Position numbers and translations under genes: made by a program. A stretch of DNA of 64,000 nucleotides from a virus: positions 36,828 through 100,827 of the IMG/VR virus record IMGVR_UViG_3300025401_000016, one strand, 5' to 3'. Below the pieces are notes generated by a model. The model ran no database searches and was not told the DNA's origin. It saw nothing but the letters and a program-made list of their open reading frames with translations. This document shows positions 1-64,000 of this stretch, one piece after another (positions within the stretch are counted from its first letter, which is position 1; each line of letters opens with the position of its first letter).

Positions 1-3000
1 GTTGATGTATTAAAAACAATTGCTAACAACAATAATATTAGTCCTATTGCAAGCGCTGCACTAGCCAGTACCACAAATCGTGCAAAACGTCCTATCATTG
101 AATTCTATCCTAATCTAAGATTATTTGATCATGGAATCAATGGTAAAGATACAATCGATTATTTTGACAATATTACTCCAAATGCATTGTCTACTATAGC
201 AGGTGGATCATTAAATGTATATTATCCTGATGGCCCAACAAGTGCACTATTTGATGGTGCTAGAGTTGTTTTTGCTGCAGACAACGATATCAATGTTAGA
301 AATAAAATATATACTTGCCATGTAGCAACTATCAACAACAAACAAATCATAACATTGAGTGTTGCATTCGATGGTAATATCGAATACTTAGACAATGTAC
401 ATGTATCTAGAGGTGAATCAAATGCAGGCTATAGTTTTTACTTTGATGGTAACCAGTGGTTAAATTGCCAAGAAAAACAAACAGTAAATCAATCACCTTT
501 GTTTGATTTGTTTGATAAAAATGGTAACAGTTTAAGTGATCAAGAATACTATCCTGGTAGTGATTTCAAAGGTTGCACATTATTTGAGTATCTATTGGGA
601 TCAAATCCATTAGATCCAGTACTGAACTTACCTATTAGCTATAGCGGAGTAGGTAATTTAAATGACATTGTATTTCAAACTTCATTGAATGCAAATACAT
701 TCAATTATGTTATAAACAATACCAGTTATAATGAACAAGTAAACATTGGTTATGTACACTCATATGATAAAAACAATCAATTGGTAAGAAAAATTGGGTG
801 GAATACTGCGGTTGAACGTAGTTTTCAATATCAAATTTTTAACTTTGTGTATAATTCTGTAACAATGCCTAATGGTCCTATATTTGTTGCTGATGTAATG
901 ATTAAAGATAGTATGTCAACAATGTGGCCCACTATTGTAGTCTATGTTGACAATTCAGTTGTTGATAGTACTAATTATACAGTTACAAATACAAATGATA
1001 CAACTTCAATTACAATAACATCAAGTATCAGTGATGGTACACACGTTGATATTATGTTATATAGTGATCAAACTAGTAATATAGGATACTATGATATACC
1101 AACTAATTTAGATCACAATCCATTCAATGAAACCATCACTACTCTTACAAGTGGTGATATCAGAGGACATTACAAAAGTATTTGTAACAATTTAGCAGGT
1201 AATTTAATTGGTACTAGTTTTGGTGCAAACAACTATAGAGATTTAGGTGATGTTACAGGTTATGGAACAAGAATCATACAGAATAGTAGTAGTTTACCTA
1301 TTGCCGCTGCTTTTATTCGTAAACAAAGTGCAAACTTCTTTAATGGTTTAATATACAATAGCAATGAATATGTAAAATTTAAATCAACATTGGTTTATAC
1401 TGTAGATCAACAAAATTATACACCATACGATAGTGCCGCATATATGCTAGATGATACATTGAGTATCATGGTTGGGGTAAAATCACCAGATAACAGCTTC
1501 TTCTGGAGTGATATGATACCTAATCAGAATCCAACCATTAGTAATAGCTATGCGTTTAGAATTGGTTTAAGTAAAGCATTATTCCCATTATCTAGAGTAT
1601 ATGATTTTACAGTTGCAAATTATTATGGTGTATTAGCATATGTTAATAGAACAGTAGACGGATTGCCTGTACAATTACAATTAGCAAAAGATATTGATTA
1701 TGTTATTGTAGACAATTATCTTGAAATTATAGTACCATTAAATGACGGTGATGTAATTACGGTTAATGAATATGACCAAACATATGGTAGTTATATACCT
1801 AATACTCCTACTAAGTTAGGATTTTATCCAAAGTACGTACCTACAGTTATATTAGATGATACATATTCAACACCTACATATTTTATCATTGGGCATGATG
1901 GAAGTTATACTAAGTTGTACGGTGAATACAATAACGGACTGTTACAAGATTTCCGTGACAAAGTATTATATGAATTTGAATTGCGTGTTTACAACAACAT
2001 GAAAGTAAACACTACATTTGCAATTCAGCCAAATGATATTCGTCCTGGATTCTTCAGAGATACAGGTTACTCATATGATGAGTACATGTCAATTTATACT
2101 ACCAACTTTTTAAATTGGGTTGGATTAAATCGTATTAATTATACTAATCAGTTCTATGATAGTACTGATGATTACACATATAATTATAATACTGCAATCA
2201 GTAGTTTAAGTAATACAACATTCAACAGTGGTAATTGGAGAGGTATATTCTTAAATCTATATGATACTTGCAATCCACATGATAGACCATGGGAGATGTT
2301 AGGCTTTGTTATAGAACCAAGTTGGTGGCAAACACGTTATGGTGCTGCACCATATACAAGTGATAACTTATTGTTATGGACAGATTTAAGTAATGGATTC
2401 ATTTACAACAATGGTAATAGTTATATTGATAAAAACTATGTAAGAGATGGATTACTAAAAATTATTCCAGTTGATGAGAATGGAAATCTATTAAGTCCAT
2501 TCAGAATCAAAGGATTGATTAAGCGTTATAAAATCACTGATTTCAAAAATAATTGGAGTGTAGGTGATGTTGGCCCTGCTGAATATAGTTATATAAAAAG
2601 TAGCTCATACCCATTCGATTTAATGCGTATATACGCATTACTAAAACCAAGCGATTTCTTTTGTTTAGGTTTAGACTTAGATGGCTACCGATACAATACT
2701 GAGTTCAACCAATTTTTAACTGATGATCGCTATAGAACATCATTGACAAATATTAATGTATATGGGAATGGTCAAGGCTTAGCCAGATCACTGCAGGATC
2801 AGTATGCAAAGCATAGTTATTTGAATTGGTTAGTTGATTATCTCAATCAATATGGTGTTGGTAGTAGTGAAACTATTGCAAATACATTGGCAAGTCTAGA
2901 TGTTAGATTAGCATATAGAATGGCTGGATTTAGCGATCAAAATCAACTACAATTTTTAATTGAAAAAGGTAGTCCAAATAGTACTAGCAATTCATTATTG

Positions 3001-6000
3001 ATCCCGGACGATAGCTATAGTATATTGTTGTACCAAAACGAACCTAATGACATCATTGTTTATAGCTCTGTTATTGTGCAGAAAACACTAACAGGATATA
3101 AAGTATTTGGTAACAGTCAAAACAAAGCATACTTCTTAAGTTATGCACCTTACTATAACAACCTAGTAAACCCAATCACAGTAGCTAACACAACAGTTAA
3201 TATCCCAATAACTTACACAACAACTGTGATTACTACTCCATATGGAACAGAATTCTCTAGTGTACAATTATTATGTGAATTCTTAAAAGGATATGGTAAT
3301 TATTTAGAATCTCAGGGTATGCAATTTAATGACATTGAAAATAATGTTGCTATTACATGGGATCAAATGATTGCTGAAATATTGTATTGGTATAACAGTG
3401 GATGGGAAGTTGGTAGTACTATTAATGTTAACCCAAATGCAAATACACTTACAATTGATACTGGAAGTACAGTAGTTCAACCTCTTACCGATTATACACA
3501 TAATTTTGTATTGAATCAAAATTTGGTTCAATTTCCATTAGAAAGTCTAGCAATCACACGTATTGATACACAGTTTACTGTAAAATCATTAAGTCAAGCC
3601 GACGCTATAAGTTATTTTAAGAGTACATTGAGTAGCGTAGAACATGCAGTTGTATTCAATAATGTAACTGTGTTTAACGATGTTGTGTTTAACTTACTTA
3701 CTGGATTGAGACAACAACGACTTTATCTAAGAGGCACAAAGAGCAATAATTGGAATGGTACATTGTACGCACCTGGCTTTATCATCAATCAAAGTAATGT
3801 AGAACCTTGGACTCCAAATACGCAATACTACAAAGGTGATACAGTATTGTATAAAAATAGTTACTACATGGCTAACATTCCTGTGATAATTCCAAGTGAC
3901 GTATTTACAGCTAGTAATTGGATTAAAACCCAGTACCAAAATATACATAAGGGGTTAATTGCTAATCCAAATACCAGAGCCAGTGAAAGTCAATTGTATT
4001 ATGACACACATTCTAGTAATTTACAAAATGATGCGGACTTGTTAGGATATTCATTGATTGGATATAGACCCAGATCGTATCTAAGTGATATTAATCTAAC
4101 GGATCCAAGTCAAGTTAATTTATATCAATCAATGATTGCACTTAAAGGTACTGAAAATGCACTAAACATATTACAAAGTATTGATTTGAATGCGATTCAA
4201 TTCAATTATAGTATGTACGAGAATTGGTTAGTACAAAAATCAGAATATGGTGGTATATTAAACCAAAACTTCATTGAATTCACACTAGATGGTGGAATGT
4301 TAACTGGTAATCCAGCAATCGTTAGTGTCATTGTTGATAAACCAGTTAGTGCAAGTCAACAAGAAGTGCCACTATATAGTCTAACCAATTACGGAAGACT
4401 ATTAGATAATACAAATATATTGCCACTCAAGACAACTCAAAATACAAAAGGTCTACCAAGTGCAGGTTATGCTAACTTGAATGACACAACATACTATAGT
4501 TATAACTTAAATCAATTACCAAATAGTACAATTTATAATTTATACGGAGATGATTATATATACCTAGCCGATTCCAATGGTGATTGGGGTATGTATTGTG
4601 CAATACCTATCAAAGATGTAAGAGTAACACATGTCATTAATAATCTCAATGGAACAGTAACAATAACATTTACTAAATCACCTTTACTAAATGTTGGTGA
4701 TATGATTGGTATATTGAATTTTGATACTAGAGTGGATGGTTACTATACAATAGATGTAGTAGTAAACAATACCACATACATCATAACATTAACATTAAGC
4801 AATAATGTGACACAGGTAACTAGTGGTACTGCATCGTTTGTATTCAATTTAGAATCTGTTAGACTTTCTAGTCCTATAGGATTGTTAAACCTAAGTTTAC
4901 CATATGAGTACTCAAATAATTTAGTATGGGTAGATAGTGATAAAAATAACAATTGGGCAGTACTAGAGAAAAGTTTAAATTATACTAAACAAAATTTCTT
5001 AGGTAGCATCAGTGGTAATGAAACATACGGTGATAGTGTTAACTATGTACCGGGAGTAGGTTATGTTGTTGGTGATAGTACATTAGGTAATGTGTATACC
5101 TATGCAAAAACAGACAACGGATACATACTAAGAAATACAATTTCACATACTCCACCTTTTGGTAAAACCATTGCTAGAAATGATGAGTTTTTATTAGTTT
5201 CTAGTCCAGATAGTTCACTAACATACATCTACATATATAGAATTGTTCAATCACCTGAGATTGAAGCATTGGTTCCAGAACAAATACTTAGCTTTGCATT
5301 GGATACACCTGTTGGTAATACAATGACTGTATCCGGTGACGGGCAGTTGTTGTTTTTAAGTATTGATGGATATAGAACAAACAGTTTGTCTGATACCTGG
5401 GTGATTCCTCCTACTGTATTAGTATATAAACGCAATCCTTCATATACATATCAACACATTAAATCTACACAAGAAATTACAATCAATGGTACACCAGTGT
5501 ACGAATTGATGCGTTTATCTGAAGCAACATTACCTGATAAAAAGTATTTCAAAGTAATGGGTGATCAAACTGTTAATGGTGATATTCATACAGGTGCTAG
5601 AGTAACATTCTATCAATATACACAGTTTGGTACATCATCAATATATTCATTTGGTTATATACCACAAGCATATACTAAACCTGCAGTTGTTGTGACAGGT
5701 GGTAGTGGCACTAGTGCGTCATTTGATGTAACTCTAAATCAAACACGATATACTGCTGCTATACATGCAGCTGGTACAGGTTATACAGTTAATGATATAT
5801 TGACTATACCTTATACTATTTTAGATGGCTTAAGTACAACAAATAATTTAGTAATCAAAGTAGTAACAGTCAGTAGTACCGGCCAAATAACAAGTGCAAG
5901 TATAGTTTCTGGTGTTGCAAACGGATATAATTTAAATACAGATCCTGCTGATTCTCAATCAGTATTATTTAAAGCAACCGGATTCCCAAATTCAAGTAAT

Positions 6001-9000
6001 AATTACTTACAACAATATAGAAAATATTATTTGAAATTAACAGGTACTATCCCAGTTGGTACAGTAATTAGTTTTGACCCTACTGCTGATATTGTGGATT
6101 ATACATTGACTGCAAATAACACATATTATGGTACTTTGTTGACAGGTATAACTGCTACAAATAAAGTAAGCACAAGCGGAACAGGTACAGTAAAATTTGA
6201 TGTAGATGTAAATGGAGCAACATATTTAAATGCAACACCAAGTCTTGGTTACTTAGGAACTGGTTATGCAGTAAATGATACATTAACTATATTAGGTTCT
6301 AGTTTAGGCGGTGTTGATACAACTAATGACTTAGTTTTACAAGTTACTGCAATTGGTACCTCGGGTAGTATAGCACAAGTTGAAATAGTATCTGGTACAG
6401 CAGTATCCTCTGAATATACAACATTATATCTTGATAACAGCAATTTACAAGCAACATTGTTTGCAGAAACATTCATTGCATTAGATTACGGACCTAGCCA
6501 TGTATCATCTTACATATTATCTGACACTAGTAATGCAGTATATGTATATAAAAACATGTTGCCAAATTATGTAACAATAATCACATCAAAGTATGATATT
6601 ATAAGTGATGTGACTACATATTTTACAGTAGAATATATTGGTTATAGTGTCACTGGAGTCAATACATATGTAAGATCGGTTAACAATCAGTTTTCATTGG
6701 TTGGTAATTTAAATAACGCAATATCACAAGACCCTGCAACAGGTTTATATTCATTAGGTCAAGTACCTACTAATAGCTTTGGAAGCAGTATTGCTAATAG
6801 CTATAATGGGGATAAGTTGTTTATTGGATCCCCCACAAGTAATTTCAATGATGCAATTGCAAATGTTGGATATGTTTATATATACACACGTTTGAGCGAA
6901 ACTTGGGAAGTTCAGTATGATGTTGCAAGTACTGATTTTTATACTTTGATATTACCTTGGGTACCAGACCCAAGCAGTTCAGTATACATTAATGGAGCTA
7001 TGTTAGAGACAAATCAATATGTAGTATTGAACTTATTGTCACAAGGTTGTTTCTTATTGATAGGACCTCGTGTACATGCAGGCGATATCATTACATTAAG
7101 TAGCCCAAACTTTGTATTAGATGCAAGAATAGCCAGTTATGATTCATTGGCACAATTACATCAAGGGCAAAAATTTGGTTCAAGTTTAGCATGTAATATT
7201 TCAGGTAGTGAACTATTAGTTGGTACTCCATATGATGTAACTGTTAAGGGCCAAGAAGGTGCAGTATACCGTTATACAAATGAAGGTAAAAAGTTTGGTA
7301 CAATAACTGCACTGATTGCTGCAAACAATCAATTAGGTGCAACTTATATATTGTTGAATGGCTATCGTGTTACGATCCCAGCAAGCGCTGATGCATATGA
7401 TGTTGCAAATGCTATCAATGAGTTTGCTGTTCCTAATATTATAGCTTATGTATATGATGCACCCACTGGAGAGAATTTATTAAGAATTAGATTGCTTAAC
7501 CAGGACTTAATAAGCGGTGACAATAAATTAAACATAGCAGTATTCAATGGTAATTTCTTGTATGAATTAGGAATTAGTTCATATATAAAAACACAAACTA
7601 TTCGTGAACCGCATCCACAGAATAGCAGTCGTTTTGGATTAAAACTTGCATTCAATGAAGCAAGTAGTTTTGTTGTAACTGCCCCAAGAGCAACTAGATA
7701 CCTAAATACAGTATTTGATCTGATTGATGCAAATAATTCACATAACAATACTGTATTTGATAATAACTTAACAATATTTGAAGATAGTTTCTCTAACGCA
7801 GGTGCAGCATATGTATACGATTATGTTACACCTTATAAAGAAACGTTATTGAATACTGGACAGTTTATATTTGGACAAGCAGTTAACGATACTATTATTG
7901 ATTATGGTCCTACACCAGAATATGGATTAAGTGTTGCGTTTAGTAATAATATTATTATGGTTGGTAGCCCTAACTTTAAGTCCAACACACAAATACAAAC
8001 ATTGACATTTATGGGTGATGGCACAACAAAACGTTTTGGTCCATTAGCTGATGGTATTACTATATTCCAGTTGTTAGTAAAAGTAGATGGACTACCACTA
8101 AAAGCAATTACAGATACAATGTATTATAATGGTGACGGAGTAAGAACAATATTCCCTATACCTGGTCAACTACAACCTAGTGATTTGTTAGTAACAGTTA
8201 ATAATGCACAAAAAGTACCTTATACTGATTACATTACATCAGGTAATAATCTAACTTTCACAACTGTACCGGGTTCAGGAAGTGTAGTAGCTATTACTGG
8301 TTTAAGTTCAAATACATTTAGATTAGATAGTAATATGAGTGGTGGATTGCATATATTATTCTATAGTGCACCGTCTAATAATAGTGTTATAACTGTTGTA
8401 GAAAATTTGACATCTAGTGTAAATGGTTATGCAGCTGAAAATGGTAGTGTGATAATATATGAAAATACTAAAGGTATTACAAATTGGCACACATATCGTA
8501 GTCCATGTGAAATTGTAGATGTAGCAAAGATCAACAAAGTTCAATTGTATAATAATATAGACAATACTAATTTAGATTCACTAGATTATTTTGACCCATT
8601 GAATGGTAAACTATTAGGTGCAGTAAAAGAAAATATTGATTATATTTCAAGCAACGATCCTGCAGGATATAATTCAGATGTTTCACATGCATCGGGTAAA
8701 AATACATGGGGACAAGATCATGTAGGTAAATTATGGTATGATACATCAACCTCAAAATACCTAGACTATCACCAAGATGATTTATCATATAACAGTAGTT
8801 ATTGGGGTTATTTATTCCCAGGTAGTATTGTTAGTGTATATACTTGGATAAGTAGTTCAGTTGATCCATCAATGTATAAAGGTCCTGGTACAGTATATAA
8901 TACCAACTTATATGCAGTATCATATAGTACAACAAGTGCATCACAACTAAATGCAACATACTATTTCTGGGTAAGAAATACAAATACATTATACGGTGAT

Positions 9001-12000
9001 AAAACTCTTACTGATACAGTATTAGAAAACTACATTAGTGATCCACAAAATAGTGGTATCACATACTTTGCACCATTAACAAGCAATACATTTGCATTAT
9101 ATAATAGCCGTGATAATATCAATGGATTGAATACAAATATACATATTGGATATAGTTCTGGTAATGGGCAAAGTGTATCACATGCAGAATATGAACTAAT
9201 TCGTGCGAATTTTGCTGATGATTTCTTACCGGGCTTTATTGATAATAACTTAGGTATAACCAGCCCAACTGGACTATACTCTGTATTATTAGATAGTTTT
9301 GCAGGTGCTGATGAGGCTGGAGAAATCGTTCCTAACTTTAGACTACCTGCATATTTGCAAGTAGGTATCAATGTAAGACCTAGACAAAGTATGTTTATCA
9401 ATCGCTTTAATGCATTGAAAAACTATTTGACATACGCTAATAATATAATCATACAATATCCTATCAATGATTATAGTGCCCCTTCATTCTTATATACAAC
9501 TGGTGAATACTATAATACAAGTAACTACTGGTATAATGTATACTGGTGGCAAACAGGTTATGATAATAATACAAAGACAGCAGTAGAAGTCAGTACATAT
9601 AGTGATTTATTGAAACTAACACCTACATCTGGTTTGATTGTTGGTGTAAGACAAAACAATAAAGGTAAACGTGAAATTTACATATACAACAATAATATTT
9701 GGTCACGTATTGGTTTACAAGATGGCACTATACAATTTAGTAGTGCGTTGTGGGATTACACAAATAATTTAATTGGATTTGGTAACAGTTTCTTTGACAC
9801 TACTCCCTTTGGATATTTCCCTAGTATTGAAACACGCTACATCATACGTGCATTGAATGAACAAATTTATGTTAATGAGTTGTTAGAACATCGTAACAAG
9901 AGTTTGATATTGATATTTGAATATATTCAAAGTGAAAATATTGCAGGACATAATTATTTGCCGTGGCTTAATAAATCAAGTTTTGTTGATATTGATTATG
10001 TAGTACGTTCATTGATACAGACACCTAACTATCGCCCAGATAATGATATATTGATAAGTGGATATGTTGATGAAATAAAACCTTATCATAGTGTAGTTAG
10101 AAATATTGAATACAAATATACTGTTCAAGATAATACAGAAACATATAGCACAGACTTTGATTTACCTCCCTTGTATAATAAAACAAGTGGTAAATTTACC
10201 AGTCCTAACCTAGTCTATAATGTTAAGCAATTAGGTACAGGTAATTATTTGGCATCTGACCCTATATGGCAAAACACCAATTATAGTGATTGGATTAATA
10301 ATTACGGGCTTAGTTTAGTTGACTCACCTAATTATATTGTATGTCTACTAAAAACATATGCATCTGCAGCTGATAGTATACTTTATGTTAATAATGCTAG
10401 AGGATTACCAATCGAAGGTATAATGAAAATTGACAATGAAGTTATTGCATACAATACAATAGATATAGAACATGGTACAATTTCAGGACTAACACGTGGC
10501 TTAAATCAAACAGTGGTAGTAGAACATTTTGCCGGCGCAAGCGTAATAATGGATTTACCTGCAATCGTAGTTCTTGATAGCGGAAGAGGTTATATTGACC
10601 CACCTACAGTTACCGCAGTTATTGACACAACAATATATCCAGCTCCTATTGTACCTGCAGTATTAAAACCAATTATGTCCGGTGATAGAGTTGTAGGAGT
10701 TACTGTAGTAAATCCTGGAAAGAACTATCCAACTGTTCCTGAAATTGTTATAAGTAGCAGTTATAATGTTTCCTTTACTAGCGACCAAATTAATTATGCT
10801 GCCAGTACAATTGTATTACCCACAACATATTTGGTTACAGGTGATCTAATAAGAAGTACAAGTGACAGTTCAACACAAACAACAGTCGCTGATGGATATT
10901 ATTACATATATGTACTTGCTCAATTAGTAGGTGGAGAGTTAGTAGAAATTACATTACATAAATCATTTTCAGATAGTTTAGCAGGTAACGGAAAGGTTCA
11001 ACTTGTTCCACCTACTAATCTAGTGACATATACATTTGGATTAACTGCTCAAGCAGTACCTCAAGTAAGTAATACTGTTGTGCGTGGTTTAAGTCCTAAG
11101 TTACGCTTTGATAGAACAAGTTACGAACCAAAAATAGTGCCTTGGAAACCTAGCTTATTTTACAGTAGTCCTTATGCAGGAGTAGGATCAGATATAAGTC
11201 AGACACTTGGTTTAAACTATGGCACAGTTATCAATACAATACCAGACTCTGGTACAGTATCACCTAGTGGTGGCACAGGCGCCACATTTACAATTTATAA
11301 CATGTTACTTGGTGGAACATACGATGCAGTTATTGTTCATTCTGGTACCGGGTATCATGTAAATGATGTTATAACTATTGCCGGTAACTTATTGAATGGT
11401 GCAACCACTGCCAATGATTGCAGAATAACTGTAACAGCGGTAAAGAACATTTATAATAATGGTCAGGGTATGAATCAAGATAGTACTAGTGGTTCTGGTA
11501 CTGGTGCATTGTTTATTATAACCAGTAATGGATCTACTTATACTGTTACTAGTGGTTATCATTATGGTACTGGATATGTTGCAAATGATACAATTACATT
11601 TGTAGGTACACGATTTGGTGGTGCAACACCTGCTAACGACTTAGTAATTACTGTAACATCGGCAAATGCTTCGGGTGCTATCGCACAAGGTGGATTTACA
11701 TATGCAGGTACACCTGTTAATACTGGTTCAATCACATCAGTCTCAGTTGCAGGTATTCCTATTACTGCAAATATAGGAGCTAGTGCTACAGGTGTATTGT
11801 TACCGATTACTAATTCTACAACTGATGGTAATGGTGATATTGTAGTTAGTTTTAATTATGCAGTTAGTGGAATGACTCCGGCACAAATTCAAGGTTCACC
11901 TATATATTTCTACAATAGCAATGAATACTATACATATGATGACACTCTTAATAGTGGTGCTAAATTAGAAATTTATAGACCTAGATTTGATCCATACAAT

Positions 12001-15000
12001 CTTAGAGAAGAATATACAGTAAAAGTTATAAGTTCTGGCAATATTTACAATGACAATAGTGTGATTGTAATAGCAGGTACAAATTTAGGAGGAACAAGTC
12101 CTGCTAATGATGCTACAATATTCATAACAACAGGAGAGGCTACAGGTAATCATCCTATTAGCACTGTACGTGTTACAGGTGTAAGTTATGATGCATTTGA
12201 CATATATTATGCTAAACCTGTAAACAACACAGATGTACAGGTATATGTTGATAGTACGATGAAGATACCATTGAAAGCATCACACTATACATATACCAAT
12301 TATGTTAGTTTAAGTACCGGTACTAATCCAGTATCATATGCATACATACCAGAGCCAATCTATGCAGGTGAAAGCTATATCTATGATGAAAGCAGTTATG
12401 TCATATACAATGACATTGCATATCGTTGTATACAAAGCAACAATGATAGTACATTCATTGCTTCAAAATGGGTAAAAGTAAATCAAGATGATGTTAATCT
12501 TAATGCATTAGATAGAATTGCAACATACTATAGTCCTACTAGTAACATGTTACCTAAAGATATCAAACAATTGATAGCAGGTGTTTCTTATCCTGATAAT
12601 GTTTACTATGGTAATAGTTTTAGTCCAGAAGACAGTTATCCAATTGATGTAGTGGTTGCTGGACAAGAGTTCTACCCAACAAATGTAAATATCATTTCAC
12701 TAATATATGACGGAACACATTATATTGGCTTATCTGAAAACTCACAACATAGTAGTGTGTTGTCTAGTACAGATGGAATTCATTATAACAACAACACAGT
12801 TAGTACACAACCATTATCGGTTACAAGTATAACATATTATGATCCATATCAACAATACTTGGTAACAACAGGTGTTGCAGAAAATCCAATCATGTTGAGT
12901 TACGATTTGGAGAATTGGGTCACAGTTGGTGCTACTGTTAATAAATTTGGTGTATCACATTTTGATGAAACACCATTTGATGTAAATCAAATATCATGTC
13001 CACCTGGTGTGTTGAATAGCATAACAGTCGCACAAGGTTATTATTATGCAGCCGGAGAAACAATATTAAGTAGTCCCGATGGAACAACATGGACAACAGT
13101 TTCACCATCTGATAATTCAACTAGAATGTTGTATTGCATCAAGAATATTGTAACATCACATTTTGATGGTTTTGTAGCAGTTGGCGGAGAAACAATAGTA
13201 ACATCTGATGCAGGAACAAGTGCACCAGCAACCACAAATGCAAGCACTATCATTTATAGTACAGATGGTGTCACATGGACAGTATTGACTCCATATATAA
13301 CAACCAATACATTATATACAATATGTTCTTCACCAACTACAATAGTAGTTGCAGGTGATAATGGATGTGTATATACTACATTAAATGGAACTACTTGGTC
13401 TACTCCTACAATAACACCTACCGTTACTACAAAATTAAATAGTTCAACTTATGCATTAGGTAAATTTGTAATTGTAGGTGATAATGGTACTATACTAACC
13501 TCAAGTGATGGGTTAACATTTGATAAAGTAATAGTTAATGTAAATTATAATTTCAATTCTATTACATTTGATGGTACATATTTGTATATAGGTGCAGATG
13601 GCGGCAATATTTATCGCAGTAACAATCCATCTACAACTTGGTTGGATGTTAGTGTTATTGGACAACCAAGCAATCAAATAGATCCATTAGAAAAATTACC
13701 TTATGTAACAGTTAAAGGTAATGATTTCTTATTTGGTTATGGACCAGAAGAATTAGTTCCTGGTGTAATGACAGACATCGTATCGATACGTGTAATCACA
13801 ACCCCTGGCAGTCATTGGGATGATAATGACTTGATACTTCAAAATGTAGGCGGTTCATATATTGGATATACAAATTTCAATAAAGCGCACCAACTAGTTA
13901 CTGTTACTGCACAAAAATTCAGTTTTTCTAATTTAGTTGTAAATCCTGCACAATTAAGTGTTTTCTTGTTTGATTCAACTGATGGTACAGGAACAGGTAC
14001 ACGATTATATCAAACTATAGATTATACGATCAATTGGATTACTAAAGTAGTTACATTAGTTAATTCTGTAGATTCAATGAAATCAATTGTAGTTGAAGTA
14101 TATGAAATTGGTAATGGTAATCAATATGCTCGTGGTACATCTGATAATATTCCATTACAGACAAATAGTTTAACTGGTCTTAGTGAAATACATATACAAC
14201 ATGCATATATACCGCAAGATAATAACCCGGTCTGTTACCATAATGGAAATAAACTTGTATATGAAACCGACTATTTTGTCACCTATAGTGGCGGTGAGTA
14301 CAACTATACAATAATAAGTTTTGCAAATACATATGATCAATCAATAGATTTCATTTCTTTTGCATTATTAGATACTAGTAAAAATCATCTTAACTTGTAT
14401 GAAATTGGTTATTCAATTCCTGAGACACAAGTATTCAGTTATACATCTAGTAGTGTGTTTAATTTGTCAAGTAATATTACTGTGAATACACCAAATGCAA
14501 CAAATGCAATTGTTGAAAAGAATGGATTAAGATTAGCATCTAGTGATTACACAATTGATACGACAGCCAATACATTAACCATATCTGCATCATTGAGTGC
14601 AGGTGATCATGTTGCGATTACAACATTCAACGAAACGAAACGCTTATTCTTGAATACCAAAACAAGTACATCATTGAGTGGAAGTAGCGTTACATTGACA
14701 ATGGACCAACCAGTTGATTCCGGTACATATCCTGATGTCACTCCTTATTACTATACCAATGCATTAGTGTATATCAATGGAAAAATAATAAGCCCTGACT
14801 TATACTCATTCCAAACTGGTACTAATACAATTACTATTACTCCTAAAACTTCTGTTAGTAGCGGGGACGTGGTAACAGTATTAGCGATGGTTACAGGAGC
14901 AACACCAAATAGCAATACATTCACGATTGATATTGATAAAAACTCAAATATGAGTATATATAGGGATAATGATGTTGATGGCACTTGGTTAGTTCAAGAT

Positions 15001-15345
15001 TTACTATTAACTGATGATACCATATATGTAAATGATGTTTCACGAATTGTAGATATTACAACGACTGATACTAATATTGTACAGATTAACGGTGAGAAAA
15101 TAAGATTTTTATTATTAGATCCTATCAATAATGCATTGGTTGGGTTAGTCCGCGGGGTATTAGGTTCAGCAGTCTCAGAAACTCATTCAAAATATGACAT
15201 TGTTTATGGTAGAAATAATAAAGTAAAACTAGATCCAATGTACTATACAGAGACATGGGAAAGTAAAAACATCAATAGCAAGGGTGATCCATTACAATTA
15301 AGCACTGGTTCAGTACCCAATTTCTTAAATTACGGACATTATTAA
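1..15345 (+). CDS. Giant virion/host-contact protein, 5'-truncated by window (>5,100 aa)
   Basis: The frame is open from base 1, so the gene starts outside the window; the first TTG at 187 is not a convincing start. The visible part is about 5,114 codons, rich in Asn, Ser, Thr and Tyr, with no transmembrane segment noted. Modules in order: FG-GAP/integrin-like blades (about 5158-7985, each with an F/YG-x-x-x-A start and a V/IG/SSP core), at least five copies of a Gly-Thr-Gly-Tyr-x-x-N-D-T-(L/I)-T-I module (5701-6405 and 11267-12145), and a run of Asp-box-like S-x-DG-x-x-W repeats (12690-13665) expected to form a beta-propeller. An R-G-L/V-x-R-G motif typical of phage structural proteins occurs near 10490 and again near the C-terminus (about 15150). 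It lies at the head of the tail-fibre gene block and ends just before a late promoter. I infer a very long tail-associated fibre or adhesin. Exact role and receptor are unknown. Confidence 0.8.
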   Translation, partial: VDVLKTIANNNNISPIASAALASTTNRAKRPIIEFYPNLRLFDHGINGKDTIDYFDNITPNALSTIAGGSLNVYYPDGPTSALFDGARVVFAADNDINVRNKIYTCHVATINNKQIITLSVAFDGNIEYLDNVHVSRGESNAGYSFYFDGNQWLNCQEKQTVNQSPLFDLFDKNGNSLSDQEYYPGSDFKGCTLFEYLLGSNPLDPVLNLPISYSGVGNLNDIVFQTSLNANTFNYVINNTSYNEQVNIGYVHSYDKNNQLVRKIGWNTAVERSFQYQIFNFVYNSVTMPNGPIFVADVMIKDSMSTMWPTIVVYVDNSVVDSTNYTVTNTNDTTSITITSSISDGTHVDIMLYSDQTSNIGYYDIPTNLDHNPFNETITTLTSGDIRGHYKSICNNLAGNLIGTSFGANNYRDLGDVTGYGTRIIQNSSSLPIAAAFIRKQSANFFNGLIYNSNEYVKFKSTLVYTVDQQNYTPYDSAAYMLDDTLSIMVGVKSPDNSFFWSDMIPNQNPTISNSYAFRIGLSKALFPLSRVYDFTVANYYGVLAYVNRTVDGLPVQLQLAKDIDYVIVDNYLEIIVPLNDGDVITVNEYDQTYGSYIPNTPTKLGFYPKYVPTVILDDTYSTPTYFIIGHDGSYTKLYGEYNNGLLQDFRDKVLYEFELRVYNNMKVNTTFAIQPNDIRPGFFRDTGYSYDEYMSIYTTNFLNWVGLNRINYTNQFYDSTDDYTYNYNTAISSLSNTTFNSGNWRGIFLNLYDTCNPHDRPWEMLGFVIEPSWWQTRYGAAPYTSDNLLLWTDLSNGFIYNNGNSYIDKNYVRDGLLKIIPVDENGNLLSPFRIKGLIKRYKITDFKNNWSVGDVGPAEYSYIKSSSYPFDLMRIYALLKPSDFFCLGLDLDGYRYNTEFNQFLTDDRYRTSLTNINVYGNGQGLARSLQDQYAKHSYLNWLVDYLNQYGVGSSETIANTLASLDVRLAYRMAGFSDQNQLQFLIEKGSPNSTSNSLLIPDDSYSILLYQNEPNDIIVYSSVIVQKTLTGYKVFGNSQNKAYFLSYAPYYNNLVNPITVANTTVNIPITYTTTVITTPYGTEFSSVQLLCEFLKGYGNYLESQGMQFNDIENNVAITWDQMIAEILYWYNSGWEVGSTINVNPNANTLTIDTGSTVVQPLTDYTHNFVLNQNLVQFPLESLAITRIDTQFTVKSLSQADAISYFKSTLSSVEHAVVFNNVTVFNDVVFNLLTGLRQQRLYLRGTKSNNWNGTLYAPGFIINQSNVEPWTPNTQYYKGDTVLYKNSYYMANIPVIIPSDVFTASNWIKTQYQNIHKGLIANPNTRASESQLYYDTHSSNLQNDADLLGYSLIGYRPRSYLSDINLTDPSQVNLYQSMIALKGTENALNILQSIDLNAIQFNYSMYENWLVQKSEYGGILNQNFIEFTLDGGMLTGNPAIVSVIVDKPVSASQQEVPLYSLTNYGRLLDNTNILPLKTTQNTKGLPSAGYANLNDTTYYSYNLNQLPNSTIYNLYGDDYIYLADSNGDWGMYCAIPIKDVRVTHVINNLNGTVTITFTKSPLLNVGDMIGILNFDTRVDGYYTIDVVVNNTTYIITLTLSNNVTQVTSGTASFVFNLESVRLSSPIGLLNLSLPYEYSNNLVWVDSDKNNNWAVLEKSLNYTKQNFLGSISGNETYGDSVNYVPGVGYVVGDSTLGNVYTYAKTDNGYILRNTISHTPPFGKTIARNDEFLLVSSPDSSLTYIYIYRIVQSPEIEALVPEQILSFALDTPVGNTMTVSGDGQLLFLSIDGYRTNSLSDTWVIPPTVLVYKRNPSYTYQHIKSTQEITINGTPVYELMRLSEATLPDKKYFKVMGDQTVNGDIHTGARVTFYQYTQFGTSSIYSFGYIPQAYTKPAVVVTGGSGTSASFDVTLNQTRYTAAIHAAGTGYTVNDILTIPYTILDGLSTTNNLVIKVVTVSSTGQITSASIVSGVANGYNLNTDPADSQSVLFKATGFPNSSNNYLQQYRKYYLKLTGTIPVGTVISFDPTADIVDYTLTANNTYYGTLLTGITATNKVSTSGTGTVKFDVDVNGATYLNATPSLGYLGTGYAVNDTLTILGSSLGGVDTTNDLVLQVTAIGTSGSIAQVEIVSGTAVSSEYTTLYLDNSNLQATLFAETFIALDYGPSHVSSYILSDTSNAVYVYKNMLPNYVTIITSKYDIISDVTTYFTVEYIGYSVTGVNTYVRSVNNQFSLVGNLNNAISQDPATGLYSLGQVPTNSFGSSIANSYNGDKLFIGSPTSNFNDAIANVGYVYIYTRLSETWEVQYDVASTDFYTLILPWVPDPSSSVYINGAMLETNQYVVLNLLSQGCFLLIGPRVHAGDIITLSSPNFVLDARIASYDSLAQLHQGQKFGSSLACNISGSELLVGTPYDVTVKGQEGAVYRYTNEGKKFGTITALIAANNQLGATYILLNGYRVTIPASADAYDVANAINEFAVPNIIAYVYDAPTGENLLRIRLLNQDLISGDNKLNIAVFNGNFLYELGISSYIKTQTIREPHPQNSSRFGLKLAFNEASSFVVTAPRATRYLNTVFDLIDANNSHNNTVFDNNLTIFEDSFSNAGAAYVYDYVTPYKETLLNTGQFIFGQAVNDTIIDYGPTPEYGLSVAFSNNIIMVGSPNFKSNTQIQTLTFMGDGTTKRFGPLADGITIFQLLVKVDGLPLKAITDTMYYNGDGVRTIFPIPGQLQPSDLLVTVNNAQKVPYTDYITSGNNLTFTTVPGSGSVVAITGLSSNTFRLDSNMSGGLHILFYSAPSNNSVITVVENLTSSVNGYAAENGSVIIYENTKGITNWHTYRSPCEIVDVAKINKVQLYNNIDNTNLDSLDYFDPLNGKLLGAVKENIDYISSNDPAGYNSDVSHASGKNTWGQDHVGKLWYDTSTSKYLDYHQDDLSYNSSYWGYLFPGSIVSVYTWISSSVDPSMYKGPGTVYNTNLYAVSYSTTSASQLNATYYFWVRNTNTLYGDKTLTDTVLENYISDPQNSGITYFAPLTSNTFALYNSRDNINGLNTNIHIGYSSGNGQSVSHAEYELIRANFADDFLPGFIDNNLGITSPTGLYSVLLDSFAGADEAGEIVPNFRLPAYLQVGINVRPRQSMFINRFNALKNYLTYANNIIIQYPINDYSAPSFLYTTGEYYNTSNYWYNVYWWQTGYDNNTKTAVEVSTYSDLLKLTPTSGLIVGVRQNNKGKREIYIYNNNIWSRIGLQDGTIQFSSALWDYTNNLIGFGNSFFDTTPFGYFPSIETRYIIRALNEQIYVNELLEHRNKSLILIFEYIQSENIAGHNYLPWLNKSSFVDIDYVVRSLIQTPNYRPDNDILISGYVDEIKPYHSVVRNIEYKYTVQDNTETYSTDFDLPPLYNKTSGKFTSPNLVYNVKQLGTGNYLASDPIWQNTNYSDWINNYGLSLVDSPNYIVCLLKTYASAADSILYVNNARGLPIEGIMKIDNEVIAYNTIDIEHGTISGLTRGLNQTVVVEHFAGASVIMDLPAIVVLDSGRGYIDPPTVTAVIDTTIYPAPIVPAVLKPIMSGDRVVGVTVVNPGKNYPTVPEIVISSSYNVSFTSDQINYAASTIVLPTTYLVTGDLIRSTSDSSTQTTVADGYYYIYVLAQLVGGELVEITLHKSFSDSLAGNGKVQLVPPTNLVTYTFGLTAQAVPQVSNTVVRGLSPKLRFDRTSYEPKIVPWKPSLFYSSPYAGVGSDISQTLGLNYGTVINTIPDSGTVSPSGGTGATFTIYNMLLGGTYDAVIVHSGTGYHVNDVITIAGNLLNGATTANDCRITVTAVKNIYNNGQGMNQDSTSGSGTGALFIITSNGSTYTVTSGYHYGTGYVANDTITFVGTRFGGATPANDLVITVTSANASGAIAQGGFTYAGTPVNTGSITSVSVAGIPITANIGASATGVLLPITNSTTDGNGDIVVSFNYAVSGMTPAQIQGSPIYFYNSNEYYTYDDTLNSGAKLEIYRPRFDPYNLREEYTVKVISSGNIYNDNSVIVIAGTNLGGTSPANDATIFITTGEATGNHPISTVRVTGVSYDAFDIYYAKPVNNTDVQVYVDSTMKIPLKASHYTYTNYVSLSTGTNPVSYAYIPEPIYAGESYIYDESSYVIYNDIAYRCIQSNNDSTFIASKWVKVNQDDVNLNALDRIATYYSPTSNMLPKDIKQLIAGVSYPDNVYYGNSFSPEDSYPIDVVVAGQEFYPTNVNIISLIYDGTHYIGLSENSQHSSVLSSTDGIHYNNNTVSTQPLSVTSITYYDPYQQYLVTTGVAENPIMLSYDLENWVTVGATVNKFGVSHFDETPFDVNQISCPPGVLNSITVAQGYYYAAGETILSSPDGTTWTTVSPSDNSTRMLYCIKNIVTSHFDGFVAVGGETIVTSDAGTSAPATTNASTIIYSTDGVTWTVLTPYITTNTLYTICSSPTTIVVAGDNGCVYTTLNGTTWSTPTITPTVTTKLNSSTYALGKFVIVGDNGTILTSSDGLTFDKVIVNVNYNFNSITFDGTYLYIGADGGNIYRSNNPSTTWLDVSVIGQPSNQIDPLEKLPYVTVKGNDFLFGYGPEELVPGVMTDIVSIRVITTPGSHWDDNDLILQNVGGSYIGYTNFNKAHQLVTVTAQKFSFSNLVVNPAQLSVFLFDSTDGTGTGTRLYQTIDYTINWITKVVTLVNSVDSMKSIVVEVYEIGNGNQYARGTSDNIPLQTNSLTGLSEIHIQHAYIPQDNNPVCYHNGNKLVYETDYFVTYSGGEYNYTIISFANTYDQSIDFISFALLDTSKNHLNLYEIGYSIPETQVFSYTSSSVFNLSSNITVNTPNATNAIVEKNGLRLASSDYTIDTTANTLTISASLSAGDHVAITTFNETKRLFLNTKTSTSLSGSSVTLTMDQPVDSGTYPDVTPYYYTNALVYINGKIISPDLYSFQTGTNTITITPKTSVSSGDVVTVLAMVTGATPNSNTFTIDIDKNSNMSIYRDNDVDGTWLVQDLLLTDDTIYVNDVSRIVDITTTDTNIVQINGEKIRFLLLDPINNALVGLVRGVLGSAVSETHSKYDIVYGRNNKVKLDPMYYTETWESKNINSKGDPLQLSTGSVPNFLNYGHY
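5701..6405 (+). repeat. Two copies of a GTGY-x-x-NDTLTI module in the giant protein
   Basis: Two adjacent protein-level repeats at about 5701-5920 and 6175-6405. Each has a GG/GTG-x-x-x-F-x-V opening, then GTGY, then V-N-D-x-L-T-I, then a short loop with L-G/D-G, then T-N-(D/N)-L-V-(I/L)-x-V and a final V-S-G. They are diverged at DNA level, so the duplication is old or exchanged between phages. Confidence 0.7.
11267..12145 (+). repeat. Three further copies of the GTGY/NDT module
   Basis: Copies at about 11267-11450, 11491-11715 and a degenerate one at 12013-12145. The shared core is GTGY, V/A-N-D-x-I-T, then GG-x-(T/S)-(P/T)-A-N-D-x-x-I-x-(V/I)-T. The same module occurs once in the separate protein encoded at 26361-27284. 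Confidence 0.7.
12690..13665 (+). other. Asp-box (BNR-like) beta-propeller region of the giant protein
   Basis: About six repeats of the form S-x-D-G-x-x-W/F separated by 40-60 residues, for example SSPDGTTW (near 13070), YSTDGVTW (near 13255) and SSDGLTF (near 13500), with intervening G-x-I/V-V-V-A/G-G-D-N/G strands. This spacing is typical of sialidase-type or Ycf48-like propellers. There is no evidence of sialidase catalytic residues; a binding or structural role is inferred. Confidence 0.65.
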
Positions 15346-15347
15346 TA

Positions 15348-15355
15348 GATAAATA
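15348..15355 (+). promoter_or_regulatory. T4-type late promoter GATAAATA
   Basis: Seven of eight bases match the T4 late consensus TATAAATA. Only 5 nt separate it from the ATG at 15361, so the predicted transcript starts at or next to the start codon. Confidence 0.65.
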
Positions 15356-15360
15356 ACATA

Positions 15361-15507
15361 ATGAGTGAAAAAGAACCAGAAAAAATTGAAGTTGAAGAAC
15401 AAAAAAAGCCGGTTGACGAACAATCCGGCATATACTTTAGCTCCAGCGTAAAGATTTACGATCCTAACACCAGTGAAGTGATAGTTCAAATTAGAGGCGA
15501 TAATTAA
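15361..15507 (+). CDS. Small acidic/lysine-rich protein, partial paralogue of the next gene (48 aa)
   Basis: The ORF begins 5 nt after a late promoter and ends in a TAATG overlap with the next start. The N-terminal 20 residues are almost all Glu, Lys, Asp, Gln and Pro and look disordered. The C-terminal half contains VKIYDPNTSEV, which aligns with LKIYDPVTQEV near the N-terminus of the following 205-residue protein. I infer that it is a short paralogue or leftover of a duplication. No ribosome binding site is visible. Function unknown; late co-expression with virion genes suggests a virion or assembly role. Confidence 0.6.
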   Translation: MSEKEPEKIEVEEQKKPVDEQSGIYFSSSVKIYDPNTSEVIVQIRGDN

Positions 15508-16124
15508 TGTTTAATAGCATACCATTTACAATTAGAGGATTTCTAAAAATATATGATCCTGTGACACAGGAAGTATTTTTAGAAAAAGACAACGCTATTC
15601 ACTATGAAAATATGAGCATTGCAATTGCTGATAGTCTTAGTAATAGGGGTGTAGGTACCATTTATCAAATGGGGTTTGGTAACGGTGGTAGTAGCGTGGA
15701 TACTACTGGTATTATCACATATTTACCAACCAATACAACTGGACAAAATGCTAGTTTGTATAATCAAACATATGCAAAAATCATTGATGATACAAACATA
15801 TTAAACACCAATCCAATTAGAAATAAAATGAGTAGCAACCATTCAACAGGTAAAGTCTACACAGATATTATTGTTTCTTGTTTATTAGATTATTCAGAGC
15901 CATCTGGACAGACAGCTTTTGATAATGGTACATACATGCAAAGTGATTTTGTTTTTGACGAAATCGGATTATTAGCAAATTACGGAACAGATAGTAATGG
16001 TGGAAAAATAACTAAACTACTAACTCATGTTATTTTTCATCCAGTACAAAAAAGTTTAAACCGTCAAATTCAAGTTGACTATACAGTTCGTGTACAAAGC
16101 TTGACTAATATGGTTACAATTTAA
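15507..16124 (+). CDS. Putative virion-associated protein (205 aa)
   Basis: The start overlaps the preceding stop (TAATG), implying translational coupling. The protein opens with a strand-rich region (F-T-I-R-G-F-L-K-I-Y-D-P) and then has a Gly-rich segment G-x-G-T-I-Y-Q-M-G-F-G-N-G-G around residues 50-62. It has no signal peptide, membrane segment or catalytic motif that I recognise. Its place between the giant protein and a fibre-like gene, under late control, suggests a baseplate or tail-fibre-attachment protein. That is inferred from context only. Confidence 0.6.
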   Translation: MFNSIPFTIRGFLKIYDPVTQEVFLEKDNAIHYENMSIAIADSLSNRGVGTIYQMGFGNGGSSVDTTGIITYLPTNTTGQNASLYNQTYAKIIDDTNILNTNPIRNKMSSNHSTGKVYTDIIVSCLLDYSEPSGQTAFDNGTYMQSDFVFDEIGLLANYGTDSNGGKITKLLTHVIFHPVQKSLNRQIQVDYTVRVQSLTNMVTI

Positions 16125-16132
16125 CATAAATA
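16125..16132 (+). promoter_or_regulatory. T4-type late promoter CATAAATA
   Basis: The motif begins one base after the preceding stop codon. It is followed by a leader of about 19 nt with a GGAGAG ribosome binding site before the ATG at 16152. Confidence 0.65.
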
Positions 16133-16151
16133 TATAACGGAGAGACATTAA

Positions 16152-17405
16152 ATGGCGGCACAATATACAATATTACGTAGCAATGGTCAAGTATTGACTA
16201 CGATTCAAGATGGAACAATTAATACAACAAGCACATCGCTTTCATTGTTTGGCAGAAATTCTAGTCAATATGGAGCCGCACTTGATACTAACTTTGTTCA
16301 GTTGCTAGAAAATTTCAGTTCTCCCACACCACCTGCGAATCCAATCAAGGGTCAATTGTGGTTCAATAGTTCACAGAATACATTGAATGTATGCCCTGCT
16401 GACAATACAAGTACTGCTACTGCATGGATTACATTAACAAGTACAAATTCAGGTGGAACTGCAACATTAGGTAATTTAGTAGTAACTGGTAATGTTACAT
16501 CTGGAAATGCAAGTTTAGGAAATATTGCAACTGCAAACAACTTTACAACAGGCAATGCTACGATTACTGCAAATGTTACGGCAGCAAATGCATCATTTAC
16601 AAACGCAAATATAAGTACACTTAAAACACAAATTCTTACTGCTGGTGGAACTAGTGTAACAGGAACATTAACAGGATTATGGTCTGCCGTAGGCACAAGT
16701 TCAGGAAATGCATTAACCATTCAAACTGGAAACTTAGCAGTTAACAATACTGGAAATGTATATGGTATCTTATGTGACAAATATATGTACGCAAATGGAC
16801 AACCTTTTAATCCAAGTGGAACATACAATGATGCAAATGTATATACTTTCTTAACTGGAAGTAGCCCAGGTGGTGCACCAAGTAGCCCATTCAACGGAGC
16901 ATTGACTCCTTCTTCATTAACAACTAGCAATATATCAGCTGGTCTTACTGCTGCAGCAACAGGCAACATCACAGGTACATGGACATTGACTGCAGGATCT
17001 ACAATTCAAGCAACATATGCTGACTTGGCAGAACGTTTTGAATCAGATATGACTTATGATGAAGGAACAGTAGTTGAATTAGGCGGTGACAAAGAAGTTA
17101 CTGCAGTGGTAGATGAATTGAGTGACAGAGTATTTGGTGTAGTTAGTATGAAGGCTGCCTATGTTATGAATAGCCAACATGGATATACTAATGAAACACA
17201 TCCAGCAATCGCACTAAGTGGTCGTGTACCAGTTAAAGTTATTGGACAAGTTCGCAAAGGTGATAGATTAGTGAGCGCTGGTAAAGGTAAAGCTAGGTCT
17301 GCTACAAAAAATGAAGCAAATGCATTTAATACAATAGGTCGTGCATTAACAGATAAAGATACTTCAGATGAAGGCATAATTACAGCGTTTGTAACAGTTA
17401 AATAA
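16152..17405 (+). CDS. Tail-fibre-like structural protein (417 aa)
   Basis: The start is supported by GGAGAG about 8 nt upstream. Residues near 70-80 carry G-Q-L-W-F-N-S-S-x-x-x-L-N, a motif common in fibre proteins of T4-like phages. The middle is a low-complexity Gly/Asn/Thr/Ala run consistent with a beta-structured shaft. The C-terminal domain starts with Y-A-D-L-A-E-R-F and G-T-V-V-E-L-G-G and has regular beta-rich spacing up to the end. A C-terminal domain of this kind occurs on phage fibres, and in some cases it acts as an intramolecular chaperone or autoprotease (family knowledge); I see no clear catalytic Ser/Lys dyad. Probably a distal or short fibre component. Confidence 0.75.
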   Translation: MAAQYTILRSNGQVLTTIQDGTINTTSTSLSLFGRNSSQYGAALDTNFVQLLENFSSPTPPANPIKGQLWFNSSQNTLNVCPADNTSTATAWITLTSTNSGGTATLGNLVVTGNVTSGNASLGNIATANNFTTGNATITANVTAANASFTNANISTLKTQILTAGGTSVTGTLTGLWSAVGTSSGNALTIQTGNLAVNNTGNVYGILCDKYMYANGQPFNPSGTYNDANVYTFLTGSSPGGAPSSPFNGALTPSSLTTSNISAGLTAAATGNITGTWTLTAGSTIQATYADLAERFESDMTYDEGTVVELGGDKEVTAVVDELSDRVFGVVSMKAAYVMNSQHGYTNETHPAIALSGRVPVKVIGQVRKGDRLVSAGKGKARSATKNEANAFNTIGRALTDKDTSDEGIITAFVTVK

Positions 17406-17415
17406 GGATTTAGTA

Positions 17416-20400
17416 ATGACATATAAATCAAAGTCATTAGTACAAGCTATTGATTATAATACCATAATTGGTACTGGTACTACAACTTCTAGTTCCACTG
17501 CTACAATTAATGTTGTAACATATTCTGATATCAATTATGGTACTGATAATTTACAGACAGTAGATATTTTAGTTCCAAGTACTTGGGATATCACAACTAA
17601 TATTGGAACTCCACCAAAAGGTGTTGTACTTTGGATTCACGGTGGCGGTTGGATTATTGGTGATAAAAGCCAAGAACTTGGTGTTACTGTATCAAATGTA
17701 CAACTTGAATACTTAGTAAAAGCCAATTATATAGTTGTAAATGCAAATTATAGACTAGCCGCAAGTACATCACAAGATCCAACTCCTACTGGATTCTTCC
17801 CTAATAATGTCACTGACATACAACAAATTGTTAATTTTCTATTATCTGATGGTGCAGGATATACCAATGCACCTAATATTGGAGCTAGTAGAAATATGTG
17901 GAGATATACACGTGCTGCGGCTAAATCATTTGGTTTGATGGTTGCCGGTGGTTCTGCTGGTGGTCACTTGGCAATAATGGGTGTAATGCAGAATGCATTG
18001 AATAACGGAGGCATTTTCCCTACATCTGTGTTAAGTATTGTAGGACCAATGAATCTAGTAACAGCCGGTGCATCAGATGCACAGAATCCAGCTGGTACGG
18101 CAGCAGTAGGATTAATAAACACATACATGAATGGCGGAAATCCTGCATCAGCAAGCCCTTATTATCAACTATCAAATTGGTTAGCTAATAGCACTCTTGT
18201 TAATACAAATTGTAAATTTTACTTTTGGTATAATGATGCAGACACATTGGTACCAAATACAAGTATTGTTCCTTTCGCCACAAATTTACAAGCTGGATTA
18301 GCCAACGCAGCTAATGTCACACTTATTGAAGTCAATGTTGATAGTTCAGGTAATACAGGTGGTGCAGTTACAAGACCTGCAGGTAGTGATGGATATCCTA
18401 CTATATACGCAGCCTCACATAACATTCCTGGTTTGGGCCCATATTCAATACCTTCTACATTAATTAATATAGCAACACAAGCGTTTCCTACAACATATAC
18501 TCCTACTGTATTACCTAACTCAATAAATGCAGTATGGGGAACAGGCGTAGGTCCATCTGGTTATGGTCAAGCACAATTAACGCCTATCGCAGATCCAACA
18601 CTCAGTCATACAATTACTACAATCAGTGCCAAAGATTGGGAAAATGTAATAGCAGTTACTAATTTAATTGCAAATCAACAGGGTACTACGATTCCTTCAA
18701 TTACACCGCCTGTGATTGGTAGTAAAATTACAACAGATGCAAATTTAATAGCAGCCTTGCATTCAATCTATACCAATAGAAATAATAGTGTACAACAAGG
18801 TACTCCATTAACCAATACAAAAACTAGTGCAGATACATGGAATAATATAATTGTATTTCAAAATGATTTAACATTTACAGATCCAGATAGAACAAGATAT
18901 TTTTTCAATTTAGGTGGACAAATAGAATTACAATTTAGTGCTACCGATGGTGCCTCAACTAGTATAGACCACATATTCAATCAATTAGCAAGTAGTTGCG
19001 GATCTTTATACATTTCTGGTGTTAGTACAGGAACAGAAAACATTAATGGTGTTGTATATACTGGAGTAACGGTAGTAGGTGGTATACCTCCGACAACATC
19101 CAGTGGTAATATATTATTTACTACCGGTGGTTATTATGGTCTAACAACAGCTTATACTGAAATCTTTAGACGTACTGTAGGCGGATCAGGTAGCGGAGCT
19201 GGTTCATATATAAGCGTATTAGCAAAAACAAACGGAACACACGGTAATAATGGTGATAATGGTACAGTAATCAATATACAAACATGGTTTGTGCAAGTAC
19301 CTAGTGGTATACACAATGTATCTGCTGGTACCACTGTTACATGTACAGTTATACCACCTTACTTAAACCCTAACTCATATCCTGATATAACTAAATTACC
19401 GGCACATTATAGTCAAAGCGCAAGTGTTTATAAATTTAGCCAATCATGGGATGTACCAAGCAATTCATCAACTTATACTATTAATAACAAAACACTTGTA
19501 GCGGCAACATTAGGTGCCATCACATTTACTCCAACTACACAGGTTTCAGGAAAGCAATTTAGTATTAGTGTTGATGCAAGTAATGGGTATGGATTAACAT
19601 GGGCTATGACAATTGTTGGTGCTGCAAGTGCAACAAACTTGTCATACTCTGGTGCAATATCAACTGCATCAACATATACAATAAAGAAAGACGTACTTGC
19701 ACCGTCAAAACCTGATACTTTGGTAGTTACTGTTACTATAGGTACAGGACCAAGTGCAGTCGTACAAACAGCTAATTATACAGTTACTGCTCCTGTATAT
19801 ACTAATACAGTAACAATGCCAACTAACAATAGTATAAACACAGGTGATACACTAACTATCGTTTTTGCTGGTTCGCCTAACGATACAATTACTGCTACTG
19901 GTTTATATCCGCCAGATCCACAAGACGATCCTACACAAGCTTATATAGTACCATCAATACCTCAAATATTTAAACTAGATGCAACAGGTGCATATACATA
20001 TACACATTCAAATTATGCATCACTCGTACCAGTAAGCCCATTCAAATTTACATTTGTATTTGGAAATGATTCTAAAACAATTATATCTAAAACATTAACT
20101 ATAACACAAAGCGGTTCTAAACCAGTTAAAACTTATAATCTATATGCACAAGATCCTCAAGGTAATCCTAGTAGTGGAGTAAAACCCGGGGATAGCATAT
20201 ATTTTATATTAAAAACTACAAACGTACCTTATCAAACTCAAGTACCATTTACTATTGGTGGTATTAGTGCTCCGGCGGACGGAAGTATTGCATTAGCCGC
20301 AAGTGATTTTTCAAATATTAATCTAAATGGAAAAGATGAATCAATAGTAACAATTAGCGGAACACAAAATTTTATAGTTGACAGTAATGGTACTGCTGTA

Positions 20401-23400
20401 ATTATATTTACCACTAGTAAAAATATTACTATTAATAAAAGTATAACAATAACACTAACACCGAGCGTACCTAATGGTATTGGTCATGTAGTGGCTAATT
20501 CATTAACCTTAGCTAAAGGTATACCTGCTGCAATACATTTTAGCGCATTAAGTTATAGCTTTGACTGGGCAGTATCCGGAACTAATCAATTAGCTAAACC
20601 AGTGACTAGTATAGATTTACCTCCTGATTGGGCACCTGCTGCTAATTTTGCACCATTGACAGACATAAATTCATTACCAATAACATTTACTCTTGTTGGT
20701 TTTATAGGTGCAACAGTAGTAACATTTGGTGTAGCAGTAGTAGATCCGTTAACTGCAGCTATAGTAGGTAAAACTAAATCTTCGGTAATTGATCCAGGTG
20801 TAGGTACTGCAACAGTCGTAATATCAGCAAGTGATTTACCTACTACACCTAATATTGGTTCTAATAAAGCTGCAATTTATTTCTTATCGGCTACAGTAGA
20901 TAATACTATTTCTCCAGGAACAGATGGTCCTGGAGGCGGTGGCAAATATCCTTGGCAATATTATGGTAAAATGTCTATTGGACCAAATGCAAATATAATA
21001 CCTGTGTGGTATGTAAATGGACCATACAGTACAGTGAACAACACTCCTTTTGAAATGTTCCCTGCTACACCAAATAACATAGGTACCTATGCACTACCTC
21101 AAGCAACTGTGGGCACACCTTATAGCCCACAATTAATTTATGTACAAAATGGTGAATTTGATTTAGGTTATGCATTCAATGCTTCAGGTACATTGCCACC
21201 GGGGTTGAGTATTACTACTAATCCCGCATCATCTGATCCTGTTACTGGTTATAAGCAAAAACAAATAACATTATCTGGTACACCTACAACGGCAGGAACA
21301 TATACCGGATCAGTATCTTGTGTAAATGGTAATAATACACTAACACAATCATATTCTATAGTTGTAGCGGCACATGTACAGGTTGGATTTGATTCTAACT
21401 ATGTTGATGGAAAGCAAAATTCAAACATAGGTTTTAATTTCATTGTATCAGGCGGATTGTCAGGAGATACAATAACTATAAGTGGCTATTCAACACCTAA
21501 TAATGGTCCTGATTTAACTTATCAAAGACCATATGGCCCCTTTACATACACATTGGATAATAATGGAGCACTTACACTTCCATTAAATGGTGCACCAAAT
21601 ACAGATGGAACTAATTCTGGTGCATTAGATCCTGGAAAATATTATTCAACAATTAGTTTTAAGAACTCAGGTTCCCCTGTTAATATAAATTTTAGAATAG
21701 AAGGGACTAGTCAAGTAATTGCTACAAAACCAAAAACTACTACACCTGTAACACAAACTGCTACATTAGTAAATCATGATGGTAGTGGATATAATTCAGG
21801 TGGAGAATATACATCAGTACCAGTAGATATAAAATTAGTAGGAAATCCAGGTGATGTAGTATTACCATCATTAGTAGGTGGAGGAACTATCCCCACATAT
21901 CAAGTAACATTAGGCAGTACAGGAAAATATACATATAGTGCACTAACAATGCCTGCAGGTACATTTCAAATACAATTTCAATTTACTACAACTGACGGAG
22001 TTGTAACAACTATTCCGTTAGATCCTGCAACAGTTACATTTACTACACCACCAAATACCGTCACAGAAACAGTAGCATTATCACCAAATCAAACTAGTTA
22101 TGTTCAGGGTGGACCAGTATTTGTAATCTCTATATCAAATGCAACACCACATGATTATGTAACCATTACATGTAATTATGCTAGTTTCTTTACTGATTTA
22201 AATATATATGATGCATCTGCAAATCCAACTGGTACGGTACCCAATCCTTTTACTGTAGATGCTAATGGTAATTTCACTTCAGATCCTTTGCAAGGTATAT
22301 CTATTAATGATAATTATACTGTAACATTTACTTTTCTAGCAACTGGGCATTCAAAATCTGTTTCTTTCTCAATTAAGGCGCAGTCACAAACAGTTATATA
22401 TAATGATACAGCATCGTTAACTGGATATCAGTATACAGGAACAGGTACAACCGCTGCAACAACTAATTCAACAACTACTGTTACCAAAGCATATAACATG
22501 AGTATTATACTTACTGGAGCCCCCGGTGATGTAAGTATGGCAAGCGTATATACACCATTGACTGGTTCACCAGTAACAACAGCTAGTAGGGTGATTGCAA
22601 CTATTCCTACTCAAGTAGGTACTCCCACATCAGCAGGCGGAACAGTTACATATCAGCCTACTGGTTATCAGGTAGGCACATATACATTTACATTCACATT
22701 TAGTGACGGTACTGTAGTAAATAATTTTAACGGTGCTGGATCAGATTTGTCAAATGGAATACAAATTATTGCAGATCCAATAACTGCGGCTCCAGTACTA
22801 ACTGTTACTCCATCAGGTCCATATAAACAAACTGATGCAATTACAGTAACAATGAGTGGTGCTACTCCTAGTAGACAATATTATCTTAGTGGAAAAAATG
22901 GAATAATAGCTCAAGGTCAGAGCAATGGACAAGGAGTTGTGACTTTCTTAAGTAATTTTGATCCACAGTCTATTATTCATATATCAGATTTAGGTGATAA
23001 CCCCGGAGACCATGATACACTAACTACAAGCTCATCGTATAATCCACCGCTTCCGGTTGCATCAATTAATATTACACTTGCTAGTACACCCACAACGTAT
23101 AATAATGTTGTAAACTTAAATAATTTTACTCAAACTAATAATGATCCCTTGCAATATTCAACAACAGATTCAACTGTATTATTGAGTTCAACATTTAGTG
23201 GTGCGCCAGGTGATGTATATTTAAGTGGTGTTATTGCAGGAAAACAACAAACTGTAGGTACGTTATTTGTAACTATTCCACCCGGTGATCCCCCAACAGG
23301 TGGAACAATAACTTCACAGCCTCAAGCTTTCGCTGCTGGTTTATATAATCCTATTTGGACTTTTAGTGACGGCACAACAGTAAAAAACTTTAGTAATGAT

Positions 23401-24132
23401 CCTTATACAAATGGTGTAAAAATTAATACAGTATCAGTTGTAATACCACCAGGAGTACCAACTTTGATATTAGATACATATGGTCCATTTGTATCTACTG
23501 ACTCTTTTGTTGCAAGTATGACAGGTGGAACAGAAGGTGCAACTTATACACTTACAAGTATCAATAATCCAAATCTTACTACTGCACTTGTACAAAGTAG
23601 TAAAGGAGCATTTGGTGTAGTATTAATTTCAAATCTTAATGATCCACTAACATCTGCATTTACTGATACACTGGTAGCAACCGGAAGCGATGGTTTAACA
23701 ACTAACTCAATTAATATTCAGATAGCTGCAACGACACCAACCCCAACACCAACCCCTACTCCAGTGACATATACTAATATGGTTCAATTTCAGGATCAAA
23801 ACAGTAATTATAATTACGCACCATGGTACGGTACAATACCTATAAATATGGCATTGAGTATAAAATTTAATGGTACACCTGTAACAGGTCCAATAATTGG
23901 AAATGTTTATTCAGGTGGACCAGGTAATTGGGTATTAACTCAGTATACTAACTTAAACTTTGGTAATTTAGATCCTAATGGATTTTTACAATGGGATTAT
24001 GCAGCAGGCATATCAGATATAGGTAGTTTTAAATTGTCTGTAACTTTTTCTATAGGTTCACCTGCAACTATAGATTTATATTTTACTACAGTTGATCCTA
24101 ATAGTTTTAATTCTGATACAAATTCAGGATAA
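17416..24132 (+). CDS. Esterase-domain virion protein with Ig-like repeats (2,238 aa)
   Basis: The start has AAGGA 8 nt upstream. Residues about 40-350 form an alpha/beta-hydrolase of the acetyl-esterase/hormone-sensitive-lipase type: oxyanion motif HGGGW (75-79), nucleophile motif GGSAG with Ser180, a likely acid at Asp276 in N-D-A-D, and a likely His335 in S-H-N-I-P-G. The catalytic triad therefore looks complete. The remaining 1,850 residues are beta-rich modules, including a putative Ig (He_PIG-like) domain near 21085-21370 with L-P-P-G-L-S and S-G-T-P-T-T-A-G-T-Y, two similar paired modules (about 22400-22800 and 23130-23460), and a Thr-Pro linker near 23735-23760. By position it belongs to the tail-fibre block. 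I infer a tail-spike-like protein that removes ester groups such as O-acetyl from surface polysaccharide. No signal peptide. Confidence 0.75.
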   Translation: MTYKSKSLVQAIDYNTIIGTGTTTSSSTATINVVTYSDINYGTDNLQTVDILVPSTWDITTNIGTPPKGVVLWIHGGGWIIGDKSQELGVTVSNVQLEYLVKANYIVVNANYRLAASTSQDPTPTGFFPNNVTDIQQIVNFLLSDGAGYTNAPNIGASRNMWRYTRAAAKSFGLMVAGGSAGGHLAIMGVMQNALNNGGIFPTSVLSIVGPMNLVTAGASDAQNPAGTAAVGLINTYMNGGNPASASPYYQLSNWLANSTLVNTNCKFYFWYNDADTLVPNTSIVPFATNLQAGLANAANVTLIEVNVDSSGNTGGAVTRPAGSDGYPTIYAASHNIPGLGPYSIPSTLINIATQAFPTTYTPTVLPNSINAVWGTGVGPSGYGQAQLTPIADPTLSHTITTISAKDWENVIAVTNLIANQQGTTIPSITPPVIGSKITTDANLIAALHSIYTNRNNSVQQGTPLTNTKTSADTWNNIIVFQNDLTFTDPDRTRYFFNLGGQIELQFSATDGASTSIDHIFNQLASSCGSLYISGVSTGTENINGVVYTGVTVVGGIPPTTSSGNILFTTGGYYGLTTAYTEIFRRTVGGSGSGAGSYISVLAKTNGTHGNNGDNGTVINIQTWFVQVPSGIHNVSAGTTVTCTVIPPYLNPNSYPDITKLPAHYSQSASVYKFSQSWDVPSNSSTYTINNKTLVAATLGAITFTPTTQVSGKQFSISVDASNGYGLTWAMTIVGAASATNLSYSGAISTASTYTIKKDVLAPSKPDTLVVTVTIGTGPSAVVQTANYTVTAPVYTNTVTMPTNNSINTGDTLTIVFAGSPNDTITATGLYPPDPQDDPTQAYIVPSIPQIFKLDATGAYTYTHSNYASLVPVSPFKFTFVFGNDSKTIISKTLTITQSGSKPVKTYNLYAQDPQGNPSSGVKPGDSIYFILKTTNVPYQTQVPFTIGGISAPADGSIALAASDFSNINLNGKDESIVTISGTQNFIVDSNGTAVIIFTTSKNITINKSITITLTPSVPNGIGHVVANSLTLAKGIPAAIHFSALSYSFDWAVSGTNQLAKPVTSIDLPPDWAPAANFAPLTDINSLPITFTLVGFIGATVVTFGVAVVDPLTAAIVGKTKSSVIDPGVGTATVVISASDLPTTPNIGSNKAAIYFLSATVDNTISPGTDGPGGGGKYPWQYYGKMSIGPNANIIPVWYVNGPYSTVNNTPFEMFPATPNNIGTYALPQATVGTPYSPQLIYVQNGEFDLGYAFNASGTLPPGLSITTNPASSDPVTGYKQKQITLSGTPTTAGTYTGSVSCVNGNNTLTQSYSIVVAAHVQVGFDSNYVDGKQNSNIGFNFIVSGGLSGDTITISGYSTPNNGPDLTYQRPYGPFTYTLDNNGALTLPLNGAPNTDGTNSGALDPGKYYSTISFKNSGSPVNINFRIEGTSQVIATKPKTTTPVTQTATLVNHDGSGYNSGGEYTSVPVDIKLVGNPGDVVLPSLVGGGTIPTYQVTLGSTGKYTYSALTMPAGTFQIQFQFTTTDGVVTTIPLDPATVTFTTPPNTVTETVALSPNQTSYVQGGPVFVISISNATPHDYVTITCNYASFFTDLNIYDASANPTGTVPNPFTVDANGNFTSDPLQGISINDNYTVTFTFLATGHSKSVSFSIKAQSQTVIYNDTASLTGYQYTGTGTTAATTNSTTTVTKAYNMSIILTGAPGDVSMASVYTPLTGSPVTTASRVIATIPTQVGTPTSAGGTVTYQPTGYQVGTYTFTFTFSDGTVVNNFNGAGSDLSNGIQIIADPITAAPVLTVTPSGPYKQTDAITVTMSGATPSRQYYLSGKNGIIAQGQSNGQGVVTFLSNFDPQSIIHISDLGDNPGDHDTLTTSSSYNPPLPVASINITLASTPTTYNNVVNLNNFTQTNNDPLQYSTTDSTVLLSSTFSGAPGDVYLSGVIAGKQQTVGTLFVTIPPGDPPTGGTITSQPQAFAAGLYNPIWTFSDGTTVKNFSNDPYTNGVKINTVSVVIPPGVPTLILDTYGPFVSTDSFVASMTGGTEGATYTLTSINNPNLTTALVQSSKGAFGVVLISNLNDPLTSAFTDTLVATGSDGLTTNSINIQIAATTPTPTPTPTPVTYTNMVQFQDQNSNYNYAPWYGTIPINMALSIKFNGTPVTGPIIGNVYSGGPGNWVLTQYTNLNFGNLDPNGFLQWDYAAGISDIGSFKLSVTFSIGSPATIDLYFTTVDPNSFNSDTNSG

Positions 24133-24149
24133 CAAATCTTTAATAAATT

Positions 24150-25520
24150 ATGACATTACCTACAAATAACATATCAATGTCAAACGTAGATGTTGAATTA
24201 AGTAAAGCATCTACTGCAACAATATCACTTAACGATAGTGGCCCAAGAACATTAGCAGTTAAACCTTCTGGTCAAATTTCAATGGCTGATTTAGAAGGTA
24301 AGGCAGCTTATACACCCAAATTATATGAATATAGTCAAAACACTGGATACTCACCTGGTGTTTCCTACTCAGTTACTATACCTTCAGGTGTAACAAGTAT
24401 TGCAATATTAATGGTTGGTGGAGGTGGAGGTGGAGGATCAAGTAATGCCGGTGCAGGCAAGTGGGACGGCGGGGGTGGTGGAGGCGGCGGCGGAGTTATA
24501 TATGTGCCTAGTTTTTCGGTACATGCCGGACAAGTGTTAAAACTAACAATAGGTGCAGGTGGCACCGGAGGTGTTAATACTGCTGGTGTATCTGGTGGAA
24601 ATTCTACTATCATCGATGGTAACGGTACTACATACTACACAGCTCCGGGTGGCGGTGGTGGTGGTGGCGGAGACTGGAATAATCCAACTGTTGCAACTGC
24701 TAATGGACATACCGGAAACGCAAGAAGTGGATTACCCGGGGGTTCAGGTGGTGGTGCTAGTGGACAAGACTACAATATACAAGGTGCATTTGGTGGACAA
24801 GGTTTTTATACTTATCCAGGATATACTGCCTCTACATACGGTAATAACGGCGGGTCATCAATGAATAACGGATTCAATGGAGGAGGCGGTGGCGCCGGAA
24901 CTACTACAAATAATGCCAATACAGTAAGCATAGCGGTTAACACAGGAGTGATACCAGGTACAAACAAAGTAGTATCACAATGGCCTAATTCTAGTTCATC
25001 ACCACCTTATATCGTACTTGTAAACAACAATTTATTAAATCCATGGGCACCAGTTAATAATGGTGGTGCAACATTTTTTCAATCTAATACAGGAAATCCA
25101 CCCTCGAGTATTACACTAACTACGCTTAACGGTGCTGGGCAAGGTCAAAATGGTTATATTTCAGGATATGGTACTAGTGGTTATTTAGGATTAGGTTTTA
25201 GTGGTGCAGGTGGAGATGGTATTACAATTAATATAGGTGGCACCAATGTGACAATGGGTGCAGGTGGCGGTGGCGGTGGCAGTTATGAAATGGGCGGAAG
25301 TAGTGTTCAAACTGCTTATTGTCCGGCAAACGGTGGTGCAGGTCCTGGTGGCGCCGGCGGCGGCGGAGCTGGAGGGGGCGGTGGCAATTCATCTGGTGCA
25401 GCCCCTGGATCCGGAGCTACTGGATATGGTAATGGCGGTGGTGGTGGCGGGGGAAGATATCCTGCCACTATAGCTGCAGGTGGTTCTGGATCACCTGGTG
25501 CAATATTCGTATACGGTTAA
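24150..25520 (+). CDS. Glycine-rich adhesin-like fibre protein (456 aa)
   Basis: After about 75 residues of ordinary sequence it has V-T-S-I-A-I-L-M-V-G followed by repeated polyglycine runs (for example around residues 91-115, 168-175 and 395-450), alternating with short beta segments. This is the layout of glycine-rich phage adhesins such as gp38 of some T-even phages and of Gly-rich fibre tips. It starts 17 nt after the esterase gene stop with no clear ribosome binding site. The DNA of the Gly tracts is locally GC-rich. I infer a receptor-contact protein at the fibre tip; the sequence alone cannot separate this from a structural fibre. Confidence 0.7.
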   Translation: MTLPTNNISMSNVDVELSKASTATISLNDSGPRTLAVKPSGQISMADLEGKAAYTPKLYEYSQNTGYSPGVSYSVTIPSGVTSIAILMVGGGGGGGSSNAGAGKWDGGGGGGGGGVIYVPSFSVHAGQVLKLTIGAGGTGGVNTAGVSGGNSTIIDGNGTTYYTAPGGGGGGGGDWNNPTVATANGHTGNARSGLPGGSGGGASGQDYNIQGAFGGQGFYTYPGYTASTYGNNGGSSMNNGFNGGGGGAGTTTNNANTVSIAVNTGVIPGTNKVVSQWPNSSSSPPYIVLVNNNLLNPWAPVNNGGATFFQSNTGNPPSSITLTTLNGAGQGQNGYISGYGTSGYLGLGFSGAGGDGITINIGGTNVTMGAGGGGGGSYEMGGSSVQTAYCPANGGAGPGGAGGGGAGGGGGNSSGAAPGSGATGYGNGGGGGGGRYPATIAAGGSGSPGAIFVYG

Positions 25521-25541
25521 TTAAAATAAGGGGTAACAACT

Positions 25542-25655
25542 ATGGATGATAATGTTTTATTGTTTTTAATTATAGTTATCATCATAGGTGGTTGCTATTG
25601 TTATGATTGGTATCAAAGGACTCACAAAGATGACATCGGACTCAAAGAAGACTGA
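25542..25655 (+). CDS. Tiny single-pass membrane protein (37 aa)
   Basis: ATG at 25542 follows AAGGGG by about 7 nt. After MDDN comes a strongly hydrophobic stretch (residues 5-17, Leu/Ile/Val/Phe) ending in GGCYCYDWY, then a charged tail. This fits an N-out or N-in single membrane helix with a short cytoplasmic or periplasmic tail. It overlaps the next small gene by 26 nt in another frame. The size and overlap recall small lysis-related or regulatory membrane proteins, but I cannot assign a function. Confidence 0.5.
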   Translation: MDDNVLLFLIIVIIIGGCYCYDWYQRTHKDDIGLKED

Positions 25656-25791
25656 TACTGATCAGGATGATATGAAACAAGTTTGGGCTAGCTATAATGA
25701 AGCTCAACAAGCTTGGAAAGAGTTGATGTATCATAAAAAGAATACAGAACAAACTGATATTTCCAAAACAGTTGACGATTCAAAGAAATAA
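25630..25791 (+). CDS. Small hydrophilic protein overlapping the tiny membrane ORF (53 aa)
   Basis: I chose ATG at 25630 because AAAGGA lies 9 nt upstream; an upstream GTG at 25588 would add 14 residues but lacks a site. The protein is highly charged, with S-D-S-K-K-T-D-T-D-Q at the N-terminus and a central W-A-S-Y-N-E-A-Q-Q-A-W-K-E-L helix. Its stop codon lies inside the late promoter of the downstream tmRNA. Function unknown. Confidence 0.5.
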   Translation: MTSDSKKTDTDQDDMKQVWASYNEAQQAWKELMYHKKNTEQTDISKTVDDSKK

Positions 25792-25794
25792 ATA
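25787..25794 (+). promoter_or_regulatory. Late promoter AATAAATA for the tmRNA
   Basis: Seven of eight bases match TATAAATA; the motif overlaps the TAA of the preceding gene. T4-type late transcription starts about 6 nt downstream of the motif, predicting a precursor 5' end near 25800, just upstream of the tmRNA acceptor piece. Confidence 0.6.
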
Positions 25795-25871
25795 TATAGT
25801 GTAAGTTATTGCTGTATGAAGCAAAGAGAAAGGTGTTCTGGACCCGGGTTCGAGCCCCGGCACTTCCACCA

Positions 25872-25900
25872 AGAGTATATTAGATTAGTGTATTCTTGAC
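25872..25900 (+). other. Intervening spacer of the permuted tmRNA precursor
   Basis: These 29 nt join the acceptor CCA end to the mature 5' G run and would be removed by processing, with RNase P expected to cut before 25901 (family knowledge). Confidence 0.75.
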
Positions 25901-25986
25901 GGGGGTGAGCATGGTTTCGACAGGGCAAAGAGTAACAGAGTGGACAGCACATCAGCAACGATGTAAAAAGAAGAAAATCTATAAAG

Positions 25987-26019
25987 GCAAACGATTCAGT
26001 TTTCCAATTAGCAGCCTAA
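25987..26019 (+). CDS. tmRNA proteolysis tag reading frame (ANDSVFQLAA)
   Basis: Resume codon GCA at 25987, ten codons, stop TAA at 26017-26019. The encoded tag ANDSVFQLAA has the expected AND start and LAA end recognised by ClpXP-type proteases. It matches the betaproteobacterial form ANDERFALAA at seven of ten positions and has the same length. Confidence 0.93.
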   Translation, partial: ANDSVFQLAA

Positions 26020-26062
26020 ACACTGCTTAGGGTAAGACATACCTCGTAACAGAAATTCAGGA

Positions 26063-26085
26063 CCTGCTTCGGCAGGTTTCCTTTT
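26063..26085 (+). terminator. Rho-independent terminator after tmRNA
   Basis: CCTGC-TTCG-GCAGG hairpin (26063-26076) with a UUCG tetraloop, followed by TTTCCTTTT. It closes a dedicated tmRNA transcription unit of about 285 nt. Confidence 0.8.
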
Positions 26086-26133
26086 GTCAACTAAAACACA
26101 TACTACCGCGTTATATATGTATAGGAGTAATCT

Positions 26134-26292
26134 ATGCAAGAACAAAAAATGTGTTATAGTGGATCGGGTAAAGATGATAAAAAATATTACATACCTAGAT
26201 GGACAACAAATCAAAGTTACCCAGACTATGACAAAAAACGAACCCATAAATGCAAAGACTCTAATTCTATACTAACCAAAAAATCTACATAG
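26134..26292 (+). CDS. Small basic protein of unknown function (52 aa)
   Basis: ATG at 26134 has AGGAG 6 nt upstream. The protein is rich in Lys, Tyr and Asp with two Cys (residues 7 and 40) and no membrane segment. It is the first gene after the tmRNA terminator; no promoter is obvious. I do not recognise the family. Confidence 0.5.
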   Translation: MQEQKMCYSGSGKDDKKYYIPRWTTNQSYPDYDKKRTHKCKDSNSILTKKST

Positions 26293-26323
26293 AAATGTGA
26301 TTATCGTCACAGACAAACTAAAT

Positions 26324-26349
26324 ATAAAGTGTATAATCACACACTTTAT
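26324..26349 (+). promoter_or_regulatory. Inverted repeat between a late-like motif and the 26361 gene
   Basis: ATAAAGTGT (26324-26332) and ACACTTTAT (26341-26349) form a perfect 9-bp stem with an 8-nt loop. CTAAATA (26318-26324) just before it resembles a late promoter, and AAAGGA follows directly. The structure abuts the ribosome binding site, so an effect on translation or mRNA stability is possible. Confidence 0.5.
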
Positions 26350-26360
26350 AAAGGAAAATT

Positions 26361-27284
26361 ATGACAACAACAGTAACAATTGGTGTAACACCAATCAACA
26401 CAACATACACGGCAGTAACTGGAGCAACAGGTGGTTCAGGTTTAGGAGCTAAATTTGATGTAACAAAGACTAATGGAGTTTATGCTACAACAGTTGAATC
26501 TACTAATACAGGTACAGGATATGCATTAGGTGATACAATTACTATTCCAGGCACAAGTCTTGGTGGCGCTGCCCCTGCTAACAATGATGTTATCATTGTG
26601 ACAGGTATTGGCACAAACGGCACAGTTAAAACATTTGCAACCGCAGGTGTTGGTGCAATTGGTAATGGCATCATTAATACAACTATTAATGTAACACCAG
26701 ATGGTAATGCCGCAATCAATACATATACATTAAATGACAAGTCAGTTGACTATACAGTTGTTAATGATACAACAAACAATGTTCTTAAAGTTACCAGTGC
26801 ACTTGATACACTAGTAAGTTTTAACTTAAACAACTACCAACGTATCAACTATACAGACAAGTCAACCGCGTTTGATTTGAATGGACATGCAGGTGATGTA
26901 TATGCATTGTTGAAAGCAGGATTGGGCGGTACAGTTAACACTACGTACGAAGGTCTTGGTATCAAATTGGAAGACAGTGGTTCAACAAGTGCACAAGTAG
27001 CACAAATAATTGCAAGTTCAAGTGTATTTGCAACTGCGGCCGGCGGTAGTGATTATGCAAGTTTTGTTAATTTTGTATATACAAATGTAGTTGGTACTGC
27101 ACCAACTCCAGCACAAGCATTACCCTATGTAACACAATTGGCAACTGGTGCAACTACTGAAGGTGCGATGTTAGCATCTGCGGCACATATCACAACATTT
27201 CAACAAACAATTGGATTGGTTGGTGTTGCTCCCGCAACAACTGGTGTACTAGCTGGTTCAGGTATTGACTACATTCCAGCTTAA
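26361..27284 (+). CDS. Surface/virion protein with GTGY module and DUF4214-like C-terminus (307 aa)
   Basis: AAAGGA lies 8 nt before the ATG. Residues about 20-95 repeat the GTGY-x-x-G-D-T-I-T-I and G-G-A-A-P-A-N-N-D core found five times in the giant protein at the left end. The C-terminal 100 residues contain S-D-Y-A-S-F-V-N-F-V-Y, A-P-T-P-A-Q-A-L-P-Y and a final A-S-A-A-H-I-T-T-F, which resembles DUF4214 domains of secreted and S-layer-linked bacterial proteins. There is no Sec signal peptide. I infer a virion decoration or adhesion protein; the domain assignment at the C-terminus is tentative. Confidence 0.65.
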   Translation: MTTTVTIGVTPINTTYTAVTGATGGSGLGAKFDVTKTNGVYATTVESTNTGTGYALGDTITIPGTSLGGAAPANNDVIIVTGIGTNGTVKTFATAGVGAIGNGIINTTINVTPDGNAAINTYTLNDKSVDYTVVNDTTNNVLKVTSALDTLVSFNLNNYQRINYTDKSTAFDLNGHAGDVYALLKAGLGGTVNTTYEGLGIKLEDSGSTSAQVAQIIASSSVFATAAGGSDYASFVNFVYTNVVGTAPTPAQALPYVTQLATGATTEGAMLASAAHITTFQQTIGLVGVAPATTGVLAGSGIDYIPA

Positions 27285-27320
27285 TATATAAATAATATAT
27301 AATATTATTATATTATATGT

Positions 27321-27351
27321 GATAAATAGTTGTGAGTACCTCACTCACAAC
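27321..27351 (+). promoter_or_regulatory. Late promoter GATAAATA with adjoining hairpin
   Basis: GATAAATA at 27321-27328 is followed immediately by GTTGTGAGT-acctc-ACTCACAAC, a perfect 9-bp inverted repeat (27329-27351). The motif is 54 nt upstream of the ATG at 27383, which has its own AAAAGGAA site. Confidence 0.6.
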
Positions 27352-27382
27352 ATTTATAAATTTATAAATAAAAGGAATAAAA

Positions 27383-27886
27383 ATGACTGATGAAATAAAG
27401 GATCTACAAAAAAAGTTGGTTGAAACAACAGATGCAATAGTTGCGGTTGTTTCTGCTACAGAAACAACTGATCCAGTGAAAACTGCTAATGATTTGGCTA
27501 AAGTAATAGCCAATAGCCCAAGTATAGGAAATACAGATGCTATTGCAATTGTCAATGAAGTTGTAACAAAACAAATAGCCGCTCCTGCAGTTACTGATCC
27601 TGCAGCCATTGCAACAATATCCGCAGTAATAAGAGCAGTTGTTGTTCACGACCCAATAATATTGGCTAATGCTAATCAAATGATTGGATTAATAACACTT
27701 GTAACCTCTACATCTCCCAAAATTGTTGATTCAAATGTAGCTACAATAGTTATTGAAACAATCAAAGACATTATTACTACGGTAACAGGTACTGACCCAG
27801 ATGAAACTGTAATAAAAAATATTACTGATGCATTTGAAATTCATGGACCTGATGATTCTTTTGATGTTTACTTTAAAAATAATTAA
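27383..27886 (+). CDS. Helical repeat protein of unknown function (167 aa)
   Basis: AAAAGGAA precedes the ATG by about 7 nt. The protein is almost entirely predicted helix, rich in Ile, Val, Ala and Thr, with internally similar segments of about 25-35 residues (T-D-P-V/A-x-x-A and I-V/I-x-x-V-V/I patterns). It has no signal peptide or membrane span of convincing length. It follows the GTGY/DUF4214-like gene and is closed by a strong terminator, with a late promoter upstream. I do not recognise a family; late expression suggests a virion or virion-maturation role. Confidence 0.6.
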   Translation: MTDEIKDLQKKLVETTDAIVAVVSATETTDPVKTANDLAKVIANSPSIGNTDAIAIVNEVVTKQIAAPAVTDPAAIATISAVIRAVVVHDPIILANANQMIGLITLVTSTSPKIVDSNVATIVIETIKDIITTVTGTDPDETVIKNITDAFEIHGPDDSFDVYFKNN

Positions 27887-27910
27887 TAATTAATAATTAA
27901 TATTTTGGTA

Positions 27911-27931
27911 AAGGCTCATTCGAGCCTTTTT
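27911..27931 (+). terminator. Rho-independent terminator
   Basis: AAGGCTC-ATTC-GAGCCTT hairpin followed by a T run, directly after the 167-residue gene. Confidence 0.85.
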
Positions 27932-27934
27932 CCA

Positions 27935-27942
27935 CATAAATA
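27935..27942 (+). promoter_or_regulatory. Late promoter CATAAATA
   Basis: Four nt separate the motif from the desaturase ATG at 27947; no ribosome binding site is visible, so a leaderless transcript is predicted. Confidence 0.65.
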
Positions 27943-27946
27943 GATT

Positions 27947-28651
27947 ATGACATATACAATCTATACATTGATAGTAACACATATCACTATCGTGTGTGTC
28001 ACTCTGTTTTTACATAGAGGACAGGCACACAAAGGAATAATTTTTCACCCCATACTAAGTCACTTTATGCGTTTCTGGCTATGGCTAACAACAGGTATGG
28101 TTACTAAACAATGGGTAGCTATACATCGCAAACATCATGTATTTTCAGACCAAGAAGGTGATCCACATAGCCCTCATGTTTTTGGAATATGGACTGTATT
28201 AACACAAGGTGCATTGTTATATAGTCGTGGGGCTAAAGATACACTAACTATAGACAAGTATGGTATTGGTACTCCCAATGATTGGTTAGAACATAATGTA
28301 TACTCTAAGTATAATTTTTTGGGTATACTTATTATGTTCTGGATTAACATTCAATTATTTGGACTTGTTGGGATAGTTATATGGGGTGTGCAAATGATAT
28401 GGATACCCTTTTGGGCAGCCGGTGTAATCAATGGTGCCGGACATTGGGTAGGATATCGTAATGGAGAAACAACAGATCAAAGCCGCAATATTAGTCCATG
28501 GGGCATTATCATTGGTGGTGAAGAACTACATAACAATCATCATCTATCTCCTGCTAATATAAAACTAAGTCGTAAATGGTATGAGTTTGATATTGGTTAT
28601 ATGTATTTTACCATATTTAAAATATTTGGGTTAGCCAAGGCTAGACAATAG
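27947..28651 (+). CDS. Membrane fatty acid desaturase (delta-9 acyl-CoA/acyl-lipid type)
   Basis: The three His boxes of di-iron membrane desaturases are intact: HRGQAH (residues 23-28), HRKHH (60-64) and HNNHH (195-199), with an extra His166 in G-A-G-H-W. Hydrophobic spans flank the boxes. At 234 residues it is a compact member of the family, which inserts a cis double bond in fatty acyl chains and takes electrons from ferredoxin or a similar donor. A phage copy would alter host membrane fluidity during infection (inferred). It sits alone between a terminator and a small Zn-motif gene, with a late promoter 4 nt from the ATG. Confidence 0.9.
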   Translation: MTYTIYTLIVTHITIVCVTLFLHRGQAHKGIIFHPILSHFMRFWLWLTTGMVTKQWVAIHRKHHVFSDQEGDPHSPHVFGIWTVLTQGALLYSRGAKDTLTIDKYGIGTPNDWLEHNVYSKYNFLGILIMFWINIQLFGLVGIVIWGVQMIWIPFWAAGVINGAGHWVGYRNGETTDQSRNISPWGIIIGGEELHNNHHLSPANIKLSRKWYEFDIGYMYFTIFKIFGLAKARQ

Positions 28652-28659
28652 TGTTAAAT

Positions 28660-28677
28660 TAATGTAAAGTTACATTA
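28660..28677 (+). promoter_or_regulatory. Inverted repeat at the start codon of the 28677 gene
   Basis: TAATGTAA-AG-TTACATTA is a perfect 8-bp inverted repeat whose last base is the first base of the ATG. It could be an operator or an RNA hairpin that hides the start codon. No other start signal is visible. Confidence 0.4.
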
Positions 28678-28991
28678 TGAGTACAGAACAAGACAAATTC
28701 AAACATTCCAAGCGTTTACATCAAGATGAAAATGCTATAAAAAAGCAAACTAAAATTGCCAAACAACATGGTGTACAACCAAATGATGCATCTCTTAGAG
28801 AACCGCATCGCTTAAGCAAACACCATGCTATGGATTGTGGAAACCCCGAATGTGGATTGTGTGGTAATCCCAGACATTTACACAAGGATAGTCTAACTGC
28901 TCAGGAAAAACGACTATTTCAGGATGTGGATAAAACCACAGATAGGCATAGTAACGGTTTATCCCCGAAAGATGAAGATATCTCATCTTAA
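28677..28991 (+). CDS. Small conserved phage protein with CxxxxCxxC cluster (104 aa)
   Basis: The protein is hydrophilic, rich in His and Lys. Around residues 53-63 it has D-C-G-N-P-E-C-G-L-C-G-N-P-R, a Cys cluster (Cys-x4-Cys-x2-Cys) preceded by H-H, which could bind zinc. The short motif N-P-R followed by Q-E-K-R-x-F-Q is one I associate with small conserved proteins of marine T4-like phages (memory, not searched). No function is established. It stands 25 nt after the desaturase gene. Confidence 0.65.
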   Translation: MSTEQDKFKHSKRLHQDENAIKKQTKIAKQHGVQPNDASLREPHRLSKHHAMDCGNPECGLCGNPRHLHKDSLTAQEKRLFQDVDKTTDRHSNGLSPKDEDISS

Positions 28992-29010
28992 AATATCTTT
29001 GTATGCAATT

Positions 29011-29018
29011 TTGCATAA
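29011..29018 (+). promoter_or_regulatory. Late promoter CATAAATA
   Basis: The motif sits 35 nt upstream of the ATG at 29054 and is followed by a leader with AAAGGAAG as ribosome binding site. Confidence 0.6.
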
Positions 29019-29053
29019 ATATGTAGATAAACTATTTTTAAAGGAAGTTTAAT

Positions 29054-29599
29054 ATGAAAAAAATCATTATTGCAAGTTTAATCACATTAGCAGGATCAGC
29101 TTTTGCTGCATCTGTAACTCTTGAAGGTCAAAATCAAATTGGCGATCACGGAGCTGCAAATTCAACAAATAGTCAAGTTACTGTTCGTGGTTCACTAAAC
29201 AATATGTTCACGGCTGATGTTGGTGTTACACAGTATGTTGCCGCAGGTACACATGCATTGTCAACACGTGACGAAGCAGGTCTAACAGGTTCACTACCAG
29301 TTGGCCCAATTGGCATTTATACTCGTGTAGCATTAGGTGACAAGTATACAAATACTACTCACTTTGGTTACTATAGTGTTGAGCCAGGTGTTACATATTC
29401 AATTGGAAAGGCAACTGCTAAAGTAGGTTTCCGTTTCCGTGATGCATTCCAAGAGTCTAATTTAGACGCAACACGCACAACTCGTGCTGGTTTGTCTTAT
29501 GCTTTATCTAATAAAGATAGCGTTGGTATTCGCTTTGATCGTGTTACTGGTGACAGTACAAATCATAGCTATAATCTAAGCTACACTCGTTCATTCTAA
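29054..29599 (+). CDS. Outer-membrane beta-barrel protein (porin-like), 181 aa
   Basis: A classic Sec signal peptide opens the protein: MKK, a hydrophobic core and cleavage after S-A-F-A (residues 15-18). The mature part alternates polar and hydrophobic residues in strands with G/Y/F girdles and ends in S-Y-T-R-S-F. A C-terminal Phe of this kind is the BAM-complex recognition signal of outer-membrane proteins. The length fits an eight-stranded barrel. It has a strong ribosome binding site, a late promoter and its own terminator, so high late expression is likely. Phage-encoded outer-membrane proteins are known to change host surface properties or block superinfection; here that is inference. 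No enzyme residues are recognisable. Confidence 0.8.
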   Translation: MKKIIIASLITLAGSAFAASVTLEGQNQIGDHGAANSTNSQVTVRGSLNNMFTADVGVTQYVAAGTHALSTRDEAGLTGSLPVGPIGIYTRVALGDKYTNTTHFGYYSVEPGVTYSIGKATAKVGFRFRDAFQESNLDATRTTRAGLSYALSNKDSVGIRFDRVTGDSTNHSYNLSYTRSF

Positions 29600-29623
29600 T
29601 CTTTAAATAGATTATTTGGGTAA

Positions 29624-29650
29624 AGAGGCTCTAGACAGAGCCTCTTTTTT
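29624..29650 (+). terminator. Rho-independent terminator
   Basis: AGAGGCTC-TAGACA-GAGCCTCT hairpin (29624-29645) with a T run, after the outer-membrane protein gene. Confidence 0.9.
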
Positions 29651-29682
29651 ATTGTAGAATGTGTTTTTATATAGGAGAAAAA

Positions 29683-30150
29683 ATGTCAGTTACAATTAAA
29701 AATTTAGAAGCTGCATTTGCAGGCGAGAGCCAAGCTCATACAAAATATCGTTATTTTGCAAAAATTGCAAGAGAAGAAGGATATGAGGATATTGCAAAGC
29801 ACTTTGAACACACCGCAGATCAAGAACTACTGCATGCATGGGGTCATTTAGAATTACTCATTGGTAAGCCAACTACTGCTGAATGTTTACAAAAAGCAAT
29901 TGAAGGTGAGACATATGAGTTCACTACAATGTACCCTGAGTTTCAAACAATGGCAGTTGCAGAAGGTAATTTGAAAATGGCACAAGAGGCACAGACTCAA
30001 ATTGATGAAAGCAAAGAACATGCAGAACAATTTGCAAATATTCTTGCAAAGGCAGAAAAGCGTTTTGCGGCATTGACTAAAATTGAAAAACGTCATGCGG
30101 CAGCTTATGAATCTAAGTTAGATGAATTAACACAAGTGGAGGCAAGATAA
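29683..30150 (+). CDS. Rubrerythrin-like di-iron protein (155 aa)
   Basis: I start at ATG 29683, which has AGGAG 5 nt upstream; an upstream in-frame start at 29659 lacks a site. The protein is a four-helix ferritin-like domain with iron-ligand motifs E-S-Q-A-H (Glu15), D-Q-E-L-L-H (Glu48, His51), E-T-Y-E-F (Glu75/79), Glu94 and S-K-E-H-A-E (about 109-114). Rubrerythrins reduce hydrogen peroxide. The usual C-terminal rubredoxin domain is missing here and is instead encoded by the next gene, which overlaps by one base. A phage-carried peroxide defence is therefore plausible. Confidence 0.9.
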   Translation: MSVTIKNLEAAFAGESQAHTKYRYFAKIAREEGYEDIAKHFEHTADQELLHAWGHLELLIGKPTTAECLQKAIEGETYEFTTMYPEFQTMAVAEGNLKMAQEAQTQIDESKEHAEQFANILAKAEKRFAALTKIEKRHAAAYESKLDELTQVEAR

Positions 30151-30281
30151 TGGAACAACATGTATGTGTAGTTTGTGGACATGTCCACGACGAGGAAACA
30201 GAAGGTAAATGGGAAGATTTATCTGATGACTTTTTATGTCCCGAGTGTGGATGTGGTAAAGAAGATTACGAATTAATTTAA
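30150..30281 (+). CDS. Rubredoxin-like protein (43 aa)
   Basis: The ATG overlaps the rubrerythrin stop (TAATG). The 43 residues contain C-V-V-C-G (Cys6, Cys9) and C-P-E-C-G (Cys30, Cys33), the two Cys-x2-Cys pairs that bind a single iron, plus W-E-D-L in between as in rubredoxin domains. It is shorter than free-standing rubredoxins (about 52 residues) and matches the C-terminal domain of full rubrerythrins. It is likely the electron donor for the upstream di-iron protein. Confidence 0.88.
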   Translation: MEQHVCVVCGHVHDEETEGKWEDLSDDFLCPECGCGKEDYELI

Positions 30282-30290
30282 GGAAGTAAA

Positions 30291-30530
30291 ATGGATATTG
30301 ATCAAGCAAGCAATTTTTTAATCGGCACTATTCTAATTGGATTGGGTCTTTGTGTTATTACAGTAGCTATTGTTTTCATTAACAATATTATTAGTAAGTT
30401 TTGGCAACCTGTAAACTTCGGATACTTTTTTCCTAAGTCAATGCTAGACCAACAACCTAAAAGATTTGCAACTGAAGAAGAAATGCAAAAAGTTGAACCT
30501 AGTATTGTCAATACCACTACATCCAAATAA
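30291..30530 (+). CDS. Small membrane protein (79 aa)
   Basis: AAGGAAG precedes the ATG. One hydrophobic segment (about residues 8-31, Leu/Ile/Gly/Val) is followed by a short amphipathic region (F-W-Q-P-V-N-F-G-Y-F-F-P-K) and a charged tail. It follows the rubredoxin gene by 9 nt, so it is probably co-transcribed. Function unknown. Confidence 0.6.
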   Translation: MDIDQASNFLIGTILIGLGLCVITVAIVFINNIISKFWQPVNFGYFFPKSMLDQQPKRFATEEEMQKVEPSIVNTTTSK

Positions 30531-30531
30531 T

Positions 30532-30786
30532 ATGAAAATACAATCTAGTCTTGATTGGTTCGGTGTTAGTAAAAATCTAACCAATCAACTAGATAGTATT
30601 GGGTACAACCCTGATTTAAAAAAGATGTACAAAAATATTGAGAGTATGATTGAAAGTCTCTCAAAACTTGAGGTTGATGCTAGGAGAACGCATAAACCTG
30701 AACTCACAAAACCAAATGTAGATAAGATCAATAGTGCAATTGATCATCTGGAAAAGCTTATATTAATGGCTCAATTAATGCAATAA
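30532..30786 (+). CDS. Small helical protein of unknown function (84 aa)
   Basis: I start at ATG 30532, one base after the preceding stop. The protein is charged and mainly helical: D-L-K-K-M-Y-K-N-I-E-S-M-I-E-S-L-S-K-L-E and a C-terminal I-D-H-L-E-K-L-I-L-M-A-Q-L-M-Q. No ribosome binding site is obvious, so coupling to the upstream gene is likely. Late in the accessory block; not recognised. Confidence 0.55.
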   Translation: MKIQSSLDWFGVSKNLTNQLDSIGYNPDLKKMYKNIESMIESLSKLEVDARRTHKPELTKPNVDKINSAIDHLEKLILMAQLMQ

Positions 30787-30812
30787 TTTGTTGCACAAAA
30801 ACAACAGTAAAT

Positions 30813-30841
30813 TTGACAATAATTCCCCTTTCTGTTATACT
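30813..30841 (+). promoter_or_regulatory. Sigma-70 promoter
   Basis: TTGACA (30813-30818), 17-bp spacer, TATACT (30836-30841), 28 nt upstream of the metalloprotease ATG. Near-consensus, so probably an early promoter used by host RNA polymerase. Confidence 0.85.
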
Positions 30842-30869
30842 ATAAGTATTGAACAAATAAGGATTCTTA

Positions 30870-31316
30870 ATGGAATTTGAAGTCATCACCAGAAGTAAGT
30901 ATAAAGATGCGATTGAAAAGTCAGCCAAATTTTATGCTAAAAAATTAAACATTTCAAAAAGTAACTATAAAGTAGTCATTTATACTGATCCTGGCATTAA
31001 GTCAGAAGGTGCAAATGGTTTTGCTTTAAAAACAGGAAAAAACTCGGCACAGTTAGGATTGTATAGTAGATTGCCAATACTACAAATGTTATTGACATTG
31101 GCACATGAAATGGTGCACATTAAACAATTTGTTCGCGGTCACTATAAAAGTGAAAAATCACGCAACGGTAAATTCAAAAAGTTTTGGTTAGGTGAGCAAG
31201 TACTTGCAAAGTATGAAAAACAACCTTGGGAAGTTGAAGCCTATAAAAAACAAGGTATTTTACTTGATTGTTTATTAACAACAATTTCCCGAAAAATCAA
31301 AAGAAGTCAAAAGTAA
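30870..31316 (+). CDS. SprT-like/HExxH zinc metalloprotease (148 aa)
   Basis: The core is H-E-M-V-H (residues 79-83) in a helix preceded by L-L-T-L-A, with a likely third ligand in W-E-V-E-A-Y (Glu121 or Glu123). A basic loop (K-S-E-K-S-R-N-G-K-F-K-K-F-W) lies between. The arrangement resembles small phage peptidases and SprT-like proteins. Its own strong sigma-70 promoter and its place before the MoxR/VWA pair suggest early expression and perhaps a role in host protein turnover. Substrate unknown. Confidence 0.75.
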   Translation: MEFEVITRSKYKDAIEKSAKFYAKKLNISKSNYKVVIYTDPGIKSEGANGFALKTGKNSAQLGLYSRLPILQMLLTLAHEMVHIKQFVRGHYKSEKSRNGKFKKFWLGEQVLAKYEKQPWEVEAYKKQGILLDCLLTTISRKIKRSQK

Positions 31317-31317
31317 T

Positions 31318-31346
31318 TTGACAGTAATTCAATTCTCATATATAAT
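31318..31346 (+). promoter_or_regulatory. Consensus sigma-70 promoter
   Basis: TTGACA (31318-31323), 17-bp spacer, TATAAT (31341-31346): a perfect match, one base after the preceding stop and 42 nt upstream of the MoxR-type ATPase. Confidence 0.92.
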
Positions 31347-31387
31347 TCATTTATCAATTTCAAAACGCCATAACAAAGGAGCACACA

Positions 31388-32488
31388 ATGGCAGCTACTC
31401 TCTCAGACAATCACACAATCACAAGTGTACAAACTCGCAAAGCAATTTTGCAAGCATTTAAAACTAAACGACCTGTTTTTCTCTGGGGCCCTCCCGGCAT
31501 CGGTAAATCAGAAGTTGTTGCAGATATTGCACAGGAAATCGGTGGTCATGTAATTGACTTGCGTATGGCACAAATGGAGCCTACTGATATTCGTGGTATC
31601 CCATTCTTTAACAAAGATATCAACAAGATGGACTGGGCTCCCCCAGTAGACTTACCCGATGAAGAACTTGCTAGTCAATTCCCTACTGTTGTTCTTTTCT
31701 TAGATGAAATGAATTCAGCACCTCCTGCGGTACAAGCGGCAGGTTATCAATTGATTCTTAATCGTAGAGTTGGTAAGTACAAACTACCCGACAATGTTGT
31801 GATTGTTGCGGCAGGTAATCGTGATAGCGACAAAGGTGTTACATATCGTATGCCGATGCCCCTTGCTAATCGTTTCATTCACTTAGAAATGCGCCCTGAC
31901 TTTACATCATGGCAGACATGGGCCGTGAATAAAAACATTCACAAGGACGTCGTTGGTTACTTGTCATTTGCTAAAAATGATTTGTATGATTTTGATAGCA
32001 AATCAAGTAGTCGTGCATTTGCAACACCCCGTAGTTGGTGTTTTGTTAGTGACTTGTTGAATGATGAAGATATTGATAGTGATACTCAATTCAACTTGGT
32101 AGCAGGTGCAGTTGGTGAGGGTCTTGCAGTTAAGTTTATGGCTCACCGCAAAATCGCAGGTAAGATGCCCGAGCCAACAGAAATTCTAAATGGCAAAGTA
32201 AAAGACTTGGCTATCAAAGAAATTAGTGCTATGTATGCATTAACTATTGCTATGTGCTATGAGTTGAAAGATGCAATTGACAATAAGAAAATTACATCAA
32301 AAGAGTTTCATGGTATGGCAGAAAACTTCTTTACATACATGATGAACAACTTTGAAACAGAGTTGGTTGTTATGGGTGCTAAGATTGCATTGAAGACTTA
32401 CAAACTTCCAATTGAACCAACTCAATTAAAGAACTTTGATGAGTTTCATAAGAAGTATGGTAAGTACATTGTGGAAGCAGGTCAGTAA
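31388..32488 (+). CDS. MoxR-type AAA+ ATPase (366 aa)
   Basis: CAAAGGAG precedes the ATG. Walker A is GPPGIGKS (34-41), Walker B L-F-L-D-E-M-N (103-109), and a sensor-1 A-A-G-N-R-D follows near residue 142; L-A-N-R-F is the arginine-finger region. MoxR ATPases act as chaperones with a VWA-domain partner, and such a partner is encoded by the second gene downstream. A strong terminator follows, then the small gene and the partner with its own promoter. The likely role is remodelling a host or phage complex; the target is not deducible. Confidence 0.88.
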   Translation: MAATLSDNHTITSVQTRKAILQAFKTKRPVFLWGPPGIGKSEVVADIAQEIGGHVIDLRMAQMEPTDIRGIPFFNKDINKMDWAPPVDLPDEELASQFPTVVLFLDEMNSAPPAVQAAGYQLILNRRVGKYKLPDNVVIVAAGNRDSDKGVTYRMPMPLANRFIHLEMRPDFTSWQTWAVNKNIHKDVVGYLSFAKNDLYDFDSKSSSRAFATPRSWCFVSDLLNDEDIDSDTQFNLVAGAVGEGLAVKFMAHRKIAGKMPEPTEILNGKVKDLAIKEISAMYALTIAMCYELKDAIDNKKITSKEFHGMAENFFTYMMNNFETELVVMGAKIALKTYKLPIEPTQLKNFDEFHKKYGKYIVEAGQ

Positions 32489-32503
32489 TTTTTCATAAGC
32501 TCC

Positions 32504-32553
32504 AAGTACGAAAGTACTTTTATGGTGAGGGTAGAAATACTCTCACCTTTTTT
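32504..32553 (+). terminator. Double hairpin with Rho-independent terminator
   Basis: A small hairpin AAGTAC-GAAA-GTACTT (32504-32519) is followed by a 10-bp stem (32524-32533 with 32538-32547, one G-U) with a GAAA loop and a TTTTTT run ending at 32553. It ends the MoxR gene unit. Confidence 0.88.
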
Positions 32554-32567
32554 AAAAAGGATTTAAT

Positions 32568-32717
32568 ATGTCAGGTAAGAAATATTTTTATGCAGTGGGT
32601 CAACGTGCAAGAGCAAAAGGTATGAGCAAAATTCAAGCTGAAGAATTCTATATTACCAGTGCACCACCCTACGCACGTATTGCATTTGATAGGGGTTTCA
32701 GGGGTATGGGAATTTGA
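32568..32717 (+). CDS. Small basic protein (49 aa)
   Basis: AAAAAGGA precedes the ATG by about 6 nt. The protein is basic with G-K-K-Y-F-Y-A-V-G-Q-R-A-R-A-K-G and Y-A-R-I-A-F-D-R-G-F-R-G-M-G at the ends. It lies between terminator and the next sigma-70 promoter, whose -35 box overlaps this gene's stop codon. The RNA could be produced by read-through. Not recognised. Confidence 0.6.
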   Translation: MSGKKYFYAVGQRARAKGMSKIQAEEFYITSAPPYARIAFDRGFRGMGI

Positions 32718-32742
32718 CATTAAATACAAAATATGTTATAAT
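32714..32742 (+). promoter_or_regulatory. Consensus sigma-70 promoter overlapping a stop codon
   Basis: TTGACA (32714-32719), 17-bp spacer, TATAAT (32737-32742). The TGA of the 49-residue gene (32715-32717) lies inside the -35 box. Confidence 0.92.
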
Positions 32743-32765
32743 ATGTCTATTAACAAGGAGAAACT

Positions 32766-34037
32766 ATGAGCGAAGTACTTAATCCCAGTAAGAAAAAATC
32801 AAGTAAGTTTGATGACTTAGTAGGTCCTATGGATCCTAAGATTGATCACCAAGCACGTGAATTGCTCATAGGTGCTAGAATTGGTTTGTTGTTGAGACAT
32901 AGTTTTTTCGGTAACTTAGCAACAAGGCTTAAACTTGTAAATGCTGATGAATGGTGTTCAACTGCCGCAACTGATGGCCGTACATTTTATTATAATAGTC
33001 GTTTCATTAAAATGTTGAAACCTAAAGAAGTTGAATTCTTAGTAGGTCATGAAGTGTTGCACGTAGTATATGATCACATTGGTCGTAGAAATACACGTGA
33101 TCCTCAGATATGGAATATTGCTGATGACTATGCAGTTAACGCTGATTTGAAAAGACACAAAGTAGGTCAATTCATTACCACTGTACCTTGTTTGTATGAA
33201 CAAAAATATGATGGTCTACCAGCTGAAGAAATCTATGATGACTTGATGAAGAATGTCAAGAAAATTAATATTGATGATTTGGTTGAGCAATTGTTAGATG
33301 ATCATATGGATGGTGAAGAAGGTGAGAGCGATGGTGACGGTGAAAGTAAAAGTAAAAGACCTAAACTAAGTCCTGAAGAAAAAGAACGTATTCGCCAAGA
33401 AGTTAAACAAGCAATTATCAATGCCGCACAAAGTGCAGAGGCAGGCTCACTGCCGAAAGGTGTTGAACGTTTGATTAAGCAACACGTTAACCCTGTAATG
33501 CCTTGGCGTGAACTATTGCAAACTAATTTGACTAGTGCTATTCGCACAGATTACTCTTGGATGAGACCTAGTCGTAGAAGTTGGCACATGGATGCTATCA
33601 TGCCCGGCATGACACCCGGTGAAGAAATTGATGTTACTATTGCAATTGACATGAGTGGCTCAATTAGTGATAAACAAGCACAACAATTCTTGGGTGAAAT
33701 CTCAGGTATGATGAGTGCATTTGATGGCTACAAAGTGCATGTGTTCTGTTTTGACACTTCAATTTATAATCCAGCAGACTACACAAGTGAGAATATGGAC
33801 ACAATCGAAGAATATCAACCACAAGGTGGAGGTGGTACTGATTTTGATTGTATCTTTGATTACTTAAAGAAAGAGGCAATTGAGCCTAAACGTTTGATTG
33901 TTTTTACTGATGGCTATCCTTTTGGTAGTTGGGGTGATGCAAACTTCTGTGATACTACATGGATTATTCATGGTGACAAAGATCCCCATCCCCCTTTCGG
34001 TACATGGGCGATCTATGATGAGGTACAAGGGAGCTAA
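32766..34037 (+). CDS. VWA-domain metallopeptidase-like partner of MoxR (423 aa)
   Basis: AAGGAG precedes the ATG. The N-terminal half contains H-E-V-L-H (95-99) followed by Y-D-H (104), like the putative metallopeptidase domain of DUF2201 proteins. A charged linker (about 180-205) leads to a C-terminal VWA-like domain with the metal-site motif D-M-S-G-S (295-299), a G-G-G-T-D-F motif near residue 357 and T-D-G-Y near 383. Such proteins pair with MoxR ATPases. Neighbouring gene order supports a working pair. Confidence 0.85.
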   Translation: MSEVLNPSKKKSSKFDDLVGPMDPKIDHQARELLIGARIGLLLRHSFFGNLATRLKLVNADEWCSTAATDGRTFYYNSRFIKMLKPKEVEFLVGHEVLHVVYDHIGRRNTRDPQIWNIADDYAVNADLKRHKVGQFITTVPCLYEQKYDGLPAEEIYDDLMKNVKKINIDDLVEQLLDDHMDGEEGESDGDGESKSKRPKLSPEEKERIRQEVKQAIINAAQSAEAGSLPKGVERLIKQHVNPVMPWRELLQTNLTSAIRTDYSWMRPSRRSWHMDAIMPGMTPGEEIDVTIAIDMSGSISDKQAQQFLGEISGMMSAFDGYKVHVFCFDTSIYNPADYTSENMDTIEEYQPQGGGGTDFDCIFDYLKKEAIEPKRLIVFTDGYPFGSWGDANFCDTTWIIHGDKDPHPPFGTWAIYDEVQGS

Positions 34038-34040
34038 ATC

Positions 34041-34151
34041 GTGCTAACATTTGTAATAGAATGTTTTGTAGGTTTAGTAGCGATAGTCATTGTCTTAAAG
34101 ATAATGGCTATCTTTATTGATTCAAACATAGATGATGATAAAAAATATTGA
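34041..34151 (+). CDS. Tiny membrane protein, GTG start (36 aa)
   Basis: GTG at 34041 has GGGAG about 7 nt upstream. Residues 3-25 are hydrophobic (Val, Ile, Leu, Phe, Ala, Gly) followed by an acidic tail (D-S-N-I-D-D-D-K-K-Y). It follows the VWA gene by 3 nt and overlaps the next gene by 20 nt in another frame. Not recognised; the ORF is small, so the call is tentative. Confidence 0.45.
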   Translation: MLTFVIECFVGLVAIVIVLKIMAIFIDSNIDDDKKY

Positions 34152-34377
34152 GGAGATCATCATCTATGAATCACCTGATGGTGGCAAAACAGTATACTCA
34201 CGTAAGGTAGGCTCAACAGAAAGAATGACAGTTATAGAAGATCCTGAAAAACCACACTATGATCGTTGGTACTTATGGAAACAAATTTTGTTAGAGTGTG
34301 AAACAAATACGGCATTAGCGGATATAGTAAAACAGGCAGAAATGGTATATCAAATAGTTAAGGATGAGGAATGTTAA
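34132..34377 (+). CDS. Conserved hypothetical phage protein (81 aa)
   Basis: ATG at 34132 (a second ATG at 34135 is equally possible) overlaps the tiny membrane ORF. The protein contains Y-E-S-P-D-G-G-K-T-V-Y near the N-terminus, then a charged middle and a helical C-terminus. I associate E-S-P-D-G-G-K-T-V-Y with small proteins of T4-like phages (memory only). No ribosome binding site is evident, so translation is likely coupled. Ends 7 nt inside the next gene. Function unknown. Confidence 0.6.
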   Translation: MMIKNIEEIIIYESPDGGKTVYSRKVGSTERMTVIEDPEKPHYDRWYLWKQILLECETNTALADIVKQAEMVYQIVKDEEC

Positions 34378-34760
34378 TTGGCACAAGTTTGCGCAGGTGT
34401 TTAAATTCTTTGATGAATAAAGAAGTTAAAGAAGAGGATGTTGTGTGCATTATTACATCCACTATGTCAGACGATTTTGACAAATACATTAAAATTGTAG
34501 AGGCATACTATATGATGGGTGATATATCAGTTGACTTTGATTGTGAAGAATTTTCACATGAAGATGTATTAAAAATGGCTGAGACTTTATACAAAAATGG
34601 CAAGATACATCAGCCTAGAAACTATAGTGGTAATCCATATGTACACCCTATTTTTAGAAATCAAATTTGGTTAGATATTGTACCTACAAATCAAAACTCT
34701 AATCCTATTGTAGCTGAGGCATATAGTAAGTATAAAATGTTGGATGCACTTACAAGATGA
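34371..34760 (+). CDS. Conserved hypothetical protein (129 aa)
   Basis: The start overlaps the previous gene by 7 nt. The protein is acidic with a helical N-terminal half (S-L-R-R-C-L-N-S-L-M-N-K, E-E-D-V-V-C-I-I-T-S) and a W-L-D-I-V-P-T-N motif near residue 100. No catalytic or membrane features stand out. The small gene is part of a coupled run of four genes (34041-35020). Function unknown. Confidence 0.6.
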   Translation: MLIGTSLRRCLNSLMNKEVKEEDVVCIITSTMSDDFDKYIKIVEAYYMMGDISVDFDCEEFSHEDVLKMAETLYKNGKIHQPRNYSGNPYVHPIFRNQIWLDIVPTNQNSNPIVAEAYSKYKMLDALTR

Positions 34761-35020
34761 TTGATATTAATCCTATAGCTTGGTTTGGTAATCGTGAGGT
34801 ACTGCATTTACCACCTCACTTTATAAAAACAAGTGCAACTCTTACTGAAGAAAAACACATGTGGGTATTAAGTAAATTATCAGGTAGATATTGTATTAGC
34901 AATATTGCGTATGATGACTTGTCTCAATCGATATTTGCTTTCCCTGATATGAAAAATATTATATTTTTTGAAGACCCAAAAGAAGCAATGATATACGAAT
35001 TGCGTTGGGGCGGAAGTTAA
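34757..35020 (+). CDS. Small protein with C-terminal FF-x-LRW-like signature (87 aa)
   Basis: The ATGA overlap with the previous stop indicates coupling. The protein ends in I-I-F-F-E-D-P-K-E-A-M-I-Y-E-L-R-W-G-G-S. The final pattern, aromatic residue, x-L-R-W, is shared with the tandem small proteins at 62109-63778, so I regard it as a distant relative. No other motif is recognised. Confidence 0.55.
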   Translation: MIDINPIAWFGNREVLHLPPHFIKTSATLTEEKHMWVLSKLSGRYCISNIAYDDLSQSIFAFPDMKNIIFFEDPKEAMIYELRWGGS

Positions 35021-35085
35021 TAATTTTTTTGGTAACCAACAATAGTATTAAATATATTGAGCTGTAAAAGCATAAGGAGAATTTT

Positions 35086-35760
35086 ATGAGTTTTTTAAGA
35101 CACGTTGGAAAAATAGGTGATCGCAAAGTAGCTATCGTCTTTAGAGAAGTGCCAAATGAATCACATATGTGTTTAGTTGTATATACCGAAACATTGAATG
35201 CACATATACACGATGCATTGATAAGATGTATTGAGAGTGATATTGGTCAAAATAGTGAGAATCTAGCTGATGCATTGAATCGCAGTTACACTAAGGATGG
35301 TAAAATTATTTTGCAAATTTTACATGCTGAAGGTTTGTTAAAGAAAACCCAAACAAGCCAAGTTACTGTAACACCAAGTCCTACTACTAAAATTAAGCTT
35401 GACGAATTGAACAAAATTTTAAATGAAATGCAACAAGGTGAGCAAGCAGTAAAAAGAATGGCTGAAATTAATAATACAGTCGGTGAGCAAGATGTAGATA
35501 TTGCTAAACAGATTAGAAATAATACACCTACTCCTCCTGTATCTAATGCTCCTGCAGGTGTATTAGGTGATGATACATTGGCAAATAATTTGAAACAACA
35601 AGCAATAAAAATGGAATTAGAGGCTAAGGGTTTACTAGCAGAAAGTCAAAGACTTAGGGATCAGGCTAATGAAATGTTAGGTGTAGCTACACCTGCACCG
35701 TCTATATTACCAACTGCTAAAAAGCGTGGTCGCCCTGCAAAGGCAACAATTACAAATTAA
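35086..35760 (+). CDS. Hypothetical protein with Pro-rich linker and Arg-Gly-Arg-Pro tail (224 aa)
   Basis: AAGGAG lies 7 nt before the ATG. Residues 1-85 form a compact domain with V-A-I-V-F-R-E-V-P and L-A-D-A-L-N-R. A Thr/Pro-rich linker and two helical coiled-coil-like stretches follow, and the C-terminus ends with K-K-R-G-R-P-A-K, a short AT-hook-like motif. The tail suggests DNA or RNA contact. A weak late-like motif (ATTAAATA at 35047-35054) lies upstream. Unknown function. Confidence 0.6.
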   Translation: MSFLRHVGKIGDRKVAIVFREVPNESHMCLVVYTETLNAHIHDALIRCIESDIGQNSENLADALNRSYTKDGKIILQILHAEGLLKKTQTSQVTVTPSPTTKIKLDELNKILNEMQQGEQAVKRMAEINNTVGEQDVDIAKQIRNNTPTPPVSNAPAGVLGDDTLANNLKQQAIKMELEAKGLLAESQRLRDQANEMLGVATPAPSILPTAKKRGRPAKATITN

Positions 35761-35770
35761 ACAAAAATAA

Positions 35771-36067
35771 ATGTCTCCAGAATACCTAAGCAAATGGGAA
35801 CACATACTTGAAGATGTAGAAAAAAGTAGAGTTCCTGTACAATTTATTAAAAAGATTGTGGTAAGAATGATTGGTAAAAAACAACATACCATCAATATAC
35901 AATCTTTATTAAAACAAGGACTAGATCCTGAAGAAGTAGAAGAAGTAGTTAGTCGTAAACTTACTGAACTAGATCCTCTAATTACCAGTTTTGAGTTCAT
36001 ATTGAATGTTGAAAGCATTGCTGAAACGGTACAACCACAGACAGACAAGTTACTAAACAATTTATGA
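35771..36067 (+). CDS. Small conserved phage protein (98 aa)
   Basis: The protein is charged and helical with V-P-V-Q-F-I-K-K-I-V-V-R-M, L-L-K-Q-G-L-D-P-E-E-V-E-E-V-V and a repeated E-L-D-P-L-I pattern. It overlaps the thyA start (ATGA). It resembles small proteins of marine T4-like phages in length and character, from memory. No domain can be named. Confidence 0.6.
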   Translation: MSPEYLSKWEHILEDVEKSRVPVQFIKKIVVRMIGKKQHTINIQSLLKQGLDPEEVEEVVSRKLTELDPLITSFEFILNVESIAETVQPQTDKLLNNL

Positions 36068-36975
36068 AACAATATTTAGATTTACTTCAGGATATTTTAG
36101 ACAACGGGGAGATTAGAGATGATCGAACCGGAATAGGAACACTCTCTGTATTTGGAAGACAACTAAGATTTGATCTAAGAAAAGGCTTCCCAGCAGTCAC
36201 AACAAAAAAGTTAGCATGGAAGGCCGTGGTAGGAGAATTGTTGTGGTTCATCGAGGGTTCAGGTGATGAGCGTAGGCTTGCAGAAATTACACATGGGTCA
36301 AAAGATGGTACAACTACAATTTGGACACCTAATGCATTAGCAAGTTACTGGAAACCTAAAGCAAAATTTGAGGGTGACTTGGGTCGTGTATATGGTGTAC
36401 AATGGAGACATTGGCGTAGCCCTGTACTACACAAAGGCGAATATTATGTTGATGAATTTGGCAATCAATATAATCGTCAAGGTACCTTACATATCAATGA
36501 AGTTGACCAAATCAAAAACTTGATTGAAGGTATCAAAAAAGATCCTAATGGTCGTAGACATATTCTTAATGCATGGAATGCGGGTGAGTTAGATCAAATG
36601 GCACTGCCTCCCTGTCACGTTATGTGCCAATTCTATGTGAATAGTAATAAAGAGTTAAGCTGCCACATGTACCAACGAAGTCAGGATGTATATTTGGGGG
36701 CTCCGTTTAACTATGCAAGTTATGCATTGTTAACTCATATGATTGCCCAAGTGTGCAACTTAGGTGTAGGAGAATTAATTATTAGTACAGGTGATACGCA
36801 TATCTATAAAAATCATCTAACTCAAGTAAAAGAGCAATTATCTAGAGATCCTTTACCATTGCCAAAACTTTGGTTGAATCCTGATATTATAGATATTGAC
36901 AAATTCACAATAGATGATATTCGACTCGAAAACTACCAAAGTCATGGTGCTTTGCCTGCACCAATGGCGGTTTAA
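36064..36975 (+). CDS. thyA: Thymidylate synthase ThyA
   Basis: The protein carries the ThyA signatures: R-T-G-I-G-T near residue 21, active-site Cys184 in P-P-C-H, R-S-Q-D-V-Y-L-G-A-P-F-N (about 205-216) for dUMP and folate binding, and a C-terminal A-P-M-A-V. At 303 residues it is longer than E. coli ThyA (264), with an insertion of about 20-25 residues around 118-145. It makes dTMP from dUMP with methylene-tetrahydrofolate, raising thymidine supply for phage replication. The ATGA overlap with the preceding gene suggests coupled translation. Confidence 0.97.
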   Translation: MKQYLDLLQDILDNGEIRDDRTGIGTLSVFGRQLRFDLRKGFPAVTTKKLAWKAVVGELLWFIEGSGDERRLAEITHGSKDGTTTIWTPNALASYWKPKAKFEGDLGRVYGVQWRHWRSPVLHKGEYYVDEFGNQYNRQGTLHINEVDQIKNLIEGIKKDPNGRRHILNAWNAGELDQMALPPCHVMCQFYVNSNKELSCHMYQRSQDVYLGAPFNYASYALLTHMIAQVCNLGVGELIISTGDTHIYKNHLTQVKEQLSRDPLPLPKLWLNPDIIDIDKFTIDDIRLENYQSHGALPAPMAV

Positions 36976-37039
36976 TATTAAAAGGAATACTTCCTACAAA
37001 AAGTGTTTTTAAAAATCATTTGATTAAACAGGTAGATAA

Positions 37040-37285
37040 ATGACAGAAGCTACAATCAAATACAAAGTCCATAGTATACTTATGGGCGATGTAGATGATC
37101 CGGACTTACTGGTAGCAGACCCTATCTATAAATGGCAACAAACAGATGCAGGGAAATGGGTTATGGAAAATTCTATCACAGAACCCATGTGGACAAGGAA
37201 TCCGGGATATTGGGGTCATAATTATATTATATACGCATATTTTACATCCCAACAACTCATTTACTACAAATTAAAATTTGAATAA
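37040..37285 (+). CDS. Hypothetical protein (81 aa)
   Basis: The protein has D-P-D-L-L-V-A-D-P-I-Y-K-W-Q-Q-T near the middle, then W-V-M-E-N-S and a Tyr-rich end (Y-I-I-Y-A-Y-F). No ribosome binding site is clear, and GATAAATG overlaps the ATG. Length and the D-P-I-Y-K-W-Q-Q-T motif match small proteins I remember from T4-like phages. Unknown function; about 65 nt after thyA. Confidence 0.6.
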   Translation: MTEATIKYKVHSILMGDVDDPDLLVADPIYKWQQTDAGKWVMENSITEPMWTRNPGYWGHNYIIYAYFTSQQLIYYKLKFE

Positions 37286-37505
37286 ACCAATTGATTTTTA
37301 TCTAAAGTGGATAGCTTTTGCTACTGGATTGTCATTAGTCGTATGCACTAGTTTTGATATTATACCCCTCAATAAGTTTTTAGGACTAATCACCGCAGTT
37401 CTTTGGATGATAATAGGATTCATGTGGGGTGAACCTAGCATGTACCTAGTAAACATTGTTTTCACGGTCATTTACGTAGTAGGAATCATCAAGTACTACA
37501 TGTAA
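37278..37505 (+). CDS. Small three-helix membrane protein, TTG start (75 aa)
   Basis: TTG at 37278 overlaps the previous stop by 8 nt. Three hydrophobic segments (about 9-26, 31-49 and 54-73) are separated by short loops, with K-W-I near the start and G-E-P-S-M-Y-L-V-N before the last helix. Size and topology would also fit a holin, and spanin-like genes follow, but I see no family proof. Small inner-membrane proteins of host origin look similar. Confidence 0.55.
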   Translation: MNKPIDFYLKWIAFATGLSLVVCTSFDIIPLNKFLGLITAVLWMIIGFMWGEPSMYLVNIVFTVIYVVGIIKYYM

Positions 37506-37546
37506 TAATAGTGTAATATTATATTCCAATATATCTGTATTTTTAT

Positions 37547-37554
37547 CATAAATA
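37547..37554 (+). promoter_or_regulatory. Late promoter CATAAATA
   Basis: Five nt before the ATG at 37560, with no visible ribosome binding site. A leaderless transcript is predicted. Confidence 0.65.
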
Positions 37555-37559
37555 AAGAT

Positions 37560-38015
37560 ATGTGGATCTTACATTTTATACCTGATAGCTTAATACAACT
37601 TGCAATCCAGATCATTTTAGCATCTGGACTTATACTGACAGTTGTAACAACTGTTGGTAAACCATTGCTTAAATTTGCGTATCCTCCTGCTACACAGTTC
37701 CTAGGAATACTTCAATTCTTTTCAGTTTTGATACTAATACTAGGTGTTTTCTTTGAGGGTGGGTATGCTACTGAAATGGAATGGCGTCATAGAGTAGAAG
37801 AAGCACAGGCTAAAGTAGAGGCAGCGGAAGCAAAATCTAAAGAGGCAAGTGCACAAATCAATACAAAAGTAGTGACAAAAACTAAGGTTATACATGATCA
37901 TGGACAGATCGTAAGACAATACATCGACCGTGAAGTTACAAAATATGACAGTCAATGTGTAATTCCTGATGTATTCATCAAAGCACATAACGATTCTGCA
38001 GAGGCTCCAAAATGA
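37560..38015 (+). CDS. Probable inner-membrane spanin-like protein (151 aa)
   Basis: Two hydrophobic segments near the N-terminus (about 8-30 and 46-66) are followed by a strongly charged Ala/Glu/Lys coiled coil (about 76-110, E-A-Q-A-K-V-E-A-A-E-A-K) and a C-terminus with C-V-I-P-D-V-F-I-K-A-H-N. This is the layout of phage Rz-type spanins, which connect inner and outer membranes at lysis, but here with one extra helix. A lipoprotein that could be the outer-membrane partner is two genes downstream. A late promoter sits 5 nt from the ATG. The spanin call is inference. Confidence 0.55.
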   Translation: MWILHFIPDSLIQLAIQIILASGLILTVVTTVGKPLLKFAYPPATQFLGILQFFSVLILILGVFFEGGYATEMEWRHRVEEAQAKVEAAEAKSKEASAQINTKVVTKTKVIHDHGQIVRQYIDREVTKYDSQCVIPDVFIKAHNDSAEAPK

Positions 38016-38494
38016 AAATAAAAGAATTGATTTATGAACAATATAGTGAAACTACACTATTAGACATTGTTAGCGACAAACTATACAGAGATACTGTTAT
38101 GGCGCTAAATTCAGGAATTGATATTACCGGAATAGATCAACCTAAAGGTCGCGGCAGACCTAGAAGATGGATTGATGTTTCTTTTGAAAATCTTGCAAAA
38201 CAAGGAAATATCAATCTACAAGACTATGATGCATTATCAATTAATCGTGCTAAGGGTAAGGCATTAGATAGAGTTATTTCATATTTTGCTAGGACTGGTC
38301 CTGAAGCGCAAGCTAAAAAAATGGACACTAGACAGCAAAACAAACTTATAAAAGCACAAGAAGCCAGAAGAAAAGAAGAAGAAGAGGCACGAAGAATTAA
38401 ACAACAAGGTCAACAGTATTTTTCTGATCCTAAAAATAAAATTAGTACTGGCAGTGCTAGACCAACTACTAAACCAACATGGCAAATTGAATGA
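38012..38494 (+). CDS. Hypothetical basic protein (160 aa)
   Basis: ATGA overlap with the preceding gene. The N-terminal half is mixed; residues about 100-135 are a charged helix with E-A-R-R-K-E-E-E-E-A-R-R. Near residue 45 there is K-G-R-G-R-P-R-R-W, an AT-hook-like short motif. I do not recognise the family. It is placed inside the probable lysis block but may simply be co-transcribed. Confidence 0.55.
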   Translation: MKIKELIYEQYSETTLLDIVSDKLYRDTVMALNSGIDITGIDQPKGRGRPRRWIDVSFENLAKQGNINLQDYDALSINRAKGKALDRVISYFARTGPEAQAKKMDTRQQNKLIKAQEARRKEEEEARRIKQQGQQYFSDPKNKISTGSARPTTKPTWQIE

Positions 38495-38763
38495 TGAAAA
38501 AGCTATTAATAATTTCTTCAATACTATTAATGACTGCATGTTCTACTGTTGTACCAGTCACGATGAAATTCCCTGACAGCCCTGGACCTTTAACAATGCA
38601 AAGTTGCCCAAGTTTACAAAAACTAAATGATGGAGCAAAACTTAGCGATGTGTCTAAGACAATCAGCATCAACTATGAAACATACTATGAGTGTTCTGTT
38701 AAAGTTGACGGTTGGATAGAGTGGTATAATACTCAAAAAATCATATTTGAAAGTGTAAAATGA
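38491..38763 (+). CDS. Lipoprotein, possible outer-membrane spanin (90 aa)
   Basis: The N-terminus is a lipoprotein signal: MMKK, hydrophobic core and lipobox L-M-T-A-C (Cys17 would be lipidated). The mature part is short, with a Pro-rich start (V-P-V-T-M-K-F-P-D-S-P-G-P) and an ending W-I-E-W-Y-N-T-Q-K, resembling Rz1-like o-spanins of myoviruses. The ATGA overlap with the preceding gene puts it in the same unit as the inner-membrane spanin-like gene. Confidence 0.7.
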   Translation: MMKKLLIISSILLMTACSTVVPVTMKFPDSPGPLTMQSCPSLQKLNDGAKLSDVSKTISINYETYYECSVKVDGWIEWYNTQKIIFESVK

Positions 38764-39170
38764 AAAAAGTTTTAATTGTCGCTTTATTAGCATTGTCCGG
38801 ATGTAGCACAGTTAATAACTTGGTTGATGCATATCTAATGAAATATGATCCGGTTGAGTATAAGTTGATAGTAGACATTAGAACTATATCAATGTTGGCA
38901 AAAGACAAGTGTGATGATGTTGAATCTAGCAAAAAGACTGCTAATCGATTAGGTGCATTGTCATTGGAATTGATGCACTTTGCTGAATTTCAACCACACA
39001 ATAAACCAGTCAAAGAAAGTAGTGTAGACTTGAACAACATTGTTCAAGGATTAAAAACACAATACAATTCAGATAAACCAGTTAGCCCAGTATTCTGTAA
39101 AATTAAATTTAAATCAATTGAGGATACTGCTACAAAGATACAACAGATGGAAGGAAGTAAACCAAAATGA
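38760..39170 (+). CDS. Second lipoprotein (136 aa)
   Basis: The lipobox is L-S-G-C (Cys15) after a short Leu-rich core. The mature protein is mostly helical and charged with two further Cys (residues 43 and about 116). The ATGA overlap continues the coupled run. A periplasm-facing anchored protein is clear; its role, whether in lysis or envelope modification, is not. Confidence 0.7.
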   Translation: MKKVLIVALLALSGCSTVNNLVDAYLMKYDPVEYKLIVDIRTISMLAKDKCDDVESSKKTANRLGALSLELMHFAEFQPHNKPVKESSVDLNNIVQGLKTQYNSDKPVSPVFCKIKFKSIEDTATKIQQMEGSKPK

Positions 39171-39424
39171 GTACAATAGATCAATATCAAAATGATTTAG
39201 CTAGTGTTGATAGCAGAAATCCAGATGTTACAGAAGCTGCCGCCCAAGCACATCAATATACAGAAATGTGCAAAGCAGGACAGATTAGTAGAGAAGAATA
39301 TATCCAATTGATTAAAGATATTCAAAGTCAGTTAAATGTTAATGAACACTTAGTTGAGCAACAAAATTTAGTGATAATGAATACTGCAATTAATGGATTA
39401 ATACAAATAGCCAGTTTAGCATAA
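39167..39424 (+). CDS. Small helical protein (85 aa)
   Basis: ATGA overlap with the lipoprotein gene. The sequence is acidic/polar with Q-A-H-Q-Y-T-E-M-C-K-A-G-Q and I-Q-S-Q-L-N-V-N-E-H-L-V-E-Q-Q. A short hydrophobic C-terminus (about 68-85) may contact a membrane. Not recognised. Confidence 0.5.
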   Translation: MSTIDQYQNDLASVDSRNPDVTEAAAQAHQYTEMCKAGQISREEYIQLIKDIQSQLNVNEHLVEQQNLVIMNTAINGLIQIASLA

Positions 39425-39446
39425 TAAAAATAATAAGGAGATAAAA

Positions 39447-40037
39447 ATGGCATTATTCGATTCAGTATTGAATTTATTAACAAAACAACCTAAAGATCCA
39501 AACGCGGTTAAACCACCAGTTGGATCACGTAGTGAGCGTGAAGCTAAGTTAAAAGACAAAGCTGGTATGGTTATTAGTGTATTTGCACTAATACTTGCAG
39601 TTAACAGTTGGTATGGTGGTAAATTATCTAGTATCACATTGAATAACACTATTGCAGCTAATGATGTTTGGAGCTTTTACGAAGCAAAGAGTATTAAACA
39701 AACTCTAGCAGAACAGTCATTAGATGATGCTATCTATCGCAAAGATACTAAAAAAATAGAACAACTAGAAGCCAAGATTGCACGATATGAAAGCGATCCA
39801 AAGACCGGCGAAGGTAAGAAAGAATTAATGGCTAAGGCTAAGAAATTAGAAGCCGAGCGTGATTATGCTAAAAAGCAAAGCCCATGGATTGGATTTGCTA
39901 GCACACTATATCAATTGAGTATTGTTGTTCTTTCAGCAAGTATTTTGGCAGTTAGTATGGAAATGTTCTGGGGCAGTTTTTTTGTCGCAGGATTAGGACT
40001 ATTATTATCAGCACAAGGTGTGTTCCTCTGGTTCTAA
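39447..40037 (+). CDS. DUF4337-like membrane protein (196 aa)
   Basis: AAGGAG precedes the ATG. Hydrophobic segments are near residues 40-56, 148-168 and 174-195. Between them is a charged helical part with K-A-G-M-V-I-S-V-F-A-L-I-L-A-V and N-D-V-W-S-F-Y-E-A-K-S-I-K-Q, the pattern of DUF4337 inner-membrane proteins. Function of that family is not known. It heads a pair with the membrane protein that follows 12 nt later. Confidence 0.65.
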   Translation: MALFDSVLNLLTKQPKDPNAVKPPVGSRSEREAKLKDKAGMVISVFALILAVNSWYGGKLSSITLNNTIAANDVWSFYEAKSIKQTLAEQSLDDAIYRKDTKKIEQLEAKIARYESDPKTGEGKKELMAKAKKLEAERDYAKKQSPWIGFASTLYQLSIVVLSASILAVSMEMFWGSFFVAGLGLLLSAQGVFLWF

Positions 40038-40049
40038 GGAGCCAGACTT

Positions 40050-40934
40050 GTGGATCCGTTAACCCTCTTTGCCCTTGCCAACGGGGCAGTTCAGGCAGTC
40101 AAAAAAGGCTGCCAGCTTTATAAAGATATCAAGAGTGCCAGTGGGGACATCAAAGGTGTCCTCAAAGACCTTGATGAGCAGTTCCACAACAACCACCCAC
40201 CCGATAAACCCGCTACAGTTACACAACGTAACGCTTATGTAGAAGAAAAAAATCGTGTAATTGAATTAAACAAAAAACAGGGTGAAACTACAGGTATATA
40301 TCAAGAATTAACTACATATCTTGGTGATTATTTTGATAACATGTATAAGTGTATTGCAGTTCTTGAAGAAGAAGAACGCAAGGATCGTGAAGAAATATAT
40401 GAAGGTGACGCTAGTTTAGGTAAACGTGCATTACAACGTGTGGTTATGAAAAAGCAACTTGAACAAATGACAGTAGAGTTGCGTGAAATGATGATTTATC
40501 AAAGTCCACCCGAATTAGGTGCTCTTTGGACTGATGTCAGTGAAATGATGAAAGTCATGGGAGATCAGCAAAAAGTACTTATTGCTAGGCAAATGCAAAA
40601 AGAAGCAAGAATTGCAGCCAGAAGAAGAGCTAAAATGAAAATGTACATGGCAGATTTAAGTTATGGATTATTTGCTTTTGCAATAGTCATTGCAATGGTA
40701 TTATTAATGGCTTGGGTAACACATGATAGAAAACAAAGATGGCCTGAACTAGAACCTGCTGCAGTGGCTGCAAGAAATGAAGAACGTAAGAAACTTAGAT
40801 TATTAGAACTACAAGATTTTGTTGAAAAACAAAGAATAGAAGATGAGTATTTCAATAAACATCAAAAAGAGTTAACAGATAATGCACGTAACATTAGTGC
40901 GAAAAGTGTAGATAAAGAAGAATCACAACCATAG
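40050..40934 (+). CDS. Membrane-anchored coiled-coil protein, GTG start (294 aa)
   Basis: GTG at 40050 has AAGGAG 8 nt upstream. The N-terminal 50 residues include A-V-K-K-G-C-Q-L-Y-K-D-I-K. The rest is long charged helix with one membrane span at about 204-223 flanked by many Arg and Lys, then a second charged helix. Its first 150 bases are distinctly GC-rich against the rest of the gene. Topology suggests an anchored scaffold; function unknown. Confidence 0.65.
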   Translation: MDPLTLFALANGAVQAVKKGCQLYKDIKSASGDIKGVLKDLDEQFHNNHPPDKPATVTQRNAYVEEKNRVIELNKKQGETTGIYQELTTYLGDYFDNMYKCIAVLEEEERKDREEIYEGDASLGKRALQRVVMKKQLEQMTVELREMMIYQSPPELGALWTDVSEMMKVMGDQQKVLIARQMQKEARIAARRRAKMKMYMADLSYGLFAFAIVIAMVLLMAWVTHDRKQRWPELEPAAVAARNEERKKLRLLELQDFVEKQRIEDEYFNKHQKELTDNARNISAKSVDKEESQP

Positions 40935-40960
40935 CAACTAACCAAAGACTAAAGCAAATA

Positions 40961-41057
40961 GCGACCAAACCCCCAAAAAATACTTTAGGAGGTAGGTCGC
41001 ATAACCAATCTAAAAATGTATATTCGCTGCTCATCTAAATATTTAGAAGTGAGCAGC
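40961..41057. terminator. Convergent intergenic region with hairpins
   Basis: Between convergent genes lie a long-range stem GCGACC (40961-40966)/GGTCGC (40995-41000) and a strong hairpin GCTGCTCA/TGAGCAGC (41026-41057) enclosing the palindrome TCTAAATATTTAGA. Neither has a clean T run, so a shared terminator role is likely but not certain. Confidence 0.55.
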
Positions 41058-41066
41058 TCCTAGTTA

Positions 41067-41085
41067 AAGTAGAATATATCTACTT
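41067..41085. repeat. Small inverted repeat at the 3' end of the nuclease gene
   Basis: AAGTAGA-atata-TCTACTT, a perfect 7-bp stem 15 nt past the minus-strand stop codon. It could end transcription of the leftward gene. Confidence 0.5.
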
Positions 41086-41099
41086 AAGTAATACTATAA

Positions 41100-41924
41100 T
41101 TAATCGTCACTTGCATTAGCACCGCATTTAGCACGTTTTGCATTGGTTAATTTACCAAAATCAACAGGCCATTCTTTACCGGGTTGTAATTCAGTTGTAT
41201 TAGCAGGGAAAGCATACTTAACACCGGCTTGTTGTTCAATCTGTGCGATTGGCATACGGAACTTAGTCAAGTCATTACCCAGGTTAGGATAGGGAGCAAC
41301 GTGAGGGAACATCCAACCAGCAGCTTGTCCTGTTTGATTATTGATAACAATCTTGTAGAAAGCATGTGGAACTACAACACCTTTACCAATTGTCTTGTCT
41401 TGTGCATTGTAAACACCACCTGAAACGATCCAGTAACTTTGATTACCTTGAACAACCCAACCACGTACTGAAGTCTCTAATAGTTTCCAGATACCACGAT
41501 TTAGTGAACCTGCTTGTGGACTCATATTGGTCATCAAGAATGATTCATACTCAACTTGCGGATCCCAAGACAAATCACCATCTGGTGCCATATGTCCTTT
41601 GTCGTAACCTGTACCAGCATAGTCAGCTGGAGTAGCACCGTTTTGAACAAATTGATTTGCAGCAAAAGCGTTAGTACGTGCAACACATCCTAATGCATTT
41701 TGTGGTAGTAATTCGTACATAACGAACTCTGGTAGTTTAGCAGCCGCATCATATCCAACTAGATATGCTTGTTGGCATAAAGGTTGAATTGGTTTCTGTG
41801 ACTGCGGGAATCCGTAGGGTGCATGTGCTTTGCACTGGTCTACTGGAAATGGTGCTCGTTGTGTCCAAGCAAAACTGAATGATGCACTCAAAAGTAGCAA
41901 CATTCCTAACATAATTTTACGCAT
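41100..41924 (-). CDS. Exported DNA/RNA non-specific endonuclease (endonuclease G/NUC1 type)
   Basis: A Sec signal peptide with cleavage after S-F-A (about residue 19) opens the protein. The catalytic signature is D-K-G-H-M-A-P-D-G-D (about 108-117), followed by T-N-M-S-P-Q and L-N-R-G-I-W-K-L-L-E (about 131-147), which supply the His and metal-binding Asn of beta-beta-alpha-metal nucleases. Six or more Cys suggest disulphides in the periplasm. It is the only convincing minus-strand gene here, with AAGGAG and a late promoter of its own. It could degrade DNA outside the cell or incoming DNA in the periplasm; that is inference. Confidence 0.9.
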   Translation of the reverse strand: MRKIMLGMLLLLSASFSFAWTQRAPFPVDQCKAHAPYGFPQSQKPIQPLCQQAYLVGYDAAAKLPEFVMYELLPQNALGCVARTNAFAANQFVQNGATPADYAGTGYDKGHMAPDGDLSWDPQVEYESFLMTNMSPQAGSLNRGIWKLLETSVRGWVVQGNQSYWIVSGGVYNAQDKTIGKGVVVPHAFYKIVINNQTGQAAGWMFPHVAPYPNLGNDLTKFRMPIAQIEQQAGVKYAFPANTTELQPGKEWPVDFGKLTNAKRAKCGANASDD

Positions 41925-41946
41925 AATAACTCCTTAAATAGTCATA

Positions 41947-41954
41947 TATTTATA
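41947..41954 (-). promoter_or_regulatory. Late promoter TATAAATA (minus strand)
   Basis: The plus-strand TATTTATA is TATAAATA on the minus strand, 22 nt before the nuclease ATG, with AAGGAG in between. It is back to back with the plus-strand promoter at 41988. Confidence 0.75.
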
Positions 41955-41987
41955 ACCAAAATACTGACAGTATAAAAATTGTATTCA

Positions 41988-41995
41988 GATAAATA
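41988..41995 (+). promoter_or_regulatory. Late promoter GATAAATA
   Basis: Twenty nt upstream of the ATG at 42016, with GGAA in the leader. Divergent from the nuclease promoter, 33 bp away. Confidence 0.65.
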
Positions 41996-42015
41996 TATCA
42001 TTAACGGAATAAAAC

Positions 42016-42798
42016 ATGGCTCTAACATTAGAAAATATTAACATTGGTACACTTGCTAATGATGGTACAGGAGACCCACTAAGAGTTGCCTTTACTAAAA
42101 TTAATAATGCATTTGCAATACTCAACCAAGCAGGTTCCGGTGGACCACCCGGTTCATTGCAATATACTAGTGGAAATTTTACAACAGGCTCATCAAGTTT
42201 AGTATTTGATCCAGCTAGTAATCAATTAAATTTAAATGCTAATCTTATACCAATAACTTATGCAGATGTTAATATTGGTAATGCTAATAATACAATCAAC
42301 GGGATGTACCTATCAAGTACAGCATTGCATGTAGGTAATATTCATTTTGTAGAATCTGGAAACACAATTAGTTTTCCAGTAACCGGTAATTCAGTGGCAA
42401 AGGCTAGTTTAGCTGGATTGAATAATATATCATTGTTGAATAACTTGAATGTTGGTAACAGTAGTGCATTATGTGCTACTGCAATAACACTTGATAATTC
42501 AGTAAATCAACTTATATACAGTACTGATCCAACTACATTTACATCAATGACTGCTAAAGTTACATCTACTGATGCTATAACAGGCTATACACAAACAGTT
42601 ACTTTAAGTATTGCTAAAAAACAAGATAATTCACAAGCAGATTTTTCTGCACATAGCACTATCTTTTCCGGTACACCTTTGACTAGATATAATGTTGATA
42701 TTAATAGTAGTACAGGAGCTCCAATATTAAGAATATTAGTAAATCCTATTGTCAATGAAATATTAAATCATATCATTGAAGTGACTACATACAATTAA
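42016..42798 (+). CDS. Tail-fibre-like protein (260 aa)
   Basis: The N-terminus N-I-G-T-L-A-N-D-G-T-G-D-P-L-R-V-A-F-x-K-I-N is a well-known motif of fibre proteins in T4-like phages. A beta-rich body with N-I-G-N-A-N-N-T and L-N-N-L-N-V-G-N-S patterns follows. No membrane or enzymatic motif is seen. The late promoter and next fibre-like genes at 44426 and 45376 support a virion role. Confidence 0.75.
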   Translation: MALTLENINIGTLANDGTGDPLRVAFTKINNAFAILNQAGSGGPPGSLQYTSGNFTTGSSSLVFDPASNQLNLNANLIPITYADVNIGNANNTINGMYLSSTALHVGNIHFVESGNTISFPVTGNSVAKASLAGLNNISLLNNLNVGNSSALCATAITLDNSVNQLIYSTDPTTFTSMTAKVTSTDAITGYTQTVTLSIAKKQDNSQADFSAHSTIFSGTPLTRYNVDINSSTGAPILRILVNPIVNEILNHIIEVTTYN

Positions 42799-42806
42799 GG
42801 TAACAA

Positions 42807-43211
42807 ATGAGAGCAAGTGAATTTATAACAGAGAATGGACCACCAAGAGGAAAGATACATAAAGACCATGCTAGCGTGGTTCAAGGATCATCCATTGCAC
42901 GTGATGTGGGTGGATATGATCGTGTATATCATATGAATCGTATTTGGATGGCTACTGCTATGGCAGACGGTAAATCAACTAAAAAAGTTGATATGGATCC
43001 TGCATCTTGGTCTGAAAAGTTTAACTCAGCACATCCTTATACCAAAGAAGAACACAATATGCTTCAAGCAGCATATAATACAATACCATCTGAGCATCAT
43101 GAAGTGACACCGTGGAGTAAAAGTGTAGAACCTGATGGTATACATAAAACTAGCCCAATATTAGGTTTTGCTGGTTACGAAAAGAAGTCTAAAAAATCTA
43201 AGAAAAAATAA
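42807..43211 (+). CDS. Small virion-associated protein, MRASEFI type (134 aa)
   Basis: AAGGTAA precedes the ATG. The N-terminus MRASEFITE resembles a leader motif that recurs at the start of several T4-like phage proteins (memory). The body has R-V-Y-H-M-N-R-I-W-M-A-T-A-M-A and a C-terminal run of Lys/Ser (K-K-S-K-K-S-K-K-K). Unknown function. Confidence 0.6.
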   Translation: MRASEFITENGPPRGKIHKDHASVVQGSSIARDVGGYDRVYHMNRIWMATAMADGKSTKKVDMDPASWSEKFNSAHPYTKEEHNMLQAAYNTIPSEHHEVTPWSKSVEPDGIHKTSPILGFAGYEKKSKKSKKK

Positions 43212-43259
43212 TCATAGCATATTTCCTGCATAAGTAATAGAAACTTATATAGGAAACAT

Positions 43260-43961
43260 ATGCAAAGCATGATTGATATTAACAAAACTCTGGACTTAAT
43301 TAAACTCAAATTCTACAATGAGTGGTTATATACTGCACATATATACGATGAGGGTGAAAGTCAGTTTCACAAAACAATTACTAGTCAAGTCGTAACACAA
43401 TATATTGATCCACTTAATTTAGCAAAAGATTCACTTATTTTAGATTTAGGATGTGGGCCCGGTTATTTCTTGGATGAAATGAAAGAGCGTGGTTATACAA
43501 ATTTAGTTGGAGTAACATTAAGCCCAGAAGACATTAAATTATGTGAAACTAAGGGACATACAATTAAATCGTATGATATGAGCTTTCTACCACAAAGTGA
43601 AGGTTACTATGATGAAAGTGTTGACTTTTTATTCTTGCGTCATGCATTAGAGCATAGTCCATATCCAATCTTTACGCTAATGGAATATAATCGTGTATTA
43701 AAACAGGGTGGTAAATTATATATTGAAGTTCCTGCCCCAGATTGCGAAAGACAACATGAATTCAATTTGAATCATTATAGTATATTGGGTAGTACTCAAT
43801 TGGCTGCATTATTACAACGTACTGGATTTGATATTGATGCATTTAATACAATTAGTTTTGACTTGACTGTCGGTGAAAATGAAGACGGTACATCAAAAGA
43901 AGTCAAAGAATCATACTATGCTATTTTAGTAACTAAAGCTAGACCCTTAGATATTAAATAA
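43260..43961 (+). CDS. SAM-dependent methyltransferase (class I)
   Basis: AGGAAA precedes the ATG. Motif I is D-L-G-C-G-P-G-Y (62-69), followed by acidic positions near 83-87 and 99-102 and the R-H-A-L-E-H-S motif near 128-134. The C-terminal part has K-Q-G-G-K-L-Y-I-E-V, typical of methyltransferase 11/23 families. No target-recognition domain is present, so it is not an obvious DNA methyltransferase; a small molecule, lipid or glycan target is likely. Among virion genes it may modify the surface of host or phage. Confidence 0.85.
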   Translation: MQSMIDINKTLDLIKLKFYNEWLYTAHIYDEGESQFHKTITSQVVTQYIDPLNLAKDSLILDLGCGPGYFLDEMKERGYTNLVGVTLSPEDIKLCETKGHTIKSYDMSFLPQSEGYYDESVDFLFLRHALEHSPYPIFTLMEYNRVLKQGGKLYIEVPAPDCERQHEFNLNHYSILGSTQLAALLQRTGFDIDAFNTISFDLTVGENEDGTSKEVKESYYAILVTKARPLDIK

Positions 43962-43974
43962 TTGGTAAATTTCA

Positions 43975-43982
43975 GCTAAATA
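43975..43982 (+). promoter_or_regulatory. Late promoter GCTAAATA
   Basis: Six of eight bases match TATAAATA. Four nt before the ATG at 43987; no ribosome binding site visible. Confidence 0.55.
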
Positions 43983-43986
43983 CATC

Positions 43987-44268
43987 ATGTCCTTTGATGT
44001 ATGGAAACAAAGTAAAATACAGAACGGATTTGAGAAACTCAAGTCCGTTCCTGCACAGGCACAAAATATAGACACAACACTTGATGATTTAAGAAAATTA
44101 AGTGGTATAACTCAACAGGTTATAGGTGAAGAAAGTAATATTAGTATCACTGGTAATGAAAAAGGTGAATTAATGAAAAAGAATAATATCAGACCAGGGA
44201 CCCCTGAGTGGTTCAAACTTTGGTTTAGCAGATCTTATCTAACAGGCGAAAAGCCAATAGGAAAATAA
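43987..44268 (+). CDS. Hypothetical protein with RPGTPEWFK-LWF motif (93 aa)
   Basis: The N-terminal half is charged with L-D-D-L-R-K-L-S-G, a motif also seen at the C-terminus of the 48824 protein (I-R-K-L-S-G-L). The C-terminus has R-P-G-T-P-E-W-F-K-L-W-F-S and Y-L-T-G-E, which I remember from other phage proteins without a firm name. It starts 4 nt after a late promoter and ends next to the following ATG (TAAATG). Confidence 0.6.
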   Translation: MSFDVWKQSKIQNGFEKLKSVPAQAQNIDTTLDDLRKLSGITQQVIGEESNISITGNEKGELMKKNNIRPGTPEWFKLWFSRSYLTGEKPIGK

Positions 44269-44424
44269 ATGTCAGGTGGTGCAGTAATAACAGGTGGTGT
44301 ATTAATTTCAGGCGGTGCGATTATATCTGACCACATACCGCAAACATATTACATTATTACAGACGATGGATATTTCATTGTAACTGATAGTAATGATAAT
44401 ATTGTAACAGAATTAGAGGAATAA
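44269..44424 (+). CDS. Small Gly/Ile-rich protein (51 aa)
   Basis: The ATG follows the preceding stop directly (TAAATG). The first 20 residues alternate Gly with Ile, Val, Leu and Ser (S-G-G-A-V-I-T-G-G-V-L-I-S-G-G), then a Tyr/Asp-rich end. The stop is one base before the next ATG. It may be a beta-structured fibre accessory. Not recognised. Confidence 0.55.
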   Translation: MSGGAVITGGVLISGGAIISDHIPQTYYIITDDGYFIVTDSNDNIVTELEE

Positions 44425-44425
44425 T

Positions 44426-45268
44426 ATGGCAAATAAGAAATTAACAGACATATCAGCATTATCACCGATGACCAGTGGTACTGTGTTTTTAGTAGATGAT
44501 AGTGGTACAACACAGACAGTAACTGGTAGTGTTATCAAAAGCTACATTACTAGTAGTGATATGGTAGTAAGTGGTAATATAACATCTGCTGGTAGTTTAA
44601 TTCCAGCAACAAGTAATACATATACATTAGGCACACCAACATTTAAATGGGCTGACATGTATATTGGTCCCAATTCAATACACATACAAGATACTGCTAA
44701 TAGTGCTAATACAGGTATTTTAACTGTAACGAACGGGATACTTCAAATTAATGGAGTAGCAGGATTACAAGCAAACTTAATATCAGGTAACACATCATTA
44801 ACATTAGACAGTAATGCTAATGTTACTATAACTGTAGCTGGCTCAGACAATAGTTGGACATTTGATGACACGAATAAATTAACTACGCCCGGAAATGTAT
44901 TAGTACAGGACAGCAATCAGAATGATATCATTGAATTAAGAACTGATGGCAATATCGCATTTAATGGTAGTTCTACACTATCGGTAAATGGCGGATTCTT
45001 TGTGAGTTCAGTTGGGTCAACTGACGGCCAAGGCAATATAGTAACTTACGACAGCGGTGAGTTTAAGTACGGACCTCAACTAAAAGATTATGCAGGTAAC
45101 ATTGGTGCTAACAACATAACTATCACTGGCTTATTGAAAGCACCGCAAACAACCAAAGCATCTAACGCTACAGGCACACCTGGTCAAATCTGTTGGGATT
45201 CAAATTACATCTATGTATGTACTGCTACAAATACCTGGAAGCGTAGTCCATTAACAGGTGGATATTAA
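44426..45268 (+). CDS. Tail-fibre-like protein (280 aa)
   Basis: AGAGGAATAAT precedes the ATG. The N-terminus K-K-L-T-D-I-S-A-L and V-F-L-V-D-D-S-G is typical for phage fibre proteins. Middle repeats G-N-I-T-S-A-G-S and W-A-D-M-Y-I-G-P match fibre shafts of T4-like phages. The C-terminus carries G-T-P-G-Q-I-C-W-D and I-Y-V-C-T-A-T-N-T-W-K-R, the common fibre-end module. Presumably a host-contact fibre. Confidence 0.78.
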   Translation: MANKKLTDISALSPMTSGTVFLVDDSGTTQTVTGSVIKSYITSSDMVVSGNITSAGSLIPATSNTYTLGTPTFKWADMYIGPNSIHIQDTANSANTGILTVTNGILQINGVAGLQANLISGNTSLTLDSNANVTITVAGSDNSWTFDDTNKLTTPGNVLVQDSNQNDIIELRTDGNIAFNGSSTLSVNGGFFVSSVGSTDGQGNIVTYDSGEFKYGPQLKDYAGNIGANNITITGLLKAPQTTKASNATGTPGQICWDSNYIYVCTATNTWKRSPLTGGY

Positions 45269-45291
45269 ATAACTTTTTGGTGCATTGCCCA

Positions 45292-45299
45292 TATAAATA
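45292..45299 (+). promoter_or_regulatory. Late promoter TATAAATA (perfect)
   Basis: Six nt before the ATG of a 20-residue ORF at 45306. Confidence 0.75.
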
Positions 45300-45305
45300 C
45301 TAACT

Positions 45306-45368
45306 ATGAATAAGCCAGTAAGTAACGCACCATCGTTAGTAAAGAATCCGTATACAAAAACAAACTAA
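45306..45368 (+). pseudogene. Relic of a terminase large-subunit 5' end (20 aa)
   Basis: The ORF reads M-N-K-P-V-S-N-A-P-S-L-V-K-N-P-Y-T-K-T-N and stops. The part L-V-K-N-P-Y-T-K-T aligns with L-V-K-S-P-Y-K-K-T at residues 7-15 of the intact terminase that starts at 46068. Both begin 5-6 nt after a perfect TATAAATA. I infer that the gene at 45376 was inserted after the terminase start, leaving this relic and a rebuilt 5' end. It may still be translated. Confidence 0.6.
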
Positions 45369-45371
45369 ATA
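45364..45371 (+). promoter_or_regulatory. Late promoter ACTAAATA
   Basis: Six of eight bases match; the motif contains the TAA stop of the 20-residue ORF and is 4 nt from the ATG at 45376. Confidence 0.55.
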
Positions 45372-45375
45372 CATT

Positions 45376-46041
45376 ATGGCATCAAACGGAATATCAACAC
45401 TATCAACAAAGCAATTGAAACAAGTTGCTAAACTAAACTTGGCTATGCAAGATAGACAAAGAGTAGGGAACATACGCAGTGCATACGATATCACAGAATT
45501 GCCAACACAATATAATAACAACGGTATAACTGACAATCCTAATTCAAGTGGTTTGGTACAGGGTCGTCCATGGTTACCTTTACAATCAGGAATTTATCAA
45601 TATCACTATAACGGTTATTGGAATAATACTATTAGTTTTTTCACAGGAAATAGTCCCTCAGGACATCAAATTGCAACTAACTTTGAGATAGGAAGTGAAT
45701 CAACAAATCATAGTGAATTGTTTGCTGGATATTTTTTATCTGACTATACCGGTGTTTGGACATTTAGTATGACAAGTGATGATGCTAGCAACTTTTGGAT
45801 TGGTACAAATGCACGATCAGGATATACTATACCTAACGCATTAATATCTAGTACTTATAACACAGGGGCAGTAACAGGCACCGTTAATTTAGTAGCAGGT
45901 TCATATTATCCTATACTAGTTCTGTATGGAAATGGTGCGGCAGGCGGTTCATTATCATTAAGTTATAGTCATACTGGTGTATCTAACACCACTGATTACA
46001 CAGGTAAATTATTTTATAATCCAGTAACTAATGGTATTTAA
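45376..46041 (+). CDS. PA14/GLEYA-like carbohydrate-binding virion protein (221 aa)
   Basis: The N-terminal third (K-Q-L-K-Q-V-A-K-L-N-L-A, then Y-D-I-T-E-L-P-T-Q-Y-N and G-L-V-Q-G-R-P-W) is a head piece that I remember from cyanophage proteins. The C-terminal half has F-A-G-Y-F-L-S-D-Y-T-G-V-W-T-F, then T-S-D-D-A-S-N-F-W-I-G and Y-Y-P-I-L-V-L-Y-G-N, matching PA14/GLEYA adhesin domains that bind sugars through a calcium-linked D-D pair. It lies between a terminase relic and the terminase. Probably a host-glycan-binding fibre component. Confidence 0.75.
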   Translation: MASNGISTLSTKQLKQVAKLNLAMQDRQRVGNIRSAYDITELPTQYNNNGITDNPNSSGLVQGRPWLPLQSGIYQYHYNGYWNNTISFFTGNSPSGHQIATNFEIGSESTNHSELFAGYFLSDYTGVWTFSMTSDDASNFWIGTNARSGYTIPNALISSTYNTGAVTGTVNLVAGSYYPILVLYGNGAAGGSLSLSYSHTGVSNTTDYTGKLFYNPVTNGI

Positions 46042-46054
46042 TCTTTAGCATAGT

Positions 46055-46062
46055 TATAAATA
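46055..46062 (+). promoter_or_regulatory. Late promoter TATAAATA (perfect) of the terminase
   Basis: Five nt before the ATG at 46068; no ribosome binding site. Confidence 0.78.
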
Positions 46063-46067
46063 ATGCT

Positions 46068-46985
46068 ATGAATGATACATCTACTTTAGTCAAATCACCC
46101 TACAAGAAAACAAAGTTCAAAGATTCAAAACAATTAGACGACTTTGTTAAATGTTGTGATCCGGATACAGGTTATCTATATTTCATGGATAACTTCTTTT
46201 ATATCCAACATCCAACAAGGGGTGCTATTCAGTACCATCCATGGGACTTTCAACAAAAACTAATTGATACATATCACAATTATAGATTTAGTATTAACTT
46301 GATGGCTCGACAAACTGGTAAGTCAACTTCAGCAGCAGGTTACTTACTTTGGTATGCTATGTTCATACCAGATGCAACAATTCTTATCGCTGCACACAAA
46401 TATGACGGTGCACAAGAGATTATGCAACGTATTCGTTATGCATATGAGAATTGTCCTGATCACATTAAAGCAGGAGCAACTGACTATAATAAAGGTAATT
46501 TAGGTTTTGACAATGGTAGTCGTATTATATCAGCGACTACAACTGAAAATACAGGTCGTGGTCTATCTATATCATTACTATATTTGGATGAGTTTGCATT
46601 CGTAAGACCTACTATAGCAAAAGAGTTTTGGACATCAATTACACCCACACTATCAACTGGTGGTAAAGCAATTATTACAAGCACTCCCAACTCTGATGAA
46701 GATCAATTTGCTTTCTTATGGAAACAAGCAAACAAGTGTGAAGATGAATTTGGTAACACAACAGATTTAGGTGTAAACGGGTTCAAAGCATATAAAGCAA
46801 CTTGGGAAGCACACCCTGAAAGAGATCAAAAGTGGGCTGATGAAATGATAGCACAACTCGGGGAAGATAGATTCCGCCGAGAAATGAATTGCATAACAGG
46901 TGATTCTAATGTCACTATAAAATTACCCAATGGAAAAATTAAAAAAATATCAATAGATGAACTTTCTAAGTTACTAAGTTCATAA
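46068..46985 (+). CDS. Terminase large subunit, ATPase exon fused to split-intein N-half (gp17-N)
   Basis: Residues 1-274 are the ATPase part of a T4-like gp17: Walker A A-R-Q-T-G-K-S-T (80-87), Walker B L-L-Y-L-D-E (170-175), coupling motif I-T-S-T-P-N-S (about 205-211). The native sequence stops at R-R-E-M-N (274). From Cys275 to the stop, 31 residues beginning C-I-T-G-D-S form intein block A, so the extein continues in the gene at 47755. The gene is therefore one half of a fractured terminase. DNA packaging requires protein splicing to join both parts. Short N-halves of this kind are known from the AceL-TerL split intein, also in TerL. Confidence 0.93.
   Translation: MNDTSTLVKSPYKKTKFKDSKQLDDFVKCCDPDTGYLYFMDNFFYIQHPTRGAIQYHPWDFQQKLIDTYHNYRFSINLMARQTGKSTSAAGYLLWYAMFIPDATILIAAHKYDGAQEIMQRIRYAYENCPDHIKAGATDYNKGNLGFDNGSRIISATTTENTGRGLSISLLYLDEFAFVRPTIAKEFWTSITPTLSTGGKAIITSTPNSDEDQFAFLWKQANKCEDEFGNTTDLGVNGFKAYKATWEAHPERDQKWADEMIAQLGEDRFRREMNCITGDSNVTIKLPNGKIKKISIDELSKLLSS
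46890..46982 (+). other. Split intein N-fragment (31 aa)
   Basis: Cys275 is the catalytic first residue, followed by I-T-G-D-S-N-V (block A), then G-K-I-K-K-I and a short helix. The fragment stops before block B, which lies in the downstream gene, so the break is between blocks A and B. Confidence 0.88.
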
Positions 46986-47000
46986 TTTATGACGAAACGG

Positions 47001-47008
47001 TATAAATA
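47001..47008 (+). promoter_or_regulatory. Late promoter TATAAATA (perfect) for the HNH gene
   Basis: Four nt before the ATG at 47013. It allows the endonuclease to be made independently of the terminase exon. Confidence 0.65.
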
Positions 47009-47012
47009 CACT

Positions 47013-47777
47013 ATGATAAAAAATAAATATTACCACTGGTATCATTCTATTATTGATAGTGCTAAAACATCAAATAGAGTAAAAAATAACCAAACTTATT
47101 TTGAGTATCATCATGTAATTCCTAAATCTTTAGGCGGAGATGACTCACCGTCTAATTTGGTTTTGCTTACATGCAAAGAACATTATACATGTCACCATTT
47201 ATTAACAAGATTTACAGTTAGCGGAGATAAAGCAAAAATGATATATGCTTTTTGGGGTCTCGCTAATCAATGGAGCAAATATAGGGATAACGTTAGGATA
47301 ACGAATCGTACATACTCTTTACTAAAAGAAAATATTAGTAAACAACTTTCAATAGATAGACTAGGAAGTAGTAATCCTATGTATGGTAAAGATGCACCCA
47401 ATAAAGGTATAAAGCGTCCCGGAGTGGGTGGAAGAAAACCGGGATTTGTTTGGTCAGATGAAGAAAGAGAAAAACATTTAAAAGCAAGATCCTCTGAGGG
47501 ATATTACGATTATCTCAGAGATCCTGAAAGATGTAGGAAAATTAGTAATTCTCAAAAAGGAAAAATAGGCAATGCTACTGGAAAAATCTGGTTTAACAAT
47601 GGCATTAAAGAACTCTATTCTAATGAATGCCCTGAAGGATTTATTCAGGGCAGGTTACCTAAAGATCAGATATCAAAACGAGGAATGAAATGGTACAATA
47701 ACGGTACCATTAATAAACAGTTCAAAGATGATAATATTTTAGAAGGATTTGTAAGTGGAAGACTTAGTAAAAAATAA
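47013..47777 (+). CDS. HNH homing endonuclease inside the fractured terminase (254 aa)
   Basis: I start at ATG 47013, 4 nt after a perfect late motif; an ATG at 46989 would add eight residues. The nuclease motif is E-Y-H-H-V-I-P-K-S-L-G-G (His33/34), S-N-L-V (Asn48) and H-Y-T-C-H-H (57-62). Downstream are NUMOD-like DNA-binding repeats: S-N-P-M-Y-G-K, and two copies of W-(F/Y)-N-N-G ending in E-G-F-(I/V)-x-G-R. It is a free-standing gene placed exactly between the intein halves and overlaps the second terminase exon by 23 nt. It could spread the whole cassette into intein-less terminase genes (inference). Confidence 0.9.
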   Translation: MIKNKYYHWYHSIIDSAKTSNRVKNNQTYFEYHHVIPKSLGGDDSPSNLVLLTCKEHYTCHHLLTRFTVSGDKAKMIYAFWGLANQWSKYRDNVRITNRTYSLLKENISKQLSIDRLGSSNPMYGKDAPNKGIKRPGVGGRKPGFVWSDEEREKHLKARSSEGYYDYLRDPERCRKISNSQKGKIGNATGKIWFNNGIKELYSNECPEGFIQGRLPKDQISKRGMKWYNNGTINKQFKDDNILEGFVSGRLSKK

Positions 47778-48087
47778 TAAAGGTATACAAATCTTAACTG
47801 ATTCGGGTTGGAGTGATTTTGCCGGCGTGCTTGCCAAGGGTAAAAAAGAAACGGTATTGATACAAACAACCACTAAAAAAATTACATGCACATTAGATCA
47901 TGATTTTTTTAATGTAAATTTAAAAAAGATTCCTGCAAAGAAATTAAAACCGGGAATTAAAATTAAAGATAATACAGGTGTAGATACAGTAGTAAGCATA
48001 TCACTAAAAAAAGTTGAACAAGTGTATGATTTATTAAATGTTGAAAAAAATCATAGATTTTATGCGAATGACTTACTGATATCCAAC
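47755..48087 (+). other. Split intein C-fragment (111 aa)
   Basis: The fragment has blocks B, F and G. The penultimate residue before Asn111 is Ser rather than His, and the +1 extein residue is Cys112. With the 31-residue N-part the reassembled intein is about 142 residues, a mini-intein without internal endonuclease. Confidence 0.88.
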
Positions 48088-48813
48088 TGTGAATTTATTA
48101 TTGCTGATGAGACTCTTATTAATCCAAATACATTGATTGCATTAGAAGGTATTGAACCCACACTACGTCAAGGGCAAATACGTTGGTATAAAACACCAAC
48201 TAAAGGTAATATATATGCTGTTGGTTTAGATCCTAGTCTTGGTACAGGTGGTGATCCAGCTGGCATACAAATTTTTGAAGCAAATACAACTACACAAATT
48301 GGTGAATGGAAACACAATAAAACTGATATACCAAATCAGATTAAATTATTAGCACAAATTAACAAGTATATTGTTGAATGTACAAATGAACCAAATAGTT
48401 TATACTATAGCATAGAAAATAATAGTATAGGTGAAGCTGCACTAGTATCATTAAATGAATACGGGGAATCAAATATCCCTGGCATTTTCATCAGCGAATC
48501 TGGTAAAAAACGTAAAGGTTTCAATACTACACAAAAATCTAAATTGGCTGCTTGTGCTAAATTCAAATCACTATTAGAAAGTAAAAAATTAACTGTGCAT
48601 AGTCGCAGTTTAATCAGTGAATTAAAGACATTTGTTGCACATGGTGGTAGTTATGCCGCTAAAACGGGTGAAACAGATGATTTGGTCATGTCTTCATTAC
48701 TAATTGTAAGAATGATTCAACAAATAGGGGAATACAATAGTGATTTAGATAGTCATATGAGGGATCATAGTGAGATAATTGCTCCCCTGCCCTTCTTTGC
48801 AGTTTTTGCATAA
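47755..48813 (+). CDS. Split-intein C-half fused to terminase nuclease exon (gp17-C)
   Basis: GTG at 47755 is chosen because AGAAGGA lies 7 nt upstream inside the HNH gene. Residues 1-111 are the intein C-part with block B T-x-x-H (T-L-D-H, about 46-49), block F Y-D-L-L-N-V-E-K-N-H-R-F-Y-A-N-D and the end L-L-I-S-N before Cys112. The usual penultimate His is Ser. Residues 112-352 are the terminase nuclease domain: D159 in G-L-D-P-S-L, E221 in S-I-E-N-N, and D308/D309 in G-E-T-D-D-L-V. Splicing would give C-E-F-I-I-A-D-E-T-L after R-R-E-M-N and a protein of about 515 residues. Both exons are needed for headful packaging. Confidence 0.93.
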   Translation: MEDLVKNNKGIQILTDSGWSDFAGVLAKGKKETVLIQTTTKKITCTLDHDFFNVNLKKIPAKKLKPGIKIKDNTGVDTVVSISLKKVEQVYDLLNVEKNHRFYANDLLISNCEFIIADETLINPNTLIALEGIEPTLRQGQIRWYKTPTKGNIYAVGLDPSLGTGGDPAGIQIFEANTTTQIGEWKHNKTDIPNQIKLLAQINKYIVECTNEPNSLYYSIENNSIGEAALVSLNEYGESNIPGIFISESGKKRKGFNTTQKSKLAACAKFKSLLESKKLTVHSRSLISELKTFVAHGGSYAAKTGETDDLVMSSLLIVRMIQQIGEYNSDLDSHMRDHSEIIAPLPFFAVFA

Positions 48814-48816
48814 ATA
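48809..48816 (+). promoter_or_regulatory. Late promoter CATAAATA overlapping terminase stop
   Basis: The TAA stop of the terminase exon (48811-48813) lies in the motif; 7 nt separate it from the ATG at 48824. It decides that start over an upstream in-frame start at 48779. Confidence 0.65.
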
Positions 48817-48823
48817 TATTACT

Positions 48824-50872
48824 ATGTCAGCAAATCAAGATAACATTAAATCAGAAGTATACGGCTTTCTAAAAAGTCGCGGATATGACCCTAAACTATT
48901 ATCAACCTCAGGAAAAAGCGTACCTGTTGAATCTGAAGCAGAGGTAATAGGATTTACTTTTACAAAAGACGGGGTAGATTATGGAAATGCATACTGTAGT
49001 TTAGATAACTCAGATGTATTTACAATATATGAAACAGATAAAATTGCAGATAGTCCTAGTGAAGATGAATCCGATGATCTTTCTTGGAGTGATTTGATAG
49101 TTGCATTAAGACAAATGACATTTGGTAAAGTAGATAAATTTAACATAGATCGCATAGATAATTTGGAACACGACATGGCTAAAAGAGAACATACCAAAAA
49201 ACTAGATGAAAGCTATTATGCAATCAATAAAAAATCTAGTTATAGTGACAATATTCCCACTGTAAAAATACATCTTCAACATAGTCGTGCACTTGAAGAG
49301 GGTGAACAACGTTATCGCAATGTTGAAAGAATTTTCATTGAAAATACATTGGGCGAAAGATTTCTAGCTCCTACAAATAAACCCGGTTTAGCAAGAGTAT
49401 ATGCTAGACATATTGCTGAAGGTGGTAAAGTTAATGATGATCGTTGGAATCACATCAGTAGTTTATGTGAAGAATATAGTAAAATGGCAGGATTTGTTCG
49501 TGCCACTCGCAATGGACAGTTTGTTGAGTCCACACAAAAATTAGTTAATGAGGGTATAAATCACTATCAAAAACTACGTGAAACATTACATAAATTAACA
49601 GGTAAAAAAGGTTACAGTACTTATTTTGAAAGTTACACTCCTCCATTAATGGAAGACGAAGAACAAGCTGATTTAAGTGAAATGTTTATGAGTAGTAGCT
49701 TAGACCCACGTATTGAGTGTGTAATGCCTATTCTAAGCAAACTCAGCAAGAATATAACTGAGGACAATATGAAAGAAATTAAATCATTAGAAGAGTGGGC
49801 AGAATCAATCGCAGAAACTCCATTAAAAGAATTTGCACCTGGCGAGAACCCCGGTGGTAATAGTGGTGATGAGTATCTAAGAGCATTAGCGAGTGCTTGG
49901 TATAACCAAGATTTAAGTGCTATTGCAGATCAAGTTAAAAAAGACAAGAATCCAAAGAAAAAGAATATGATGGATCGTGTTATTGATGCACAAGAAGCAG
50001 TAGAAAAAATCCTAAGCCGTGGGGTACATTGTCCTGACGGTAAAGTTAGAAAGTATTATATCGACTATACCGCAGATTTCGACGGCGTAGACATGGTCAG
50101 TCATGATTACTATGAACACTCTGATTATGGTCCTAATGACGAATATGTTGACGGTCGTACTGGTAAACCATGGAGCGTCTACGATCACATAGAATTTAAA
50201 GATAGTGATTTAGATGAGGGTATAAAAGAAGGTAAATATGATGACGAAGATGATGGACTCATTGCTGGTCGCTATACTCCTCAACAATGGGCTAAGATGG
50301 TAAGCAATGTAAAGAAATTAGCACATGCACAGAATGCTAAGAAAATGGCTACAGTTAGTACCAATAAACCAATTGGTACACGTGTAGCTGATATCGGACC
50401 CGGCGGCAAAGAACATAATGTTAAAACAGATGCTGAGTGGGATAAACAAAAAGGTGTGAAGGAAGGCCATGCAGACCAACAACGAAAAATCTTCAAGAAG
50501 AACGGCAAGCCAGTAGGTGAAGTTGGTATTGACCGTGAGTCAAGTCCCGGCAACGGCCAATGGTATATGAAGTGCTATGCTTACAATATAGATAATGCAG
50601 GCTACGATTCATACGAAGAAGCCGTTGAAGAACTAAAATATTGCTTAAAGCAAGGTGTGGCGGAAGAAGTAGATACTGGTGAATATGATGCACGTAAATC
50701 TACCCATAAAGGTAATCCTACTAAAGAACAAGAGAAAAGCTTCCGTGAGAAAGTAAAGCAATATGGTGACGAATTAGAACAACGTCAAAAAGAAAAAGAA
50801 CAAACTGTTAAAGAAGGTTTGAATGAAAATTCTGAGATAATTAGAATTCGTAAATTATCAGGGTTAGTATAA
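48824..50872 (+). CDS. Large modular protein of unknown function (682 aa)
   Basis: I start at ATG 48824, just after the late promoter. The N-terminal 270 residues are charged and mostly helical, with I-E-N-T-L-G-E-R-F-L-A-P. A central part contains Y-Y-I-D-Y-T-A-D-F-D-G-V and an acidic Asp/Glu stretch. Near 50470-50640 there is a compact module (K-I-F-K-K-N-G-K-P-V-G-E-V-G) with different base use. The C-terminus ends in I-R-K-L-S-G-L-V, a short motif that also occurs in the 43987 protein. Repeated V-K-E-G and V-A-E-E tags separate the parts. It follows the terminase directly; a head-interior or scaffold-like role is possible but not shown. Confidence 0.65.
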   Translation: MSANQDNIKSEVYGFLKSRGYDPKLLSTSGKSVPVESEAEVIGFTFTKDGVDYGNAYCSLDNSDVFTIYETDKIADSPSEDESDDLSWSDLIVALRQMTFGKVDKFNIDRIDNLEHDMAKREHTKKLDESYYAINKKSSYSDNIPTVKIHLQHSRALEEGEQRYRNVERIFIENTLGERFLAPTNKPGLARVYARHIAEGGKVNDDRWNHISSLCEEYSKMAGFVRATRNGQFVESTQKLVNEGINHYQKLRETLHKLTGKKGYSTYFESYTPPLMEDEEQADLSEMFMSSSLDPRIECVMPILSKLSKNITEDNMKEIKSLEEWAESIAETPLKEFAPGENPGGNSGDEYLRALASAWYNQDLSAIADQVKKDKNPKKKNMMDRVIDAQEAVEKILSRGVHCPDGKVRKYYIDYTADFDGVDMVSHDYYEHSDYGPNDEYVDGRTGKPWSVYDHIEFKDSDLDEGIKEGKYDDEDDGLIAGRYTPQQWAKMVSNVKKLAHAQNAKKMATVSTNKPIGTRVADIGPGGKEHNVKTDAEWDKQKGVKEGHADQQRKIFKKNGKPVGEVGIDRESSPGNGQWYMKCYAYNIDNAGYDSYEEAVEELKYCLKQGVAEEVDTGEYDARKSTHKGNPTKEQEKSFREKVKQYGDELEQRQKEKEQTVKEGLNENSEIIRIRKLSGLV

Positions 50873-52341
50873 TGCGTGAGTTAATGGATTTAGAATCTTG
50901 GGTTAATAACGTCATCTTAGAAAAAACTTCTAATATGTTAGGTACTCAAATAAAGGGAAAGGCAGATAGACCTTTATCCAGAAAAATAGATATATTATAC
51001 AAAGCAGAAAAGGCACACCCTGAGTTAAGCCCAGAACAAGCGTTGGCATTGTATATGAATGACCAGCTTGTAGATAATGAAAAATTAGATTTTGCACAAA
51101 ACAAAATCATTAATCAACAAAAACGTGATAATGAAAAACTGCGTAGGTCATTACAGGATCTAAGTTCTGAATTACATGACCATGAGCGCCAAGCACAAGA
51201 AACAGATCGTGAAGTTGCAAGATTAAAAGACTTAAGTGCTAAACTAAAACCAGCAGGTGAAATAGCTAGAGTTGCCGCTAAAGCAAACGCTGACCAAGTT
51301 CAATCAATGCTCAAAGATTTAGAGCAAGTAAAAAACAATCCAAAAATTAATGACCAACAATTCAAAGAAATTTCTGACAAAGTAAAACAATTACAAAATT
51401 CAGGTACCGGTAAAGAAGTTGAAAAAACACAAGAAACGTTAAAGGTTCTTGCTAATGCTCAAGAATTAGGTAAAGAACAATATGATAGAGCATTGGATGC
51501 ATTGGAAAAATCATACAGAGAAAACATAGCCAAAGAAAAAAGATTCCAAGCTAGTACTAAAAGAAATGCAGATATGAAAGGTTCTTGGGGTATTAAGTTT
51601 AAAGACTTAAATGACAAGATTAAACAAATAGAAGCCAAAGCTGATTCCGTGAAAGATTTGGATGATTTTTATAATGGCGTATTAGCCAGAGCTGATGATG
51701 TGGAATCTAAAACAGAACAATTAGAAAATACTGCATATCAATTACAAGATCAAGTTGAGCGATTATATGATTTAATTGCCAAAGTTAATAACATAAATCC
51801 TCCTAAATTTAAAATACCACAACATCCTGAAAGTAATATACCTCCGCCTTTATTTCAACAAAATCAAGCGGATAATGAACCAGAAGTTTCAGCCAATGAT
51901 CCAAAAAATGAACCAGAAGTTTCAGCCAATGATCCAAAAACTGATTTAATCAATCAAGAAAAATTGGCAGAAAATGATCCAATGATAACATTTACAGATG
52001 AAGAACCTCAGGGTTATGATAACATGATAGAAAATGCTATTGATGATTTAATACCTTGGTTCGCAAAGGAGTATCCTGAATATATAAACAAATTTCCAGA
52101 AGATCAAATCAGACAAATTATGCGTAGGACCATAGGCGCAGGACTTATGATATATGGTTCTTCCCCTACCAAGGATGAAATTTTTAGATATTTAGAAAGA
52201 GTTATAGTATTACTCAACAGAGAGGCTGGAATAGTAAAAGTGCAGGTACCTGTAAGATATTCAAAACAACAAAAACTGAAATTTCAAGAATCATTATTAC
52301 AGAATTTTTCTAATGATTTGGATAAACTAACTAAAATCTAA
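50872..52341 (+). CDS. Long coiled-coil protein with 11-residue tandem repeat (489 aa)
   Basis: The start overlaps the preceding stop by one base (TAATG). Residues about 75-320 are nearly continuous charged heptad sequence (D-N-E-K-L-R-R-S-L-Q-D-L, E-R-Q-A-Q-E-T-D-R-E-V-A-R-L). A Pro-rich linker with two identical 11-residue repeats follows (N-E-P-E-V-S-A-N-D-P-K), then a globular C-terminal domain with W-F-A-K-E-Y-P-E-Y. No membrane helix. Structure suggests a tether or scaffold; function unknown. Confidence 0.65.
   Translation: MRELMDLESWVNNVILEKTSNMLGTQIKGKADRPLSRKIDILYKAEKAHPELSPEQALALYMNDQLVDNEKLDFAQNKIINQQKRDNEKLRRSLQDLSSELHDHERQAQETDREVARLKDLSAKLKPAGEIARVAAKANADQVQSMLKDLEQVKNNPKINDQQFKEISDKVKQLQNSGTGKEVEKTQETLKVLANAQELGKEQYDRALDALEKSYRENIAKEKRFQASTKRNADMKGSWGIKFKDLNDKIKQIEAKADSVKDLDDFYNGVLARADDVESKTEQLENTAYQLQDQVERLYDLIAKVNNINPPKFKIPQHPESNIPPPLFQQNQADNEPEVSANDPKNEPEVSANDPKTDLINQEKLAENDPMITFTDEEPQGYDNMIENAIDDLIPWFAKEYPEYINKFPEDQIRQIMRRTIGAGLMIYGSSPTKDEIFRYLERVIVLLNREAGIVKVQVPVRYSKQQKLKFQESLLQNFSNDLDKLTKI
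51874..51939 (+). repeat. Perfect 33-bp tandem duplication
   Basis: Two identical 33-bp units (51874-51906 and 51907-51939) keep frame and encode the 11-residue repeat. Their identity at DNA level indicates recent slippage or duplication. Confidence 0.95.
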
Positions 52342-52386
52342 TTTAACCAAAAATACCCTTAAAAAAGTATATTTACCCACAAAGGT

Positions 52387-52394
52387 GATAAATA
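52387..52394 (+). promoter_or_regulatory. Late promoter GATAAATA upstream of gp32
   Basis: Seven of eight bases match. It lies 3 bp before the -35 box of the sigma-70 promoter for the same gene, giving gp32 both early and late control. Confidence 0.55.
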
Positions 52395-52397
52395 CTA

Positions 52398-52425
52398 TTG
52401 ACACTCTGAGAAAGTATGTTATACT
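52398..52425 (+). promoter_or_regulatory. Sigma-70 promoter of gp32
   Basis: TTGACA (52398-52403), 16-bp spacer, TATACT (52420-52425). Confidence 0.8.
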
Positions 52426-52440
52426 CTTTCATGTGTTAGT

Positions 52441-52454
52441 CACATAATTATGTG
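52441..52454 (+). promoter_or_regulatory. Perfect palindrome in the gp32 leader
   Basis: CACATAATTATGTG, a 14-bp palindrome about 10-15 nt into the predicted mRNA and 43 nt before the ATG. T4 gp32 controls its own translation by binding a leader structure; a similar role here is possible. Confidence 0.5.
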
Positions 52455-52497
52455 TGGCGACTATTAAAAACAAAGACCAACTTAAGGATATTATATT

Positions 52498-53502
52498 ATG
52501 GCATCATTAGCAGAAATTCGTGCACGTATTGCGGCACAAGAAAACAAATCAAACAACACTGGTTCTAACAACCAGCAATCAGATAACTCAATCTACCCCC
52601 ACTGGAATATGGATGAAGGCGCAACAGCGACTATTCGTTTCTTGCCAGATGCAGATCCAAAGAATCAATTCTTTTGGGTAGAAAGACAAATTATCAAACT
52701 TACATTCAATGGTGTAAAAGGTGATCAAAACGTAAAGCAAATTCAAGTACAAGTTCCTTGTATTGAAATGTATGACCCTTCACTTTCTTGCCCAATCTTG
52801 GCAGAAGTTCGTCCATGGTATAAAGACGAATCATTGAAAGAAATGGCTAACAAATATTGGAAGAAACGTAGTTATCTATTTCAAGGTTTTGTTCGTCAAA
52901 ATCCTATTGCAGAAGATAAAACTCCTGCAAATCCAATTCGTAGATTTATCATTAGCCCACAAATTATTCCTCTTATCAAAACAGGTTTGATGGATCCAGA
53001 GCTACTAGATTTACCAACAGACTATACTAAAGGTCTTGACTTTGTTATTCGTAAAACAAGCAAAGGTGGTTATGCTGATTATGGTACGAGCGGTTTTGCA
53101 CGCCGTGAATCAGCACTAACAGATGCAGAACAATCAGCAATTGATAGTTTTGGTTTGTATAACCTATCTGACTTTTTGCCAAAGCGTCCTGGTGATGCTG
53201 AATTGCGCATTATGAAAGAAATGTTTGAAGCATCAGTAGATGGTCAACCATATGACTTAGAGCGTTGGGGCAATTATTATCGTCCATATGGTCTAGCAGC
53301 ACCAGAAGGTGTAACAACAGATAAACAAACAAGTGTAAATGATTCACATAATATATCTACACCTGTAAATACACCTGTGATGGATGATGAACCAGAAGCA
53401 ACTACATCTCCAGTTGTAGTTCCTAAAGCAGCGGTTAGTACAGATAAAGCACAAGACATTCTAGCAATGATTCGTGCAAGAAGTGCTAAAACACAAGCCT
53501 AA
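52498..53502 (+). CDS. Single-stranded DNA-binding protein, T4 gp32-like (334 aa)
   Basis: The leader has AAGGATATTATATT before ATG 52498. The N-terminus M-A-S-L-A-E-I-R-A-R-I-A is the cooperativity (B) segment; the core has I-Y-P-H-W-N-M, R-F-L-P-D-A-D and W-V-E-R-Q, as in gp32 of T4-like phages. The Pro/Thr/Val-rich acidic tail (about 285-325) is the interaction tail. Only V-P-C-I-E-M-Y and L-S-C-P-I contribute Cys, and no Cys-x2-Cys is present, so the zinc site of T4 gp32 seems to be missing. gp32 coats ssDNA for replication and recombination and is followed by uvsX and uvsY. Confidence 0.93.
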   Translation: MASLAEIRARIAAQENKSNNTGSNNQQSDNSIYPHWNMDEGATATIRFLPDADPKNQFFWVERQIIKLTFNGVKGDQNVKQIQVQVPCIEMYDPSLSCPILAEVRPWYKDESLKEMANKYWKKRSYLFQGFVRQNPIAEDKTPANPIRRFIISPQIIPLIKTGLMDPELLDLPTDYTKGLDFVIRKTSKGGYADYGTSGFARRESALTDAEQSAIDSFGLYNLSDFLPKRPGDAELRIMKEMFEASVDGQPYDLERWGNYYRPYGLAAPEGVTTDKQTSVNDSHNISTPVNTPVMDDEPEATTSPVVVPKAAVSTDKAQDILAMIRARSAKTQA

Positions 53503-53510
53503 TAGGAAAA

Positions 53511-53530
53511 TAGGGAACAACAGTTCCCTA
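53511..53530 (+). terminator. Hairpin after gp32
   Basis: TAGGGAAC-AACA-GTTCCCTA, an 8-bp stem, followed by TCTTAAGGAG rather than a T run. It may attenuate or mark an mRNA 3' end; the AAGGAG is the next gene's ribosome binding site. Confidence 0.6.
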
Positions 53531-53548
53531 TCTTAAGGAGATCAACAT

Positions 53549-53779
53549 ATGACAATGCCAGACGAAAGATACCGTGCCATTAAGCAAGGTAAAAAACTAT
53601 TAGAAGAACTATGTGATCCTGGTAAAACACCTAGGGTACCAAGCATAGTACGTGACAGGGCAAGAGGTGCACTACGTCATTATCCAAGCGATTATGATTT
53701 GGATGTCATGGCCACACAATGTCCCGATCTACTAGACAAACAACCATTTAGTGTGTACACTAACAATGTGCACAGATGA
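53549..53779 (+). CDS. BPSL0761-like small protein (76 aa)
   Basis: AAGGAG precedes the ATG. The sequence M-T-M-P-D-E-R-Y-R-A-I followed by L-L-E-E-L-C-D-P and V-R-D-R-A-R-G-A-L-R-H-Y-P matches the pattern of the BPSL0761 family of small betaproteobacterial and phage proteins (memory, not searched). The function of the family is unknown. It sits between gp32 and uvsX. It hints at a betaproteobacterial host. Confidence 0.7.
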   Translation: MTMPDERYRAIKQGKKLLEELCDPGKTPRVPSIVRDRARGALRHYPSDYDLDVMATQCPDLLDKQPFSVYTNNVHR

Positions 53780-53803
53780 TACATACAAACAAGAGAGAAA
53801 TAG

Positions 53804-54865
53804 ATGAAACCGTTCGATATAGGTAAATTTAGAAAAGAAATAACAAAGAGCATTGAAGGACTAAGCATTGGATTTAACGACCCCACTGATTGGATATCTA
53901 CAGGAAATTTTGCACTTAATTATCTTATTAGTGGTGATTTCAACAAAGGCGTGCCTTTGGGTAAAGTTACTGTATTTGCTGGAGAAAGCGGTAGTGGAAA
54001 AAGCTTTATTTGTTCAGGAAATCTTGTACGACATGCACAAGAACAAGGAATCTATGTGGTGCTCATTGATTCGGAGAATGCGTTAGACGAAAAATGGCTA
54101 CATGCATTGGGAGTAGATACAGATGAAAGTAAATTGTTAAAATTGAATATGGCTATGATTGATGATGTAGCAAAAACAATTACAAAATTTGTATCAGACT
54201 ACAAAGCAATGCCGCAAGAAGATCGTCCTAAAGTATTATTCATTATTGATAGCTTAGGTATGATGTTAACACCTACTGATGTGAATCAATTTGAATCAGG
54301 TGATATGAAAGGTGACATGGGTCGTAAGCCCAAAGCACTAGCCGCGCTTGTTCGTAATTGCGTTAACATGTTTGGTAATTTGAACATTGGACTAGTTGCA
54401 ACCAATCACACATATGCAAGTCAAGATATGTTTGATCCTGATGATAAAATTTCAGGTGGACAAGGCTTTATCTATGCAAGTAGCATTGTAGTTGCTATGA
54501 AGAAATTGAAACTAAAAGAAGACGAAGATGGTAACAAAGTAAGTGAAGTACGTGGTATTCGTAGTGCATGTAAGATTATGAAAACACGTTATGCTAAACC
54601 CTTTGAAAGTGTGCAAGTTAAGATTCCGTATGAAACAGGTATGAGTCCTTACTCAGGTTTGTTAGATATGATTGAGAAGGCTGAGCTTGTTAAAAAAGAA
54701 GGAAACAGTTTAGTGTACACAACACTAGATGGTGAAATCATTAAGAAGTTTCGCAAAGCATGGGAAGCAAATACAGATGGTTGTCTAGACAAGGTTATGG
54801 CTGAATATGGTCAAAGAGTAAATCCAGTTACAACCACCGAAGAAGTAGCAGAAGAGGTAAATTAA
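53804..54865 (+). CDS. uvsX: UvsX RecA-like recombinase (353 aa)
   Basis: Walker A is G-E-S-G-S-G-K-S (60-67), Walker B is in V-L-F-I-I-D-S-L-G-M, and the L2-like loop contains K-I-S-G-G-Q-G-F. Length and order match UvsX of T4-like phages, close to the 390 residues of T4. It forms filaments on ssDNA and performs strand exchange in recombination-dependent replication. It has a short leader (A-G-A-G-A-G before the ATG) and is followed within a few bases by the acidic small gene and UvsY-like gene. Confidence 0.96.
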   Translation: MKPFDIGKFRKEITKSIEGLSIGFNDPTDWISTGNFALNYLISGDFNKGVPLGKVTVFAGESGSGKSFICSGNLVRHAQEQGIYVVLIDSENALDEKWLHALGVDTDESKLLKLNMAMIDDVAKTITKFVSDYKAMPQEDRPKVLFIIDSLGMMLTPTDVNQFESGDMKGDMGRKPKALAALVRNCVNMFGNLNIGLVATNHTYASQDMFDPDDKISGGQGFIYASSIVVAMKKLKLKEDEDGNKVSEVRGIRSACKIMKTRYAKPFESVQVKIPYETGMSPYSGLLDMIEKAELVKKEGNSLVYTTLDGEIIKKFRKAWEANTDGCLDKVMAEYGQRVNPVTTTEEVAEEVN

Positions 54866-54866
54866 A

Positions 54867-55121
54867 ATGAATGACTTGAGTTTTGTAGCAGAAGTATGGG
54901 ATACATTAAGAACGCATATTGATTTAAATGATCGTGATGATGCAGCTGATTCATTAATTACATTACTAATTGAAAACAACTATGAGCCAGATGATATCAA
55001 GGATGCTTTTCGCGGTGACAAAGATATTGGCATTGCACTAAAATATTATGCAGATCAGCATGATGTTGAAGAAGATTATGATGAAGAAGATGATTTGGAC
55101 CATGACGAAGATTGGAACTAA
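54867..55121 (+). CDS. Small acidic protein between uvsX and uvsY (84 aa)
   Basis: The ATG is one base after the uvsX stop. The C-terminus is extremely acidic (about 67-84, mostly Asp and Glu); the middle contains D-D-A-A-D-S-L-I-T-L-L-I-E-N-N. I associate such small proteins with T4-like cyanophages. DNA mimicry or a chaperone-like tail are possible. It is placed in the uvsX-uvsY unit, so a recombination link is plausible but not shown. Confidence 0.6.
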   Translation: MNDLSFVAEVWDTLRTHIDLNDRDDAADSLITLLIENNYEPDDIKDAFRGDKDIGIALKYYADQHDVEEDYDEEDDLDHDEDWN

Positions 55122-55580
55122 ATGTCTAATTGGTATACAAGGGTTAGCGGTGACTTATCGCTAATACCTGACTTCATTACTTACTATGAATCAGAATTGG
55201 CATTAGCTAAAAAAGATGTAAGTATACATGGCAATCTTGAAAAGAATATATCATCATTGCCGGGTATAACTGAACAACGATTTTATCAATTGCAAGAGAT
55301 TGAGGCTGTACTTAATTATCTCAATATTCAATTAAGAAAGATTCGTAGAAAATGGTTTCAAAAATATCTAGAAGCATATAATAGGCAACTTACCAGCCGT
55401 GATGCTGAAAAATATGTAGATGGTGAACAAGAAGTGATTGATTACGAAACTCTAATCAATGAAGTAGCATTATTGCGTAATCGTTGGTTAGGTATCATGA
55501 AAGGTCTAGAGAGTAAGAATTTTATGTTAGGTCATAATGTAAGATTAAGAACTGCTGGGATGGAAGATATAACACTATGA
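55122..55580 (+). CDS. uvsY: UvsY-like recombination mediator (152 aa)
   Basis: ATG directly follows the previous stop. The protein is helical and basic with I-R-R-K-W-F-Q-K-Y-L and R-N-R-W-L-G-I-M-K-G-L-E-S-K-N-F, and an ending N-V-R-L-R-T-A-G-M-E. T4 UvsY is 137 residues of the same character and helps load UvsX on gp32-coated DNA. Gene order (gp32, uvsX, uvsY) supports the call; the sequence motif is only partly diagnostic. Confidence 0.75.
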   Translation: MSNWYTRVSGDLSLIPDFITYYESELALAKKDVSIHGNLEKNISSLPGITEQRFYQLQEIEAVLNYLNIQLRKIRRKWFQKYLEAYNRQLTSRDAEKYVDGEQEVIDYETLINEVALLRNRWLGIMKGLESKNFMLGHNVRLRTAGMEDITL

Positions 55581-56389
55581 GTATAACAATGAATTCACAA
55601 GGTATGGGTCTCAGTATCAGTAATGGTATTACATTATCTAGCCCGTCAACCAACCCCTTTAATTCTGGTATGATATTTTCATCACTAAACAGTGGATTGT
55701 TTACCAGTACTTATTCAAATCAAAGTAACGAGAATTATAAAAAATATGAAATATATGATTTGAATGAAGATTTATTAGTACTAAGTTGTGTGGCAAAAAG
55801 ATTAAGAGAAACTAAACAAATTTATGCTCCAAATGATAACTATTTACTAGATCCTATGTTCTTTAGGGAAGTTTCAACCGAAGATAGAAACAAAGCTGAA
55901 ATCATAAGAGATTACTATAGTAAAAAAATTATGATGTTAAAGCTTAAAGGAACAAAACTCACACACTTTAGAGAAGACTTGAACAAGTTTATACATGGTG
56001 ATGGAACTAAAGTAACTGAAGATTTGTTTCAGTTAGTATATAGACTGCCTGAATTTTATGAGTATGATACTGGCTTTGAAGATATCTACAGAAATAGTGA
56101 ATGTGAACTAAAGATAAAGACCCCACCCACTATAGAAAGTTTCATACTAAAACCAATTGGTAAACTGAATAAAAAAACAAAAGCAAACAAAACAACAGAG
56201 TATTGGTTCAAAACAGACTATAATGCACTAGCAATGGTAGCAGTATACCCTAAAAATGAGTTACTTTCTATTTGGGATCGACTTTTTGAAACTAAAAGTA
56301 CTATGAAAATCAAAGGTAAATCCTTTGTTAAACACATTGATGAAAATGAATACTTAAGTATTAAAAAGTGGGAATTAACCGAAATTTGA
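55577..56389 (+). CDS. Hypothetical protein (270 aa)
   Basis: ATGA overlap with the uvsY-like gene. The first 55 residues are Ser/Asn/Gly-rich and probably disordered; the rest is mixed with charged helices (E-D-L-L-V-L-S-C-V-A-K-R-L-R-E) and Y-W-F-K-T-D-Y-N-A-L-A-M-V. No catalytic motif, membrane span or known family was recognised. The stop codon sits in the next promoter's -35 box. Position suggests early or middle expression with recombination genes. Confidence 0.6.
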   Translation: MSITMNSQGMGLSISNGITLSSPSTNPFNSGMIFSSLNSGLFTSTYSNQSNENYKKYEIYDLNEDLLVLSCVAKRLRETKQIYAPNDNYLLDPMFFREVSTEDRNKAEIIRDYYSKKIMMLKLKGTKLTHFREDLNKFIHGDGTKVTEDLFQLVYRLPEFYEYDTGFEDIYRNSECELKIKTPPTIESFILKPIGKLNKKTKANKTTEYWFKTDYNALAMVAVYPKNELLSIWDRLFETKSTMKIKGKSFVKHIDENEYLSIKKWELTEI

Positions 56390-56414
56390 CAATAAATCAC
56401 ATTGGCTATATAAT
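56386..56414 (+). promoter_or_regulatory. Consensus sigma-70 promoter overlapping a stop codon
   Basis: TTGACA (56386-56391), 17-bp spacer, TATAAT (56409-56414); the TGA of the preceding gene (56387-56389) lies inside the -35 box. Confidence 0.92.
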
Positions 56415-56444
56415 ACATGTATTGATTGATTAAAGGAGTTGAAC

Positions 56445-56648
56445 ATGTCAAAAGTAGCAAATCAGTATGAATTTAAAACTGCATTAAATGAGTTTGATGT
56501 GGCATCATTAGAAAAATATAGCTATGCATTTACTGCAGGTTACTATAATTCTTTGTTAGATGCTATGTTCAAGGAACTTCCTGCTACAAAGCAAAAGTTG
56601 TTTTTGAATCAAATTACAAGAAGTGTTGTATCTTTACAACAAGAATAA
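56445..56648 (+). CDS. Small hypothetical protein (67 aa)
   Basis: I start at ATG 56445, with AAAGGAG 6 nt upstream. The protein is helical, with Y-E-F-K-T-A-L-N-E-F-D and L-P-A-T-K-Q-K-L-F-L-N-Q-I. Its own consensus promoter implies strong early expression. No family recognised. The next promoter follows one base after its stop. Confidence 0.65.
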   Translation: MSKVANQYEFKTALNEFDVASLEKYSYAFTAGYYNSLLDAMFKELPATKQKLFLNQITRSVVSLQQE

Positions 56649-56649
56649 T

Positions 56650-56678
56650 TTGACAATAAAACGGTTCTTTGCTATAAT
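56650..56678 (+). promoter_or_regulatory. Consensus sigma-70 promoter
   Basis: TTGACA (56650-56655), 17-bp spacer, TATAAT (56673-56678), just after a stop codon and 34 nt before the ATPase ATG. Confidence 0.92.
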
Positions 56679-56712
56679 ACTTGTATTGATTAACAAACAC
56701 AGGAGCTTTTTG

Positions 56713-57744
56713 ATGACTACAGTTTCAGTTAAATTTGGTGAGTATCGCAATCAAGCAGTTGTTAACAAAAGTTTTACCTTAGTTAAAGGGTTTCAAACAG
56801 GTAAAAAAGGTGCGTATATTACAGTCAAAAATGAAGGTAATTTTCCGCAAGTTGATATTGAAAATGTAAAAATCAAAGTAAACAGTATACATGACATTGA
56901 ATTTAAAGAAGGGGTAGATATGACACAGACAGTTGAATTTAAAGCAAAGACAGCAACAGTTACAGAAACTGATGAGCAAGCAATGGACCGTATTGCAACA
57001 CGATTTGCAGTATTGGATGAAATGTCAAAAGCGGCCATTAATGGTGACATTCGTGCTATGATTGTATCAGGCCCTCCTGGTGTAGGTAAGAGTTATGGTG
57101 TAGAGTTACAATTGGAAAAAGCAAGTATGTTTGACAAGCTTGCAGGTAAGAAAGTGCGTTTTACAATTGTAAAAGGTGCAATGACTGCTCTTGGATTGTA
57201 TGCACAATTGTATAGATATTCCGATAGTAAAAATGTGTTAGTGTTTGATGACTGTGATTCAGTTTTTCAAGATGATTTGGCATTGAACATTCTTAAGGCT
57301 GCCCTTGATTCAGGTAAGCGTAGAAAGATTTGCTGGAATAGTGATTCACGACTATTGAGACAAGAAGGTATCCCTGATAGTTTCAACTTCAATGGTAGTG
57401 CTGTGTTCATTACAAACTTGAAATTCTCAAGTATTAAAAGCAAGAAATTGCAAGATCACTTGGAGGCACTTGAGTCACGTTGTCACTTCTTAGATTTGAC
57501 AATTGATAGTGAGCGTGACAAGTTGTTGCGTATTAAGCAAGTGCATAGGGATGCTGACGGTGGTTTGTTCAAAGACTATGATTTTGATGGTAATCAACCT
57601 CAAGAAATCTTAGAGTTCATGGAACAAAATTTACCTAGACTACGTGAATTAAGTTTGCGTATGTGTTTGAAAATTGCAGACTTAGTTAAGATTAGCCCTA
57701 CTAACTGGAAAAATCTTGCAGTTAGTACTTGCATGACTAGATAA
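56713..57744 (+). CDS. AAA+ ATPase (343 aa)
   Basis: I start at ATG 56713, with AGGAG 8 nt upstream. The first 85 residues are a separate beta-rich region without known motif. Walker A is G-P-P-G-V-G-K-S (120-127), Walker B V-L-V-F-D-D-C-D (175-182), and a sensor region A-V-F-I-T-N-L-K follows, with E-S-R-C as likely arginine finger. Phages of this type carry AAA ATPases with unknown clients. A strong promoter and terminator bracket the gene, so it is a single-gene unit. Confidence 0.88.
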   Translation: MTTVSVKFGEYRNQAVVNKSFTLVKGFQTGKKGAYITVKNEGNFPQVDIENVKIKVNSIHDIEFKEGVDMTQTVEFKAKTATVTETDEQAMDRIATRFAVLDEMSKAAINGDIRAMIVSGPPGVGKSYGVELQLEKASMFDKLAGKKVRFTIVKGAMTALGLYAQLYRYSDSKNVLVFDDCDSVFQDDLALNILKAALDSGKRRKICWNSDSRLLRQEGIPDSFNFNGSAVFITNLKFSSIKSKKLQDHLEALESRCHFLDLTIDSERDKLLRIKQVHRDADGGLFKDYDFDGNQPQEILEFMEQNLPRLRELSLRMCLKIADLVKISPTNWKNLAVSTCMTR

Positions 57745-57768
57745 CTTACTCTCTCCAAAAAGAGTTTT

Positions 57769-57794
57769 ATAGGGACTTCGGTCCCTATTTTTTT
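57769..57794 (+). terminator. Rho-independent terminator
   Basis: ATAGGGAC-TTCG-GTCCCTAT hairpin (57769-57788) with a T run to 57794. Confidence 0.92.
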
Positions 57795-57804
57795 ACCTAT
57801 ATGC

Positions 57805-57832
57805 TTGAAATACTTATTTTTTATGTTATAAT
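57805..57832 (+). promoter_or_regulatory. Sigma-70 promoter with leaderless start
   Basis: TTGAAA (57805-57810), 16-bp spacer, TATAAT (57827-57832). The ATG at 57839 is 7 nt after the -10 box, exactly where transcription is expected to start. Confidence 0.75.
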
Positions 57833-57838
57833 GTTTGT

Positions 57839-58879
57839 ATGAAACCTAGTACTAAAGAACAACTTATATTTTATATGTCTAATAAACTTAGTTTAGGTAC
57901 GTATGATAAAAAGTTTATAAATAATATCCTTGGTAAACAACATATTACTACCAATCAAGCAACCTTGTTGGATAAGATTATTATACGTTATCATAAGCAA
58001 TTTTTAAAAAATGAATTGAATAGTGAAGAACTAGTAAAACTGCCTTGGGCAAAAGATCCTATACAAAGTTTACCTGAATATACTGAAAGTTATATATCTA
58101 TACAAGAAGATACTATAATTTTAAAAACTCCCTATAATGCTAGCTATGTAAAAGAAATTAAAAAATTACCCTATACACTTACATGGAATAAGACAGATAC
58201 TGATAAGTATTGGTCGGTTGTATTCTGTACTGAAACATTGAAACAAGTTATAGATATTACAGAAAAGCATTATAGCAAAATTAACTATTGTGAAAAGACC
58301 AAAGAAATTATTAACTATCTTTCTTACTTTGAAGATTGTAAGTATTGGAATCCAACACTAGTTTATAGAAATGATAGATACATGTTGTTTGCAGCAAATG
58401 AACCTTTGTACAATAGATTAACTGATGAATTGAATAACATAGATATACTTGCTATATCAAGGTTGGTAATGTTTGGCGTAAGTATGGATGAAAGTGTTAA
58501 ACTGCACCTAGTAGATTTATTAAAAGATGAAGAAAAGGTAAACTTTATACTTTCGGCAAATGTCGATATAGACATACATGAGTTGCCCTTGCTATTTGAA
58601 AATCTTTCTGTCATTCAAAGCGATTTTGTAATTTTGGGTCCAACCATAACTCGCAAACTAAGTGTAAAAGAAAAAATAAAAAATAAACTTGTTGAAAAAA
58701 ATATTTCTTTTGCTTGGTTAGAGTCTAAGACTATAGCAGAAAGTCACAAAATAAATATCTCTGATTATAAATCAGTAGTATTCTTAGATTTTGGTATCTC
58801 TACTTTTGTAAACTCACCTATACAAGTACCATGGTCTAAACATATTAGACTTGTCAACAACACACCAATACAATTATGA
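57839..58879 (+). CDS. Hypothetical protein coupled to UvsW (346 aa)
   Basis: The gene starts at the predicted transcription start of its own promoter and overlaps uvsW by 4 nt (ATGA). It is rich in Lys, Ile, Asn and Leu. A middle part (I-L-K-T-P-Y-N-A-S-Y-V-K-E-I-K-K, then W-S-V-V-F-C-T-E-T-L-K) is of the beta-alpha kind seen in HARP-like accessory domains of SNF2 helicases; this likeness is weak. No ATPase motif. Coupling suggests that it works with UvsW or its DNA substrate. Confidence 0.6.
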   Translation: MKPSTKEQLIFYMSNKLSLGTYDKKFINNILGKQHITTNQATLLDKIIIRYHKQFLKNELNSEELVKLPWAKDPIQSLPEYTESYISIQEDTIILKTPYNASYVKEIKKLPYTLTWNKTDTDKYWSVVFCTETLKQVIDITEKHYSKINYCEKTKEIINYLSYFEDCKYWNPTLVYRNDRYMLFAANEPLYNRLTDELNNIDILAISRLVMFGVSMDESVKLHLVDLLKDEEKVNFILSANVDIDIHELPLLFENLSVIQSDFVILGPTITRKLSVKEKIKNKLVEKNISFAWLESKTIAESHKINISDYKSVVFLDFGISTFVNSPIQVPWSKHIRLVNNTPIQL

Positions 58880-60330
58880 AAACATGTAAGTTAATCATCA
58901 AAGATGAAGTGAATATAAAACTAGAGGGTTTAGAATTAGCTGAACGTAAAGCATTGATGAAAATGTTTGAATACGAAAAACCAGGTGCAAGATATCTCCC
59001 TGCAGTACGTCTAGGTCGTTGGAATGGAAAGATAAGTTTCTTTAGTTTAGGTGGTAGTTCATACATGAATCTATTGCCTAAAATATTACCTGTATTAGAT
59101 AATGCAAACTATGAAATCGAATTAGAAGACCTTCGTGATTATGTAACAAACTTTGAATTCTCTGAAGTGTCCGAATCTACATTTAGTCACAAGAATTGGC
59201 CTAAAGGTCATCCTAAAGAAGGTGAACCTATTAAGTTACGTGACTATCAAATTCAAATCGTTAACAACTTTTTAGAGAATCCTCAGAGTGTACAAGAAAT
59301 TGCAACAGGAGCAGGCAAGACAATCATGACTGCCGCTTTATCATATAGCATAGAACAATATGGTAGATCAATTGTGATTGTACCTAATAAAAGCCTTGTT
59401 ACACAAACAGAAGATGATTATAAAAATCTTGGATTAGATGTGGGCGTATACTTCGGTGATAGAAAAGAATATGGTAAAACACATACTATTTGTACCTGGC
59501 AGAGTCTTAATAATATGCTTAAGAATACTAAAAGTGGGGAGGCTGAGGTAGAGATAGGTGACTTCTTAGAGGGTGTTGTTTGTGTAATGGTTGATGAGGT
59601 GCACATGGCTAAGGCTGATGCATTGAAAGAATTATTAACAGGTGTGATGAGTAAGATACCAATTCGTTGGGGACTAACTGGTACTATACCTAAAGAGATT
59701 TTCAACAGTCAAGCTATCTATATAAGTTTAGGTGATTTGATTAACAAACTAAGTGCAAGTGAATTACAAGATAGAGGTGTATTGGCACAATGTCATGTGA
59801 ATATTGTACAATTACAAGATAAGGCTGAGTTCAGTAATTACCAAAGTGAATTGAAGCATCTACTAGAAAATACATTGCGATTAGATACAATGGCACAATT
59901 GATATTGAAAATTAAAGATACAGGCAACACACTTGTATTAGTGGATAGAGTTAATGCAGGTAAAGAATTAATTACTAGATTACCTGATGCAGTCTTTGTA
60001 AGTGGTGAAACAAGTTTAACCGAAAGAAAAGAAGAGTATGATGAAATTGCAACTAGTACTGGTAAGATTATTGTGGCGACTTACGGTGTGGCCGCTGTTG
60101 GTATTAATCTCCCTAGGATTTTTAATCTGGTTCTTATTGAGCCCGGAAAAAGCTTTGTTAGGGTTATACAATCAATTGGGCGAGGCATTAGAAAAGCAGA
60201 AGACAAAGACTTTGTACAAATATGGGATATCACAAGTAGTTGTAAATTTGCAAAGAGACATTTAACCAAAAGAAAAGAGTTTTATCGTGAAGCAAACTAT
60301 CCATTTGATATTGAAAAACTCAAATATTAA
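58876..60330 (+). CDS. uvsW: UvsW superfamily 2 helicase (484 aa)
   Basis: The N-terminal 110 residues form the UvsW-specific domain with L-P-A-V-R-L-G-R-W-N-G. Helicase motifs follow: A-T-G-A-G-K-T (143-149), D-E-V-H (240-243), L-T-G-T-I-P (about 269-274) and Q-S-I-G-R-G-I-R-K (motif VI). UvsW unwinds branched DNA and R-loops and helps switch from origin- to recombination-dependent replication in T4. The length is close to T4 UvsW (503). Confidence 0.96.
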   Translation: MKTCKLIIKDEVNIKLEGLELAERKALMKMFEYEKPGARYLPAVRLGRWNGKISFFSLGGSSYMNLLPKILPVLDNANYEIELEDLRDYVTNFEFSEVSESTFSHKNWPKGHPKEGEPIKLRDYQIQIVNNFLENPQSVQEIATGAGKTIMTAALSYSIEQYGRSIVIVPNKSLVTQTEDDYKNLGLDVGVYFGDRKEYGKTHTICTWQSLNNMLKNTKSGEAEVEIGDFLEGVVCVMVDEVHMAKADALKELLTGVMSKIPIRWGLTGTIPKEIFNSQAIYISLGDLINKLSASELQDRGVLAQCHVNIVQLQDKAEFSNYQSELKHLLENTLRLDTMAQLILKIKDTGNTLVLVDRVNAGKELITRLPDAVFVSGETSLTERKEEYDEIATSTGKIIVATYGVAAVGINLPRIFNLVLIEPGKSFVRVIQSIGRGIRKAEDKDFVQIWDITSSCKFAKRHLTKRKEFYREANYPFDIEKLKY

Positions 60331-60339
60331 TGCTATAAT
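60311..60339 (+). promoter_or_regulatory. Sigma-70 promoter inside the end of uvsW
   Basis: TTGAAA (60311-60316), 17-bp spacer, TATAAT (60334-60339), 6 nt before the ATG at 60346; a leaderless mRNA is predicted. Confidence 0.75.
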
Positions 60340-60345
60340 ACACAT

Positions 60346-60849
60346 ATGAGAATACTTCAATTAGACAATAACAGATATTTTAACTTAGAAACATTACCAG
60401 ATGAAATAGATGATCTACGTTTTGCAATTCTAGATAATAGTAATCCTACTAATGTTGACTATCACTATATACCTTTGATCTTTTTAGAAAGTTTCAATAG
60501 TCCTGCAGTAGTACTTAGGGTAGGAAATCGCACAATTAAAATGCCAGTAGATTGGCAAATACTTATTGGTGAACCTGATATAGGAGATTTAGAAACATTA
60601 CCACTGACCAGTATTAATGACAGGGGTTTTAAGGCATATGAGTTTAATCCATTGAGTGCATTTAGACCTAGCTTTTTAGACATTGAGATTGTAGATATCT
60701 ACCACGATGTTACGTGGTATGCTCCTAGATTAAAGAATGGGCAGTTTCTATGTGTACCTATAGATGACGATGATAAACCTCGTTGTGTTTATTTTGTTAA
60801 AGAGATTAGTCGTAATTGTGAAGTAGTAGATTATCATCAGGCATTCTAA
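60346..60849 (+). CDS. Conserved hypothetical protein (167 aa)
   Basis: The protein has strongly patterned motifs: Y-I-P-L-I-F-L-E-S-F-N-S-P-A-V-V-L, K-M-P-V-D-W, L-P-L-T-S-I-N-D-R-G-F, and L-K-N-G-Q-F-L-C-V-P. I remember the same motif set in proteins of T4-like cyanophages, without a function. It starts just after a promoter in the uvsW 3' end and overlaps the next ATG by one base. It appears soluble. Confidence 0.7.
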   Translation: MRILQLDNNRYFNLETLPDEIDDLRFAILDNSNPTNVDYHYIPLIFLESFNSPAVVLRVGNRTIKMPVDWQILIGEPDIGDLETLPLTSINDRGFKAYEFNPLSAFRPSFLDIEIVDIYHDVTWYAPRLKNGQFLCVPIDDDDKPRCVYFVKEISRNCEVVDYHQAF

Positions 60850-61442
60850 TGGCAACAAAAAGCAAAACTCCCACTGACGAAAAATTTGAAAGTCAAGACC
60901 TTGATTTGTTTGATGCACTGTTGGCATTGGATAAAAAAGATTATACATATTTGGATAGATTAACTGATGAGCAAAGAAAGAAATTTTCTCACTACATGAT
61001 GACACAGTGGATGAGTTGCGTTAAAACAAATAATTCAGAAATTGAACAATATTATGTAATGAGTGTTGATGCTGCATCAAATACACATATGTTCAATGAA
61101 CACGTGATGAAACATCCTAAACTGCAATGGTTAATGTTGTGTGCAAGTAGTCCGGGGTTAGGTAAACAATTTCATCAATACTTACCGCAGATAAAAAAGA
61201 AAGTTGCATTATTAGAAGAACCTGCTACCGAGAAAGATATTTTTGAATATTTCAAAAAGATATATTCTACTATTAGTGAATCTGATGCAAAGTTGATGGC
61301 TAAAACATACACATTAGAACAGAGAAAAAAAGCTTATATTGCAAAACAATATCCAAACATGAAATTCAATGATATTGAAGTACTAAGTAACATAATTGAT
61401 GAAAAAGACATTGAAAAATACGAAAGAGACAACGGCAACTGA
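60849..61442 (+). CDS. Hypothetical protein, possibly clamp-loader gp62-like (197 aa)
   Basis: The start shares a base with the previous stop (TAATG). The protein is helical with F-D-A-L-L-A-L-D-K-K-D, F-S-H-Y-M-M-T-Q-W-M-S-C, K-H-P-K-L-Q-W-L-M-L and S-S-P-G-L-G-K-Q. Length and helical layout are similar to T4 clamp-loader small subunit gp62 (187), but the match is loose and no gp44 is in the window. I would treat it as a conserved hypothetical. Confidence 0.5.
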   Translation: MATKSKTPTDEKFESQDLDLFDALLALDKKDYTYLDRLTDEQRKKFSHYMMTQWMSCVKTNNSEIEQYYVMSVDAASNTHMFNEHVMKHPKLQWLMLCASSPGLGKQFHQYLPQIKKKVALLEEPATEKDIFEYFKKIYSTISESDAKLMAKTYTLEQRKKAYIAKQYPNMKFNDIEVLSNIIDEKDIEKYERDNGN

Positions 61443-62112
61443 TTACAGTTGTGAATTTTGCAATGCAAAATTTGCAAGAGAACGTACCGTATTAAGTCAC
61501 ATTTGTGAGACAAAGAATCGTTGGCTACACAAAGACAACCAAAGCAATCGTATTGCATTTCAAGTTTTTACCACATTCTATACCAAACATAGCCCAACTA
61601 AACAACAAAAAACATATAGAGATTTTATAAAGAGTCCATATTATATGGCATTTATTAAGTTTGCAAATTATTGTATTGATGTTAAGTGTATAAACATACT
61701 TAGATTTAGTGAATGGTTGTTAAAAAACAATATCAAGATTGATAATTGGAATACTGATAGTAACTATACTAAATTCATTTTAGATCATTTAAAAACAGAA
61801 GATCCTTTCGATGCAGTTAAACGTAGTATTGAATACTGTATGGATATGTGTGTAAGTGAAAATTTACAACATCATGATTATTTGAGATACGGAAATCCAA
61901 ATAAAATCTGCCATGCAATCGCAACTGGTAGGATTAGTCCATGGCTGTTGTATTGTAGTGAGAGCGGTGTCCGTTTACTAGATACATTAAATCCGGATCA
62001 TGTTAAAATAGTTATTGATTACATAAAACCAGAACAATGGGCATTGAGATTTCATCGTGAACCAGACATAACAAACCAAGTTAAACAATTACTTAAAGAT
62101 GCGAGATATTGA
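61396..62112 (+). CDS. Conserved phage protein with N-terminal C2H2-like zinc motif (238 aa)
   Basis: The ATG overlaps the previous gene by 47 nt. Near residue 19 it has C-E-F-C-N-A-K-F and, after V-L-S-H, I-C: a Cys2-His-Cys zinc-finger-like element. The rest is helical with F-I-K-S-P-Y-Y-M-A-F-I-K-F and G-R-I-S-P-W-L-L-Y. I recall this pair of features from T4-like marine phages. DNA or RNA contact is likely, function unknown. A second ATG at 61399 is equally possible. Confidence 0.65.
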   Translation: MMKKTLKNTKETTATDYSCEFCNAKFARERTVLSHICETKNRWLHKDNQSNRIAFQVFTTFYTKHSPTKQQKTYRDFIKSPYYMAFIKFANYCIDVKCINILRFSEWLLKNNIKIDNWNTDSNYTKFILDHLKTEDPFDAVKRSIEYCMDMCVSENLQHHDYLRYGNPNKICHAIATGRISPWLLYCSESGVRLLDTLNPDHVKIVIDYIKPEQWALRFHREPDITNQVKQLLKDARY

Positions 62113-62420
62113 TGTTAATAGGTGATCCATATACTACAGTAGAGGCTGCTCAACGATTCATTAGATTATTTAATGGTGGGTATTATAACAATATGACAAG
62201 AGGAAAAACTAAAATCATTTGGCATAGACTTCCGGGTTATAAGTTGAAAGCAACCTGGAACCCAGGTCCTAGAGGATTTGAATATGGTATCAGAGAAGAA
62301 GACATGGTACCTATACAAGAATGGTGTGAGAAAAACAATTGCGGTGTGCGAACAAGTTTTGACACATGGAAGTTTAAGAAACCTGAAGATATGACATTCT
62401 TTTTATTGAAGTGGGAATGA
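62109..62420 (+). CDS. Tandem small protein 1 (103 aa)
   Basis: ATGA overlap with the preceding gene. The C-terminal half has E-W-C-E-K-N-N-C, then W-K-F and the end F-F-L-L-K-W-E. This W-C ... F-x-L-x-W layout is repeated in the genes that follow. Near residue 35 there is a basic K-T-K-I-I-W-H-R stretch. Function unknown. Confidence 0.65.
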   Translation: MMLIGDPYTTVEAAQRFIRLFNGGYYNNMTRGKTKIIWHRLPGYKLKATWNPGPRGFEYGIREEDMVPIQEWCEKNNCGVRTSFDTWKFKKPEDMTFFLLKWE

Positions 62421-62536
62421 TGTACATTATAGATAAAACCAAAACAATTAAACTACCATATGAGCCGGGCTTGCTTGAATGGTTGCACGAACACTATCCT
62501 TATTCAAAATATTGTATAGTAAATGATAACAAATAA
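62420..62536 (+). CDS. Very small protein (38 aa)
   Basis: The ATG overlaps the preceding stop by one base. The sequence has K-L-P-Y-E-P-G-L-L-E-W-L-H-E-H and ends C-I-V-N-D-N-K. It overlaps the next gene by 14 nt. Translation is supported only by tight coupling. Confidence 0.4.
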   Translation: MYIIDKTKTIKLPYEPGLLEWLHEHYPYSKYCIVNDNK

Positions 62537-62840
62537 TGAAATATATCAAATTGCCTATCCCGAACTCTATGAGTTAGCGGAAGAGAAGGGTTGGCGTATA
62601 GATAATTATCACCGTAAAGACTTTAATCATGATAAGCCAGGTTGGTATCATATTGATTTATTTGAAACAGATATCGGTACATCTAAGCTAGATGAGTTGC
62701 AGAAAGATGTAGTACAATGGTTGTATGAAACAGTTGATAATTGTGAAAAGCATTGTAGATGGTATAGAACACAGGAGGGTATGTGTTTGAAGTTTAGGTA
62801 TGAGAGAGATTACATTTGGTTTAAGTTGAAGTGGTTATGA
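62523..62840 (+). CDS. Tandem small protein 2 (105 aa)
   Basis: It starts inside the end of the very small ORF. The C-terminus is R-D-Y-I-W-F-K-L-K-W-L, with Q-W-L-Y-E-T and C-E-K-H-C upstream, the same order of Trp/Cys region and aromatic-Leu-Trp end as its neighbours. Function unknown. Confidence 0.65.
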   Translation: MITNNEIYQIAYPELYELAEEKGWRIDNYHRKDFNHDKPGWYHIDLFETDIGTSKLDELQKDVVQWLYETVDNCEKHCRWYRTQEGMCLKFRYERDYIWFKLKWL

Positions 62841-63142
62841 CAACACATGCAGTTATAAACGTTGACATAAACGAAATACTATATTTGAAAGATATCATGG
62901 ATCGTGGTAGACATGAATTGATATGTAGTACTGGTAAATACTTTGGCAAAAAGTATTATACAGTTAAACCAGTTGGTTGGATCAACTGGAGTGAGATGGA
63001 ACTTTGGTGTGAACAAACATTTGGAAAGATGGGTGATATTTGGGATCCTAAAAAGCCCTTCATTCGTTGGACTGCCAATGATGCTATGTTTTGGTTTTGT
63101 GAAGAAAAAGATCGTGAGTGGTTTATACTGAGATGGTCATGA
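62837..63142 (+). CDS. Tandem small protein 3 (101 aa)
   Basis: I start at ATG 62837 (ATGA overlap) rather than an upstream GTG. The protein has L-W-C-E-Q-T-F, I-R-W-T-A-N-D-A and ends E-W-F-I-L-R-W-S, fitting the array pattern. Function unknown. Confidence 0.65.
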   Translation: MTTHAVINVDINEILYLKDIMDRGRHELICSTGKYFGKKYYTVKPVGWINWSEMELWCEQTFGKMGDIWDPKKPFIRWTANDAMFWFCEEKDREWFILRWS

Positions 63143-63345
63143 TAGAGGCTGAAGTGCATGTACCAAATACGGTTAATATCTCCAGGATGGTAGATTGGTG
63201 TTGTAAAAACATTGGCGGAGAAGCACCAACCAAAGACACAGTTGACGATGATAGACCTTTTCATTGGAATATGAATTTTCGTGATGCAATCTTTTACTTT
63301 GCCCGTGGCCAAGATGCCACATGGTTTACTTTGATGTGGCTATGA
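63139..63345 (+). CDS. Tandem small protein 4 (68 aa)
   Basis: ATGA overlap at 63139. The protein has D-W-C-C-K-N-I-G-G-E, N-F-R-D-A-I-F-Y-F and ends T-W-F-T-L-M-W-L, as in its neighbours. It is the array's shortest clear member. Function unknown. Confidence 0.62.
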   Translation: MIEAEVHVPNTVNISRMVDWCCKNIGGEAPTKDTVDDDRPFHWNMNFRDAIFYFARGQDATWFTLMWL

Positions 63346-63566
63346 CAGATGTGTTTGAAGAGTGGAAGTCTCAAAAGTTTATTATTGCTGATCCAGGTAT
63401 GTTTTGGGGTCAATATATAGTTGTGTTAACTGATATTGATTACTGGCTTGACAATTATGTTGATTTAGTTAATTGGTGTAAAGAGCATAATGGGGAAGTT
63501 AGCGGCATGACAGTAGAATTCCCTGATGATGCATCACTAATGTTTTTTGTATTGAGATGGTCATGA
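63342..63566 (+). CDS. Tandem small protein 5 (74 aa)
   Basis: ATGA overlap at 63342. N-W-C-K-E-H-N-G-E-V is followed by F-P-D-D-A-S-L-M-F-F-V-L-R-W-S, close to the patterns of members 3 and 4. Function unknown. Confidence 0.62.
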   Translation: MTDVFEEWKSQKFIIADPGMFWGQYIVVLTDIDYWLDNYVDLVNWCKEHNGEVSGMTVEFPDDASLMFFVLRWS

Positions 63567-63778
63567 ATAAAACTAAAATCACTATACGTGGTAATTATGA
63601 TGAAATCATATACACATTAGACGGGCATGTGGGTAAATTGTTGCATAGTCACCCTTTGATATTTTGGCACGGTGATGGATGGCATATGAAAAGTGTAAGA
63701 AATAATGAAGGGTGGCCTGCATATGAAATTGAGTTTGATAATGAATATGATTCTACGATGTTTATGTTGAGGCTATAA
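63563..63778 (+). CDS. Tandem small protein 6 (71 aa)
   Basis: ATGA overlap at 63563. The end D-S-T-M-F-M-L-R-L lacks the terminal Trp but keeps the rest of the signature. The W-C region is replaced by F-W-H-G-D-G-W. A degenerate member of the array. Function unknown. Confidence 0.6.
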   Translation: MNKTKITIRGNYDEIIYTLDGHVGKLLHSHPLIFWHGDGWHMKSVRNNEGWPAYEIEFDNEYDSTMFMLRL

Positions 63779-64000
63779 TGTTTAAGATACCAATTAGTAT
63801 GCCTCATCCTCATTTTGATAACTCATTGATGCATAATCGTCAAGAGATTAAGCGTGATACTATTCAAAATACACACAATAGCAAAGTACATGAATATCAA
63901 AAAGTGCAAAATGATAATTGGCATGCCAAACGTAGGAGTATCTCAAACTATCACGAGTACCAAGACTATCTAGCAATCAATCAATACTTAAACTTAAAAC
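63778..64000 (+). CDS. Gene cut by the right window edge
   Basis: The ATG shares a base with the previous stop (TAATG) and the frame is open to base 64000 (74 residues visible). The start is M-F-K-I-P-I-S-M-P-H-P-H-F-D-N-S, then a His/Asn/Lys-rich hydrophilic stretch. The short visible part does not allow a family assignment. Confidence 0.6.
   Translation, partial: MFKIPISMPHPHFDNSLMHNRQEIKRDTIQNTHNSKVHEYQKVQNDNWHAKRRSISNYHEYQDYLAINQYLNLK

What the first reader, a model, noticed from the sequence alone, without database searches (positions are those of the whole stretch)
46068..48813. Fractured terminase: atypical split intein halves with an HNH gene between them
The gp17 ATPase exon ends R-R-E-M-N and continues as a 31-residue intein N-part that starts with Cys. 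A separate HNH gene follows. The second terminase gene opens with a 111-residue intein C-part ending S-N before Cys-E-F-I-I. The junctions restore an ordinary gp17 sequence. The break lies between intein blocks A and B, giving a very short N-part as in the AceL-TerL split intein, and the whole resembles the fractured-gene arrangement described for phage split inteins. Here the endonuclease is an HNH/NUMOD type with its own perfect late promoter, and the usual penultimate His is Ser. Packaging would depend on trans-splicing.
Basis: partly seen in the sequence, partly recalled or inferred. Interest (0 to 1): 0.93.

Follow-up and report, generated by a model that had tools for sequence, protein, structure and literature searches.

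The report
Split-intein phage terminase with nuclease gene
The DNA-packaging motor gene of this phage is broken in two by a mobile element whose halves should stitch the protein back together while a DNA-cutting gene rides between them; about 60 relatives show the same break with interchangeable cutters, and in three lineages the two halves have been rejoined.

Summary
The TerL (gp17) gene is cut after residue 274 by a 31-aa intein N-part (46890-46982) and a 111-aa C-part (47755-48087), with an HNH gene between them. The joined 515-aa product is 78-86% identical to uninterrupted TerLs. The nearest solved inteins are VidaL and Cat, both atypically split. A family of 61 loci keeps Cys1, TxxH, Asn and Cys+1 without exception. 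Its penultimate residue is Ser (44) or Lys (16) and His only once, so the Ser is a family trait. Intein and HNH are far less diverged at synonymous sites than the exteins (p=3e-13) and are under purifying selection, which points to recent horizontal movement of a working element.

Beyond the finding: the endonuclease in the gap has been exchanged repeatedly (two HNH types, GIY-YIG, DUF7487). Its C-terminal tail overlaps the start of the C-part. Three contiguous relatives lie nested among split ones and are not one clade. Two of them carry the endonuclease's last codons out of frame, plus the old ribosome-binding site and GTG, so endonuclease loss re-fused the intein.

The architecture itself is known ('fractured genes'; AceL/GOS-TerL). 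The exchange and re-fusion appear new. Trans-splicing and homing were not tested.

The parts
46055..46062 (+). TATAAATA, late-promoter-like, 5 nt before the TerL ATG
   Evidence: sequence match only
46068..46889 (+). TerL (gp17) N-extein, residues 1-274, ATPase part
   Evidence: Pfam Terminase_6N 1.5e-15; T4 gp17 3ezk 1e-47 for the spliced product
46890..46982 (+). intein N-part, 31 aa, Cys1 (block A and N2), followed by TAA 46983-46985
   Evidence: Cys1 in 51 of 51 relatives; dN/dS 0.14 against L083
47001..47008 (+). TATAAATA, late-promoter-like, before the HNH start ATG 47013
   Evidence: octamer not exact in L083
47013..47777 (+). HNH homing-endonuclease-like gene (longer ORF starts at 46989); two C-terminal W(F/Y)NNG..GF..GR repeats
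   Evidence: Pfam HNH 25 bits, cut-off 21.4; PHROG 655 7.6e-35; dN/dS 0.08
47742..47747 (+). ribosome-binding site GAAGGA for the C gene, inside the HNH reading frame
   Evidence: conserved ahead of the C-part start in most of 37 split loci
47755..47777 (+). overlap: last codons of HNH (SGRLSKK*) and first codons of the C-part (VEDLVKNN)
   Evidence: same overlap in HNH and GIY-YIG relatives
47755..48087 (+). intein C-part, 111 aa, GTG start; TLDH (block B), VYDL (block F), ends ISN
   Evidence: Pfam Intein_splicing 9.4e-5, below the curated cut-off; VidaL 8e-12 and Cat 4e-11 with the family profile
48088..48810 (+). TerL C-extein, 241 aa, starting at native Cys+1 (CEFIIADE); stop 48811-48813
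   Evidence: Pfam Terminase_6C 1.3e-6; +1 Cys in 78 of 80 uninterrupted homologues

Best explanation
A mobile, naturally and atypically split class-1 intein in the phage terminase large subunit. The two gene products meet through the 31-aa and 111-aa intein parts, fold into one Hint domain and splice in trans to make a 515-residue TerL. The HNH protein between them is the homing endonuclease: it should cut intein-less terL alleles at the REM/IN|CEF site so that repair copies N-part, HNH gene and C-part together. C-gene translation starts from GAAGGA-GTG inside the HNH tail. In this family the nuclease in the gap is exchangeable, and when it is lost the halves can fuse into a contiguous mini-intein. 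Shown: anatomy, homology, site, conservation, horizontal signature, exchange of nuclease types, fossils in fused copies. Inferred: trans-splicing, cutting, homing.
For: Exact reading frames and junction. The spliced product matches 80 uninterrupted TerLs and T4 gp17 with no indel at the junction. 61 loci have Asn 61/61, Cys+1 61/61, TxxH 61/61, Cys1 51/51. Best solved relatives are the atypically split VidaL and Cat. The AF2 model of contiguous relative L126 has pLDDT 94.5 and its best fold match is VidaL, TM 0.84. dN/dS is 0.14 (IN), 0.16 (IC), 0.08 (HNH); dS is 0.10-0.39 in the element versus 0.84-1.67 in the exteins, Fisher p=3e-13. All full-length HNH kin found in IMG/VR lie in the same TerL gap. 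Conserved GTG/ATG with GAAGGA in 37 loci. Nuclease exchange: AU test rejects one origin for GIY-YIG (5e-13) and DUF7487 (3e-8). Fused copies L126 and L167 keep EGFHRGRISKK* / EGFVRGRILKK* out of frame; the motif was found nowhere but at C-part starts in 3.2 million scanned codons.
Against: No splicing or cutting measured. The penultimate His, common in inteins, is absent. The window protein's Pfam Intein_splicing score (22.7) is below the curated cut-off (35.8). The HNH model is of moderate confidence (pTM 0.41).
Confidence: 0.92

Rival explanations
1. The intein is dead and terminase works as two separate chains (ATPase and nuclease), as in the gene-in-pieces ribonucleotide reductase cited in PMC10448857.
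For: No biochemical proof of splicing; penultimate His absent from nearly the whole family.
Against: Catalytic residues kept without exception in 61 loci; low dN/dS in both intein parts; contiguous relatives read through as one ORF, where only splicing could give a clean TerL; Hint-fold model.
Confidence: 0.05
2. An intact contiguous intein broken by frameshift or assembly error, with the HNH as its ordinary nested domain.
For: Contiguous relatives exist (L126, L141, L167); the N gene and HNH share a reading frame, separated by one stop plus 3 nt.
Against: Stop, HNH and C-part start are preserved in L082 (about 98-99% DNA identity) and L083 (about 81%), and the split form in 48 of 51 loci with both halves; HNH and C-part overlap in different frames; own start codon and ribosome-binding site.
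Confidence: 0.02
3. The HNH gene is a passing free-standing endonuclease that happened to insert in an already split intein and plays no part in its spread.
For: Nuclease types change often; L151, L155 and L097 are split with no intact nuclease.
Against: HNH full-length kin only found in this gap; dS of HNH and intein both lower than exteins; overlapping frames tie HNH to the C-part.
Confidence: 0.15
4. Contiguous inteins are ancestral and were split many times by nuclease insertion at the same point.
For: Three contiguous copies at separate places in the tree.
Against: Outgroup L097 is split; L126 and L167 hold the nuclease tail codons, ribosome-binding site and GTG as vestiges; L141 differs from split sister L150 by an apparent deletion between ACAATA repeats.
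Confidence: 0.08

Closest known systems
Fractured genes with split inteins (Dassa et al. 2009, NAR 37:2560; paper not held here, from memory and from citations in PMC6892783)
   Same: Conserved phage gene broken by a split intein with a free-standing endonuclease gene between the halves
   Different: Here in TerL, with an HNH gene overlapping the C-part start; several nuclease types exchanged in the same gap; re-fused copies with fossils
AceL-TerL, GOS-TerL and consensus Cat-TerL split inteins (PMC11766414; PDB 6dsl)
   Same: TerL, very short N-part (25-37 aa; here 31) and long C-part (104-115; here 111), Cys+1 and Glu+2
   Different: Penultimate Ser (or Lys in relatives) instead of the His seen in Cat; different, though homologous, sequence
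VidaL intein (PDB 6vgv)
   Same: Best sequence-profile and best fold match
   Different: About 21% identity to the modelled relative L126
PolB split intein with HNH gene in Pseudomonas jumbo phage MIJ3 (PMC6892783)
   Same: HNH endonuclease gene between split-intein halves
   Different: Other host gene (PolB), Ser in block A and His penultimate (VHNS); not shown to be split near the N-end

Membership tests
Class-1 intein (Hint) | Cys or Ser at position 1 | tested here: met
   Cys1 in window and 51/51
Class-1 intein (Hint) | Block B TxxH | tested here: met
   TLDH; 61/61
Class-1 intein (Hint) | Terminal Asn and nucleophile at +1 | tested here: met
   N|C, 61/61
Class-1 intein (Hint) | Penultimate His (usual, not defining; several active inteins lack it, PMC7664689) | tested here: not met
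   Ser in window; S 44, K 16, H 1
Class-1 intein (Hint) | Hint fold | tested here: met
   on contiguous relative L126 only: pLDDT 94.5, VidaL TM 0.84
Class-1 intein (Hint) | Protein splicing activity | not testable with these tools
   needs expression
Atypical TerL split inteins (AceL/GOS/Cat/VidaL type) | Natural split between blocks A and B with N-part of about 25-37 aa | tested here: met
   31 + 111 aa; lengths in PMC11766414
Atypical TerL split inteins (AceL/GOS/Cat/VidaL type) | Sequence kinship | tested here: met
   VidaL 7.9e-12, Cat 4.2e-11
Atypical TerL split inteins (AceL/GOS/Cat/VidaL type) | Same TerL insertion site as AceL-TerL | tested here: inconclusive
   Cat construct has Cys-Glu at +1/+2 like CEF here; full AceL locus not available
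Fractured gene with split intein | Two gene halves, each with an intein part, flanking a free-standing endonuclease gene | tested here: met
HNH homing endonuclease | HNH domain | tested here: met
   Pfam HNH 25.0 bits, cut-off 21.4
HNH homing endonuclease | Present in interrupted, absent from uninterrupted alleles, with horizontal signature | tested here: met
HNH homing endonuclease | Cuts the empty allele and drives homing | not testable with these tools
   needs assay

The most novel reading that the evidence does not exclude
One TerL split intein acts as a docking place for interchangeable homing endonucleases: the catalytic domain (two HNH types, GIY-YIG) is swapped while the DNA-binding tail stays, because its last codons overlap the C-part start; DUF7487 enzymes replace the whole gene. 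Loss of the enzyme re-fuses the halves, so contiguous mini-inteins can descend from split ones, with an out-of-frame endonuclease tail as the fossil.
Probability: 0.75. Interest if true: 0.72.

Novelty: new variant of a known kind. Interest (0 to 1): 0.62.

Why it matters
Fractured genes have been proposed as a step in which endonuclease insertion makes split inteins. This family gives about 50 two-halved members at one site, with enzyme exchange, decay, loss and return to a contiguous intein, so the direction of change can be read from sequence. It also offers a large set of natural short-N-part inteins without the penultimate His, useful for protein labelling and for testing which residues replace it.

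Tried and rejected
Enrichment of TATAAATA in the window: not enriched, so only the motif plus CTATG context supports a promoter. GTDB genomes: no relative of the C-part found, so no host inferred. Second intein of this kind in the 100-kb contig: none. Dassa 2009 text: not held, so that comparison rests on memory and citations. Literature on phage terminase trans-splicing: none in the held library under those terms. HNH fold model too weak (pTM 0.41) for a fold search. The first HNH relatives query failed on a wrong frame and was repeated.

Full report
What is there. The window is the 3' 64 kb of a 100,827-base viral contig from IMG/VR. At 46068-48813 the terminase large subunit (T4 gp17 type) is encoded by two genes. 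The first runs 46068-46985: 274 residues of TerL ending RREMN, then CITGDSNVTIKLPNGKIKKISIDELSKLLSS and TAA. The last runs from GTG 47755 to 48813: 111 residues ending YANDLLISN, then CEFIIADE and the nuclease half of TerL. Between them is an HNH gene ending at 47777, so it overlaps the C gene by 23 nt. Joining 1-274 to the C-extein gives 515 residues that match uninterrupted IMG/VR homologues from end to end (best 80 at 78-86% identity) and T4 gp17 without an indel at the junction (3ezk, E 1e-47). 78 of 80 uninterrupted homologues already have Cys at +1.

Is it an intein. The C-part hits Pfam Intein_splicing only below the curated cut-off. A profile of 15 relatives finds the atypically split inteins VidaL (7.9e-12) and Cat (4.2e-11) first among all PDB chains. 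A contiguous relative at the same site (L126, 143 aa) is predicted at pLDDT 94.5 with a Hint fold whose best match is VidaL, TM 0.84. Across 61 loci the catalytic residues are constant: Cys1 51/51, TxxH 61/61, terminal Asn 61/61, Cys+1 61/61. The penultimate residue is Ser in 44, Lys in 16 and His in one. Inteins without that His can be active through compensating changes (PMC7664689). The Ser in the window is therefore a family trait, not decay.

Is it active and mobile. Against L083, a variant whose TerL is 82-86% identical, synonymous divergence is 0.84 and 1.67 in the two exteins but 0.10, 0.35 and 0.39 in the N-part, HNH and C-part; pooled Fisher p=3e-13. dN/dS is 0.14, 0.08 and 0.16. The element is thus younger in this pair than the gene around it and is kept by purifying selection. 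All full-length HNH relatives found lie in the same TerL gap. More distant hits that share only the tail are separate phage endonucleases elsewhere. Homing itself is inferred.

The family. A profile scan gave 73 loci. Of 51 distinct loci with both halves, 48 are split and 3 contiguous. The gap holds one of two HNH types (HNHa: window, L082-L084, L104; HNHb: 25 loci), a GIY-YIG type (7), a DUF7487 type (6; reading it as the Vsr-like family of Dassa et al. is from memory), remnants (L090, L128, L151, L155) or nothing (L097). HNHa, HNHb and GIY-YIG proteins share one C-terminal tail (KRPGxGGRKKG..., W(F/Y)NNG...EGFxxGRxxKK*), although HNH and GIY-YIG catalytic domains are unrelated. The GIY-YIG call rests mainly on the motif by eye (GYYVYAY...GTPYYIGKG) and one sub-threshold Pfam hit (L153). 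The tail ends inside the C-part start, which is GTG in 31 and ATG in 6 of 37 loci and is preceded by GAAGGA in most. The intein tree needs at least 15 changes of gap content. One origin is rejected for GIY-YIG (p 5e-13) and DUF7487 (p 3e-8).

Re-fusion. L126, L141 and L167 (L167 also seen as L169, 99.98% identical) are contiguous inteins read through in one frame into the C-extein. They are not one clade (p 4e-4). In L126 and L167 the shifted frame still reads EGFHRGRISKK* and EGFVRGRILKK*, the last residues of the endonuclease, and GAAGGA...GTG is preserved inside the intein. Over 3.2 million codons of fetched sequence the motif occurs 63 times: 41 at C-part starts of the catalogued loci and 22 in re-fetched or truncated copies of the same kind of locus, none in unrelated sequence. 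The tail is alike to an internal repeat of the endonuclease and to tails of free-standing phage endonucleases, so it is endonuclease DNA rather than intein DNA. L141 and its split sister L150 differ as expected for deletion between ACAATA repeats. The simplest reading is split first, endonuclease lost, halves fused. The outgroup L097 is split without an endonuclease.

The promoter. TATAAATA (47001-47008) lies 4 nt before ATG 47013, which relatives suggest is the true HNH start. The octamer is not enriched, but ATAAATA followed within 2-8 nt by CTATG occurs at four neighbouring genes and is not expected by chance (4 against 0.48). It is not exact in L083. If these are late promoters in the T4 manner, transcripts would begin at or next to the ATG. 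This is suggestive only.

Comparison with what is known. The layout is that of fractured genes (Dassa et al. 2009; text not held). Fragment sizes agree with AceL-TerL (25+104), GOS-TerL (37+115) and Cat (30+104) (PMC11766414). An HNH gene between split-intein halves is published for PolB of phage MIJ3 (PMC6892783). A Campylobacter phage terminase interrupted by an intein and an HNH-bearing insert is published too (PMC3322345). New here, as far as the held literature shows, are the size of the TerL family at this site, the systematic loss of the penultimate His, the overlap that ties the enzyme tail to the C-part, the exchange of enzymes, and the fossils that show split-to-contiguous change.

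Limits. No splicing or cutting was measured. Contigs are metagenomic. The fused copies rest on three sequences, one of them seen twice. The literature search covers only open papers.

Noticed in passing
Salicola phage SCTP-2, MF360958 (L188, L189, L191, L192): TerL is encoded in three distant places (about 429 kb minus, 257 kb plus, 217 kb minus); the third piece begins with an intein C-part, suggesting three-piece trans-splicing, plus a contiguous intein inside the last piece.
   Followed up: partly
Campylobacter phage PV052266 (L187, L190): TerL C gene starts with an intein C-part (SHN|CAF) while the N part lies about 26 kb away on the other strand; described in a relative as intein plus intron (PMC3322345).
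   Followed up: partly
L097/L098, L099-L101, L104, L141: The same intein superfamily sits at other TerL sites: residue ~86 (Walker A) split in L097; residue ~173 split with its own endonuclease in L099, apparently contiguous in L104, split in L141.
   Followed up: partly
window 45293-48826: ATAAATA-N2-8-CTATG before four neighbouring genes (4 against 0.48 expected), suggesting late promoters with nearly leaderless mRNAs.
   Followed up: partly
window 45376-46041: Gene before TerL carries a GLEYA/PA14 domain (Pfam 3.8e-19), a sugar-binding domain best known from yeast adhesins; possible virion adhesin.
   Followed up: no
L128:2565-2840: N-part fused in frame to the leftover endonuclease tail, an intermediate of enzyme decay.
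   Followed up: no
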